Shown here: one piece after another, positions 1 through 41,392 of the stretch
Numbering within the stretch: position 1 is the stretch's first letter
Layout: each line of letters opens with the position of its first letter
Origin: a virus
Strand: one strand, 5' to 3'
DNA length: 41,392 nucleotides
Virus record (IMG/VR): IMGVR_UViG_3300045993_000652
Location: 1 to 41,392 of that record
Notes under the pieces: generated by a model
The model's input: the letters and a program-made list of their open reading frames with translations, nothing else
Databases searched by the model: none
Told to the model about the DNA's origin: nothing
Made by a program: the position numbers and the translations under genes

Positions 1-1
1 C

Positions 2-316
2 CAGCACGTCCTCTACTTGAATGGGGCCGTGCGCTCCATGCTCGCATCCGACTGGCCACCGCCGTTACCGAGTGACCCGACGCCACAACAGATCGCAACC
101 GCCATTGCGGCGCGACAGGCTGCTGAGGCAAAGCGGCACACGGATGCGATTGCCTTACGCCAACGGGTGATCGGCGTGGCCCAAACGACCGTGGGGCAGC
201 CGGTTGATGCGCCGTTTACCACAGCACAACTCCGCGCCCTGCTGGCCGTGCTGCTCTACAAGGCGGGCGCGTTGGATGATGCGGGCGTAATCAAGGAGTT
301 AAATCAATGGCTCTAA
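2..316 (+). CDS. Phage tail-region protein, 5' end cut by window
   Basis: The frame is open from the left edge; the first in-window start is a TTG at 17, with a GTG at 29 and an ATG at 38, none with a clear ribosome site. The true start may lie outside. The product is hydrophilic in its first half (Pro-rich, then an Ala/Gln/Arg helix) and ends with a helical segment (TTAQLRALLAVLLYKAGALD) followed by a short tail. I recall similar ends in small proteins after phage fibre genes, but can assign no function. The gene overlaps the next by 10 bases, so the two are probably translated together as the end of the tail operon. Confidence 0.6.
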   Translation, partial: QHVLYLNGAVRSMLASDWPPPLPSDPTPQQIATAIAARQAAEAKRHTDAIALRQRVIGVAQTTVGQPVDAPFTTAQLRALLAVLLYKAGALDDAGVIKELNQWL

Positions 317-549
317 GTATCCCGGAACGATTGACACAAGCCCAGTCCACTCAAAAGCAGATCGAAGCCCAGATCGACGCCTACAACGCCGAAATCCAGC
401 GCCTCGCACCGCAACTCTGGGCCATTCGCGGCCAAGTGGCGCTGCTGATCGAACTAAACCAGGAGACCCCCAATGAAGTACCACATCCTGATTCTGTTGT
501 TGCTGTTGCCAACCCTGACGCAGGCCAGCAGCCCGATCCTGACGGTTGA
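307..549 (+). CDS. Small coiled-coil phage protein
   Basis: An 80-residue protein starting at ATG 307, with a GGAG ribosome site 9 bases upstream. Residues 5-55 form an amphipathic helix rich in Gln, Ala, Ile and Leu, likely a coiled coil; residues 55-80 are Pro/Asp/Asn-rich and disordered. It starts inside the previous gene, and the next gene starts inside its last third in another frame, a 77-base overlap. Function is unknown; position suggests a tail or lysis accessory protein. Confidence 0.6.
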   Translation: MALSIPERLTQAQSTQKQIEAQIDAYNAEIQRLAPQLWAIRGQVALLIELNQETPNEVPHPDSVVAVANPDAGQQPDPDG

Positions 550-1015
550 TTGGCAGGATCGGCAAACGCTCCATATCTCTTGGAGCGATGCGCCTGCAAC
601 CGCACAGATCGTGGTAGCGGGCAATGTCGTGGGCGGGGGAAGCAGTGGCGCACTGGATCACCCGACGCTCAGTGTGGCGCTGTTTGATAGTGTTGATGTG
701 GTGGACGGTGCGGCGGTTCTGGCGAGTGTGCCGATCCCGCCCGTGCCACTGTTTGCCGTCCTTGCGGCCTCCTGGCAAGGCGACACGCTGATCGTGCAAG
801 CGGCTCCCGGCTGCCTGTATTTGGAGGGCAACAATCGGCCTCGCCAGTTTGTCGATTGCGACCAGGCAACCTATGCGTTGCCGATGTATGGCGATGTTAA
901 CCTCGTGGCACCGGGCCGCACGCTCGTGCTGATGAGCCTGGACGGGCAAACAGAAACGGCCCGGCTGAAGGTGCCGAGCCGCTATAGCGTGTGGATGCCG
1001 TGGGTGGCGGGCTAG
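473..1015 (+). CDS. Exported phage protein with signal peptide
   Basis: The 180-residue product begins with a textbook signal peptide: Lys2, a Leu/Ile core at residues 4-13, and a probable cleavage after TQA near residue 18. The mature part looks all-beta (alternating hydrophobic and polar residues, many Val, Ser and Thr) with two central cysteines, Cys109 and Cys123 roughly. A GGAG ribosome site precedes ATG 473. It is the last rightward gene here; its stop overlaps the stop of the convergent gene by a few bases. An exported phage protein near the tail/lysis end could act at the cell surface (adhesion, exclusion or lysis), but no family is recognised. Confidence 0.65.
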   Translation: MKYHILILLLLLPTLTQASSPILTVDWQDRQTLHISWSDAPATAQIVVAGNVVGGGSSGALDHPTLSVALFDSVDVVDGAAVLASVPIPPVPLFAVLAASWQGDTLIVQAAPGCLYLEGNNRPRQFVDCDQATYALPMYGDVNLVAPGRTLVLMSLDGQTETARLKVPSRYSVWMPWVAG

Positions 1016-1350
1016 TACGGCCCTCGTGCTTCTTGGAGCATCGTAAATAAATCATTCTCGCGGCTTGGCATGACTGGTACAGTGTTCTGTCGGTTGCTGT
1101 AATCGTTGCGCATTCCGCTGCGCTTGGCTTCGGTAGTGGTGAGAATGACCGGATAGACCCGCACCGCGCTACGAATATCGCCACCACACATGGATGTTGA
1201 CAACCATACGTTATCACGAGCGCTGTCAATGTTCTCAATCGCAACTTGTGCAGATTCGCGGCTGTTGAATGGGCCAACAAAATGATCGGGGCTGTTCTGC
1301 CAGTAAGTGTCAATGCGAATGAAGTATTGGGCGGGTGTTGTGCGTGCCAT
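1012..1350 (-). CDS. Moron-like small protein
   Basis: A 112-residue protein if started at ATG 1350, chosen because the sigma70 promoter (-10 at 1393-1398) lies just upstream. The longer frame to 1401 would begin inside that promoter. GTGAG stands as a weak ribosome site 7 bases before the ATG. The product is soluble, with Tyr/Phe-rich N-terminal strands followed by a short helix, and resembles small single-domain phage proteins of unknown function. It is a single transcription unit facing the tail genes with its own operators, the classic arrangement of a moron or lysogenic-conversion gene. No family recognised. Confidence 0.65.
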   Translation of the reverse strand: MARTTPAQYFIRIDTYWQNSPDHFVGPFNSRESAQVAIENIDSARDNVWLSTSMCGGDIRSAVRVYPVILTTTEAKRSGMRNDYSNRQNTVPVMPSRENDLFTMLQEARGPY

Positions 1351-1365
1351 TGGGTTGCTCACTTT

Positions 1366-1377
1366 CACAATATTGTG
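1366..1377. promoter_or_regulatory. Operator palindrome (downstream site)
   Basis: A perfect 12-bp palindrome, CACAATATTGTG, between the -10 box and the start codon of the 1350 gene. Its centre is 33 bp, about three helical turns, from the centre of the upstream palindrome at 1397-1412. The core ACAA-TTGT is shared, as expected for two sites bound cooperatively by one dimeric repressor. Confidence 0.5.
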
Positions 1378-1392
1378 TATCGGTATGTGGCT

Positions 1393-1420
1393 ATTATACA
1401 CAAATTTGTGTAAGTGTCAA
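1393..1420 (-). promoter_or_regulatory. Sigma70 promoter of the 1350 gene
   Basis: On the minus strand a perfect TTGACA (1415-1420) and a perfect TATAAT (1393-1398) are separated by 16 bp. It reads leftward into the gene starting at 1350. The GTGC before the -35 box and the leader GAAAGTGAGC-ACCCAATG are also present at the 5706 gene promoter. Confidence 0.8.
1397..1412. promoter_or_regulatory. Operator palindrome between -35 and -10
   Basis: A perfect 16-bp palindrome, TACACAAATTTGTGTA, fills the spacer of the 1393-1420 promoter. A protein bound here would block RNA polymerase directly. The half-site ACACAA recurs in the second palindrome at 1366-1377. Confidence 0.6.
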
Positions 1421-1442
1421 GCACTTTGTATAGTCCTAACGC

Positions 1443-1471
1443 AATCAAAAGCCCGCCGGATGAGGGCGGGC
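1443..1471 (-). terminator. Rho-independent terminator of the membrane operon
   Basis: Read on the minus strand, GCCCGCC, a 7-base loop and GGCGGGC are followed by TTTTGATT. It lies 23 bases after the stop of the 1494-2057 gene and closes the leftward operon before the moron promoter. Confidence 0.85.
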
Positions 1472-1493
1472 GAAATGGGCCTGGGTGGATTTT

Positions 1494-2057
1494 CTACCGC
1501 AATGGCTTGGCGTTGATCCGCTGGTACTGCTCACGCTCACTCACTTTGACAAACTGCGGATCGGCGGGGTTGGGTTTCGGCGCATCCTTGGCCGGCTCTG
1601 GTTCGTGGCGAGCTTGGCGCATCAGGGCGGCGGTTGTCTCCTTGCCCATCCCGGCGGCCTTGCTCACAATGTCTTGGCTCAACTTGCGCTTACTGCCGTC
1701 TGCCTCTAGCACCAACACCAGCGACAATGACTCGATCAACTCTTCGCGGGATACCTCGATCCATTGCGGATCGTTATCATTCTGTCGCGTTGACTCGGTT
1801 GGTTCTGACGGTTCCGAACTGAGTTCTACGGCAACGGTCGGGGTCGGTCTGTGGTCGGTCTGTGGTCGGTCTACCGCATCAGACCGCCATCCCGGCGATA
1901 GTTCAGAACTATCGAGAGAAGGGACGGAAGTGGCGACATAATCACGCCACCACTGCTGCATCAGTGTTGCGAGTGAGAACCGACGCCAAGCGAGAACACC
2001 AAGCGCGTATGCGCCTGCGGCAAACGTCAGCCATGTAATGTAATCGCCTAGCGTCAT
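1494..2057 (-). CDS. Single-pass membrane protein with possible HTH-like domain
   Basis: The 187-residue product has one N-terminal membrane segment (about residues 6-25) followed by Arg-Arg, then a Ser/Pro/Thr-rich linker, then a compact helical domain at about 95-150. There the pattern SREELIESLSLVLVLE and LSQDIVSKAAGMGKETTAAL looks like a winged-helix or HTH-like fold. The C-terminal tail is charged and Pro-rich. The ribosome site is GAGG before ATG 2057. It is the last gene of the membrane cassette, directly before the terminator. A membrane-tethered DNA-binding or signalling role is inference only. Confidence 0.7.
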   Translation of the reverse strand: MTLGDYITWLTFAAGAYALGVLAWRRFSLATLMQQWWRDYVATSVPSLDSSELSPGWRSDAVDRPQTDHRPTPTVAVELSSEPSEPTESTRQNDNDPQWIEVSREELIESLSLVLVLEADGSKRKLSQDIVSKAAGMGKETTAALMRQARHEPEPAKDAPKPNPADPQFVKVSEREQYQRINAKPLR

Positions 2058-2064
2058 GACTACC

Positions 2065-2538
2065 TCATTCCTTCATCTTCCACAGCGCTTCGGGGGCTAC
2101 GGCGATGATACCACCAACAATGAGCGAGATCAAGATCGCGGGCCATACGTCAACGGTTGCGGGCGTGCCAGCGGCGGCGATCATCTGGGCTGTGGGCGTT
2201 TTGCCGATATTGCGAAACGTGGGAAACACGCCACCCGCATTGATCAGCGCATCGAGAATGAACACCGCTGCCGTGAACATCCCCGGCTTTCCGCGTAGGA
2301 TTGGACGCTCCGCAACCGTGAACACGAACTGTACCACAAACGCGGTGACGACCATTACGGCAAACGCCGTGCCAGGCTGAAGCGCTTGTACGCTCAGATA
2401 GGTGGTGTAGACCGCACCAAACCACGTTAAGAGCGATGCGATCTTGGTGCCAGTAATCGGGAATGATCGGCGGGTTGGTTGCGATAGCAATCCTTCGAGT
2501 ACCTTGTCGTCCTTCATATCCTGTGATTGTACAGCCAT
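2065..2538 (-). CDS. Multi-pass membrane protein, phage cassette
   Basis: A 157-residue protein with a basic cytoplasmic N-terminus of about 30 residues and three to four membrane segments (about 32-50, 56-75, 87-105 and 128-148). A GGAGG ribosome site precedes ATG 2538. It lies 3 bases after the HTH-tailed membrane protein and 8 bases before the 2057 gene, so all belong to one operon. No family is recognised. The loop RNIGKTPTAQMIAAAGTPAT is probably extracytoplasmic or re-entrant. Confidence 0.7.
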   Translation of the reverse strand: MAVQSQDMKDDKVLEGLLSQPTRRSFPITGTKIASLLTWFGAVYTTYLSVQALQPGTAFAVMVVTAFVVQFVFTVAERPILRGKPGMFTAAVFILDALINAGGVFPTFRNIGKTPTAQMIAAAGTPATVDVWPAILISLIVGGIIAVAPEALWKMKE

Positions 2539-2540
2539 CG

Positions 2541-3173
2541 TTAGACCTCCTTGACATACTTGCTGGCGGTTTGACGGCTCACGCCAACCGTTGACGCCGC
2601 CTGTGTAATTGACATGCCACTGTCAACCAGTGCCTTAACCTGTTGACGCTTGCCGTCAAGCACTGTTGACGGCTCGTTAACCGTCGTGTCAAGGTCGTCA
2701 ACCAGTAGCGACGGCTCGTTGACAGGGTTGACAATGGCGATGTTCACGGTTTGCGTGGTGCTTGACGGCTCGTTGACAGGCGTTGACAGCGTGGGTAACG
2801 AGCGCGGTTGGATCAGGTGCATGAGGTAGGCGGCGATTGTCACCGCAAAGCCCGCATGGAGCCATGGCCCGATACCGACAATCGCACCATTCAGATCGAG
2901 CGCCACCAGTGCGCCGAACAGCGCCGTTACGCCAATGGCGAGCCAAGTCCACCCGCCACGCCTGCCTGCGCGTGCGCCCATCACAGCGGCGATCATGGCT
3001 CCGTCAATGGCAATCATCGCCGCAACACCACCGACCGTTACCACCCACGGCAAAATACCTGTAACTTGTTCGGGCATGCGCTTGCTGATATACCATTCTG
3101 CGATTTGCAACCCTTGTGCGCCGAACAGCGCGGCAATCGGCCACTTTTCCCAATATTCGAGCGTGTCTGTCAT
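2541..3173 (-). CDS. Four-TM membrane protein with C-terminal HTH
   Basis: Start ATG 3173 is chosen for its ribosome site (GGAGACGGGG) and its ATGA overlap with the small gene upstream. A longer frame exists but overlaps that gene. The 210 residues hold about four membrane segments (12-30, 40-66, 76-96, 104-121), then a linker with three VNEPS repeats, then a resolvase/Hin-type helix-turn-helix at 176-208 (KALVDSGMSITQAASTVGVS). The architecture resembles DUF2637/SpdA-type proteins of plasmids and phages, known to me only as a family pattern. The HTH would place the protein at the membrane while touching DNA, for example host or phage DNA at the cell periphery. Confidence 0.75.
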   Translation of the reverse strand: MTDTLEYWEKWPIAALFGAQGLQIAEWYISKRMPEQVTGILPWVVTVGGVAAMIAIDGAMIAAVMGARAGRRGGWTWLAIGVTALFGALVALDLNGAIVGIGPWLHAGFAVTIAAYLMHLIQPRSLPTLSTPVNEPSSTTQTVNIAIVNPVNEPSLLVDDLDTTVNEPSTVLDGKRQQVKALVDSGMSITQAASTVGVSRQTASKYVKEV

Positions 3174-3313
3174 CCCCGTCTCCGTGTCTGCGCATCCATC
3201 GCAATCAGCGCCATCATAATCAGCATCAGCGCGACTAACTCCCAGCGACCAATTACGGCTATGGCAATCGTGCCGAGGGCGAACAAAACAATGATCAGTG
3301 TGGTGTGTTTCAC
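3170..3313 (-). CDS. 47-residue small membrane protein
   Basis: A GTG start at 3313 overlaps the stop of the upstream gene (GTGA), and the stop overlaps the ATG of the downstream gene (ATGA), so translation is coupled on both sides. The 47 residues contain two hydrophobic stretches (about 6-21 and 25-39) separated by a short charged turn (GRWE), with a basic end (TRRRG). It looks like a two-helix membrane hairpin. It could be a holin-like peptide or a subunit of the membrane cassette; context favours the latter. Confidence 0.65.
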   Translation of the reverse strand: MKHTTLIIVLFALGTIAIAVIGRWELVALMLIMMALIAMDAQTRRRG

Positions 3314-4209
3314 GGCTGCACCCCTGGCGTTGGCTGGGCATTGATCGCGCCGGGGATGTTGAGCACTTGTCCGAACGCCTTGACCAGCACCTTGCCGACC
3401 GTCACGGCATCCGAGGCGTGCTGCATTGCCTCGGCGGGGCGCTTTGGATCGAGTGCGGCGGCTCCGACAATGGCGATGCGTTCAACCTGATCTTGTGCCA
3501 GGGTCGGGATGTCGGGGCGCGCTTCGGGCGTCGGCTGTACAGCGGCAGCGGGCGGAGCCGCAACGATAGCGGGCTGCTCTGCTGGTGTGACTGGATCGGC
3601 AACAAGCGCGGGCTGGGTCGTTGCCAACCAAACGCGGGTGCCGTCGTCTAATTCGAGTGAGCCGTTGTCTAACTGCCGATACTTGCGCCCACCAACCGCC
3701 AAACCATCATACTGCCCTGGCGCCCACGAGCCAAGCGCGCTATCCGGCAGCGTTTGATCATAGGTGGCGGTCTGCGGTAGTGCAATTGGTTGGGGCTGCT
3801 GCGGGCGCTGTGCGGGCTGTGGCTGCGCCGTAATCACAATGTTGGGCATTGGGGCAGCACCCTGCTCTGCGGGCTGCGTGGCGCTGTCGGCGGGCTGGTG
3901 GTAGTTTAGCCACGCCATCGCTGATAGCGTGCCAATCACGGCCACCACCAGGCCGAACGCGATCCAACTCAGCGCCGCGTCAATGGCCCGGCGTGCTGGC
4001 GTGTGAGCGCGGGCGGGGCGCGACTTCGGCGCACTGAGTTGGTTGTCATACGCGGCAGTGATGGCGGCGTGTGCCGTGTCCTCGCTGCCGCCTTGTGCGA
4101 TGTAGTTGCCGAGTGCCACAGCAGCGCGCTCGACATCGTTGCGTAGGCCGTAGCGCACGTATTCGGACAGGTACGATTGGCGGTCGATCTCTGCTTTTTG
4201 CTTTGCCAT
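3310..4209 (-). CDS. Single-pass membrane protein with Pro/Gln/Ala-rich linkers
   Basis: The start at ATG 4209 has a good ribosome site (AGGAGCGAAACA). The 299 residues form a helical cytoplasmic N-terminus (1-60), one membrane segment (about 78-98), a long Gln/Pro/Ala-rich stretch, a small beta domain near 135-195 (pattern YDGLAVGGRKYRQLDNGSL), another Ala/Pro linker and a C-terminal helix rich in Asp and Val. The layout suggests a cell-wall-spanning protein with an external module. It is the first of five consecutive membrane genes. Function unknown. Confidence 0.7.
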   Translation of the reverse strand: MAKQKAEIDRQSYLSEYVRYGLRNDVERAAVALGNYIAQGGSEDTAHAAITAAYDNQLSAPKSRPARAHTPARRAIDAALSWIAFGLVVAVIGTLSAMAWLNYHQPADSATQPAEQGAAPMPNIVITAQPQPAQRPQQPQPIALPQTATYDQTLPDSALGSWAPGQYDGLAVGGRKYRQLDNGSLELDDGTRVWLATTQPALVADPVTPAEQPAIVAAPPAAAVQPTPEARPDIPTLAQDQVERIAIVGAAALDPKRPAEAMQHASDAVTVGKVLVKAFGQVLNIPGAINAQPTPGVQP

Positions 4210-4240
4210 TGTTTCGCTCCTCATTCTCTCGGAGCGGCAA

Positions 4241-4320
4241 TGCTATACTGCACTGCCGCGTATGGTGCGGCCATCCCTCCCGGCTTGCGTGAACAGGCGC
4301 GGGAGGGTTCTTGGGTTTAA
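4241..4320 (+). promoter_or_regulatory. Promoter-plus-hairpin element A (antisense)
   Basis: On the plus strand, opposite to the surrounding operon, an extended -10 (TGCTATACT, 4241-4249) is followed by a strong hairpin: CCCTCCCG at 275-282 pairs with CGGGAGGG at 300-307, with an inner stem. A T-rich tail (TTCTTGGGTTT) follows. The layout and several blocks match element B before the endolysin (19266-19336). It would make a short RNA of about 60-70 bases, antisense to the leader of the 4209 gene. The hairpin also sits between the 4325 stop and the 4209 start, so it could instead slow leftward transcription. Confidence 0.45.
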
Positions 4321-4324
4321 AGTT

Positions 4325-4933
4325 CTATCCGCCGCGCTTGCCGCGATATTGATCCGTGCGCCATTTGTGAGTAATAATGCCTGCGTGCCACCGCTTGTCA
4401 TCATCGTAATAGTCGTCTTCCGATGGACAGGTGAGCCCGCCACAAAACTCCATGCCATGCTCGAAATACTCTAGCGAAAATGTTACCGTAGGAAACTGCT
4501 TTGCCAACGCCACGATGATGCTTTCCGACGGACTCCAGGCGGTTTGATAGGTCAAGCATGGACTATCATAATCGCGCCGCTTGACCTCGTAGGCTTCCCA
4601 CTTCGTCCCCCATGCTCGCGTACACCACTCATAGCCACCAGAGTTATAGCCGTCTTTGTCGGTTCCCCATTTGGCGCGATAGGTGGCACGACCGGCATCC
4701 CGCGCCGCAACCTGCGCAGTCCACTCAGGCGTATCGCGGGCGATACTGTAATCAAGATCGGGGATCATAAGTTTATGATCGTTGTCCATGTCCTTATACG
4801 GCGATGGATACGGCAACAACCGACGAAAATCAAAGATTGGCGGATCTTCCGTTGCGCCAATAAACGCCAATACGGCTTCAATGTCCTCTTGTGTGCCATT
4901 GAAATACAAATCGTTTTCAACGTGGTTTGGCAT
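4325..4933 (-). CDS. YubB/Api92-like ferredoxin-fold protein
   Basis: The 202-residue protein opens with MPNHVENDLYFNGTQEDI, the signature start of the YubB/Api92-like family (DUF1281-type, ferredoxin-like fold), found on conjugative plasmids and phages. An acidic and Trp-rich middle (KWGTDKDGYNSGGYEWC) and a C-terminal acidic cluster (SEDDYYDDDKRW) follow. The length suits the family. The biochemical role of the family is not established as far as I know. The ribosome site is GAGGA close to ATG 4933. It lies between the small-gene trio and the membrane cassette, in the same leftward operon. Confidence 0.8.
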   Translation of the reverse strand: MPNHVENDLYFNGTQEDIEAVLAFIGATEDPPIFDFRRLLPYPSPYKDMDNDHKLMIPDLDYSIARDTPEWTAQVAARDAGRATYRAKWGTDKDGYNSGGYEWCTRAWGTKWEAYEVKRRDYDSPCLTYQTAWSPSESIIVALAKQFPTVTFSLEYFEHGMEFCGGLTCPSEDDYYDDDKRWHAGIITHKWRTDQYRGKRGG

Positions 4934-5109
4934 TCCTCATCCCTTCCCTCAGCGCAGTCATCTGCGCAGTTTAGAACCGCTTCTGATCACCCCTGACGGC
5001 TGCCAACCCGCCCTACTGCGCTCTCATCCAGTCCCGCCACTCTTCGAGCAAGAAGGGTAGATGGCGTTGTGATGCCTTAAACATTGGGCTGATCTGTTTC
5101 GTTGCGCAG

Positions 5110-5343
5110 TTACGGATAAAATACCTGCTGAAACGTTTCAATATCCGCACCATCCTGCCACTCCATATACACCTCGGTTGCTTGCCGGTGTTGTTGTGCA
5201 TAGGTTTTTGCGTAGCGGATAGCTGATTGTTTTGTTCGATATTCCTTGATAACTTTTGGCGTTTTACCGAACCAATACGGGATGCTGTGCAACTCTTCGG
5301 TTTGGTCAACCGGATAGACCAGCACCTCATATATTTTAATCAT
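5110..5343 (-). CDS. Small soluble phage protein
   Basis: A 77-residue protein with ribosome site GGAGGGAAAGCAGG before ATG 5343. The first 30 residues look like beta strands rich in Tyr and Val; a basic helix (RTKQSAIRYAKTYAQQHRQ) follows, then a strand and an acidic tail. The pattern resembles small beta-alpha-beta accessory proteins of phages. It overlaps the upstream gene by 8 bases. The 176 bases after it, to the 4933 gene, hold no convincing gene. Function unknown. Confidence 0.6.
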   Translation of the reverse strand: MIKIYEVLVYPVDQTEELHSIPYWFGKTPKVIKEYRTKQSAIRYAKTYAQQHRQATEVYMEWQDGADIETFQQVFYP

Positions 5344-5509
5344 CCTGCTTTCCCTCCTGTGCTTTCGTAATCTGCTCCGCCAGCCACGCGCTGCGGTTGG
5401 GGAGTGCCGAGAGCCAGTCGTGATGCTCCATCGAGGCGTAAAACCCGATCCGCTTTTTGGGCGGGCGCGGCTTGGGTTTCGGGCCGCGCTTTTTGGGTTG
5501 GTTGGTCAT
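5336..5509 (-). CDS. 57-residue basic protein
   Basis: ATG 5509 overlaps the upstream stop (ATGA) and the stop runs 8 bases into the next gene. The first 22 residues are a dense run of Lys, Arg and Pro (KKRGPKPKPRPPKKR), AT-hook-like in style. The rest is a helical segment of the RHH/antitoxin type (SMEHHDWLSALPNRSAWLAEQI). Such a layout suits a small DNA-binding protein. It is the second gene downstream of the 5750-5777 promoter. No homologue named. Confidence 0.6.
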   Translation of the reverse strand: MTNQPKKRGPKPKPRPPKKRIGFYASMEHHDWLSALPNRSAWLAEQITKAQEGKQDD

Positions 5510-5706
5510 CGCCGATACTCGCCAACCGTACCAGCCTCAACGTACTGCGTCTGCTCATCCTCATCGAATTCGCTGAACTCGCCAATGCAGTATGAGCCAT
5601 CATCGCCACGCCATACCGTTTCGTTCTCATCGAACTGCGCAACGCCACCATTGCCAATGCCTGATGCGATCTGCTCTAGTTGCTTGAGGTTGTTGACGTG
5701 AAACAT
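5506..5706 (-). CDS. Small acidic protein, first gene of promoter unit
   Basis: The 66-residue product is strongly acidic (many Glu and Asp in residues 26-60). Its start is set by the promoter at 5750-5777, with ATG 5706 preceded by the same leader as the 1350 gene (GAAAGTGAGC, then ACCCAATG). A longer frame would start upstream of the promoter. Small acidic phage proteins often act as DNA mimics or anti-restriction factors, but that is only a possibility here. Confidence 0.6.
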   Translation of the reverse strand: MFHVNNLKQLEQIASGIGNGGVAQFDENETVWRGDDGSYCIGEFSEFDEDEQTQYVEAGTVGEYRR

Positions 5707-5721
5707 TGGGTAGCTCACTTT

Positions 5722-5757
5722 CGTATAATCGCTTGCTTCTGTAATTAGAATTATACG
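5722..5757. repeat. Inverted repeat around promoter start (putative operator)
   Basis: CGTATAAT (5722-5729) and its complement ATTATACG (5750-5757) flank the start region of the 5706 gene promoter; the second arm covers the -10 box. A regulator binding both arms could repress by looping or by blocking the -10. The spacing differs from the palindromes at the sister promoter. Confidence 0.35.
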
Positions 5758-5777
5758 GATAATTGTATTCTTGTCAA
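5750..5777 (-). promoter_or_regulatory. Sigma70 promoter of the 5706-1494 operon
   Basis: A perfect TTGACA (5772-5777) and perfect TATAAT (5750-5755) with 16-bp spacing on the minus strand, the same geometry as the 1350 promoter. The -35 box overlaps the integrase stop codon. It gives the leftward operon expression independent of the early promoter, so these genes may be made in the lysogen. Confidence 0.8.
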
Positions 5778-6877
5778 GCACCAACCCTCGCTCTGTTCGG
5801 CTCTCCCAACACCAGCCCCGCCCACTCCTCCACAAACGGGCGTAGCGCGGACAGGCTGCGATGCGTATAGCGCGCCGTCATCGTCTGCTTGCGATGGCCC
5901 AACAGTTCTGCACAGCCGCTTTCCGACAGGCCCAGATCGGCCCAGCCCGAATTCGCCGTATGCCTGAGATCGTGAATCGTGACGTGCGGCAATTTGGCGC
6001 GCTTGGTTGCCGCTTCGAGGTGATACGCCAACGTGCGGCGGTTGAACGGCCCGCTATCGTAGCCGGGAAACACCAGTTCATCGCCGTCGCGGGGTGTGAG
6101 GCTCAGCAGGCGCGACGGCAGCGGGATCGTGCGGCCTTCGCCTAATTGGCGTTCCGTTTTCAGCGGCGCGGGGGTGTGGCGGTCGTCAGCGAGGCGCTGC
6201 TCGACAATGCGGATCACATCCGGCCCCACGTTGACCCAGCGCAACCCGCGCAATTCTCCGACCCGCATACCGGTGGTGAGTAGCCAGCAGATGTGTGGCA
6301 GATAGGGATCGTCGTTCAGGGCGTTCAGGAGCAACCGACACATGCCATAATCAAGCGCTACGCCACGACGGGCAGGTGTGCCTTCACGAGCGCGGGCGGG
6401 CGTTGTTCTGAGGTAGTTCTTCACCGGATTGCGCAGAATACCAGGCGTCTCGTAGCCAATCAGATGCTCATAGAAGCCCGATAAATAGCCAAGAATGCCC
6501 TTAACCGAGTTGCCCGCGAGTTTCTTCCTGAGTGCCTTGTCAAACGCGGCAATATCCGACACTTTGACGGCGCTGACCACCAGATCGCCAAGATGGGCAA
6601 TGATATAGCCGCTGGCGAAGTCCTCACGATGTGCGGTGGCGGATCGGACATGATCGCGGCCTGCGGTGTAGGTCAATATCGCGTCGGTGATGGTTTGCGG
6701 GGCGTTGGGTGGGGGTGTGCCGGGTTGATCTAGCCACGCCTCAGCTTCTGGGCGCGTGACAAAATACTTTGTTGGCGTTCCGAGCGCGTGGATAGCCCGC
6801 CAGCGGTCGCGCTTGGCATCGTAGCTAATGGTGCCGGTGCCACGTTGGCGGCGGGTTGGCTTGCGCTTCTTTGCCAT
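5774..6877 (-). CDS. int: Tyrosine site-specific integrase
   Basis: A 367-residue recombinase of the phage integrase family, which joins attP and attB through a 3'-phosphotyrosine intermediate. The catalytic set is visible: Arg205 (TTGMRVGELR), Lys240, His302 and Arg305 (HDLRH), His328 (LLGH) and nucleophile Tyr337 (ARYTH). The N-terminus is basic, with an AP2-like arm-binding look (GTGTISYDAKRDRWRA), and residues 58-160 form the SAM-like core-binding domain. ATG 6877 is chosen for its GGAGG site. It lies directly after an excisionase-like gene and ends the early operon; attP is probably close by, but I see no attachment core. Confidence 0.95.
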   Translation of the reverse strand: MAKKRKPTRRQRGTGTISYDAKRDRWRAIHALGTPTKYFVTRPEAEAWLDQPGTPPPNAPQTITDAILTYTAGRDHVRSATAHREDFASGYIIAHLGDLVVSAVKVSDIAAFDKALRKKLAGNSVKGILGYLSGFYEHLIGYETPGILRNPVKNYLRTTPARAREGTPARRGVALDYGMCRLLLNALNDDPYLPHICWLLTTGMRVGELRGLRWVNVGPDVIRIVEQRLADDRHTPAPLKTERQLGEGRTIPLPSRLLSLTPRDGDELVFPGYDSGPFNRRTLAYHLEAATKRAKLPHVTIHDLRHTANSGWADLGLSESGCAELLGHRKQTMTARYTHRSLSALRPFVEEWAGLVLGEPNRARVGA

Positions 6878-7047
6878 CGACACGCCTCCACATAGGCGGC
6901 GAGGTCGTTGGGATCGATGCGCCACAGTGTCCCGAAGCGAGACGCCGGAAGCGCACCGGAGGCAATCAACCGCCGCACAAACGAATCAGAGACCGCAAGC
7001 CTAGCAGCGCAGTCCTGAATCGTCAAGTATGGCGGTTGGGTGGTCAT
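6730..7047 (-). CDS. Excisionase-family HTH protein
   Basis: A 105-residue protein whose first 58 residues match the MerR-like excisionase/DNA-binding fold: LTIQDCAARLAVSDSFVRRLI, SGALPASRFGTLWRI, DPNDLAAYVEA. Such proteins bend DNA at att sites and steer the integrase to excision. The C-terminal 47 residues are low-complexity Ala/Ser/Pro and overlap the integrase start by about 148 bases in another frame, so only the N-terminal half may matter. ATG 7047 overlaps the methylase stop (ATGA). Confidence 0.8.
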   Translation of the reverse strand: MTTQPPYLTIQDCAARLAVSDSFVRRLIASGALPASRFGTLWRIDPNDLAAYVEACRWQRSASQPAANVAPAPLATMPSATAGGLSTRSERQQSILSRAQKLRRG

Positions 7048-7793
7048 ACGAGGTTAAGCACTTCTTGCTGTAAGCGATCAATAGCGATGTTCACATAGCG
7101 TTCGTCAAGTTCGATCCCGATGGCTTTGCGTCCGAGTTGCTTGGCGGCAACAAGGGTGGTTCCGCTGCCCATCGCAAAATCCAACACCAGATCGCCGGGG
7201 TTGGTGTACGTCAGGATGAGATAGCGGAGTAAGTCGAGGGGCTTTTGGGTGGGGTGCAGTCTATTGAGTTTATCCCCATTGGCGCGAGTAAGGATATTTG
7301 TCGGATAATAAATATCATTTTTATATTCCATATATGGCTTGAGATCGCTCATTGTTGGGTGTCCGTTGTGGCCGCCTTTTTTCTGCATTTTCCCCTTGGT
7401 CATTTGTGGGTAGTAGTTAACGCCCGTTTCACCAAACACGATCAAATCTTCAGTGATGCGCAATGGCTGTACCTTGGCAAGTTGAAATGATCCCGATGTG
7501 CATTTATTCCACACCCAACTATGCCGAAACCACTTCGGATTACTCATCACCAGCGCGCTCGTAAACGGCTGGGAACCAAACAACACCACAGCGGCTCTCG
7601 GCTTGACCAATCGCTTGATCTGTGTCCACATCGGCACAAACGGGATCACGGTATCCCAACTACATGCCGTTGTGCCATAAGGCGGATCGCAGATGATCGC
7701 GTCAATGCTGCCCGCCTCAAGTGTAGGCATAACCTCCAGACAATCGCCATGCCAGATTTGCACGCCCGCATGGTCGTAGATCGGCGGCATCAC
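7044..7793 (-). CDS. DNA methyltransferase (N6-adenine or N4-cytosine, beta class)
   Basis: A 249-residue SAM-dependent enzyme. The catalytic motif DPPYG is at residues 36-40, before the SAM-binding motif FAMGSGTT at 206-213, which gives the beta-class order. HPTQKP at 180-185 is also typical. The GTG at 7793 overlaps the dcd stop; the next codon, ATG 7790, has better spacing from a GGGAGG site and may be the real start. No restriction enzyme gene is next to it, so it is an orphan enzyme, probably protecting phage DNA from host restriction or tagging it. Target sequence unknown. Confidence 0.92.
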   Translation of the reverse strand: MMPPIYDHAGVQIWHGDCLEVMPTLEAGSIDAIICDPPYGTTACSWDTVIPFVPMWTQIKRLVKPRAAVVLFGSQPFTSALVMSNPKWFRHSWVWNKCTSGSFQLAKVQPLRITEDLIVFGETGVNYYPQMTKGKMQKKGGHNGHPTMSDLKPYMEYKNDIYYPTNILTRANGDKLNRLHPTQKPLDLLRYLILTYTNPGDLVLDFAMGSGTTLVAAKQLGRKAIGIELDERYVNIAIDRLQQEVLNLV

Positions 7794-8344
7794 ACCCTCC
7801 CCAAGATCGGCGCGTTGCCCTGATCCTGGTACTTGCCGTCTTTGTCGGCATACGATACCGCGCAGTCCTCATCCGTCTGGAAAAACAATACCTGTGCAAT
7901 GCCCTCACCCGGATAGATCCGGATCGGGTTGCTGCCGGTTGGGTTGACCAGTTCAATCGTGAGATAGCCCGCCCAACCCGGCTCCATCGGTGTGCAATTC
8001 ACCAGCTGGTTGCACCGCGCATACGTGCTTTTCCCTAGCACGATCCCGATGATGTTTCTTGGCAGATCCCAACGCTCGACACTGACGGCGAGGATCGCCT
8101 GGCCGGGATATAGATTGAATGGCTCGTTGGTTTGCCACGTTATCCACTGGCTTGGATCGGGGCGTTTCGGGTCGAGGATTTCATACTCAATGGCCTGCTT
8201 GAACTCGTTGCCGAGGCGCATATCGTAGCCCGTTGAACCAAGGCCGTAGCTAATCACGCCGTCGCGGATCTGGCTTGGCGAAAATGGCGTAATCATTCCG
8301 GCTTCGGCTAGTTGCCGGATTTGGCGGTCGGTGCGGATAGTCAT
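7790..8344 (-). CDS. dcd: dCTP deaminase
   Basis: A 184-residue trimeric dUTPase-fold protein that deaminates dCTP to dUTP (some homologues go on to dUMP) for dTTP supply. Motifs: KSTYARCNQ at 105-113, the CTPMEPGWAG block at 117-126, and the general-base glutamate at 131 in TIEL. The C-terminal KYQDQGNAP fits the flap that closes the active site. Length matches the family. It lies between two methylase genes with overlaps on both sides. I cannot tell a mono- from a bifunctional (deaminase/dUTPase) enzyme. Confidence 0.92.
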   Translation of the reverse strand: MTIRTDRQIRQLAEAGMITPFSPSQIRDGVISYGLGSTGYDMRLGNEFKQAIEYEILDPKRPDPSQWITWQTNEPFNLYPGQAILAVSVERWDLPRNIIGIVLGKSTYARCNQLVNCTPMEPGWAGYLTIELVNPTGSNPIRIYPGEGIAQVLFFQTDEDCAVSYADKDGKYQDQGNAPILGRV

Positions 8345-9357
8345 ACGGATAGCTCCAGACTATGCTGCTCGTGGCGGGTTGGCTTGAGGCAGCTTGGCGA
8401 AAACCAGATACATTCCCGAAAGCGATTGACGGCGCTGACGATGTCTTGTTGATAGCCCTTGCGTGCGGTGTAGCGCAGCGTCTCCCAGTCATCGGGCACG
8501 CTACGCCCATCTTCATAGCCGCAAACTGCGATTCTCAGCAGCGGATCGTTGCCGTTTTCGGTTGCCCATGCCCAGACATCCGCCGCAATCGTTTTGTCGG
8601 CATTGCCGCCCGCGCTGTACTCTTGACTTCCTTCGCCATAGGGCGGATCAAGTAAGATCGCCGTCAGACCGTGGCGGGTTGTGACACTTGGCGTACACAC
8701 GCGCTGCCAATCGCCACACGCCACACGGGCCGTGCGGAGGGCATCGTACAGGCGTTGCATATAGCCGTGCAGATGCTCACTGATAGCGGTGCGGGTTTCA
8801 CCCTGCCCCGCGTCGCCTACGTGCGGAAGCTTCCGATTGACACCCCGCCCCGCGTTGCCTACGTGCGGAAGCTTCCGATTGACACCCCGCCCCGCGTTGC
8901 CCCTGATATTCACCAGCGCCCCATCCTCAATACTCCACGGCCCCTCACCACTGCACCAGCCCGTACCAATCCAGCAGCACGCGCCCCAACACCACCAGCC
9001 CGCGATCTTGGCGTCAAACCAGTCAGGGTCGGCTTCCAATTTGGCGCGGAGTGTGCCTTCCTGTTTCAGTAGCCACACATGGCGCGCAAACAGATCAATC
9101 TCGTTGACCGGCCAATCAACAAACCGCGCAACGCTGTCAGGATCGGCGGCAACGGCGCGCCAGAAGTTTGCAATAAAGCCGTCGAGGTCGTTCAGTGTGA
9201 CGACGGGCGGCAATGCGGGCGCACCGAGGATTGAACTAGCGGAGCCACAGAACGGATCAACAAAGTTTCTGACACTGCCGAAGCGCCGCCAGATCGCGGG
9301 CATAATGGCGGATTTACCGCCGAATTGCGGGTATGGCGCTTTGATTGGCTGCATCAC
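8341..9357 (-). CDS. Dam-type DNA adenine methylase (D12 class)
   Basis: A 338-residue alpha-class N6-adenine methyltransferase. Motif X (YPQFGGKS) is at 9-16, the SAM-binding DPFCGSAS at 34-41 and the catalytic DPPYG at 237-241, in the order typical of Dam/D12 enzymes, which often act on GATC. Residues 153-180 contain two identical 14-residue repeats (GNAGRGVNRKLPHV) from a 42-bp DNA duplication in the insert region between target-recognition and catalytic parts. The start is GTG 9357, or ATG 9354, overlapping the upstream stop. Orphan enzyme; no nuclease partner. Confidence 0.9.
   Translation of the reverse strand: MMQPIKAPYPQFGGKSAIMPAIWRRFGSVRNFVDPFCGSASSILGAPALPPVVTLNDLDGFIANFWRAVAADPDSVARFVDWPVNEIDLFARHVWLLKQEGTLRAKLEADPDWFDAKIAGWWCWGACCWIGTGWCSGEGPWSIEDGALVNIRGNAGRGVNRKLPHVGNAGRGVNRKLPHVGDAGQGETRTAISEHLHGYMQRLYDALRTARVACGDWQRVCTPSVTTRHGLTAILLDPPYGEGSQEYSAGGNADKTIAADVWAWATENGNDPLLRIAVCGYEDGRSVPDDWETLRYTARKGYQQDIVSAVNRFRECIWFSPSCLKPTRHEQHSLELSV
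8816..8900. repeat. 42-bp tandem repeat inside the methylase gene
   Basis: Two perfect 42-bp copies (8816-8857, 8858-8899) with a degenerate partial copy before them. Each copy contains the 12-bp palindrome CGGAAGCTTCCG. The unit is a multiple of three, so changes in copy number keep the methylase frame. Confidence 0.9.
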
Positions 9358-10148
9358 TCACCCCACATCGGATACGTTTGGCGATCCTCGATGTACCACG
9401 GCGATCCCGGCGTGCGCTGCCACACAAAGCCCGCCATCCAACCTTGCCGAATGCGCTTGCTAACGGTGTGAATATCGTAGCCAATCCGATGTACCACCGC
9501 AGACAGGCGCACGTAGCCCGCTGGGGGCTGTTCGGCGCGGGCGTAGTAGCAATCCGACTCGCGCTTGCACACTCGACAGGAGCGGCGGGCGATGAGATAG
9601 TCGGCAACGGGCGTGGTATGCGGCAGACGGTTAACCACCGATGCGCCGCAACACCAGCGAAGCCCGCTATCGAGGCACACATCACACAGGCGATTATTTG
9701 ATCGAATGTTCGTGGCGCGCTCGCAATGCGCACAGCGACGGGCGGAGAAGATCTTTAACTCATCATCAGTTTGGCGTGTGCGGCCCTCCCGGCGGGCGCG
9801 GAGCAGCCGCGAGTACGATACCTCGTAGGTCTGCGATAGCGCCAGGGCGCTATGTGCGTGCTTCCAGGCAAAGTGACAGCGCCGCGAACAGTAGCGGGCG
9901 TAGTGCTGTTGTTGGTTGCGCGTCAATGCCTGCTTGCACTGTTGGCAGTGCGTGACGCGCTCGCGTGGGATGTTGGGATCGTACTGGATCTCGGTGTCGG
10001 TGAATACGATACGATCCTGGTGTAGCGCGGTGTACAGCGCGGGCGCGGCGATGTTTAAGTGCTTGGCCAGTGCGCGCTTGTTCTCTAGGCTATAGCCTAG
10101 GCGCGGGCGGATAATGAGCGGGGCCTGGGTGGATTTTTGCTGGGTCAT
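9354..10148 (-). CDS. Multi-zinc-finger putative DNA-binding protein
   Basis: A 264-residue protein with several Cys pairs spaced like zinc knuckles: CQQC and CSRRCH near residues 68-91, CAHC near 138 and CDVC near 154, then CRVC near 193. Helical HTH-like segments precede (LENKRALAKHLNIAAPALYTALH) and follow (LSAVVHRIGYDIHTVSKRIRQG) the cysteine region. It is basic overall. The mixture of HTH ends and zinc motifs points to a transcription or recombination factor; it could be a late-gene activator. ATG 10148 overlaps the upstream stop. No known family recognised. Confidence 0.75.
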   Translation of the reverse strand: MTQQKSTQAPLIIRPRLGYSLENKRALAKHLNIAAPALYTALHQDRIVFTDTEIQYDPNIPRERVTHCQQCKQALTRNQQQHYARYCSRRCHFAWKHAHSALALSQTYEVSYSRLLRARREGRTRQTDDELKIFSARRCAHCERATNIRSNNRLCDVCLDSGLRWCCGASVVNRLPHTTPVADYLIARRSCRVCKRESDCYYARAEQPPAGYVRLSAVVHRIGYDIHTVSKRIRQGWMAGFVWQRTPGSPWYIEDRQTYPMWGE

Positions 10149-10435
10149 TGCAGTACCCCGACTAATTTGTACGCATCGTCAACCGTGCGAACAATATGCA
10201 CATAGCCGATCCACTCCTGATGGAACGACAGTTCACTCGGAGTCAGTTTGCCCGTTTTGTCTTTGACCTCGATCAACCAGATTCCCGGCTGGCCCGTGGT
10301 GCGATGCACGCCGCCGATCACCAGATCGGGAAAGCCCGCGCCGATCTGGTGCGTTTCGGCTACACGGTAGCCAACGTCGCGTAAGGCGTTTGCAATCGTG
10401 TTGTGGTTTAGGTCTTTCTTGGCTGCGCGTCTCAT
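10145..10435 (-). CDS. VRR-NUC family nuclease
   Basis: A 96-residue protein with the VRR-NUC (PD-(D/E)XK) pattern: GAGFPDLVIGG gives the catalytic Asp, and IEVKDKTGKLTPSE gives Glu-x-Lys. The terminal helix ends with the usual valine-rich strand. Stand-alone phage VRR-NUC proteins act as structure-specific nucleases such as Holliday-junction resolvases. ATG 10435 is chosen because it overlaps the upstream stop (ATGA) and starts directly at the domain; a longer frame would run into the upstream gene. Confidence 0.88.
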   Translation of the reverse strand: MRRAAKKDLNHNTIANALRDVGYRVAETHQIGAGFPDLVIGGVHRTTGQPGIWLIEVKDKTGKLTPSELSFHQEWIGYVHIVRTVDDAYKLVGVLQ

Positions 10436-10791
10436 TCTGCAACTACCTCCACGACAATAGCGGTTTTCGTTCGCCGTAGCCATACAACATAGCCATCCAA
10501 TCCAGTGAGATCGCTGTAAACGACCAAGGATGGCCGCCCAACGCCACGCCCGTACCAGTTGCCACCGTGCTTGCCTGGATCGGCGCGATAGTTGCGGAGC
10601 AGCGACGGCAGCACCCACAGTAGTGCGTTAAATATTTTTGGATTGTTGGTAAATCCTTTGATCGTAATTGCTTCCCCTGTGGCGCGTTGTGCGCCATTCT
10701 CAGCACGTGCCACACCATCTACCGCGTTGCGTTGTTTCGTCGCAACCGGGGCGGATGGTGGCGCGACGTGGGCGGGTTTGCGGGTGGTCAT
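10432..10791 (-). CDS. Hypothetical early protein
   Basis: A 119-residue protein started at ATG 10791, which overlaps the previous stop (ATGA). The N-terminal 45 residues are Ala/Thr-rich and probably disordered. The remainder has a helix (NPKIFNALLWVLPSLLRNYR) and beta strands (GRPSLVVYSD, VVWLRRTKTAIVVEVVAE). It lies directly upstream of the nuclease gene in a coupled chain. No family or active-site motif recognised. Confidence 0.65.
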   Translation of the reverse strand: MTTRKPAHVAPPSAPVATKQRNAVDGVARAENGAQRATGEAITIKGFTNNPKIFNALLWVLPSLLRNYRADPGKHGGNWYGRGVGRPSLVVYSDLTGLDGYVVWLRRTKTAIVVEVVAE

Positions 10792-11021
10792 AACTTCACC
10801 CATTCTGTTGCTTTCAGCCACGCGCTCTGTGCAGCCCGCATAGCATCGATCTTCGTTGGCTCCCGGCCTGCGCTCATGCTGTAGCCGTTGACATACCAGA
10901 ACCAATCACCCGATGGCTGGCGGATAATGCGCGCCACGATGCCGTTATCCGTAATCAGCGCATAGGCGCGGTCGTATTTGGATCGGCTGTTGCACTGCCA
11001 AGTAAGCGTCGGCTCACTCAC
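10788..11021 (-). CDS. Hypothetical small early protein
   Basis: A 77-residue protein beginning with GTG 11021, which overlaps the preceding stop (GTGA). Strand-rich N-terminus (LTWQCNSRSKYDRAYALITD), then a strand pair (GDWFWYVNGY) and a C-terminal helix (KIDAMRAAQSAWLKATEWV). This strand-strand-helix shape is common in small phage proteins of unknown role. Part of the coupled chain 12139 to 10432. Confidence 0.65.
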   Translation of the reverse strand: MSEPTLTWQCNSRSKYDRAYALITDNGIVARIIRQPSGDWFWYVNGYSMSAGREPTKIDAMRAAQSAWLKATEWVKL

Positions 11022-11389
11022 AATAACGCCTCCTGTCTGATCTCGCGTATCGGCTCCAGTAGCGCCGTGCGTTCGTGCGCGGCCAGATGCTTGACGATGA
11101 TTTGGAGCGCCGTATCTATCGCCTCATCGCCGCGCTGTGCAATCAGCAGATGCCAGCGAGCATTCACAAGGCTCCCGTCTAAGTTCCAATCCCACCCGCG
11201 CTGTGCTAACACTCTGGGCAGCGGCGGGCATTGCCACAGCCGTAGCCAATACTGATAATGGGCGCGTGGGTCGGTGGCGGGCAACTCGGCAGCCAACGCA
11301 ACCGCCAAGCCCAGACGGGCGGATCCGAGGGCAAGCGCGGCTTTGCGCTGCTCACTGGGCGGTATGGCGTGGTATTCGGCGGGGGTCAA
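11018..11389 (-). CDS. Hypothetical helical early protein
   Basis: The start TTG 11389 overlaps the stop of the 59-residue gene (TTGA) and has a GGGAGG site 5-6 bases upstream. A longer frame would run through that gene. The 123-residue product is mostly helical with an Ala/Leu-rich core (RKAALALGSARLGLAVALAAEL), Trp-rich turns (YQYWLRLWQCPPLP) and an acidic C-terminus. No domain recognised. Confidence 0.62.
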   Translation of the reverse strand: MTPAEYHAIPPSEQRKAALALGSARLGLAVALAAELPATDPRAHYQYWLRLWQCPPLPRVLAQRGWDWNLDGSLVNARWHLLIAQRGDEAIDTALQIIVKHLAAHERTALLEPIREIRQEALL

Positions 11390-11565
11390 GATTGCACCTC
11401 CCGATACTCCACGACGCCCTGTAGAGCGCTGCCCGCGACGTACATCCATTGCGCCTGTCGATACCAGATGTAGACCGGATGCACCAAGCCAGAGGCGTAG
11501 CGCGGCGTACTGGCGTAGCTTACGGGTTCGGTGTGTGGCCAGAGGCGCAAGGTGAGTTGCTTCAC
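11386..11565 (-). CDS. 59-residue hypothetical protein
   Basis: A GTG start at 11565 overlaps the upstream stop (GTGA) and the stop overlaps the next TTG start. It fills exactly the gap between two accepted genes. The product is strand-rich with many Tyr and Val (LVHPVYIWYRQAQWMYVAGS), consistent with a small beta protein. Function unknown. Confidence 0.62.
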   Translation of the reverse strand: MKQLTLRLWPHTEPVSYASTPRYASGLVHPVYIWYRQAQWMYVAGSALQGVVEYREVQS

Positions 11566-11786
11566 CGCAACACCTCCATCCCCAGCCAGTAGTTATTTGG
11601 TTGTACGTGCGCCCGTACTTGTACGGTCAGTTCTGGCAACTCCATCGCCGTATGGCAGACGACCACCAGCGGGCGGGTTCCGAAGCGGGCGAGATAGGCT
11701 TGTACGCCGTCAAGTGCTTTTTGTGCGTCGGTTTTGCGCTTGTCATCGTCAAACCAGACGAGATAGCGCGGTTCGTGTCCAATCAT
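11562..11786 (-). CDS. Hypothetical small early protein
   Basis: A 74-residue protein with an N-terminal strand (PRYLVWFDDD), a helix rich in Lys, Ala and Asp, then strands (RPLVVVCHTA, LTVQVRAHV). ATG 11786 overlaps the upstream stop (ATGA). The beta-alpha-beta layout resembles many phage accessory proteins; no function assigned. Confidence 0.65.
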   Translation of the reverse strand: MIGHEPRYLVWFDDDKRKTDAQKALDGVQAYLARFGTRPLVVVCHTAMELPELTVQVRAHVQPNNYWLGMEVLR

Positions 11787-12139
11787 TGCAACACCAACGT
11801 TCGCAATTGCTCAAGTGTGAGCGTGGCTTCTGGCCAGCCAAGCGCCGCCATGAGCGTTGTTCGTTCGTTTCCGATTGGCGTGACTGCCTTGCCGTAATCG
11901 CGAATAATGCCCATGCGCGCCTCAACATCGTCTATTGAGAGTGGTTCACCGCTTACCCGCATGTGTGCCAGGATGCCGCTTTTGTGTTGGTGAAACAGCC
12001 GCGTTGCGCGATCAAGTGGGCCATCTGCGGTCAACGCCGTCAAGTTGCGGCTATCCTTTGCCAGATCAAAGACAAAATGGGTTACGCCAAGTTCGCGGCA
12101 CTCATCAAAGATGGATCGTAGCGGGCGAATGTTGCTCAT
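11783..12139 (-). CDS. Hypothetical protein, weak TubC-like docking segment
   Basis: A 118-residue protein. Residues 35-58 (TADGPLDRATRLFHQHKSGI) vaguely follow the pattern of TubC-type docking domains, often found near primases and synthases (HK followed by hydrophobics). The C-terminus is an amphipathic helix with Leu repeats (LTLEQLRTLVL). ATG 12139 shares one base with the upstream stop. Role unknown; it may help bring replication proteins together. Confidence 0.55.
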   Translation of the reverse strand: MSNIRPLRSIFDECRELGVTHFVFDLAKDSRNLTALTADGPLDRATRLFHQHKSGILAHMRVSGEPLSIDDVEARMGIIRDYGKAVTPIGNERTTLMAALGWPEATLTLEQLRTLVLQ

Positions 12140-12744
12140 CAGAACGGCACTCCTTCCGAGTCAATCTCTGACAATGCCATCTCAGCATCGCGGCGTTGCT
12201 CGTTCAGTTTTTGGATCGCCGCTTCGTGGGTGTGGCGAGCCTTGAGCAGATCAGCTATCGGCCCGCCTTTGATCAGCGTGCGCGTGATGCGGCCCAACAC
12301 CTCATCAAAGGCGGCTTGCTTGGCAGCAATGTTGGCGGCGATCTGTTCCTGGCTGTAGCCGTGGTACGTTCCGGTTTGCGCACGTTGGAGTTGCGCTTCC
12401 ACCCGCTGCTGATCCTGCGTGAGGCGCGTCCAGCGGTCTGCGGTGGCGTCGTCTAGCCCGCTTTGGAGTTCAGTCCAGCGATCCATTTCGAGAGCCAAGG
12501 CTTCTTTAATAGCCTCAAGCCGCTCTTGGATCGTGGCTTCGGCTTTTGGGAGATCGGCCTTGCACGTCCGACACAGTAGCGCCGGGCTGCCGAGTGTCTG
12601 CGGTTCGCGCTTGCTGCATACCCGACAGGTGATCGTCGCCGTCACGGCTCCGAAATATTGATCGGGGCGGATCGGGGTGCGTGGCGCTGGCTTGGTTGCC
12701 CAGAAGGTATCAAGTTCAAGATGATCGGTTGGTGTAAGTTGCAT
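12139..12744 (-). CDS. Zinc-ribbon coiled-coil protein
   Basis: A 201-residue protein with a four-cysteine zinc ribbon (CRVC at about 41-44, CRTC at about 58-61) followed by a long coiled coil (65-190, many Leu, Glu, Gln). ATG 12744 is preferred for its AGGAG site; a longer frame would start inside the iterons. It lies directly downstream of the iteron region on the early transcript. It might be a replication accessory or structural factor, but no family is named. Confidence 0.7.
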   Translation of the reverse strand: MQLTPTDHLELDTFWATKPAPRTPIRPDQYFGAVTATITCRVCSKREPQTLGSPALLCRTCKADLPKAEATIQERLEAIKEALALEMDRWTELQSGLDDATADRWTRLTQDQQRVEAQLQRAQTGTYHGYSQEQIAANIAAKQAAFDEVLGRITRTLIKGGPIADLLKARHTHEAAIQKLNEQRRDAEMALSEIDSEGVPF

Positions 12745-13036
12745 GGCGTTGACTCCTGTGTGACTACCTGTGTGACTACCTTTTGTGGAGGTCGTCACCA
12801 TTTTCTTAGCGTCCTAATGCCCTGAAAAGCCCTGTGACTACCTTGACTACCTAAATGACATCATTAGCGCGAAACACACCACCCTACTCGCCCCTCTATA
12901 TAGATCTAGATCTATCTAATCTATATAGAGAGGTAGTCACGGTAGTCACACTCTATAAAACATGGCATCTGTATGCCCTAAAACCTGTGACTACCTGTGT
13001 GACTACCTACCTAAAAGGTAGTCACGAGGTAGTCAC
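12745..13036. repeat. Iteron cluster, putative replication origin
   Basis: Nine exact copies of the 9-mer GTGACTACC: five forward (12760, 12772, 12834, 12987, 12999) and four reversed (12932, 12941, 13017, 13028). One-mismatch copies lie at 12843 and 12790. Adjacent copies are 9 to 12 bp apart, about one helical turn, as in iteron origins. The middle (12880-12960) is AT-rich. The cluster separates the helicase gene from the zinc-ribbon gene and is the only large non-coding stretch of the early operon. The last iteron reaches into the helicase stop codon. Confidence 0.75.
12894..12930. repeat. AT-rich 12-bp inverted repeat in the origin
   Basis: CTCTATATAGAT (12894-12905) and its complement (12919-12930) surround a 13-bp core rich in A and T. 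It lies between the forward and reversed iterons and directly before the tandem pair at 12932-12949. It is a plausible unwinding or cruciform site. Confidence 0.7.
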
Positions 13037-14241
13037 GTATGCTTTAATACAAGCCCTGACCACCGCTTACCAGTGCGAGTGTGTACTTTTTTAACCCCCA
13101 GCGCCGCCAATGCTCGCGCCACTTCCATTGCTTGCGCTCGTTCTGAGCCGTGCAAGCGGTGGCCTTTATTGGCCAGATGTTCGAGTACGTCACCCATCGT
13201 GAGGGTGTCATTCCCGTCATGTGTAATCGTGAAATATTGCTGCACCCAATCCTCGATTGGGTTTTCGAGTTCATAGCGTTTGTTGATAGCCATCTGCATG
13301 GCTTTCTCTTCGGGGGTTAGTTCTGGCATCAAGCCATCTTCGCGGTAGTGGTGGTAGACCTGTGCCCACAACTGATCCCGGTCAATCTCGCGATAGCTCC
13401 AATCAATTGCGGAGATGTAGCAGATCATGAAGCGGCGTGATCCGGTTTCGTCAGCTAAAAAGCCGCTGCTAGAGTTGTTGATTGTGCCAATCAGGGAACA
13501 GATCGCCGTCTTGCTAATATCGTTGCGCCCGTAGGCTTTGCGAACGGTAACGGTATGCTTCGTGATAAACGCCTTGAGCGCCGATACATCAGCTTTACGA
13601 GTGGTAGCGTCGAGCTCCGAAACCTCCCAGATCAGTTTTGTCATCAACCGAATGTCGCAATCTTTGTCCTGAGGATTGATCGGCCCTTCGATGTGCCAGG
13701 CGTCATGCGGTGATAGCCAGCGCGCCAACAGGCTTTTGCCAATGCCCTGCGGGCCATCCAGCACCCACATGGGGTTTTGTCGGGCGTCTAATGCCTTGGC
13801 AATCACGCCAATCATCCAGCGACCGAGATACACGGCATGGATCGGGGTTCTTCGACCATCGGCATACTCCACGATCCCGCTATCACTCTTGAGTTTGGTA
13901 GCAAGCTGTGTAATCCGATCAACGCCATCCCACCTGCCCGCCAAGCTGTTGAAATAATCTTTCATTGGGTGGTAGGCGTTGCGCTTGGCTTCAGTGATAT
14001 AGGCGTCTTGCATGGCGGTAACGTACTTGCGAACCCCGCGATCAAACATCTGGGTACGAATCTCTGATGCGATTGCATCGCTGAGTACCGTACCGAGATG
14101 GTTAACCTCGATACTGTCATCGCACAAATTCATGCGAAAGTGATAGCCGAGTTCGCGGAGCGCCTCGATCCAGAGTTGCGATTGCAGTAGATCGGGTTCA
14201 ACCTTGACGCCCGCTTTTTTCAGTTCATCTTCTTTACTCAT
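13033..14241 (-). CDS. VapE-like replicative helicase (SF3/AAA+)
   Basis: A 402-residue ATPase of the virulence-associated-E type, used by phages and satellites as replicative helicase with an archaeo-eukaryotic primase. Walker A is GPQGIGKS at 163-170; Walker B is LIWEVSEL at 203-210; the sensor region is SLIGTINNSSSGFLADETGS, with an arginine pair (SRRF). The N-terminus has a small all-alpha domain, and the C-terminus (310-400) looks like a winged helix that could bind the iterons. ATG 14241 overlaps the primase stop. Confidence 0.9.
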   Translation of the reverse strand: MSKEDELKKAGVKVEPDLLQSQLWIEALRELGYHFRMNLCDDSIEVNHLGTVLSDAIASEIRTQMFDRGVRKYVTAMQDAYITEAKRNAYHPMKDYFNSLAGRWDGVDRITQLATKLKSDSGIVEYADGRRTPIHAVYLGRWMIGVIAKALDARQNPMWVLDGPQGIGKSLLARWLSPHDAWHIEGPINPQDKDCDIRLMTKLIWEVSELDATTRKADVSALKAFITKHTVTVRKAYGRNDISKTAICSLIGTINNSSSGFLADETGSRRFMICYISAIDWSYREIDRDQLWAQVYHHYREDGLMPELTPEEKAMQMAINKRYELENPIEDWVQQYFTITHDGNDTLTMGDVLEHLANKGHRLHGSERAQAMEVARALAALGVKKVHTRTGKRWSGLVLKHT

Positions 14242-15170
14242 CGCCCCTCCCGAATCGCAGTCAGGGCGCGTGCAAAGTCGCCGCTATGGTCAAGGATGCG
14301 GATTACATCAAACGGGCGTTTCCAGTAGCCGTCATGCAACGGATCGGAGCCGTGATGGACAAATACGCGGTTGGTATCCTCATCCACCGTTACCCCCGGC
14401 GTACCCGTTGAGCTATACGGACTGAGCATCTTGCGCCGCCCAATCCAGCGATACCCGCGCTGCTCTAGGAGCGATGTGACCGCGTGGCTGTCGTTGTAAT
14501 CCCCGATGCTGTTGACGGGGGCAACGTTGCGGATGGGTTCAACCGTGCGTTCGCGAACGGGCGGCAGGTGCGCCGTTAAAGCAATCAGCGGATAGGTACA
14601 ATCGAGTTGGCAGCGCGCAAACGATACGGCGCGACGGGGCGTATACTTGTAGTTCCAACTGCCAGGGACGCGCAACACCCTGGCCAAGTCGTGCGCCCCG
14701 CTATCGCCACCCACCAGCGCCACCCACGCCGCTTGCAAGTGCTTGGCAGCACCCAGCCGATCCTCGCTGTCAGTCGTGTACGGCTCACTCAGCAGCCAAT
14801 AAGCATGGATGCCGCCGCCGCTGTGAACCAAGGCCGAAGGCGTGGGAACGCATAGGTTATCAAGGTGCGCCATGATTGCGGCCTCATCGCCATAATCTTT
14901 ATCGTCGTATTCCGCATACAGGCAATTGATCGCCGCAATCGTGCGAAGTTGCGAGCGCACAAACTCTGGTTTCGTCACTTCCCCATGCGCGTTGCACGGC
15001 GGGATGATGCGCGACGGATGCACCGAAAAATACAAGTTTGTCTTGGCTTTGACTGGATCAATGCCCAGATCGTCACCGACCTCGTACCACAGGCTACGGC
15101 GCTGCGGTAGGACGTGGTAGTAGGCAAATGATCCAGCCCGATGGAGATGGGATAAGAATGGCTGTAACAT
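14238..15170 (-). CDS. Prim-Pol (AEP) type primase
   Basis: A 310-residue protein of the archaeo-eukaryotic primase superfamily (RepB/Prim-Pol phage type). It shows the metal-binding acidic motif (LYAEYDDKD, residues 84-92), the SGGGIHAYW motif with the nucleotide-binding His (117-125) and DLARVLRVPGSWNYK at 161-175, standard third motif of this group. It would make primers for phage replication with the VapE-like helicase encoded 4 bases downstream. ATG 15170 follows a GGGAG site; a TTG at 15197 lies inside the hairpin and is less likely. Confidence 0.9.
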   Translation of the reverse strand: MLQPFLSHLHRAGSFAYYHVLPQRRSLWYEVGDDLGIDPVKAKTNLYFSVHPSRIIPPCNAHGEVTKPEFVRSQLRTIAAINCLYAEYDDKDYGDEAAIMAHLDNLCVPTPSALVHSGGGIHAYWLLSEPYTTDSEDRLGAAKHLQAAWVALVGGDSGAHDLARVLRVPGSWNYKYTPRRAVSFARCQLDCTYPLIALTAHLPPVRERTVEPIRNVAPVNSIGDYNDSHAVTSLLEQRGYRWIGRRKMLSPYSSTGTPGVTVDEDTNRVFVHHGSDPLHDGYWKRPFDVIRILDHSGDFARALTAIREGR

Positions 15171-15183
15171 AAGACATGACTCC

Positions 15184-15213
15184 CAGGCGCGATCCAAACT
15201 TGGATCGCGCCTG
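15184..15213. repeat. Perfect 14-bp inverted repeat hairpin
   Basis: CAGGCGCGATCCAA and its exact complement separated by two bases, lying between the primase gene and the gene at 15222. There is no T-run on the minus strand, so it is not a standard terminator for the early operon. It may be an mRNA processing or stability element, or a protein-binding site. Confidence 0.7.
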
Positions 15214-15221
15214 TTCGTAGA

Positions 15222-16058
15222 TTAGTAGGTATCATCGGCCTCGATTGGTTGGGGAACATTGCGAACGGGCGCGCTGAGTTGGGGAACTTCGCTCACGGTG
15301 TAGTCCGTCGCGTTGATCACATTGCCGGGTAGGCGATGGGGCGGGATCGTCTTTGTCCAATTCAGGTGCGTGGTGTTTAGGATCTCCGCGCCCCGCGTTA
15401 ACAACTCCTGACCCACAAACAACACATCCATCGCATTGGCCGGGTAGAATGCAGCGGGCGGCGTGGTGAGTGAGCCAAAGCCCGTATCCACATAGGCGAT
15501 CTTGCCATCGCTGTTGCGCTTGGTGGCAATCGGGATCCAAAATGTCCACAGCGGCAAACCGCGCTTGGCAACCAGCGAGGCCTGCGACAATAGCCCGGCT
15601 TGATAGCTCTTGAGAATGCCGCCCTTGCCCGATACGGCCCGCCCGGTCATGCCATCGCAGCAGAACACCGCGGGTGTGTCGGTGCCCTCAACAAAGCATA
15701 GTGCCTCGGTGTAGAGTTGCATGCCTTCTTCCCACTTGAGGAACCATTCCCGCCTGCCGTCTTTGATCTTCTTGCCGGTGGCATCTTTCGGATCGCGAAA
15801 CGGCTGCGAGCGCCACGCTAAGACGGCGATCTTGAGTTGCTCCGCGCCGTAGCCCGTCTCATTCTCGTAGCGGCTGACGATCTCCCACGGTGCAGCCAGG
15901 CCGCCCGCAAATTCATCTTGCTTGGTGTAGAACGCGCCTGCCGTTTTGACCGTGCCAGCGTTCACGCCATTGCGCCACCAGATGCGCGGCGCACCAACGT
16001 CGTCAGATGCGGTCGTCTCAGGAATTGCGAGCGTTGTGATTTGATCAGCGAATGACAT
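15222..16058 (-). CDS. Early protein of unknown family, possible DNA-binding role
   Basis: A 278-residue protein from ATG 16058, with a strong AGGAG site. It contains strands and helices but no motif I know. Notable segments are RRNGVNAGTVKTAGAFY-like turns near residue 30 and a mid-protein cysteine pair (VFCCDGM). A long proline-rich tail (PVRNVPQPIEADDTY) ends acidic. Such an acidic tail is a usual trait of single-strand DNA-binding proteins, and the gene sits just before the primase and helicase. No OB-fold pattern is evident, so this is only a guess from context. Confidence 0.7.
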   Translation of the reverse strand: MSFADQITTLAIPETTASDDVGAPRIWWRNGVNAGTVKTAGAFYTKQDEFAGGLAAPWEIVSRYENETGYGAEQLKIAVLAWRSQPFRDPKDATGKKIKDGRREWFLKWEEGMQLYTEALCFVEGTDTPAVFCCDGMTGRAVSGKGGILKSYQAGLLSQASLVAKRGLPLWTFWIPIATKRNSDGKIAYVDTGFGSLTTPPAAFYPANAMDVLFVGQELLTRGAEILNTTHLNWTKTIPPHRLPGNVINATDYTVSEVPQLSAPVRNVPQPIEADDTY

Positions 16059-16138
16059 GGTATTGCTCCTTGTGTGTGCGTTACGCCGCCGAATTGGCGA
16101 CTGGTGGCGCGTGACGTGCGCCAAGCGTCCGACTTGCG

Positions 16139-16258
16139 TTACTTCCTGATCAGCCGCAGATACGCTAAGGCGATCCGGGCGTCAACGGCGCTATTCCTGG
16201 CTTCGCGTTCGGCTAAGATCGCCTTGATCTGCTCGGGCGTGGGCGTTGGGTTTGCCAT
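16139..16258 (-). CDS. 39-residue hypothetical peptide
   Basis: ATG 16258 has a GGAG site 7 bases upstream. The 39 residues begin with a Pro/Thr segment (MANPTPTPEQIKAI) and continue as an amphipathic helix (LAEREARNSAVDARIALAYL) with a basic end. It overlaps the 76-residue gene by 68 bases in another frame, so one of the two may be weakly used. Function unknown. Confidence 0.5.
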   Translation of the reverse strand: MANPTPTPEQIKAILAEREARNSAVDARIALAYLRLIRK

Positions 16259-16421
16259 ACAATTGCTCCGTCAAAAAACGATTGGCCGCTTGGAGGCTGG
16301 CCGTGTCGTGTTCAAGTTGCACCAGCTTGCGCTGCTGGGCGCAGCACAGATCGAAGAGTTGTTCCTTCTCGGCTTCAAGTTTGGTGATACTGGCTTCAAG
16401 CCTGGCTTTGGTGGTGGTCAT
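16191..16421 (-). CDS. Small coiled-coil protein
   Basis: ATG 16421 is chosen because a GGA-rich site precedes it and the upstream part of the frame overlaps another gene. The 76 residues begin with a helix of heptad pattern (ARLEASITKLEAEKEQLFDL), with a CC pair near 27. The last 28 residues, rich in Arg and Gln, overlap the 39-residue gene. A regulatory or scaffold role is possible. Confidence 0.6.
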   Translation of the reverse strand: MTTTKARLEASITKLEAEKEQLFDLCCAQQRKLVQLEHDTASLQAANRFLTEQLYGKPNAHARADQGDLSRTRSQE

Positions 16422-16422
16422 C

Positions 16423-16587
16423 TCATCGTCCTGTCTGTTGCATCGCAGCGAGGCCACACCGGCCACACATCGGGATGCTGTTGACGTACACGGTGGCGGG
16501 CTGGCCACAGGCGCACAGCGGGGTTGGGCGTTCCGGGGCTGGTGTCAGGTGGTCGGATTTGACCAGCCGTAAGAAGGCGTCGATCAT
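16423..16587 (-). CDS. 54-residue zinc-ribbon protein
   Basis: ATG 16587 with a GGAGG site 7 bases upstream. A compact four-cysteine ribbon is visible: CAC near residues 25-27 and CGRC near 41-44, with a short beta hairpin between (GQPATVYVNSIPMC). A small zinc-bound fold of this size commonly binds nucleic acid or partner proteins. It lies 1-2 bases from the coiled-coil gene. Confidence 0.65.
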   Translation of the reverse strand: MIDAFLRLVKSDHLTPAPERPTPLCACGQPATVYVNSIPMCGRCGLAAMQQTGR

Positions 16588-16895
16588 TGTGTGGCCTCCG
16601 TCGTGTAACTCCACGCTACCGCACCCAAAGCGCCGTTGCACACCCGATGAGCCGTGTAGCCGTTGGGGCGCACAATCGCCACGTGGGTATGGCGGGTGTA
16701 GGGCGGATACTCAAACGCCTCGCAATGGCGCACGAGCGCGGCGTGGGGATAGGTGCGGGCGACGTATTGGGCGGCCAGTTTGAGCTTGAGCCGGTTTAGG
16801 TTGGTGTCAACGCGGGCTAGTTCTTCGTTCGCTTGGTCGTAGGCTGCCTCGAATGCCTCAAACAGCGTGGGGGTTGGCACAACGTAATCGATCAT
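16584..16895 (-). CDS. Hypothetical small early protein
   Basis: ATG 16895 overlaps the upstream stop (ATGA); a GTG at 16901 is also possible. The 103-residue protein has a helical first half (FEAFEAAYDQANEELARVD) and a strand-rich second half with Tyr/His pairs (PPYTRHTHVAIVRPNGYTAH). No known family. Confidence 0.62.
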   Translation of the reverse strand: MIDYVVPTPTLFEAFEAAYDQANEELARVDTNLNRLKLKLAAQYVARTYPHAALVRHCEAFEYPPYTRHTHVAIVRPNGYTAHRVCNGALGAVAWSYTTEATQ

Positions 16896-17095
16896 TGCCA
16901 CACCATCCCGGCAGCAATCACCGCCTGAAGATTGGCGAGATAGGCGCTGGCCTCCCGGTGGAGTTCGTAGCTGTCAATGCAGATCCCGTTAATCCAGACC
17001 TCGAACCGATGGGTGATGGGGTTGGGGATGATGCAGCCGTCTTGCTCGTTGTCGTCGTCTTGCGCTGGGGCGCAAGTTGCGGTAAGATGTCTCAT
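16892..17095 (-). CDS. Hypothetical small early protein
   Basis: A 67-residue product from ATG 17095 (an AGAGG site stands 3-7 bases before it). The N-terminus is acidic and polar, followed by two strands (HRFEVWINGICIDSYEL) and a helix (REASAYLANLQAVIAAG). The strand-strand-helix order resembles small phage proteins with an AT-hook- or Arc-like fold, but nothing is certain. Confidence 0.6.
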   Translation of the reverse strand: MRHLTATCAPAQDDDNEQDGCIIPNPITHRFEVWINGICIDSYELHREASAYLANLQAVIAAGMVWQ

Positions 17096-17114
17096 GTGCC
17101 TCTGTCCTTCCCTT

Positions 17115-17145
17115 GCGCCCGACTAACTCATTCCTAGTCGGGCGC
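17115..17145. repeat. Perfect 11-bp hairpin between early genes
   Basis: GCGCCCGACTA and its complement with a 9-base loop, between the 17156 and 17095 genes. The plus side is followed by a weak T-rich tail (TGCTTTGTGTC); the minus side is not. Probably an RNA processing or attenuation signal within the early operon. Confidence 0.6.
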
Positions 17146-17155
17146 TGCTTTGTGT

Positions 17156-17320
17156 CTAGCGTCCGACCACCCAACGCCCGATCTGTGTCTTGGCGTCCCA
17201 TTCAGCGGCGTACTGTGGTGCAGCCGCCAGAAACGCCCGCGCTGCCATCTCGATGTCCTTCTCCGACCATTCCGGGTGGTTCGCCCGGATCTCTGCTTTG
17301 ACCTGCTCTAGCTCGCTCAT
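17156..17320 (-). CDS. 54-residue hypothetical protein
   Basis: ATG 17320 overlaps the upstream stop (ATGA). The product is helical and acidic, with the pattern IRANHPEWSEKDIEMAARAF. It lies third in the early operon. No function assigned. Confidence 0.6.
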   Translation of the reverse strand: MSELEQVKAEIRANHPEWSEKDIEMAARAFLAAAPQYAAEWDAKTQIGRWVVGR

Positions 17321-17547
17321 TCCCCTGCTCCTTCTTGCAACTCGTGCCACCGTCGAATAGCCGCTACCGTCGTCTTGAAGCCCGCTGCCGATTGCCCAGC
17401 CATCAGGTCACTTCCGTACCATTCGAGCATCGCCGCAAGCGCCAACGCCTTCAGCGCGGTTTCCTGCGTGATGCACTGCATCCGCAACTCTGCGCCGCGA
17501 GTGTCGAGAACCTTGGCGATGATGACTTGGCGGGTGGCTGTGGTCAC
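17317..17547 (-). CDS. Hypothetical small early protein
   Basis: A GTG start at 17547 overlaps the stop of the RHH gene (GTGA). The 76 residues start with strands (RQVIIAKVLDTRGAELRM), followed by two helices rich in Ala, Leu and Trp (ALKALALAAMLEWYG, AAIRRWHELQ). Function unknown; its position right behind the RHH protein suggests an early regulatory protein. Confidence 0.62.
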   Translation of the reverse strand: MTTATRQVIIAKVLDTRGAELRMQCITQETALKALALAAMLEWYGSDLMAGQSAAGFKTTVAAIRRWHELQEGAGE

Positions 17548-17738
17548 TTCGTTACCTCAGCAATTGTGTCATCTGACACAACAATAAGCCGCTCGGACAA
17601 ACGAACAAGCAGTTCGCGGCATGCCCGTCGCACAAATTGCGAACGGTTGACATCGAGATGCTTTGCAACAACATCAATTTCGTCGCGCAATTCGGGGTTC
17701 ATCCAGATATTTACTTGTACGTCGGGTGTGTCGCTCAC
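17544..17738 (-). CDS. Ribbon-helix-helix regulator (Cro-like position)
   Basis: A 64-residue protein of the Arc/CopG fold: strand DVQVNIWM, helix PELRDEIDVVAKHL, then helix NRSQFVRRACRELLVRLSERL. GTG 17738 is preferred to ATG 17744 because the AGGAG site is then 7 bases away rather than 1. It is the first gene of the leftward transcript from the promoter overlapping the repressor promoter. By position it can play the Cro part, binding operators near the switch, but it might instead regulate other early genes. Confidence 0.8.
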   Translation of the reverse strand: MSDTPDVQVNIWMNPELRDEIDVVAKHLDVNRSQFVRRACRELLVRLSERLIVVSDDTIAEVTK

Positions 17739-17778
17739 TGCCATACTCCTGTGTCGTGTGGCTTATTTGTATGTCACC

Positions 17779-17807
17779 AATATACCATACCGTCACGGTA
17801 TTGTCAA
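17779..17807 (-). promoter_or_regulatory. Leftward early promoter
   Basis: TTGACA (17802-17807) and TATATT (17779-17784) with exactly 17 bp between them, on the minus strand. The predicted start is near 17772, about 30 bases before the RHH gene. Its -35 box overlaps that of the rightward promoter, so the two polymerases exclude each other. Confidence 0.8.
17787..17801. promoter_or_regulatory. Central operator of the switch
   Basis: A 15-bp near-perfect palindrome, ATACCGT-N-ACGGTAT, fills the 17-bp spacer of the leftward promoter. Another half-site, ATACCGT, lies at 17828-17834 at the rightward -10 region. A dimer of the 17862 repressor at the central site would shut the early promoter. Confidence 0.7.
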
Positions 17808-17829
17808 GAGAGCAATTGCATGGTACTAT
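17801..17829 (+). promoter_or_regulatory. Rightward repressor promoter
   Basis: TTGTCA (17801-17806) and TACTAT (17824-17829), 17 bp apart. It is weaker by consensus than the leftward promoter and back-to-back with it. The half operator at 17828-17834 overlaps the -10, allowing self-repression. Confidence 0.65.
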
Positions 17830-17861
17830 ACCGTGGAAGGACTGTGGACAGGGGGTGGAAT

Positions 17862-18269
17862 GTGAACCTGCGAGAATGGATCGAACGCGAAATGCGCGCC
17901 AAGGGGATGACCCGGCGCGGGTTGGCGGCTGAAGCAGACATTTCACGCGGGACGCTTGACAACATCTTTACCAAACCCGACGTGCTACCGGAAATTGAAA
18001 CACTCGCCAAGCTCGCGAATGTGTTCGCTACACCGCTGTGGCGCGTGGTTGAAATAACCGGATTTGACTCAGGATTTAAACCCGCTAAGAACGCGGATCG
18101 GATTGCTCAGGTTCTAATGGCCGATCCTGAACTGGAGGAGATTGCCAAGATGCTGGGGGATGTTCCAGCGGGTGATCGAAGCGGTGTACTGTTGTATTTG
18201 CAGCTATTACACGCACGTCGCGACGCCAGCCAATCCGCCGCAGCGCTTGGTCGATCTGGCGGAAAATAG
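17862..18269 (+). CDS. C2/CI-type phage repressor (XRE family HTH)
   Basis: A 135-residue DNA-binding protein from GTG 17862, with a GGGGGTGG site. Residues 17-60 are a classic XRE/Cro-CI helix-turn-helix: MTRRGLAAEADISRGTLDNIF, followed by PEIETLAKLANVFATPLWRV. There is no S24 peptidase domain, so induction would not follow RecA-type self-cleavage. The C-terminus (85-120) may serve as a dimerisation helix. It is the first gene of the rightward transcript and probably controls the operator at 17787-17801. Confidence 0.85.
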   Translation: MNLREWIEREMRAKGMTRRGLAAEADISRGTLDNIFTKPDVLPEIETLAKLANVFATPLWRVVEITGFDSGFKPAKNADRIAQVLMADPELEEIAKMLGDVPAGDRSGVLLYLQLLHARRDASQSAAALGRSGGK

Positions 18270-18427
18270 AGAAATTCATACACCGGCCTTATTGCTATTG
18301 ATGAGTCGTATCGTTCAGCATACCGCATGTGTCAATCTAGCATATTTGTTCGGAAACCGACTCTAGCACGCTAGCCCTTGTCGTTGCAATAGACATGGAT
18401 GCGGTATCAGGAGCATATCAGATTGAT

Positions 18428-18446
18428 TGTGACCGTAGGTGTCACA
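18428..18446. repeat. Inverted repeat TGTGAC-N7-GTCACA
   Basis: Two perfect 6-bp arms (18428-18433 and 18441-18446) in the leader of the zinc-ribbon membrane protein. They resemble a small operator. A second one, CTAGC-AC-GCTAG, stands at 18363-18374. Both are short and could occur by chance. Confidence 0.3.
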
Positions 18447-18473
18447 TCGAATCTTATCGCCATCAGGAGCGAT

Positions 18474-18510
18474 ATCCTCCCAACCGTCGTTACGTTTTAC
18501 AACGGAGGAT
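18474..18510 (+). promoter_or_regulatory. RBS-masking hairpin of the 18514 gene
   Basis: ATCCTCC (18474-18480) is the exact complement of GGAGGAT (18504-18510), the ribosome site just 3 bases before ATG 18514. Folding the leader would close the site. The pairing could act as a translational switch or RNA thermometer, but this is inference from sequence. Confidence 0.4.
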
Positions 18511-18513
18511 CGT

Positions 18514-18993
18514 ATGCGGATCTGTCATCACTGCGGCGCACACAATACCGATGGGCGCGAGATCTGCAAGCAATGCCGGAAGCGGTTCGATGAACCTATC
18601 GCTCAGGTCGCTGCCGCACCTGCGAAACCAAAAGGCCTCGGCGGGATTGCCGGAATCGTCATTGTGCTTTTACTTGTACTCGGCCTGCTCTCGCTGTTCA
18701 ATCGCCCGAAGCCGTCGGGAAACGAGCCGGTTGATAACATATCTGCCTATGTCGCGTGCAAAGATTGGGTTGAACGGAATCTGAAAGCGCCAACGCAAGC
18801 AGAATGGCCAACTGCGAATGAAGCGACGATCACTCAGGCCGGCCAAGTCTGGCACGTCGCAAGCTATGTTGATGCGCCAAATAGCTTTAATGCGAAGATT
18901 CGGAATACGTATACCTGTGCTGTGACTTTCTCTCCTGACGGGAAGAATTGGACGGGCGAATCGCTGACGATTAATGGCACGGTAGTGAAATAA
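18514..18993 (+). CDS. Zinc-ribbon single-pass membrane protein
   Basis: A 159-residue protein from ATG 18514 with a GGAGG site. It has a CxxC-x10-CxxC zinc ribbon (Cys4, 7, 18, 21), a Pro/Ala/Lys linker, one strong membrane helix (about 43-64, GIVIVLLLVLGLLSLF), and an outer beta-rich domain at 73-159 with a lone Cys pair (VACKDW and YTCAVTF). The shape is that of bacterial zinc-ribbon surface proteins. Being next to the repressor and on its strand, it may be made in lysogens as a conversion or superinfection-exclusion protein, but no homologue is named. Confidence 0.75.
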   Translation: MRICHHCGAHNTDGREICKQCRKRFDEPIAQVAAAPAKPKGLGGIAGIVIVLLLVLGLLSLFNRPKPSGNEPVDNISAYVACKDWVERNLKAPTQAEWPTANEATITQAGQVWHVASYVDAPNSFNAKIRNTYTCAVTFSPDGKNWTGESLTINGTVVK

Positions 18994-19037
18994 TATCGCC
19001 CGACAAGTTGCCTGAACACAGCAAACGCCACGCGGTA

Positions 19038-19080
19038 GCTCTGGTGCGGTGAGATGCTTCCTGAGCGGTACGCGGGGCGT
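19038..19080 (+). repeat. Degenerate copy of the promoter-hairpin element (C)
   Basis: The block GGTGCGGTGAGATGCTTCC(TGAGC) here is close to GGTGTGAGATGCCTCCTGAGC at 19276-19297. It lacks the TATACT box and has only a weak hairpin. It may be the remains of a duplicated regulatory element. The stretch 18994-19327 contains no protein gene; it holds this, the tRNA-like gene, a terminator and element B. Confidence 0.4.
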
Positions 19081-19117
19081 TGCTGTGTCTATTGTAGCAT
19101 ATGGTAGAATGGCATCG

Positions 19118-19193
19118 CCACGATGGAGAGCATGGCGGCTCACTCGGTTTCCAGCCGGGCAACGGTCGGTTCAATTCCGATCTTCGTGGCCCA
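19118..19193 (+). tRNA. tRNA-Gly(UCC)-like gene with unusual acceptor stem
   Basis: Seventy-six bases fold as a cloverleaf: acceptor CCACGATG/CTTCGTGG (eight positions, one T-T mismatch), GA, D-stem GAGC/GCTC with loop ATGGCG, anticodon stem CTCGG/CCGGG with loop TTTCCAG (anticodon UCC, reads GGA and other Gly codons), variable CAACG, T-stem GTCGG/CCGAT with loop TTCAATT, discriminator C and an encoded CCA. The 8+5 acceptor-T helix is one base pair longer than usual. A terminator hairpin follows at once. It could be a tRNA mimic rather than a working tRNA. Confidence 0.6.
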
Positions 19194-19197
19194 TCCC

Positions 19198-19240
19198 AAA
19201 CCCGCGAGAATTGACCACCCTCGCGGGTTTCGTGTTGCTT
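19198..19240 (+). terminator. Terminator after the tRNA-like gene
   Basis: AAACCCGCGAG and CTCGCGGGTTT form a perfect 11-bp stem with an 11-base loop, followed by the moderately T-rich CGTGTTGCTT. It ends rightward transcription from the repressor/tRNA side before the late promoter. Confidence 0.65.
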
Positions 19241-19265
19241 GTAGTAGCCCATCTTGACCCGCCAT

Positions 19266-19273
19266 GCTATACT
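19266..19273 (+). promoter_or_regulatory. Late promoter, extended -10 (element B)
   Basis: TGCTATACT, with the TG extension, reads toward the endolysin. A TTGACC lies only 8 bp before it, too close to be a standard -35. The same TGCTATACTGC block is seen at 4241-4251. The next promoter-like box, at 29273, has TTGACG 7 bp upstream. Confidence 0.5.
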
Positions 19274-19286
19274 GCTGGTGTGAGAT

Positions 19287-19336
19287 GCCTCCTGAGCTAG
19301 TGATCTATCACTGGTTCGGGAGGCGTTTTGTCTTTT
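19287..19336 (+). terminator. Leader terminator overlapping the endolysin start
   Basis: GCCTCC (19287-19292) pairs with GGAGGC (19319-19324), with an inner stem CTAGTGA/TCACTGG around a TCTA loop. The T-run GTTTTGTCTTTT follows. The RNA made from 19266 would end here unless antitermination occurs. The endolysin TTG (19328) sits in the T-run, and its ribosome site is the right arm of the hairpin. Confidence 0.7.
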
Positions 19337-20440
19337 CAGAATCTCAATCTGCACTTCCCCACGGTTGACGCATTCCGCGCATGGCTGGCGACCTGCCCGC
19401 CGCTGCGTGGTTGGAAGCCGATTGGATCGGTTTTTCACAACACGTATAGCCCCAACGAATCGCAATGGCGTGGGCGGGCGAGCATGCTGAGCATGCAGCG
19501 CTTCTACGAAGCAAAGGGCTGGACGACCGGCCCGCATTTGTACTTGGCGTCGGGTACGATGGCAGATGGGATTTTCGTCATGTGCCCGCCGTGGCTGGAG
19601 GGCATTCACGCAGGCCCATGCAACGCCACGCGCTGGGGGCTGGAGGTCGTTGGGGACTTTGCCGCGCGCCCGATGTCGCACGATCAACTCGTCCTGCTCT
19701 CAGAAGCCGCCGCCGCGCTCCATGATTGGCAGCATCTCGGCGCGGATATTGTGGCGCATCGGGATTGTATGCTCGGTCGCACATGTCCCGGCGATGCGGC
19801 CTATGCTCAAAAAGCAGACATTCAAGCACTGCTTGCTTTTGCGCTGAACGCCAGATCCTCGCCCATCCCCTACACCGCAGACAGTCCCCTGCTCGCTGCT
19901 CCCCACGCCTCGGCCTTGACGTTCAGCGCCCGCAATACCAACTATGATCAAGTCGCGGTCGATACCATTACGCAGGCGTACTGGGCACAAGCGCGTGCGG
20001 TCGGGCTTGATCCGATCTTGTGCTTCGCCCAGTGTTTGCACGAGACGGGAAATTTGAATAGCTGGTGGTGCGCCCGGCCTCGCAGGAATCCCGCTGGCAT
20101 TGGGGTTACGGGTGAAACCTCCACCGAACCTCGACCCGCGCCATTCTGGGCACAGCGCAACGAAGGGCTGTGGGTCAAGGGCTTCAGCTTTCCAACGTGG
20201 GTGCATGACGCCATCCCGGCCCATCTGGGCAGGCTGCTGGGATATGCCTTAAAGCCAGGCGATATGAGCGCAACCCAGTGGCAATGCTATAGCAAGGCGA
20301 TGGAGATCAAGCCGCTACCGACCGCCATACTCGGCTGTGCGCCGACGTTGCGCGGCTTAGGCGGCACATGGGCAGTTCCTGGCACGGCCTACGCGCAAGC
20401 CGTGGCAAACAAAGCCAACAAACTCATAGGAGCATCATGA
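19328..20440 (+). CDS. Two-domain endolysin (amidase plus glucosaminidase-like)
   Basis: A 370-residue cell-wall hydrolase. The N-terminal domain is N-acetylmuramoyl-L-alanine amidase (Amidase_2/T7 lysozyme fold), with zinc ligands His37, His144 and Cys153 (VFHNT, VAHRD, GRTCPGD). The C-terminal half (205-360) carries LHETGNLNSW with a likely catalytic Glu239 and RNPAGIGVTGE, like beta-N-acetylglucosaminidase domains. The TTG start at 19328 has a GGGAGG site. No signal peptide is seen, so export would need a holin. First gene of the late operon. Confidence 0.92.
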   Translation: MSFQNLNLHFPTVDAFRAWLATCPPLRGWKPIGSVFHNTYSPNESQWRGRASMLSMQRFYEAKGWTTGPHLYLASGTMADGIFVMCPPWLEGIHAGPCNATRWGLEVVGDFAARPMSHDQLVLLSEAAAALHDWQHLGADIVAHRDCMLGRTCPGDAAYAQKADIQALLAFALNARSSPIPYTADSPLLAAPHASALTFSARNTNYDQVAVDTITQAYWAQARAVGLDPILCFAQCLHETGNLNSWWCARPRRNPAGIGVTGETSTEPRPAPFWAQRNEGLWVKGFSFPTWVHDAIPAHLGRLLGYALKPGDMSATQWQCYSKAMEIKPLPTAILGCAPTLRGLGGTWAVPGTAYAQAVANKANKLIGAS

Positions 20441-20721
20441 GCGACCAACACCCCGATGAATTGCTCGATCTGAGCATTAGGCTCCAACAGGCGTCAACCG
20501 CCTATAACAATGCACTCTACGACGTGTTGGCAAAGGTCATTGAGCGCAGCAGCGAGATGGCGGCTAGTGCCGTGCTGCAATTTATCGGCACCCAGCAAAC
20601 GCACACCGAACTGATCAATCACATCATCGAGAACCAGGCCGATAAGCGCATGATCTTGCGCGATATAAACGAACGATTGAACGTGCTTGAAGCACAATTC
20701 ACGCAGGAGCGTAACGCCTAA
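20437..20721 (+). CDS. Small helical protein of the lysis module
   Basis: ATG 20437 has AGGAG upstream and overlaps the endolysin stop (ATGA). The 94 residues are almost all helical with an acidic start (HPDELLDLSIRLQQ) and coiled-coil character at the end (MILRDINERLNVLEAQF). No membrane segment. It may be a structural or lysis-timing protein; unknown. Confidence 0.7.
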   Translation: MSDQHPDELLDLSIRLQQASTAYNNALYDVLAKVIERSSEMAASAVLQFIGTQQTHTELINHIIENQADKRMILRDINERLNVLEAQFTQERNA

Positions 20722-21266
20722 TGCCGTGGCGAAAATGGCTGTTCAACAATACGCCGATGGTCACACTACCATCGCCCGATCCTGAAACCCTCGCCCGCCT
20801 GGTCACACTCGAACAGGCATTTGGTGAGATATTCCAGGATCGCAAGCGGTATGCCGCGCAAATCACCGAACTCCTTGCCCGTCTCAGCGAGCAAGATCGC
20901 ACGATTGCCCGCGTCCAAAGCCAGTACCAAGAGAGCGAATCGCGCCGGCTAGAGTTGACCGCCGCAATCACCGAACGGGTACGCGAGATCGGCGCACTCG
21001 AAGCGCAGATCAAGGCCAACAGCGCATCGCACCAACGACAAGGCACGCGGCTAGGCGAACTCGAAACGCAGGTGCAATACCTGACCGCCGAACGGGCCAG
21101 CGCGGCGACGGTTGCCCAGCAAGCACAAGCTGAGGTGTATTTCCTGACGGAGGAGAACTTACTCCTACGCGCCGAACTTGCCCGCTGTGGCGTCGATCTG
21201 ACCCTCGTTGATCAACGGCTGGCCGAAATTCGCGAACAACTACGTATCCAGGCGGTGAAACCATGA
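20721..21266 (+). CDS. Coiled-coil protein of the lysis module
   Basis: A 181-residue protein that shares one base with the previous stop. After a short basic start it is one long coiled coil (30-175), with heptads of Leu, Ile and Ala and many Glu, Gln and Arg. No membrane segment is visible, so it is not a classic spanin. It may be a structural rod of the virion or a partner of the holin that follows. Confidence 0.7.
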   Translation: MPWRKWLFNNTPMVTLPSPDPETLARLVTLEQAFGEIFQDRKRYAAQITELLARLSEQDRTIARVQSQYQESESRRLELTAAITERVREIGALEAQIKANSASHQRQGTRLGELETQVQYLTAERASAATVAQQAQAEVYFLTEENLLLRAELARCGVDLTLVDQRLAEIREQLRIQAVKP

Positions 21267-21418
21267 GCGATCCAAACGACCTAAACGAGTTTGGCGGCGA
21301 CATGCGCCAACCAGAGCAGGCCCGGATCGGCGGGTTTGTCGTCGCGTTGGTTCTGGCGATTGGCGCGATCCTCGCGGGCATTGCGATTGCGTTCGGCAAA
21401 GCCATCGGAGCGCTCTAA
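21263..21418 (+). CDS. 51-residue holin-like membrane protein
   Basis: ATG 21263 overlaps the coiled-coil gene stop (ATGA). The first 21 residues are polar, then one membrane helix follows (about 22-44, IGGFVVALVLAIGAILAGIA) with Gly-rich faces and a short cationic end. The size, single helix and place three genes after the endolysin suit a small holin that makes pores for the endolysin. The function is inferred from context only. Confidence 0.65.
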   Translation: MSDPNDLNEFGGDMRQPEQARIGGFVVALVLAIGAILAGIAIAFGKAIGAL

Positions 21419-21420
21419 CT

Positions 21421-22077
21421 ATGGCCATCGCCTTTGTCAACAATGCCAATAACAAAGTAACCGGCGCAACCAGTAACACGGTGGCGGCCTATACGAGCCG
21501 CGCCGTTGACGATATTGTGATTTTGGCAATGTACGCCGAGGGTATCGCGGGCGCGCTGACGTGGCCAACCGGATTCACCGAGATGGCCGCGATTGCCAGC
21601 GCCAACAATGACCACAAAATCTGGGCGGCGTGGCGGCGCGTCACTGGATCGGAGCCAACCTACACGGTGAGTTGGACGGGATCGGCGTTATCTGGCTTGG
21701 TTGCGGCGGGCTGGTCGGGCTGTATCACCACTGGCGATCCGCAGGACGCAACCGCAACGACCAGCGCGCCGGGGTCAACCGTCAATATCCCGATCCCGGC
21801 GATCACGACGGCAACGGATAACGCGATCTCGATTGCCATTGGCGGATCGTTTAGCCTCGATACACCAGGCGCGGCGGGCGGCAGTTACACCACCCGCGTT
21901 ACCTATACTACGGGCGATCTGATTATCGCCGATCAGATCAAGGCGACCGCTGGCGCGATTGGCGCAACGCAGTGGGTGGATATTGCCGCAACGCAGGTGA
22001 CGGGCATCACGATAGCGCTCAAGCCTGCCGTTGTTGTGAGCGCCCAACCGAGATTAATGCTCCTAGGAGTAGGTTAA
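21421..22077 (+). CDS. Virion surface-type beta-rich protein
   Basis: A 218-residue protein two bases after the holin-like gene. It is rich in Gly, Ala, Thr, Ser and Val with repeating strands (AIAFVNNANNKVTG, TYTVSWTGSALSG), a look common in phage decoration or fibre proteins. A small number of Trp are exposed. No enzyme motif. Possibly a minor tail or head surface protein. Confidence 0.65.
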   Translation: MAIAFVNNANNKVTGATSNTVAAYTSRAVDDIVILAMYAEGIAGALTWPTGFTEMAAIASANNDHKIWAAWRRVTGSEPTYTVSWTGSALSGLVAAGWSGCITTGDPQDATATTSAPGSTVNIPIPAITTATDNAISIAIGGSFSLDTPGAAGGSYTTRVTYTTGDLIIADQIKATAGAIGATQWVDIAATQVTGITIALKPAVVVSAQPRLMLLGVG

Positions 22078-24233
22078 TGGCCGATAATTCTGCACGAACG
22101 CCCGGATCGGGTGAGGATATTCGCACCGAAGATAAGGCTGGGGTAAAAACCCAAGTCGTGTTGATCGACGTGGGTGGGGTAGGAACTGAAGCCCTCGCGG
22201 GCGATGCTACCAACGCCCTGCCAGTCGGCGGGTATGGTGCGGGCGGGTTCTGGCCGGAGCGAACGGGCGTGCGGCGTGGCCCCGTTGACAACGCAGATCG
22301 CGCAACCGCATACCTCGATTCTGAAGGCAACCTGATGGTTCGCGGGCCAGTCACGACCGATGAGCAGTCGATTCGTGACGACTTCCCCGGCGCTGGATTG
22401 ACCCAAACGCTCACCGGAACCGTCACACTGACCAACGGCAGCGCGGCCATTGCCGGATCGGGAACCGCGTTTCTAAGCGAACTTGATCACGACAGCTACA
22501 TCAAGTTGAGCGCCGATACCGAAGCGTCGTATGCCCGGATTGCCAGTGTTGAGAGTGATACCGCTGCGACGTTGGTTGCTGTGTATGCCGGCACGGGTGG
22601 CAGTGCCACCGGCGCACTTGTGGTGGAGTTTCGACCAACGACGGGCACGGGCGGCACGATTAGTGTGGCGAATAGCAGCGTCACATTAGCCTCGGGGACG
22701 ACCGCCACATCTCTGACCTACATCAGTCGCCTGATCGACTATGGCCCAATGGCCGTGACGTTTGCGGGCGTCACGATGAGTCAACGCATCGCAAACTTAG
22801 ATATGATCCTCGGGATGCAGGATGCGACTACATCGCCCACGCGCTTTGCCCGTTTTCGCGCAACCTCAACGGTCAACACTGCGCTGATCTTTGAGTCGGC
22901 CTATGTTCACAGTGGGACGCCAGGAGCCAACGATACCGAAACCACCAACCTGACGCTACCCAACGGCGGCACCACGGCAACCGCACACCGCTATCGGATT
23001 GAGATACTCACCGACCGGGTGCGCGGCTATGTTGATGATATTCTCGTGGCGGATCATACGACCCACATGCCCGATGCCTATGATGTGCTGACCCTCGTGG
23101 CCGGTCACATCAACGGCACCACCCCAGCCACTACCACCAGCTTGGCGATCGACGCCATCGGGATCAACAACTTTAACAAGTTAGCGATTGCCATTGCCAG
23201 CAACAATGAGAGCATCGTCGCCACGAACGCACCAACCGTGACAGCATCCGGCAGCGCGGCGGCAAACAATACCAACCTGGTGGTGATCGATTGCCAGCAG
23301 TATCGCTACTTGGTGTTTGAGTTGTCGGGAACGTTCGTTGGCACGGTTTCATTCCAGCAGGCGAGTGATGCCGCCTTTACGACGGCCAATGTTCTGACGG
23401 CGTTTACCATTGCGGGCACGGCAGTGGCTTCATCGGCAACCGCCGTGGGCGTGTGGGCAGTTGGCGTGCAGGAGCGGTTTGTCCGCTTCCGCACGACGGC
23501 TTACACCAGCGGCACGCCCACCATTACGGTATTTGGTTTTCAGCAAGCGCCGCCGCAGAATGCCATCCAGGCCATTCAGGCCGGAACCTGGAACGTTGGC
23601 ACGGTGACGACCGTTACCACGCTGTCAACCCTCACATCTATCACCAACTGGGGCAACATCGTTGACAATGCTGCCTTCACCGATGGCACCACGCGGCTTT
23701 CCCCATCGGGCTATATCTTCGATGAGACGGCAGGAACGGCACTCACCGAGAACGATGCCGCCGCCGCACGTATCGACAGCAAGCGGGCGCAGGTGCATGT
23801 GCTGGAGGATGCCACCACACGCGGCCAGCGCCAAGCCGTGAGCGCAACGGGCGGCGCACTCGCTGAAGTGCAACCACGCACGGCAGGTGGCCTCTCGATT
23901 AGTCGGGTATTGAGTGCAGCTTCCACCAACGCCACATCCGTCAAAGCCAGCGCCGGACAGGTCTACACCATCATTGCAACCAACCTCAATGCCGCCGTGC
24001 GCTATCTCAAGCTCTACAACAAGGCCAGCGCGCCCACGGTTGGCACGGATACGCCCGTCATCACCCTGGCTATCCCGGCCTCGGCAACCGGCGCGGGGTT
24101 CGTGTTGGATACGGGCGGCATGGGCGTTGCGTTTGCCACGGGCATTGCCTTGGCGTTGACCACGGGCATTGCGGATGCCGATACGGGCGCAGTGGCCGCC
24201 AATGAGATCATTATCAACATCTTCTACAAATAG
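22077..24233 (+). CDS. Large beta-rich structural (baseplate/fibre-type) protein
   Basis: A 718-residue protein from ATG 22077 (site TAGGAG), overlapping the preceding stop by one base. The N-terminus (1-65) is polar; then come beta repeats rich in Thr, Gly and Val (TGTVTLTNGSAAIAGSGTAF), several small jelly-roll-like segments and a final domain with TNLNAAVRYLKLYNKASAPT, a motif I recall from phage appendage proteins. No catalytic triad is evident. It is probably a tail fibre or decoration trimer, but its location before the terminase is unusual. Confidence 0.75.
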   Translation: MADNSARTPGSGEDIRTEDKAGVKTQVVLIDVGGVGTEALAGDATNALPVGGYGAGGFWPERTGVRRGPVDNADRATAYLDSEGNLMVRGPVTTDEQSIRDDFPGAGLTQTLTGTVTLTNGSAAIAGSGTAFLSELDHDSYIKLSADTEASYARIASVESDTAATLVAVYAGTGGSATGALVVEFRPTTGTGGTISVANSSVTLASGTTATSLTYISRLIDYGPMAVTFAGVTMSQRIANLDMILGMQDATTSPTRFARFRATSTVNTALIFESAYVHSGTPGANDTETTNLTLPNGGTTATAHRYRIEILTDRVRGYVDDILVADHTTHMPDAYDVLTLVAGHINGTTPATTTSLAIDAIGINNFNKLAIAIASNNESIVATNAPTVTASGSAAANNTNLVVIDCQQYRYLVFELSGTFVGTVSFQQASDAAFTTANVLTAFTIAGTAVASSATAVGVWAVGVQERFVRFRTTAYTSGTPTITVFGFQQAPPQNAIQAIQAGTWNVGTVTTVTTLSTLTSITNWGNIVDNAAFTDGTTRLSPSGYIFDETAGTALTENDAAAARIDSKRAQVHVLEDATTRGQRQAVSATGGALAEVQPRTAGGLSISRVLSAASTNATSVKASAGQVYTIIATNLNAAVRYLKLYNKASAPTVGTDTPVITLAIPASATGAGFVLDTGGMGVAFATGIALALTTGIADADTGAVAANEIIINIFYK

Positions 24234-24245
24234 GAGTACCTGGCT

Positions 24246-24845
24246 ATGGCGTTACAACTCTCAACCACCGTGCGAAACGCGCAACTCGACACATGGGAAA
24301 CCACCATCAGCACATCGCCACAACTGCGGATCTACACCGGAAGCCCACCCGCCGATTGTGCGACGGCTGCCAGCGGTACGTTGTTGGCAACCATTACGCT
24401 CCCATCTGACTGGATGGCCGCAGCAAGTGGAGGATCAAAAGCCAAGAGCGGGACATGGAGCGTTGCAGCGGGCGCATCTGGCACGGCGGGGTATTATCGG
24501 ATCTACGATAGTACAGGCACAACCTGTCACGAACAGGGCACCGTGTCGCTGAGTGTTGCGATTGCCACCAGTGCATTGACGGCTGCCAATGGCAATGTGT
24601 TGACCTTTGCCAGTACCACGGGCGTGAGTGTCGGGATGAACGTGAGCGGCACGGGCGTTGTTGCGGGTAGCACGGTTGTTGCCCTGACGGGTACGACCGT
24701 TACGCTCTCACTCACCAGCACCGCAGGGGTGAGCAGTGCGACGAGCATCACCTTCGGCGGGGAGGCCACGTTGGATAACACCAGTATCGCCAGCAGCCAA
24801 ACCGTCACGATCACCACATTCACTCGCACGATTCCGAACGCCTAG
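24246..24845 (+). CDS. Phage structural protein, beta rich
   Basis: A 199-residue protein with ribosome site TAGGAGTACCTGGCT before ATG 24246. The N-terminal part (TVRNAQLDTWETTISTSPQL) is a pattern I associate with small phage structural proteins that follow fibres. The rest is Ser/Thr/Gly strand repeats (GNVLTFASTTGVSVGMNVSG). No catalytic residues. Likely a virion component; receptor binding or decoration are options. Confidence 0.7.
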   Translation: MALQLSTTVRNAQLDTWETTISTSPQLRIYTGSPPADCATAASGTLLATITLPSDWMAAASGGSKAKSGTWSVAAGASGTAGYYRIYDSTGTTCHEQGTVSLSVAIATSALTAANGNVLTFASTTGVSVGMNVSGTGVVAGSTVVALTGTTVTLSLTSTAGVSSATSITFGGEATLDNTSIASSQTVTITTFTRTIPNA

Positions 24846-24857
24846 TGAGGGTATCTT

Positions 24858-25721
24858 GTGTCGCTGCTTTTACTCCTTGACACGGCCCCAGCGAGTGGCA
24901 TCACTGGCAGTTCTACCACTGCACAGGATAGCCAGTCGGGTGTTGCATCGGGATCGGTTGAGGTTAGCGGCACAAGTAGCAGCACACAGGGCAATCAGGG
25001 CGGATCGGGCGTTGGTGGTATCAGTCTCAGCGGTAGTAGCGCCATTGGGCAAGGCACACAGGCCGGATCGGGCATTGGGTCGGTTGGCATTGCTGGCAAT
25101 AGTCAGATCGGACAAGCCAGTCAAGTCAACGCCGGATCGGGAGCCGTTTCACTCACTGGCACAAGCACCACCAACCAAGGCGCGCAAGCAGGATCGGGTA
25201 TTGGCGGCGTTAGTCTCACTGGAACCGCCACGATTCCGCAGGGCCCACAATCCGGTAGCGCATCCGGCGTGGTCGGCAGCGTGCCAATCAGCGGCGATAG
25301 CGCCACGCAACAAGGCGCGCAAGCCACTACCGGATCGGGGTCGCTCTCGATTGGTGGTAGTAGCCAGATCGGGCAAGGGAAACAGAGCGGATCAAGTGTT
25401 GGCGTGGTTGGGGTTGGTGGTGTTGGCAACACTACACAGGGCGCACAATCAGGTACGGCGCTTGGCGTGGCGCTCGTCAGTGGCAATGCAGCCACAGCGC
25501 AAGACAATCAACACACCAGCAGCAGCGGATCGATCTCACTCAGTGGCACAAGTGCGACGACCCAAGATCAACAAGGCGGATCGGGTACAGGCACGAGCGG
25601 ATTTCAAATCCTTGTGCGTATCCACACGTTCAGTATGGCCGCCTCGGATCGGAGCTTCGATATGGCAACCAATGATCGCACCTTTGACATGCACACCGAT
25701 GATCGGAGCTTTCGACTATGA
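24858..25721 (+). CDS. Repetitive Gly/Ser/Gln-rich protein with DRSF-type end
   Basis: GTG 24858 has a GAGG site. The 287 residues are built of roughly 22-residue repeats with the core SGxSxxxQGxQxGSG, about ten copies, and then three C-terminal copies of a motif ending DRSFDM/DRTFDM/DRSFRL. The repeats suggest a solenoid or flexible fibre stalk; the last motif resembles paired tags seen in some phage proteins next to DUF genes. A 341-residue frame overlapping it on the same strand is a composition shadow. Function unknown; likely surface exposed. Confidence 0.75.
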   Translation: MSLLLLLDTAPASGITGSSTTAQDSQSGVASGSVEVSGTSSSTQGNQGGSGVGGISLSGSSAIGQGTQAGSGIGSVGIAGNSQIGQASQVNAGSGAVSLTGTSTTNQGAQAGSGIGGVSLTGTATIPQGPQSGSASGVVGSVPISGDSATQQGAQATTGSGSLSIGGSSQIGQGKQSGSSVGVVGVGGVGNTTQGAQSGTALGVALVSGNAATAQDNQHTSSSGSISLSGTSATTQDQQGGSGTGTSGFQILVRIHTFSMAASDRSFDMATNDRTFDMHTDDRSFRL

Positions 25722-25999
25722 GCTATCGTCTGAACGACGCCAAGGATCCCGACGACATTGACGACTTCACCATGCCGTTTAGCCTCCAGATGGCAACGGG
25801 CGAAACCGTGAGCAGCGTGGTCGTCACCGTCACGAATGCCACCCTGGTGGGCAGTGCCACGATTGCCAGCAATCAGGATGTGATAGCGCGCATCTCAGGT
25901 GGCACGATTGGCACGGATATTACAATAGAGTATCGGGTGACGACCTCCACCGGGCGGCAGTTGGACGCGACGGGCACGATACGGGTGAAGGCGCGATGA
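25718..25999 (+). CDS. Small Ig-like beta protein (structural)
   Basis: ATG 25718 overlaps the repeat protein stop (ATGA). The 93 residues contain DFTMPFSLQMATGETVSSVV and alternating strands (TVTNATLVGSATIAS, IEYRVTTSTGRQLDATGTI), an Ig-like sandwich as found in phage capsid or tail decoration proteins. It is probably a partner of the gene before it. Function inferred only. Confidence 0.7.
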   Translation: MSYRLNDAKDPDDIDDFTMPFSLQMATGETVSSVVVTVTNATLVGSATIASNQDVIARISGGTIGTDITIEYRVTTSTGRQLDATGTIRVKAR

Positions 26000-26409
26000 A
26001 GAAGCGCCCATCGGCAAAGCTCCGGGCGCAAGCCATTGCCGATCTTCAGTCGGGCGATCAACCTGCTATCGTGGCGGAGCGATATGGCATACCAGCGCCT
26101 ACCGTGCGCTCATGGAAGTTACGATTTGCAACGCCAACTGCAACACCCATTGCCACGAATGCAACGCCGATTATTCGCCCATCGATTGAACGGCAGCAAT
26201 TAGAGATAGGAACCCTTGTTCTTGACCTACTCCGATCAAAACTTGAGGCCAGCGCGGCCATTGCGAAAGCGGCCAGTGACCCGGCTTGGATCGTCAGGCA
26301 GTCCGGCTCCGAATTGGCAACCCTTGGTGAATGGCTCGATACCACTGCCTTCGCTATCGGGGATCGATTGGCCGGTCGGAACCAACCAGCAGACGACTCA
26401 GCCGTTTAG
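25996..26409 (+). CDS. Terminase small subunit-like DNA-binding protein
   Basis: A 137-residue protein with an N-terminal HTH (RAQAIADLQSGDQPAIVAERYG, then PTVRSWKLRF) and a C-terminal helical region (RSKLEASAAIAKAASDPAW) for oligomerisation. Its place directly before TerL makes it the packaging-site recognition subunit. ATG 25996 overlaps the previous stop (ATGA). Confidence 0.8.
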   Translation: MKKRPSAKLRAQAIADLQSGDQPAIVAERYGIPAPTVRSWKLRFATPTATPIATNATPIIRPSIERQQLEIGTLVLDLLRSKLEASAAIAKAASDPAWIVRQSGSELATLGEWLDTTAFAIGDRLAGRNQPADDSAV

Positions 26410-27739
26410 ATCCTGGCTGCCCGCAGTCGCCCCCCAATTGCGTTGGGATTGGGCGCACACCGCCTATATGCGGATGCAACTGGATCGCGTCACATCAGGC
26501 GAAATCAAACGCCTTATGCTGTTTGTGCCGCCGCGCCATGGGAAGAGCGAACTGGCGACGATCCACTATCCAGCGTTTCGGCTGGAACAAGAACCGAGTC
26601 AGCGCGTGGTGATTGCCGCCTACAATGCGACCTTAGCTGAAAAGTTCAGCAGGCGCGTGCGTGGGATTGCGCGCAACCGTATCGCACTTGACCCAGAGCG
26701 CAGCGCCGTAAACGATTGGCAGACCGCACAGGGCGGCGGCTGTCGTGCTGTGGGGGTCGGTGGCGGCATTACGGGGCAAGGCGGCGATCTGATCATCATT
26801 GATGATCCGGTGAAGAGCCGAGAGGAAGCCGACAGCCCCACCTATCGGGATCGGGTGTGGAATTGGTACACTGACGATCTTTACACGCGCCTTGAGCCGA
26901 ACGCCAGCATTATCTTGATCATGACCCGCTGGCATGAGGATGATTTGGCCGGGCGCATTCTCGCCAGCAATCAGGCCGATCAATGGACGGTGGTAGATTT
27001 GCCCGCATTGGCCATGGCGGGCGATGCGTTAGGCCGATCCGAAGGCGCGCCACTCTGCCCAGATCGCTACGATCTCCCGGCCTTGCTGGACATTAAGCAG
27101 ACACTTGGCCCACGCGGCTGGCAGGCGCTGTATCAACAGAAGCCCGCGCCGCCCGAGGGCGCGATGTTCAAGCGCCACTGGTTTGCAATTGTCAAAAGCA
27201 TTCCGGCAGCCGTCGCCCGCGTGCGCTATTGGGATCTGGCCGGGGCCGATACGGGCAAGGGCGACTACACCGTAGGGCTGCTGATGGCAAAGTCAGCCGA
27301 CGGGCGTTTCTGGATTGAGGATGTGATCCGCGTGCAACTGACTGCACACCCACGCAACCAACTGATTACGCGAACCGCCGAACTCGATAGCCAGCGCGGC
27401 CCCGTGCAAACGATTGTTGAGCAAGCGCCGGGGCTGGCGAAAGAGGCAACCGATACCGTGATACGGATCTTGGCGGGCTATAACGCCAAGGCAGATCGGG
27501 TGAGTAGCGACAAAGTGACCCGCGCTGAACCATTCGCCGCGCAAGCTGAGGCCGGGAATGTGGCGCTACTCGCGGGAGTCTGGAATACCACATTCCTTGA
27601 TGAGTTGACTGCGTTTCCCTACGTTGATCACGATGATCAGACCGATACGGGATCGGGCGCGCTGAATCAATTAACGATTGGCGGGAATGGCTGGAAAGCA
27701 GATGACCTTCAGAAACTCGGCAGTAGGAGATCGGTATGA
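26327..27739 (+). CDS. Terminase large subunit
   Basis: The DNA-packaging motor. ATPase motifs: Walker A PPRHGKS (26528-26548), Walker B DLIIIDD and the MTRWHEDDL coupling motif. The nuclease domain has RYWDLAGADTGKGDYTVG and VEQAPGLAKEATD, with the family ending SDKVTRAEPFAAQAEAGNV. The start is uncertain: no ATG lies at a good place, and GTG 26327 (or TTG 26324) is chosen, leaving an overlap of about 80 bases with the small subunit. An in-frame ATG at 26216 would overlap nearly half that gene. Confidence 0.92.
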   Translation: MNGSIPLPSLSGIDWPVGTNQQTTQPFRSWLPAVAPQLRWDWAHTAYMRMQLDRVTSGEIKRLMLFVPPRHGKSELATIHYPAFRLEQEPSQRVVIAAYNATLAEKFSRRVRGIARNRIALDPERSAVNDWQTAQGGGCRAVGVGGGITGQGGDLIIIDDPVKSREEADSPTYRDRVWNWYTDDLYTRLEPNASIILIMTRWHEDDLAGRILASNQADQWTVVDLPALAMAGDALGRSEGAPLCPDRYDLPALLDIKQTLGPRGWQALYQQKPAPPEGAMFKRHWFAIVKSIPAAVARVRYWDLAGADTGKGDYTVGLLMAKSADGRFWIEDVIRVQLTAHPRNQLITRTAELDSQRGPVQTIVEQAPGLAKEATDTVIRILAGYNAKADRVSSDKVTRAEPFAAQAEAGNVALLAGVWNTTFLDELTAFPYVDHDDQTDTGSGALNQLTIGGNGWKADDLQKLGSRRSV

Positions 27740-29109
27740 GCAGTTGGGTATCGCAACTTGGTCGCATGGTGCGATTGCAGCGCCAGCCCACGTCTTTCGC
27801 CTGGACAGAGCGCATCGGCAATTACGCGCTGTGGGATAGCTACTACAGCAACACCGTGTTTAATAGCCTCGACGATGGCGGCTATCGCGATGAGATTAAT
27901 CGCCGTCTTGGCGGAGCATCAGCCGTCGATCTGGACGGGCTGTACAATCCGGTGCGTTCAGTCGTCAACCTGTATCAGCATGTGTTCGCGGGCGCGTTTG
28001 GTGATGAGATTATGATTGAGCCGCAAGAACAGGCCGATCAGCGCCTGGTGACTGCCGTGCAATCTATCTGGAAAACCAGTAACCTGACGATCCAAAAGAC
28101 GAACCTGTGTCGGATGGCGGCCCGCCTGGGCTGTGTCGGGTTGCGGATTGTCGCTGATGAGCAACGCCAACGGGTCTACCTCAAAATCGAACATCCGCGC
28201 ATTATTCGCGATGTCGAGTTAGACGTGCGTGGCAATGTGCAGAGTATTCAGCTTGAGTATGATGTGACGACGGGCCTTGCCGAAGAAGCCCAAACGATCA
28301 CGATCCGCGAAGAACTGACCCGCGAGTATTTCAAGGCATGGCGGATGAGCAACGGCCATGCCATTGCACCATTCGACACCCTGAATATGATCGATAGCGG
28401 CCCCAATAGCGTCATGCCGAATGCCCTTGGTGTGGTGCCCTACGTCCTGCTCTTTCACGATCTGGATACCGATGATAAGTTCGGGGTGAATGCCTTTAAC
28501 CATGTCCTCCCCGCGCTGAACCGCGTCAATAGCCTGCTCTCGCATATTGACATTCAGGTGCATCGCACGGTGCGAGCGAAATGGCTAGTTGCCGCGTCTG
28601 GGCCAGCCCCGCAAGAATTTGATCTTGGCGATATGACCATCGCCTATGTTGACATGCGCAGTGGCACTACGCCGCCAATGATGCAGGCGATGATCGCCAA
28701 TCTGAGCTTAGCGGATGCCGTCACCCAAACGAAGTTACAACTTGAATTACTGGAAGATACTTTACCCGAACTAAAAGCCACCAACGGTAAATACCTGAGT
28801 GGCCAGAGCGGCGAAACCATTGCCCAACTCCGCAAACCCGCCCGCGATCTGCTCGTGTTAGCGCGCACCAACTACGAAGATGCACTCATCCGGGCGCAAC
28901 AGATCGCGGTGTCGTGGGGTGTGCTGATGGGTATCTGGGATGTTGGCACCGGAACGGGCGCGGATAGCGCACAGCGGGCCTACACGGATGGGTACGAGGC
29001 GATGCGGTTTAACACCAGGCCGATCTTCGATGATGAGGTGCCAGCGCCGGATCCGGTCGCAGATGTGCCGAATATGCCAACCGATATGCCAGGAGATATA
29101 CAACCATGA
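27736..29109 (+). CDS. Portal protein (SPP1-like Gp6 type)
   Basis: A 457-residue protein forming the dodecameric gate at the capsid vertex. It fits the SPP1-Gp6-like portal family: early YNPVRSVVNLYQHVFAGAF, clip-region strands, the KFGVNAFNHVLPALNRVNSLLSHIDIQ helix and a long C-terminal crown helix region (LELLEDTLPELKATNGKYLSGQSGE). ATG 27736 overlaps the TerL stop, as usual for TerL-portal pairs. Disordered acidic Pro tail. Confidence 0.88.
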   Translation: MSSWVSQLGRMVRLQRQPTSFAWTERIGNYALWDSYYSNTVFNSLDDGGYRDEINRRLGGASAVDLDGLYNPVRSVVNLYQHVFAGAFGDEIMIEPQEQADQRLVTAVQSIWKTSNLTIQKTNLCRMAARLGCVGLRIVADEQRQRVYLKIEHPRIIRDVELDVRGNVQSIQLEYDVTTGLAEEAQTITIREELTREYFKAWRMSNGHAIAPFDTLNMIDSGPNSVMPNALGVVPYVLLFHDLDTDDKFGVNAFNHVLPALNRVNSLLSHIDIQVHRTVRAKWLVAASGPAPQEFDLGDMTIAYVDMRSGTTPPMMQAMIANLSLADAVTQTKLQLELLEDTLPELKATNGKYLSGQSGETIAQLRKPARDLLVLARTNYEDALIRAQQIAVSWGVLMGIWDVGTGTGADSAQRAYTDGYEAMRFNTRPIFDDEVPAPDPVADVPNMPTDMPGDIQP

Positions 29110-29270
29110 CAACCGCACCGCCGCTGCCGACGCCCGATCTGCTCAAGCTCAAAGCCGAATTGGCGATCCTCAAGCGCTTGGCAATCAGTCTGACCAAACA
29201 AGCCGATCATCTGGAGCGGGCGATTAATCAACTACTACCGCCGCCCGCCACGCACACAATTGACGCATAG
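29106..29270 (+). CDS. 54-residue coiled-coil protein
   Basis: ATG 29106 overlaps the portal stop (ATGA). A helix with heptad pattern (LLKLKAELAILKRLAISLTK) spans residues 12-43, with Pro-rich ends. It closes the portal segment before a promoter/terminator element. It may be a small head-assembly factor; no family known. Confidence 0.65.
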   Translation: MTTAPPLPTPDLLKLKAELAILKRLAISLTKQADHLERAINQLLPPPATHTIDA

Positions 29271-29278
29271 CGTATACT
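29260..29278 (+). promoter_or_regulatory. Possible late promoter before scaffold
   Basis: TATACT at 29273-29278, preceded by TTGACG 7 bp upstream. This short spacing matches that before the endolysin promoter (TTGACC, 8 bp, TATACT). It is not a standard sigma70 layout, so it may belong to a phage-specific promoter class. An adjacent terminator again follows. Confidence 0.35.
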
Positions 29279-29322
29279 AAGAGCAATTAAAGATATTCCA
29301 TCGCGCAACGTACCTGTGTACC

Positions 29323-29366
29323 AACCGCGTGTGATCCTCCAAACGAGGATTGCACGCGGTTTTTTG
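29323..29366 (+). terminator. Leader terminator between portal and scaffold genes
   Basis: AACCGCGTG/CACGCGGTT and an inner ATCCTC/GAGGAT stem with a CAAAC loop, followed by TTTTTTG. A strong intrinsic terminator in the 122-bp gap 29271-29392 between the portal part and the scaffold/capsid part. It could reduce or gate capsid gene expression. Confidence 0.85.
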
Positions 29367-29392
29367 TTATTCCACACAAAAGGAACCGAACC

Positions 29393-29938
29393 ATGAGTGA
29401 CCCAACCGCGAGCGCGAACCCCACTGATTCGGGTACAGGAGCCACACCCGCCGCGCCAACGGGAACGCAACCGGCAGCCACCACCGAGCCGGGATTGACC
29501 CAAGCCCAAGTCAACGCCATTCTCGCCAAAGAGCGCAAAGCGTGGGAAGCACAGGCGAAAGCCCGCGCTGATGACGATCTGAAGGCCAAGCAGGGCGAAT
29601 GGGAAGCGTTAGCAACTCAGCGCCAAGCCACCCTGACGCAACTAGAGGCCGATGTGCAGTCGAAAGACGAACGCCTCGCGGCTTTTGCCGATGAGATGGA
29701 CAAGCAGGCAAAAGCTCGCCTGCGCCAGTTGCCAGATGAGATCAAGGCGATGGCACCCGAAGGTGATGTGTTGGCGCTGTACGCGTGGCTGGGTAAGGCC
29801 GAAGCTGCCGCTGCCAAGCTCACACCCAAGCCGCCAACCGGAACGCCACCCGGCCCGCGTGGCAACCCACAGGCCCCGATGAACACGCCCGAGGATGCGA
29901 TTGCCCGTAAACGCGCATCCGGCGGGTACGATGCCTAA
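29393..29938 (+). CDS. Scaffolding protein
   Basis: A 181-residue protein with the classical layout: a disordered Thr/Pro/Ala N-terminus (1-35), coiled coil about 40-115 (AKERKAWEAQAKARADDDLK), an acidic/helical patch (QLPDEIKAMAPEGDVLALY), and a basic end (AIARKRASGGYDA) that would contact the capsid protein. It lies just upstream of the decoration and capsid genes. The ribosome site is AAAGGAACC before ATG 29393. Confidence 0.82.
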   Translation: MSDPTASANPTDSGTGATPAAPTGTQPAATTEPGLTQAQVNAILAKERKAWEAQAKARADDDLKAKQGEWEALATQRQATLTQLEADVQSKDERLAAFADEMDKQAKARLRQLPDEIKAMAPEGDVLALYAWLGKAEAAAAKLTPKPPTGTPPGPRGNPQAPMNTPEDAIARKRASGGYDA

Positions 29939-29958
29939 ACGAATAACGGAGAAACGAT

Positions 29959-30360
29959 ATGGCACTTGTAACGAAGGCAAGCGATGCCTCAATGGATACA
30001 ACAAGCATCCAAAGGTGTCCCCAGATCCCAAGTTTGACCGCCGGTGAGGCACTCGATGTGCTTGCGCCGTGTTGCCTCAAGTCCGATGGATTGGTCTATA
30101 TGAGCAACGGAACGGCTGCCGATGCCGCCGCCAAGATCGATGGGATTACGCCGCGAGCCTATGCCTCTGGTGACACCAATGTCACCTTGCATGGCAAGGG
30201 CGCACGGTTCCGCTACGCCGCAAGTGGCCTAACCCCAGGGGCGGTGTACTTCATGGGCGCAACGGCGGGGCGCTTCGACACCGCAGCCACGACGGGCGAT
30301 GCCGTGGGCATTGCAAAAGCTGTTTCGGCGACCGATCTCCGGCTGATCCGCGACTACTAA
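29959..30360 (+). CDS. Head decoration / capsid cement protein
   Basis: A 133-residue protein of the DUF2190 or gpD-like small beta type: EALDVLAPCCLKSDGLVYMS and HGKGARFRYAASGLTPGAVYFM. It lies between scaffold and major capsid genes, the place of trimeric cement proteins that stabilise heads. ATG 29959 is preceded by GGAG. Confidence 0.72.
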   Translation: MALVTKASDASMDTTSIQRCPQIPSLTAGEALDVLAPCCLKSDGLVYMSNGTAADAAAKIDGITPRAYASGDTNVTLHGKGARFRYAASGLTPGAVYFMGATAGRFDTAATTGDAVGIAKAVSATDLRLIRDY

Positions 30361-30375
30361 GAGAGGAGTTGACCA

Positions 30376-31443
30376 ATGGCACCACAAGTTGGAACCTATG
30401 ATATTAGCTCACTCTTAGCAGTGCGCAATATCTCCACGGCGACTTTCGGCGTTAGCACGGTTGAGCAAGTCCTGCGGGATGACCTCGCCGCGCATAACGC
30501 GATTGTTGCGGAAATGCTCACCGACCTCGCCAAGAACACCAGCACCCAGAGCGACGTGTACGGCACCGGAGCGGTGGGCAACATGATGGAAGTTGACGAG
30601 TATGGCGTTGCACCAACACAAAAGATCGCGCCTGGCTCAACGGTTTCCTACCCACTCCGCTTGTTTCAATACAACGTGGGCTGGACACGCAAGTTTCTGC
30701 AAAACGCCACGCCCGCCGATCTTGCCCAGATGCAATTGTCTGCCGAGGAAGCGCACAAGAAAGAGATCCGCATTCAGATCAAGCGGGCCATCTTCGGCGC
30801 GACCAACTACACCTATATTGATCATCTGGTTAATAACGTGTCATTGGGGATTAAGCGCTTTGTGAATGCCGATAGCGCCGCGATCCCCGATGCGCCCGAT
30901 GGATCGACGTTCACCGCCTCGACGCACAGCCACTATAACGGCAGCGCCGCCCTCGATACCGCTGCGGTCGATGCTGGGATTACTGACCTAATCGAGCATG
31001 GGCTTGGCGGGCGCGTCATGATTGCCGTGAACTATGCCAATGCTGCTGCGTTCGTGGCGCTGACTGGCTTTGTCGCGGCGGTGCCTGCCTATGTTCAGAC
31101 ACCCGCCTATAACGTTACTATCCCGTCTGTGCGAACCGATCTGGGCAACCAGTACAATCGCTTACTTGGCTACTACGGGGCTGCTGAGGTGTGGGTCAAG
31201 CCGTGGGCAATTGCCAATTACCTGTTCGTCTGGGATGCCGCCAGCCCGAATAAGCCGCTGGCCTATCGGCAGCGCGAGAACACCGCACAACAGGGCTTGA
31301 ACCTAGCAGCAACGTTCGACAGCTATCCATTGCAGGCCGACTTCTACGAGGCGGAATTTGGTATTGGCGTCTGGACACGTACCAACGGCGTGGCCGTGTA
31401 TTTTGCGAATGCCACCTACGCCAGCCCAACGATCACCAGTTAG
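30376..31443 (+). CDS. Major capsid protein
   Basis: A 355-residue HK97-fold-type capsid protein by position and features: a helical N-arm with QVLRDDLAAHNAIVAEMLTD, an E-loop-like region, spine helix QLSAEEAHKKEIRIQIKRAI, and a P-domain/A-domain (YYGAAEVWVKPWAIANYLFV). The family is that of single-gene heads with a separate scaffold. A GAGAGGAG ribosome site stands before ATG 30376. Probably the most abundant virion protein. Confidence 0.85.
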   Translation: MAPQVGTYDISSLLAVRNISTATFGVSTVEQVLRDDLAAHNAIVAEMLTDLAKNTSTQSDVYGTGAVGNMMEVDEYGVAPTQKIAPGSTVSYPLRLFQYNVGWTRKFLQNATPADLAQMQLSAEEAHKKEIRIQIKRAIFGATNYTYIDHLVNNVSLGIKRFVNADSAAIPDAPDGSTFTASTHSHYNGSAALDTAAVDAGITDLIEHGLGGRVMIAVNYANAAAFVALTGFVAAVPAYVQTPAYNVTIPSVRTDLGNQYNRLLGYYGAAEVWVKPWAIANYLFVWDAASPNKPLAYRQRENTAQQGLNLAATFDSYPLQADFYEAEFGIGVWTRTNGVAVYFANATYASPTITS

Positions 31444-31451
31444 ACAACAGT

Positions 31452-31479
31452 GGCGTGGCGATAGATCTATCGCCACGCC
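31452..31479. repeat. Perfect 28-bp palindrome after the capsid gene
   Basis: GGCGTGGCGATAGA and its exact complement with no spacer, beginning 9 bases after the capsid stop. A TTTACC follows, giving a partial terminator on the plus strand. It probably trims or stabilises the capsid mRNA, so that capsid protein exceeds the later genes. Confidence 0.75.
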
Positions 31480-31502
31480 TTTACCGACAAGAGGAGATCC
31501 TC

Positions 31503-31766
31503 ATGGCTGAATCAATTCCCGGTGGGGCATTTCAGGACGCACAGGGGCGTTGGGTTGATGCCAACGGCGCACCGCTGACACAGGCGCAGGTTGCCGAGGC
31601 CAAGGCGCTGCACGCCGCCAACGATGCCCAACTGCGCGAGAACGAGCGGGCGCGTCAGGCGTTAGAGGCCAGCCGCAACCCCGCCGCGATGGCCATTGCC
31701 GCCGCCCTGGCACCGAGGCCGGAACCCGCCGCCGAACCCAAGCCCGCCAAGCCCGCGAAGGACTAG
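31503..31766 (+). CDS. Small Ala/Pro-rich protein after capsid
   Basis: An 87-residue protein from ATG 31503 (site GAGGAG). The N-terminus is GGAFQDAQGRWVDANGAPLTQA, then a coiled coil (AEAKALHAANDAQLRENERARQ), then a disordered Ala/Pro/Lys tail. It lies between the capsid and connector genes. Perhaps a head-tail accessory protein; not identified. Confidence 0.65.
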   Translation: MAESIPGGAFQDAQGRWVDANGAPLTQAQVAEAKALHAANDAQLRENERARQALEASRNPAAMAIAAALAPRPEPAAEPKPAKPAKD

Positions 31767-31769
31767 CCC

Positions 31770-32156
31770 ATGGCCGTCTCTGGCTCCTATGATGACACCT
31801 TGTCAACGACACGCGACAAGGTACGCGCCCTGATTGGCGATACCGCCGCCGATGCGTGGTTGCTCAGCGACGATCACCTGGATGTCGTCGTGTCGCTCAC
31901 CGGATCGCTCATGGCGGCAGTTGGATTCTGCGCTGATGAGTTAGTTGCGCGCTTTGCACAACAGCCCGTCAAGGTGTCGAGCCAAGGCGAGTTGATCGAC
32001 TTTAGCGAGCGCATCGCCACATGGCGACACATCAGCGCACAGGCCAAAGCGGAACAGAGCGCCGCCAACAACCCGAACAGCAGCCCGTTTTCGTTTGTGA
32101 CGGCCACCTATGGCGAGCCGGAAACGGACGAATACGCGCAAGGAACGAGCTACTAA
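31770..32156 (+). CDS. Head-tail connector (gp6-like adaptor)
   Basis: A 128-residue, mostly helical protein with a start typical of the HK97 gp6/SPP1 gp15-like adaptor family: TTRDKVRALIGDTAADAWLL and SDDHLDVVVSLTGSLMAAV. The adaptor forms a ring below the portal. It comes second after the capsid gene, as expected. Confidence 0.8.
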   Translation: MAVSGSYDDTLSTTRDKVRALIGDTAADAWLLSDDHLDVVVSLTGSLMAAVGFCADELVARFAQQPVKVSSQGELIDFSERIATWRHISAQAKAEQSAANNPNSSPFSFVTATYGEPETDEYAQGTSY

Positions 32157-32509
32157 TGGCACTCAAAAGCCGATTAGCCGCATTCCGGGCGGGGTTGCCC
32201 GCCGCACTGGATCGGGGGGTGTTTAACGCGGCGGTTGCGGTGGAAGATCTCGCCACGCAACTTGCACCCGAGGATACCGGGGCGTTGAAAGCCTCGGGCC
32301 ATGTCTCGCCCGAAGCGCCCAACGGCGGACTGGTCTACCAGGTCGTGTTCGGTGACGGCGCAGTGGACTATGCGCAGTTTGTTGAGTATGGCACCGACAA
32401 TCCGAACTACCCGATCCAGCCCTATCTCCACCCGGCGGCTGCCCAAATCGACATCAAAACCGAAGTGCGCGCCGCCATTCGCGACTTAGCGCGAACGAGT
32501 ACCGTATGA
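32156..32509 (+). CDS. HK97 gp10-like tail completion protein
   Basis: A 117-residue protein sharing one base with the connector stop. It shows the hallmark segment DYAQFVEYGTDNPNYPIQPY of gp10-like head-tail joining proteins, after helical PAALDRGVFNAAVAVEDLA. Its fold matches the neck/tail-completion ring. Confidence 0.85.
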   Translation: MALKSRLAAFRAGLPAALDRGVFNAAVAVEDLATQLAPEDTGALKASGHVSPEAPNGGLVYQVVFGDGAVDYAQFVEYGTDNPNYPIQPYLHPAAAQIDIKTEVRAAIRDLARTSTV

Positions 32510-32895
32510 CCGATGCCGCCCTACTCGATTGCACCATCGTGCTGCAAACCGCCATGCTCTCCTGGCTGGATGGCGTGGCGAGCGCGGGCGTGCATTGGGG
32601 CTTGAGAAATGATCGCCAGTTGCCGCGCATCGAGGTATTCCCCAGCGCAGCAGGCACCACCAAGCGCTACATTGGCGGGGCGGCGCAGTGGGATGGGCCG
32701 TTGGTGGTCAAAGTCACCGCAACCACCCGTGAACACGCACACGAATTACTCACCGCCGCAACCGAGTTGATCCCCGGATCGGCAGTGGTTGACGGCTATA
32801 CGATAACGTTACAATCGCTACGCCCGCTGATGGGGCCAGCCAACGGGAATACGTTGGGCATGGTCTATCAGGCCAGCGTCAAACCCGGAGGATAA
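32506..32895 (+). CDS. Tail terminator-like protein
   Basis: A 129-residue protein in the position of the tail-end protein (lambda gpU / HK97 gp11 class). Its centre has LRNDRQLPRIEVFPSAAG and a beta core (WDGPLVVKVTATTREHAHEL), with a final strand. It probably caps the tail tube. ATG 32506 overlaps the previous gene (ATGA). Confidence 0.75.
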   Translation: MTDAALLDCTIVLQTAMLSWLDGVASAGVHWGLRNDRQLPRIEVFPSAAGTTKRYIGGAAQWDGPLVVKVTATTREHAHELLTAATELIPGSAVVDGYTITLQSLRPLMGPANGNTLGMVYQASVKPGG

Positions 32896-32898
32896 CCT

Positions 32899-33318
32899 AT
32901 GGCACTCATTGTTGGTTCATCGGGCGTGGTGAGCATCACGGTAGCCGCCACCACCACGCCCTACTTGTTGGCAGGCGAGTTCGAAGTCAGTATCGAGAAC
33001 TCCACAACCGAGAAGGGGCCGTGGATTGGCGATGCTAACGTGGTTGATGTTGCGGCGGGTCGCAAGTATTCGTTCAAAGTATCGGGCGATCTGGGTGTGA
33101 CCGCTGCTGTTGCCAATAACGATACGTGGTTCAACGCGATCTTGGCGGGCTACACCAGTAGCACACTCCCCGACACGCTCACGCTCACGTCAACGGGCGG
33201 GAAGTCGTTTGCGTTTGCCGAGGCTACGACCACCTATACCAAACTGACCTACACGCATAACGCCGCTGATGGCGTGTCGTTCTCTGCTGAGGGCACTGGC
33301 GTGCCAACGATCACCTAA
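32899..33318 (+). CDS. Major tail tube protein
   Basis: A 139-residue beta-sandwich with many Thr and Ser, including TTPYLLAGEFEVSIENSTTEKG and KYSFKVSGDLG. The size is short, like some Gram-positive-phage tube proteins. Its place after the terminator and before the chaperones fixes the role. A ribosome site GGAGGATAACC precedes ATG 32899. Confidence 0.82.
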   Translation: MALIVGSSGVVSITVAATTTPYLLAGEFEVSIENSTTEKGPWIGDANVVDVAAGRKYSFKVSGDLGVTAAVANNDTWFNAILAGYTSSTLPDTLTLTSTGGKSFAFAEATTTYTKLTYTHNAADGVSFSAEGTGVPTIT

Positions 33319-33327
33319 AGGACGGGT

Positions 33328-33807
33328 ATGGCCGCGATCTATCCAGTCCAACGCGACACCGGCGAGGACTATCCATCCGTATTGGACATCCTACGGATGG
33401 ACGACCTTGCCGAGTGCGATATTGTCGTCCCACTCTGGCAAACGCCCGATAAAAAGCGCACCATCATTCGGGTGCGGGCCTTGAGCCTGAAAGCACAGGA
33501 AGCCATCGTTCGCGCCAGTCGGATCGCGGCGGCCAAAATCGCCAAGGCGGAACAGGATGACAACCCGCCCGATCAAGATGTGGAAACCTACCTGATTGAG
33601 ACGTGGGTGCATGGCGTGATTGCACCGACGTTTGATCGGCAGCAGGCGCAGACGCTTCGCAACCGCAACGGCCACGCGATTCAGAGTGTGGCGACGTTTA
33701 TCTGGGCGCTGTCGTCCTTAGATCGGCAGTACATTGATCGACTTATCACGGAACTTACGCAGCCAGTCGCGCCTCCAGACGACGACCAGACGGCTCCTGC
33801 TGAGTAA
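33328..33807 (+). CDS. Tail assembly chaperone (G-like)
   Basis: A 159-residue protein, mostly helical in its second half (RQQAQTLRNRNGHAIQSVAT), ending in a Pro/Asp/Gln/Ala tail. It lies between the tube and tape-measure genes, the usual place of gpG-like chaperones. An ORF in another frame overlaps its end and continues to the tape measure. Confidence 0.8.
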   Translation: MAAIYPVQRDTGEDYPSVLDILRMDDLAECDIVVPLWQTPDKKRTIIRVRALSLKAQEAIVRASRIAAAKIAKAEQDDNPPDQDVETYLIETWVHGVIAPTFDRQQAQTLRNRNGHAIQSVATFIWALSSLDRQYIDRLITELTQPVAPPDDDQTAPAE

Positions 33808-34129
33808 CGCGACCGAGATGCTGGAATGGGCCGCGTTCGTGTCCAGACATCAGCAGCGCGCCGTAGGGGACATCCTGAATGGCAGCCGCGCCGATCTCGA
33901 GCGTGACGCCGCCATGACGCTGGCCACGCTTGCCCGCGATCACGCGCAACAGTTGCTTGCCGAGAACAAAGGTGCGCCGTTTGCTGATGATACCTACAGC
34001 CGTGCCGTGCGACGCATGGTGACCGGGGCGATGGCGATCAAGAAACAACGCGATCTCGCTAAACAGAATGCTCTCATGGATCGGTTGTTTGCCGAACAGG
34101 AAGCCGTAAAGGCCAAGCCGAATGAGTGA
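33734..34129 (+). CDS. Overlapping tail chaperone extension (GT-like)
   Basis: Open in the +1 frame relative to the chaperone gene, from 33734 to 34129. ATG 33818 would allow independent translation of 103 residues (MLEWAAFVSRHQQRAVGD). Content is helical and basic (KKQRDLAKQNALMDRLFAEQ). In many phages this part is fused to the first chaperone by a programmed frameshift; here a +1 or -2 shift would be needed. No classical slip site is obvious in 33734-33807. It overlaps the tape-measure start by 8 bases. Confidence 0.7.
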   Translation: MIDLSRNLRSQSRLQTTTRRLLLSNATEMLEWAAFVSRHQQRAVGDILNGSRADLERDAAMTLATLARDHAQQLLAENKGAPFADDTYSRAVRRMVTGAMAIKKQRDLAKQNALMDRLFAEQEAVKAKPNE

Positions 34130-36635
34130 AGCCGCCGAACTAATTGTGACCTTGCGCGGGGCCGATGTCGGGCTGTCGGCGCTGTTGCGAAAGATTGAAT
34201 CGGATCTGGCCAAGTCGGATCGTGCCACCGTCGCCGCCGAACAAAGCGCGGTCAAACTGGCCGGGGCGCATGTGCGCTTGGCGGGGGCCGCCGAACGACT
34301 CGGGCAAGCGCAGATGAACACGGCCACATCCGCCCAGCGCCTCGCGCAAACAACCGCGCAAGCCGAAGCCGCCCAAAGCCGCGCTGCTGTCGCTGCTCTC
34401 CGCCTAGAGCAAGCCCAGGCACGTGTCGCGCAAGCCGCAACCAACAGCGGGATCGGCGCACTCCCGCGCACCTTTGCGGGCTTAACGACCGAGATGCAAT
34501 CGGCTGCAACGGGCATGCTCTCGTTTGGGGCCGCGTTGGGCGTTGCGGCCTCGGTGGCGCAATCCTTTGCGGATGCCTTTACGTTCAAGGCACAACTGGA
34601 CGCGACCACCACCAGCGTCAACGCACAACTCAAGGGCGTGCGTGATAGTGGGCAGGTATGGAGCGAGGCCAGCGCATTCGCCCAAACCTACAAGCTGACG
34701 CAGCAAGAAACGACCGAGGCCATTAGCGCCTCGATTGGCGTGATGCGAGCCAGTAAAGCGCCGATTGAAGATGTGCTTGGCGTGCTGGCTCGTATGCAGG
34801 TGCTGTCACCAGAACAATCACTCCAAGAAGCCGCGATTGCCCTGAAAGCCTTGGCCAGCGGTGATACCACGTCCCTGACGACCCGCTTTGAAGTCGGGCG
34901 CGATGTGGCCAATCAGATGAAAGCCGAGATTTTAGGCGGAGCCGATGCGGTAGCAGTGATGAGCAAGTTCTTAGGCGATACCGGAATCGGCATGGACGTG
35001 TTAGCCGCCAAGACAACCGGGGCCGCAGGCGCGATCAAGGATGCCGCGATTGCATCGGAGCAGTTGAAACTGGCCCAGGCCGAGTTTGCCAACGGGCCGG
35101 GGCTGGCAATCCTACAAGCGCAGATCGAGATTACACGCGGAGCAACGCGGGCGCTCAGTGGCGATTGGCAGGCGATGGGGAGTGCCTTGGGGACGGCCTT
35201 AGCCGATCCGGTGGGGCCGCTGACGCTGCTTGCCGGGACGCTCGGCATCACCCAAGCCCAGGCGCAAGCCTACGCCGCACAGATCCGCGATACCGACGCC
35301 GCGCAACAGGACGCGACCTCCGGCGGCTCTCAGTGGGCAGCCGCCACGCAACAAGTTACGAGCGCGGTCGATGTTGCGGCGCAAGCGCTCGCGGCGCAAA
35401 CCGCTGCGATCCAAGCGGATGCAGGCGAGGCGCTGATCAACGAGGCCAATACCAAAGTTTTGAGCCAAGCCAAGCTCGATCTGGCGGCGCAAGCGCAAGC
35501 GGCGGCCAATGGCGTCTTAACCTCTGGCGCGAATATCAACGCCGAAGCCGCCCGCCTCGCAGCCTCCAGTTCACTTGTCGATCAATTGACCGCTGCCTAT
35601 TTGCGGTTAGCGGTTGCCAGTGGGCAGGCCCAAGCCGCTGCCGACAAAGCCGCTGGCCAGGATCGTTTAGCGGCGGGCCGTACCCAAACCCGCGATCTCT
35701 CGGGCAGTATCGGCTTCAATGCGCCGGGGCGCAAAGGCAATGATGATGTGTTAGGCACCATCAAAGCTACACAGGCGACAATCCTCCAGGAAGAGAAGAA
35801 AAGCCAAACCGCACGGGTTGCCACGGCCAAGAGCGGTGGCGGGGCGAGGGTGGCCACCGAACAGAAAAGCCAGCAACAACTCGCCAGCACCGTCCAGGAC
35901 TATCAAGCCAAGATCGCGCAGATCGAGCAGGATGGGCTATCCAAGCGTCGCGATGCCGAGAATAGCCTCCGACAGGCGCAGTTATCCGGGCGGGCGGGGT
36001 TCTACGCTAGTCTGGCCAACATTGATGATGGCGCGTTGCGTGCCGATCTGAGCAGTCGCTACGAACAGGCCGCCCAAGCCGCGAGCGCCATCGCCCAAAC
36101 GCAGGGGGCCGACGCCGCACAAGCCTACCTCGAAGCCTCACAACAGGCGATCCAGGGGGAAAGCGCCATTCAGGGCCAGATTGCTGACGCGAAAAAAGAG
36201 GGCAACGATGGGCAGGCGGCATACTTAGAAGGCGTCCTCCAGTTGCAACGCGCCGCCAATGCCGAAGAGTTGCGCCAGATTCAGGAAAAGGGTTCGGCGG
36301 TTGCCAACGCCCAAGCCGCGCAATATGCTCAAGCCGAGAGCCAATACGCCGAGCATCTAGATCGGATGGGGGCCATCGCCGCTGCAAAAGGCGTATCACT
36401 CAGCAGCGCCGTTCCTGTCGCGCCTGGGGGCACGGCGACGGCAGCGCCAACCAAGAGCGGCGCGCAAGTGGTGGAGGATGTGGCAACCCCGCCCGCTATT
36501 GATGCAATGAACGGCTCGCTTGGAAGTAAGCTGGATGCGGTGGTTGCGGCGGTACGGGACGTGAGTAGCCGCGTGGGCGCAGTGGAAACAGCTGTCAATG
36601 GATTAAAGCGCAGCGGCGCATTTGCGGGAGGCTAG
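34122..36635 (+). CDS. Tape measure protein
   Basis: An 837-residue protein that sets tail length. The N-terminus is coiled coil with many Ala, Gln, Leu repeats (SAVKLAGAHVRLAGAAERLG), followed by a hydrophobic middle (about residues 118-150, MLSFGAALGVAASVAQSFAD) and long Ala/Gln-rich helices (ANGVLTSGANINAEAARLAA). By the usual 0.15 nm per residue, the tail would be roughly 125 nm, typical of a siphovirus. It is the largest gene of the tail region. Confidence 0.92.
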   Translation: MSEAAELIVTLRGADVGLSALLRKIESDLAKSDRATVAAEQSAVKLAGAHVRLAGAAERLGQAQMNTATSAQRLAQTTAQAEAAQSRAAVAALRLEQAQARVAQAATNSGIGALPRTFAGLTTEMQSAATGMLSFGAALGVAASVAQSFADAFTFKAQLDATTTSVNAQLKGVRDSGQVWSEASAFAQTYKLTQQETTEAISASIGVMRASKAPIEDVLGVLARMQVLSPEQSLQEAAIALKALASGDTTSLTTRFEVGRDVANQMKAEILGGADAVAVMSKFLGDTGIGMDVLAAKTTGAAGAIKDAAIASEQLKLAQAEFANGPGLAILQAQIEITRGATRALSGDWQAMGSALGTALADPVGPLTLLAGTLGITQAQAQAYAAQIRDTDAAQQDATSGGSQWAAATQQVTSAVDVAAQALAAQTAAIQADAGEALINEANTKVLSQAKLDLAAQAQAAANGVLTSGANINAEAARLAASSSLVDQLTAAYLRLAVASGQAQAAADKAAGQDRLAAGRTQTRDLSGSIGFNAPGRKGNDDVLGTIKATQATILQEEKKSQTARVATAKSGGGARVATEQKSQQQLASTVQDYQAKIAQIEQDGLSKRRDAENSLRQAQLSGRAGFYASLANIDDGALRADLSSRYEQAAQAASAIAQTQGADAAQAYLEASQQAIQGESAIQGQIADAKKEGNDGQAAYLEGVLQLQRAANAEELRQIQEKGSAVANAQAAQYAQAESQYAEHLDRMGAIAAAKGVSLSSAVPVAPGGTATAAPTKSGAQVVEDVATPPAIDAMNGSLGSKLDAVVAAVRDVSSRVGAVETAVNGLKRSGAFAGG

Positions 36636-36637
36636 AC

Positions 36638-36985
36638 ATGGCCGCAAGCGCGATCATCCTCAATGGTGTGACGGTCTACGCAAAAGACCGCAAACTGGAA
36701 GAGATCCCGATTGGCGTGGCGTTTGTGGCGCTGAATGGCAGCCCGCGCTTCGCCCAACGAGCGATCAAGCGCACATGGTCACTCGAATTCGATCATCTGA
36801 CCATCGCCCAACTCACCGCGCTGCGTGGTATTCACGCGCTTACCACGAGCTTTACCTTGGTGGATGAGAACAGCGTGAGCTACACGGTCGTGCGCACGGA
36901 TGCCGCACTCTCCTCGAATGTGGCGCTGATTACCCCTGATGGCACCGCCTACTACGCCGCAACCCTCGTGGTACAGGAGGCGTAA
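36638..36985 (+). CDS. Distal-tail-type small protein
   Basis: A 115-residue protein of beta layout (ASAIILNGVTVYAKDRKLEE, ALTTSFTLVDENSVSYTVVR) three bases after the tape-measure gene. By position a distal tail or baseplate wedge component. A GGAGG ribosome site is present before ATG 36638. Confidence 0.7.
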   Translation: MAASAIILNGVTVYAKDRKLEEIPIGVAFVALNGSPRFAQRAIKRTWSLEFDHLTIAQLTALRGIHALTTSFTLVDENSVSYTVVRTDAALSSNVALITPDGTAYYAATLVVQEA

Positions 36986-38482
36986 ATGGCTGCTCCCACC
37001 CGCCCACAAATCGAGGCAACCATCACCCTGCCCACCTACCAACTTCAGTATTGGTCTGGAATCGCCTGGGTCGATATTGCTGACGCTGATGTGGGCGATC
37101 TGCAGGGCCTGGTTAACGTAGGCGGCGGGCCATCGGGCTTTGACTTCGGGGCCAATGCCTCCCCACGCGGAACCGTCAAAATCGATGCCAGCAGCACGAA
37201 TCAAGCGCTGAGTTGGGAGCGACTGAAGATCCGCATTCAATACGGGTTTAGCACATCCGACATGCTCACGCGCTGGATGGGGATTGTGACTGACGATTCA
37301 CGCGGAACCGACGATCTGACGATCACCTGGGGTTGCGCGGGCTTCGATCTGCTGATCGGCGAAACCGAGTGCTACTCCAATTTACTCTACCGTCGCCCGC
37401 CGGCCACCAAGACCACCGCAAGCAGTATCGAGGATCCAACGAGCGGCAGTTACGCGGGTGGGCTAATCAACTACATCTGTTGGCAGTCGGGTGGGCGACC
37501 CTACGAACAGAGCGCCACCTACCCCACCGCAACCTTTTATTACTCACTCGATAATGCGATCATCACGCCGGAGTGGACATGGATCGGCGGCGAGAATGCG
37601 TGGCAGGAAATTGATACGCTGTGCCGGGCCGTGGGCGGGCAGATGTACCAAGATACGAACGGGACGATGGTCTACAAGAACCCGCTTGTTGGCACCAGTA
37701 GCGGCTATACCTTCGATGAGAGCGTCTACAGTAGCCTCTCACAAAAAGCCAGCGTCCTGCAAAAGACCGCCTTGGCGCGCTGCACCTATCAGGCCCGGCG
37801 CTTGCAGCCGGAACAGGAAATCTATGCAGACACCACGCCGCGCCTGATTCTGGGTAGTAGCACCATCTCACTCGTGTTGGACATGCAGCGTCCCGTCTAC
37901 GATTACGCCGTAAGTGCCAGCGGTGGATCGGGGTTGCCGAATAGCAGCTTTACGGCGGTGGATCTGTTCGGGATCGCGGTCGTCTACCCCGATGTGTTGG
38001 TCTCGTTTACGAGTCGCGCTGCTAGTCGGGTGACGATCCAAGCATCCAACACGCTCACCCAGCCGATTGTGCTGAGTAATTTGAACATTCGTGGTCGCCC
38101 AATTGCCGTGACCGAGGACGGCCAGGCCTCATATGGTTCTGGTGCCCCGGCGCGTGAGATTGGCAACGGGAGCATCTACATTCAGAATCGGACGCACGCA
38201 GAGCGCCTGTGTCGCTTGTACGTGGATGTGTACGGCACGCAGCGCCCCGAGCGGGTTGTGACCTGTATGTACGATCCCGACCGCACACTGGGCGAAATTG
38301 TCACCCTGAGTTGCACCAGCCTCACCATCAGCGGCAGCCATCGCATTACGGCGATTGATGTCCAGAACGGCGAAACGATGAGTGTGACGCTCGTTGAGAT
38401 AACCGGATTGCTGACAACGGCGGATCTCTTCATGATTGACACGTCCTACAGCTCGGGCGACACCCGGCAATTATCATGGTGA
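36986..38482 (+). CDS. Tail hub / baseplate protein
   Basis: A 498-residue protein starting right after the distal-tail gene. The sequence contains beta domains similar in style to tail hub (gp27-like) proteins, e.g. WERLKIRIQYGFSTSDMLTR and ASVLQKTALARCTYQARR, with cysteines spread through the second third. Probably the tail-tip ring that anchors fibres. No lytic domain is detected. Confidence 0.72.
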   Translation: MAAPTRPQIEATITLPTYQLQYWSGIAWVDIADADVGDLQGLVNVGGGPSGFDFGANASPRGTVKIDASSTNQALSWERLKIRIQYGFSTSDMLTRWMGIVTDDSRGTDDLTITWGCAGFDLLIGETECYSNLLYRRPPATKTTASSIEDPTSGSYAGGLINYICWQSGGRPYEQSATYPTATFYYSLDNAIITPEWTWIGGENAWQEIDTLCRAVGGQMYQDTNGTMVYKNPLVGTSSGYTFDESVYSSLSQKASVLQKTALARCTYQARRLQPEQEIYADTTPRLILGSSTISLVLDMQRPVYDYAVSASGGSGLPNSSFTAVDLFGIAVVYPDVLVSFTSRAASRVTIQASNTLTQPIVLSNLNIRGRPIAVTEDGQASYGSGAPAREIGNGSIYIQNRTHAERLCRLYVDVYGTQRPERVVTCMYDPDRTLGEIVTLSCTSLTISGSHRITAIDVQNGETMSVTLVEITGLLTTADLFMIDTSYSSGDTRQLSW

Positions 38483-38483
38483 A

Positions 38484-39902
38484 ATGATGGCCGTTTCAAC
38501 GTACAGCACGCCCAATATCCTGCTCACGGGCAACCCCGACGCCGCGCCCGACATCGAGGAACTTAGGTCGAACTCACTCCTTCTCGATATGTTGTCCTAT
38601 CGTGGAAGTGCTGCGTTTTTAGATCAAACGCGAATACTTAATGATAATGGAGCGAACCCATTAGTGTTAAGCAGGGTAAGTTTTATTTACCGTACCGGCT
38701 ACACCTTCGCGGTGTTCACCCTGCGCAGTAATGTGTCATCGGGCACGCTCAATCTGATCTTTAATGGCGCAGTGCTGAGTAGCACGTCCATCAGTAGCGG
38801 ACTCAACACCGTCTCGGTTGCCGTCACCGGGCGCGGCTACACCGATTATCAATTCGTGGATGTCATCGCCAGTATTGCCATCACCTGGTCAGGATCGAAT
38901 GTCTTTGAACTGCTGGACGCCTACGTTGCGCCCGCCGCATCCGTGATGACCACGAGTTGGCCGGGAGTGCCAACCTTTGGCGCAAACAGCGCCGCCAATC
39001 TGGCCCAACTGGCGACGGCGCAGCAATGGCTGATGGATCGCATTAATCTGGCCGTCACTCCGTTGTTTATGACGCAGCAGTATCGCGGGATGGCGAGTTG
39101 GGCCTCGACCGATCCGGTGTGGCAGGGCACGATCTGGAAAACGAATGGTCACAATTATTTGTCGCTGATCTTCGGGCATATCACGCTCACCAATGTCGCG
39201 GAGCACATTGAGGTGTTCGTGGCCGGGTCACTGGCCTACACTGGCCCGACCTGGACAGCGGGCGACAACGGCAATTTGAATGTGAATATTGACATCTCGG
39301 GCTATGCCGATGAAACGTTGCTCTCGGTCAACATCACGTTTGTGTGTGTGACCGGATCGGCCTCGACCTCGGGCTGGAAAGAAAGCCGCTTGATCCTGGC
39401 CAATATCTGGACACAGCGCACCACCATTGCCCCAGCTACCCCGCCAACCGTTTCAACCATTCGTGAGTCGATCACCTTTGCTACGCTGCAAAGCCGACTG
39501 AACGCCATTGCGACCATCACGCTCAACGCCTATAGCCGGATGATTGCCGCAACCAGTGCGTTCAACAATGTGCGCATGTTTCGCTGGATGCCAGCGGTGG
39601 ACGATGGGCAGCGCGCCTACTTTGCGCTGAGCAATCTCTACATCCCCGGCGCGTATCGCGGCTTCGATGCCCTGTGGGTGCGTGGCAAGAACCTGAAGAT
39701 CGCCTACGGCACGCGCAAACTGACCACTGATGCCGATAACGCCTACAAACTTAACTTTATGTTTGAACAGGATCTGATCTCAGGGTCAGATCAAGTGCAA
39801 GACAAGTTGGTGTATTTGGACTCGTTTCCGGGCCTGTATCCGGGGATGGATTTCTATATCTTGGGCGAAGACGTACGCGCCGCGTTTGCGCAGTTGAGGT
39901 AG
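38484..39902 (+). CDS. Tail fibre / receptor-binding-type protein
   Basis: A 472-residue protein from ATG 38484. It contains many beta strands with Asn, Thr, Ser and Tyr, including a jelly-roll-like domain (SFIYRTGYTFAVFTLRSNVS) and a helical hinge (LQSRLNAIATITLNAYSR). Position behind the hub suits a side-fibre or receptor-binding protein. No enzyme motif. Confidence 0.68.
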   Translation: MMAVSTYSTPNILLTGNPDAAPDIEELRSNSLLLDMLSYRGSAAFLDQTRILNDNGANPLVLSRVSFIYRTGYTFAVFTLRSNVSSGTLNLIFNGAVLSSTSISSGLNTVSVAVTGRGYTDYQFVDVIASIAITWSGSNVFELLDAYVAPAASVMTTSWPGVPTFGANSAANLAQLATAQQWLMDRINLAVTPLFMTQQYRGMASWASTDPVWQGTIWKTNGHNYLSLIFGHITLTNVAEHIEVFVAGSLAYTGPTWTAGDNGNLNVNIDISGYADETLLSVNITFVCVTGSASTSGWKESRLILANIWTQRTTIAPATPPTVSTIRESITFATLQSRLNAIATITLNAYSRMIAATSAFNNVRMFRWMPAVDDGQRAYFALSNLYIPGAYRGFDALWVRGKNLKIAYGTRKLTTDADNAYKLNFMFEQDLISGSDQVQDKLVYLDSFPGLYPGMDFYILGEDVRAAFAQLR

Positions 39903-39906
39903 GCCA

Positions 39907-41392
39907 ATGCCACGAAAGCAGACAACTCAGCGCGTGATGGATGTCGAGCGCGGCGTCGCGGGCGATGGCGGGCAAGTCCTGTCATCGGTTGCCGCGTCTG
40001 GCCCAGCGGTGGGTACGTCGCCCCCGCCCACCGGCCTGACGATTACCAGCAACGTGCTCGCGCTCTCCGCTCAAACCCCCATGGCGCGCATCAGTTTACA
40101 GTGGCGCAAGCCGCTCCTCGCGCAAGAAGTGCGGCTGTATCAGGTGCAGGTGGCCACCGATTCAGGGTTCACGACGGGCGTGATCTATTTCAATGCCTCA
40201 GATACCACCATTAGCATTGATGTTGTGACCAATACCAGCGGCATTGCCTACTGGTTTCGCGTGCGTGTGCTGTCAGGCGGCATTGTGAGCGATTGGAGTA
40301 GCAGTGTTACGGCCACAGCAACCGCCGACACGACGCCCGCAGGTCTGCCCACGTCGATTGCCTACGATTGGAGCGGCGGCGATCTGATCATCACCTGGAC
40401 AAATCCGACCAATACCAACCTGAAAGATGTCGAGGTGCGGATCTGGAATAGCAGCGGCAAGACCGTGCTGTACCACACGGGGTATAGTGGCACCGGGCGC
40501 TATGTCTGGACATTGCCACAACAGCGCATTGACACATCTGGCAGCCTCGATAGCGCGGTCTATTTTGAGTTGCGTTCGCGCACCTGGTCGAATGTCCTTG
40601 GCACCGCAACCACGGGCGTCTCACCAACCAACAGCGCCCCAAGTGCCCCAAGTGCCGTAAGCTTCATCAGCAGCATTGGGCAAATTACGATCTCCGTTTC
40701 GGCAACCGCACCCAGCGACTTCCTGAGTTATCGCTATCGTATTATCCAAACCAGCCCAAGTGCGGCGGACGTGACCTTCGATAGCCCGAGTGCCTTAGAA
40801 AACTACAGCATTTTCACGCAGGCCACGTATCAAGTTGGCGTGAAGGTGCAAGACGTGTACGGGCAACTCTCAAGCGAAACGCTCTCTAGCACCAGTGTGA
40901 TTGATACCTTGACCATTGGCAGTTTGCGGGCGGAGATTATCTATAGTGATAGCGACGGCACGGCAGAGGCCACGCTGCACAGCAAACTCTCCGACACGGT
41001 GTTGACCAGTGGCGGGCAAACCTACACGACCACCAGCACATGGAACAAATGGATACGCGCCGAACGCACCCTGTTAGATCGCTACCGCATCCTCACGCTG
41101 AGTATGACTCCCGCATCCGGCACGAGTAGTTGGTATGTGCGCGTATCGAGTGATGCGGCAACCTGGACGTACTATGCGGGGCCAGTGACCTCGAGTCGCA
41201 TCTTGACCTTGGTTGCCGATGCGAGTGCTGCCCAAACGGCGGCGATCAGCGCGGCTACGTTGGGCGGCCAAACCACCAGCAAGGTTGAGTTACCTGCAAC
41301 CATTGAGGCGCGCTTTGTCGAGGTGTGGATCAAAAACACGGCCCCCGCCAATACGCGAGTAGATGAGTTCTACCCACGTCGGCTGATTGAGG
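39907..41392 (+). CDS. Fibronectin-III-like tail fibre, 3' end missing
   Basis: From ATG 39907 (site GAGGTAGG), 495 codons are open to the right edge with no stop. The protein begins basic, then has repeats of fibronectin type III style (VRLYQVQVATDSGFTTGVIY, then FRVRVLSGGIVSDW; later DLIITWTNPTNTNLKDVEVR), with tryptophans and YW/WR positions. The final segment (VEVWIKNTAPANTRVDEFYP, then RRLIE) fits a fibre host-specificity protein that would normally continue as RRLIEADDI or RRLIQADDI. Hence the real end is probably outside the window. Likely the central host-recognition fibre. Confidence 0.82.
   Translation, partial: MPRKQTTQRVMDVERGVAGDGGQVLSSVAASGPAVGTSPPPTGLTITSNVLALSAQTPMARISLQWRKPLLAQEVRLYQVQVATDSGFTTGVIYFNASDTTISIDVVTNTSGIAYWFRVRVLSGGIVSDWSSSVTATATADTTPAGLPTSIAYDWSGGDLIITWTNPTNTNLKDVEVRIWNSSGKTVLYHTGYSGTGRYVWTLPQQRIDTSGSLDSAVYFELRSRTWSNVLGTATTGVSPTNSAPSAPSAVSFISSIGQITISVSATAPSDFLSYRYRIIQTSPSAADVTFDSPSALENYSIFTQATYQVGVKVQDVYGQLSSETLSSTSVIDTLTIGSLRAEIIYSDSDGTAEATLHSKLSDTVLTSGGQTYTTTSTWNKWIRAERTLLDRYRILTLSMTPASGTSSWYVRVSSDAATWTYYAGPVTSSRILTLVADASAAQTAAISAATLGGQTTSKVELPATIEARFVEVWIKNTAPANTRVDEFYPRRLIE

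Follow-up and report, generated by a model that had tools for sequence, protein, structure and literature searches.

Whether a replicon can be positioned by tying its DNA directly to the membrane is the old question of the replicon model. It has recently been revived by RocS of Streptococcus pneumoniae, in which a DNA-binding domain and a membrane anchor in one protein drive segregation; the model proposed is that the DNA is tethered to the membrane (PMC11500499). Plasmid Par, discussed with RocS in the same source, is grouped with it here. SpdB2, a spread protein of the Streptomyces plasmid pSVH1, is an integral membrane protein that oligomerises and binds double-stranded DNA (PMC4170104). 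In phage phi29, replication of the phage DNA is tied to the membrane by two membrane proteins, p1 and p16.7 (PMC4974454). In phage lambda the iterons bound by the O protein, four of 19 bp making up ori lambda, lie within the protein's own coding sequence (PMC4488673). The open-access literature searched yielded no account of a DNA-binding protein that is anchored in the membrane and has a site array in its own gene. The locus considered here may encode one: a small phage protein whose single gene would supply the membrane anchor, the HTH and a candidate target array, and which would make tethering directly testable in a simple host. The original prediction, that no named system has the composition of this locus, holds in the searches made; its parts have precedents in SpdB2, phi29 p16.7, RocS and, for architecture, phiC31 gp25.

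The stretch of DNA analysed (the window; 41,392 nucleotides) is an IMG/VR record with terminase, portal, capsid, helicase, primase and integrase genes. The terminases nearest to its own, at 79% and 76% identity, come from two further viral contigs; against bacterial genomes the best matches, at 42-45%, are headed by Anaerolineae, with Chloroflexales contigs among the rest. Judging by these matches, the host is likely to be one of the Chloroflexota. Elsewhere in the window, a tRNA-Gly(tcc) gene (19115-19193) adjoins an amidase-type endolysin gene (19328-20440), and a 338-aa ORF, by eye a DNA adenine methyltransferase, contains a 42-bp tandem repeat (8799-8901; 2.5 copies) that encodes repeated GNAGRGVNRKLPHV.

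The cassette adjoins the tail end of the genome, about 10 kb from an iteron group at 12750-13037. It consists, as predicted, of five consecutive minus-strand ORFs: g299 (3310-4209; 299 aa), g47 (3170-3313; 47 aa, with a GTG start), g210 (2541-3173; 210 aa), g157 (2065-2538; 157 aa) and g187 (1494-2057; 187 aa). From g299 through g47 to g210, successive ORFs overlap start-to-stop by 4 bases. The run ends in an intrinsic-terminator-like hairpin at 1471-1451 (minus strand), where a terminator had been claimed at 1443-1471. A sigma-70 promoter with a perfect consensus (12/12) is found at 5777-5750 (minus strand), upstream of the entire minus-strand run. It had been called a dedicated promoter; that part of the claim falls, because four other small ORFs (5700-4325) precede g299 in the same run. 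At 4325-4933, between this promoter and the cassette, is an Api92-like protein with a DUF1281_C domain (E 3.8e-10). A second 12/12 sigma-70 promoter, at 1393-1420, has GTGCTTGACA in common with the first; it lies beyond the cassette terminator and reads into a 129-aa ORF (1012-1401), the real start of which must therefore be near 1350.

In g210, four membrane helices are predicted to be followed by a disordered linker and, at the C-terminus, an HTH of the resolvase type. AlphaFold2, run with three sequences, places helices at residues 10-32, 41-67, 73-94 and 102-121, leaves residues 122-168 as an unstructured linker, and folds residues 169-209 into a three-helix HTH (block pLDDT 75-83); confidence is low in the TM part and reasonable in the HTH. 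TM topology throughout the cassette is taken from hydropathy and low-confidence models of this kind. The Pfam family HTH_7 matches residues 177-202 above its cut-off (E 3e-5; 24.5 versus 23.8 bits), and the g210 homologues described below score just under the curated cut-off. VNEPS occurs three times, and at the DNA level these copies come from a repeated GACGGCTCGTT element; with the Pfam match and the model, they bear out the earlier description of a resolvase-like HTH at the end of the protein, after three such repeats. The likeness to DUF2637 (PF10935) proposed with it was not recovered: the family is not listed for g210 at E<=1 in the Pfam search, and the profile matched nothing in the window or in the related contig G001, a search with no positive control, as the profile was also empty in control genomes and a 149-genome sample.

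The part of g210 that codes for the linker and HTH contains a putative binding array: 15 TTGAC sites within 237 bp (2551-2787), 11 on the plus strand and 4 on the minus strand, falling in all three reading frames. No other 5-mer cluster in the window is as extreme (P ~10^-9, corrected for all 5-mers and positions); this and the other cluster P values are calculated from Poisson and codon-usage nulls, with the motif length picked by scanning k = 5 and 6. In 20,000 synonymous recodings of g210, drawn from the codon usage of the phage, TTGAC appeared 2.4 times on average and at most 8 times, against the 15 observed. The array is not explained by the g210 protein sequence. Two trivial sources were rejected: the VNEPS protein repeats, ruled out by the frame and synonymous-codon tests, and -35 boxes, ruled out by a search for promoter-like sites within the array that found none.

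The sites are phased near 10.6 bp (R 0.73; P ~5e-5 versus random placement). A purine follows TTGAC in all 15 copies in the window, and in 24 of 24 across three phages. The presence of sites on both strands, together with the helical phasing, suggests that duplex DNA is recognised by a protein. As ligand g210 itself is suggested, because the sites sit in the gene of a DNA-binding protein, as for lambda O. Like an iteron-type partition centromere, this is a dense array of short repeats; no NTPase motor family (ParA, ParM, TubZ) was found beside it, among the cassette and neighbouring proteins scanned.

Homologues of g210 were found in two further phages, at 45-49% identity, and at the level of protein sequence the homology across the three is firm. 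One lies on G001, a 40.5-kb viral contig with 79% terminase identity to the window (locus L011, 8452-9108; 46% identity); the other is in locus L104 (4546-5190). The linkers of these homologues differ from that of g210; the copies are fewer and the array much weaker, yet GTTGAC is in excess in both. It occurs five times in L011 versus 0.56 expected under synonymous recoding (P<5e-5), and four times in L104 versus 0.51 (P 0.00075); G001 and L104 are close relatives, and so these enrichments are not independent. A motif-blind test ranked g210 first among the genes of the window, and the g210 homologue first among those tested in G001, with overlapping motifs; the top hexamer in the L011 homologue was GTTGAC. 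The same test was not significant for the L104 homologue (P 0.16).

In G001 the g210 homologue is followed by a 110-aa gene, a multi-TM protein of 174 aa and a single-TM protein of 162 aa; as in the window, cassette and tail genes converge. The gene order of L104 is identical except that the 110-aa gene is absent, and its multi-TM protein has 170 aa. For g299 and g47 no convincing match was found in G001, and neither gene turned up in the relatives. The conserved unit is thus not the five-gene system first proposed but a three-gene core (g210 homologue, multi-TM protein and single-TM protein) beside the tail genes: this core is all that two related IMG/VR phages have in common with the window at that place, which brings the phages known to carry it to three, two of them close relatives. 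Within the core, g157 corresponds to the 174- and 170-aa proteins in position and topology alone, sequence homology not being established. The tentative pairing of g187 with the single-TM proteins is based on where the gene lies, on the kind of anchor and on C-terminal similarity to the 162-aa protein, which is weak (pairwise BLASTP E 0.002). Between G001 and L104 the single-TM protein has an anchor 73% identical over 44 residues and C-terminal parts that are unrelated.

Wider searches added little. Single-protein scans of IMG/VR with g299, g157 and g210 gave no relatives; phage and plasmid records searched with the same three gave nothing except an HTH-region match in Paenibacillus phage PG1. 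A genome scan with a g210 profile was empty. Sets of 158 and 400 Chloroflexota genomes yielded weak matches only; those at loci L099 and L101 were set aside, as both loci have unrelated ORFs, and other matches span only the TM stretch or the HTH.

The other four cassette proteins had all been described as membrane proteins. By hydropathy, g299 has one TM segment, followed by a Pro-rich part, g47 has one or two, and g157 about three or four, and the description stands for these as it does for g210; g187 has no segment above the hydropathy cut-off but a confident AlphaFold2 N-terminal helix (residues 3-44). Pfam and PHROG searches gave no convincing family for g157 and none above cut-off for g47. 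In the g187 model the middle is disordered and the C-terminal helical part lies mostly below pLDDT 50. The original prediction of a membrane anchor plus a helical domain that might bind DNA is therefore supported by the N-terminal helix in its first half but not in its second: Pfam gives no HTH family for g187 even at E<=10, the model likewise lacks a recognisable DNA-binding domain, and the C-terminus is of low pLDDT. A by-eye FtsK-gamma-like reading of this C-terminus was dropped, as neither Pfam nor AlphaFold2 gave support.

The linker of g187 is encoded by DNA with its own group of sites (1835-1886): four AGACCG or five GACCG, mostly 10-11 bp apart, over which TRF reports an 11-bp unit (1842-1872). 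The corrected P for AGACCG is ~0.02 genome-wide at k=6; four copies compare with 0.31 expected under synonymous recoding, for a motif picked after inspection. As a meaningful array this group is suggestive only. In L104 the single-TM gene (154-aa protein) has a much stronger one: GGAAA occurs 10 times in the 120 bp after the anchor, five per strand, of 16 in the whole locus. This is the strongest 5-mer cluster of the locus (corrected P ~10^-14), with 10 copies versus 1.9 expected under synonymous recoding, and it is located where the C-terminal part of the protein differs from that of G001. In the G001 gene a group of ATACC sites, a motif picked after looking, falls short of genome-wide significance.

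A survey of the loci collected found one further strong case in a TM gene, on L018, an Anaerolineae contig also carrying terL. Here a four-TM protein with a long linker (1036-2103) has TGGAA/TTCCA 16 times in the linker-coding part, versus 3.8 expected under synonymous recoding (maximum 10). This protein shows no Pfam HTH, no phasing of its array and no similarity to g210; no HTH was detectable in it, in g187 or in the relatives of g187. The same survey found clusters in non-membrane ORFs as well, including the replication-protein gene of G001. The latter, a 655-aa replication-type ORF, contains 13 ATCCAC (AATCCAC) repeats on both strands (L011 1677-1873), immediately past a stretch that resembles a winged helix by eye; the array is origin-like and lies within the gene itself. 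In L005, CGGACA occurs 11 times on both strands (3875-4050), directly downstream of a 378-aa ORF that is by eye an AAA-type replication protein; these are likely origin iterons. The group at 12750-13037 of the window is built from 11-12 bp units in which TGTGACTACCT / AGGTAGTCACG recurs on both strands. It occupies a mostly non-coding stretch between a 220-aa ORF and the helicase gene, is the strongest 6-mer iteron group of the window, and is a candidate replication origin; helicase and primase genes lie with it at 12.7-15.2 kb.

The reading we prefer, somewhat short of an even chance, is that the conserved core (g210 with the g157-like and g187-like proteins) serves to tether the phage's own DNA to the membrane. 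Four helices of g210 would sit in the membrane, and the HTH, on its flexible linker, would reach into the cytoplasm and bind the TTGAC/GTTGACR array within the g210 gene. The g210-array complex would act as a tether because of the membrane part of g210; each copy of the phage genome carrying the gene would be anchored to the membrane at that locus. Binding inside the operon might also limit synthesis of the cassette proteins. The g187-like protein may be a second, single-helix anchor in which the C-terminal part and the DNA motif can be exchanged. The phage would gain by having its replication organised or its genome copies held separate. Placement of target sites within a gene has precedents, in ori lambda within gene O (PMC4488673) and in the AATCCAC repeats of the G001 replication-protein gene. 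The original prediction had offered tethering of phage or host DNA, exclusion of superinfecting DNA, or conjugation-like transfer; tethering best fits an HTH membrane protein with an in-gene array, and nothing found points to exclusion or conjugation in particular. Against tethering, it is not clear that the unit is needed for either segregation or replication, because the phage encodes an integrase and its candidate origin lies elsewhere.

A second perspective takes g210 as a membrane-bound regulator of transcription, which senses at the membrane and binds the array just to repress or time its own operon, with no structural tether. The array does lie directly upstream of the g157 and g187 start sites in the same operon, and the HTH is of a regulator-like type. 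However, 15 sites over 237 bp of coding DNA exceed the needs of a simple operator, and the array is far from the 5777-5750 promoter and has no promoter-like site of its own. We regard this as unlikely. Still less likely is a replication organiser of the phi29 p16.7/p1 kind, which would bring the replicating genome and its machinery to the membrane in lytic growth, the array being an accessory origin element. Anchoring of replication by p1 and p16.7 is documented (PMC4974454), and in-gene origin iterons are known in lambda and seen in G001; but the strongest 6-mer iteron group is the one beside the helicase gene, and the cassette lies at the tail end, some 10 kb away from it.

A Spd-like function, in which the cassette would help DNA to pass from cell to cell by moving or positioning it, or would block incoming DNA with matching sites, seems very unlikely. 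By eye the layout of TM part, linker and helical tail is common to g210, pIJ101 SpdB and phiC31 gp25, and hhalign gives SpdB E 0.0098 with 29% identity over 49 columns of the TM2 region, though at a probability of only 4%; neither the similarity to SpdB nor that to gp25 is significant, and no FtsK/TraB-like ATPase was found among the window proteins scanned (a subset of ORFs). Equally improbable are lysis or ordinary accessory membrane genes, with g47 and g157 holin-like and the arrays by-products of repeated linkers. In favour, small membrane proteins adjoin the tail genes and g210 has its VNEPS repeats; against, an endolysin-like amidase gene lies elsewhere (19328-20440) and the by-product reading is already largely refuted by arrays that beat all or nearly all synonymous recodings, in all frames and on both strands.

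A broader scenario may be entertained, as a rather doubtful one: a motor-free DNA-positioning system in Chloroflexota phages, in which membrane proteins have centromere-like arrays written into their own genes by way of synonymous codons and flexible-linker residues. The anchor, the DNA-binding part and the target would then travel and be exchanged as one unit. The comparison of in-gene short-motif arrays with synonymous recoding also provides a search criterion that needs no homology to point out proteins that may bind DNA, together with the sites they may bind.

Among known systems, the phi29 proteins p16.7 and p1 have anchors and domains that differ from those of g210. The p16.7 protein binds terminal protein and single-stranded DNA, and we know of no site array in its own gene. 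Lambda O has its sites in its gene but, unlike g210, is a soluble replication initiator with no membrane domain. RocS differs in having an amphipathic-helix anchor, an N-terminal DNA-binding domain and a chromosomal location, and is not known to have an in-gene site array. The best Foldseek match of the g210 model is phiC31 gp25, a hypothetical protein of an actinophage (201 columns, E 0.053, low TM-scores, 18% identity), which by eye has, as g210 does, several TM segments, an acidic Pro-rich linker and an HTH-like tail. No Pfam HTH is found in gp25, hhalign of the two is not significant (E 0.2 over 21 HTH columns), and all that the gp25 gene shows is a weak cluster of GAGCC where the EP repeats are encoded. 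The SpdB protein of pIJ101, another Streptomyces plasmid, is also like g210 by eye, with a long linker between several hydrophobic stretches and a helical tail, and the two have a W..V...DG..A..R stretch in common; no strong motif cluster was found in the spdB gene. As the sequence and fold comparisons are not significant, g210 is not filed as a member of the SpdB or gp25 group. No TraB-like partner was noted for g210 among the window proteins scanned. The nearest experimentally studied protein in kind is SpdB2, which combines membrane location with binding of double-stranded DNA; that binding is reported to be non-specific, unlike the recognition that the putative g210 site array would imply.
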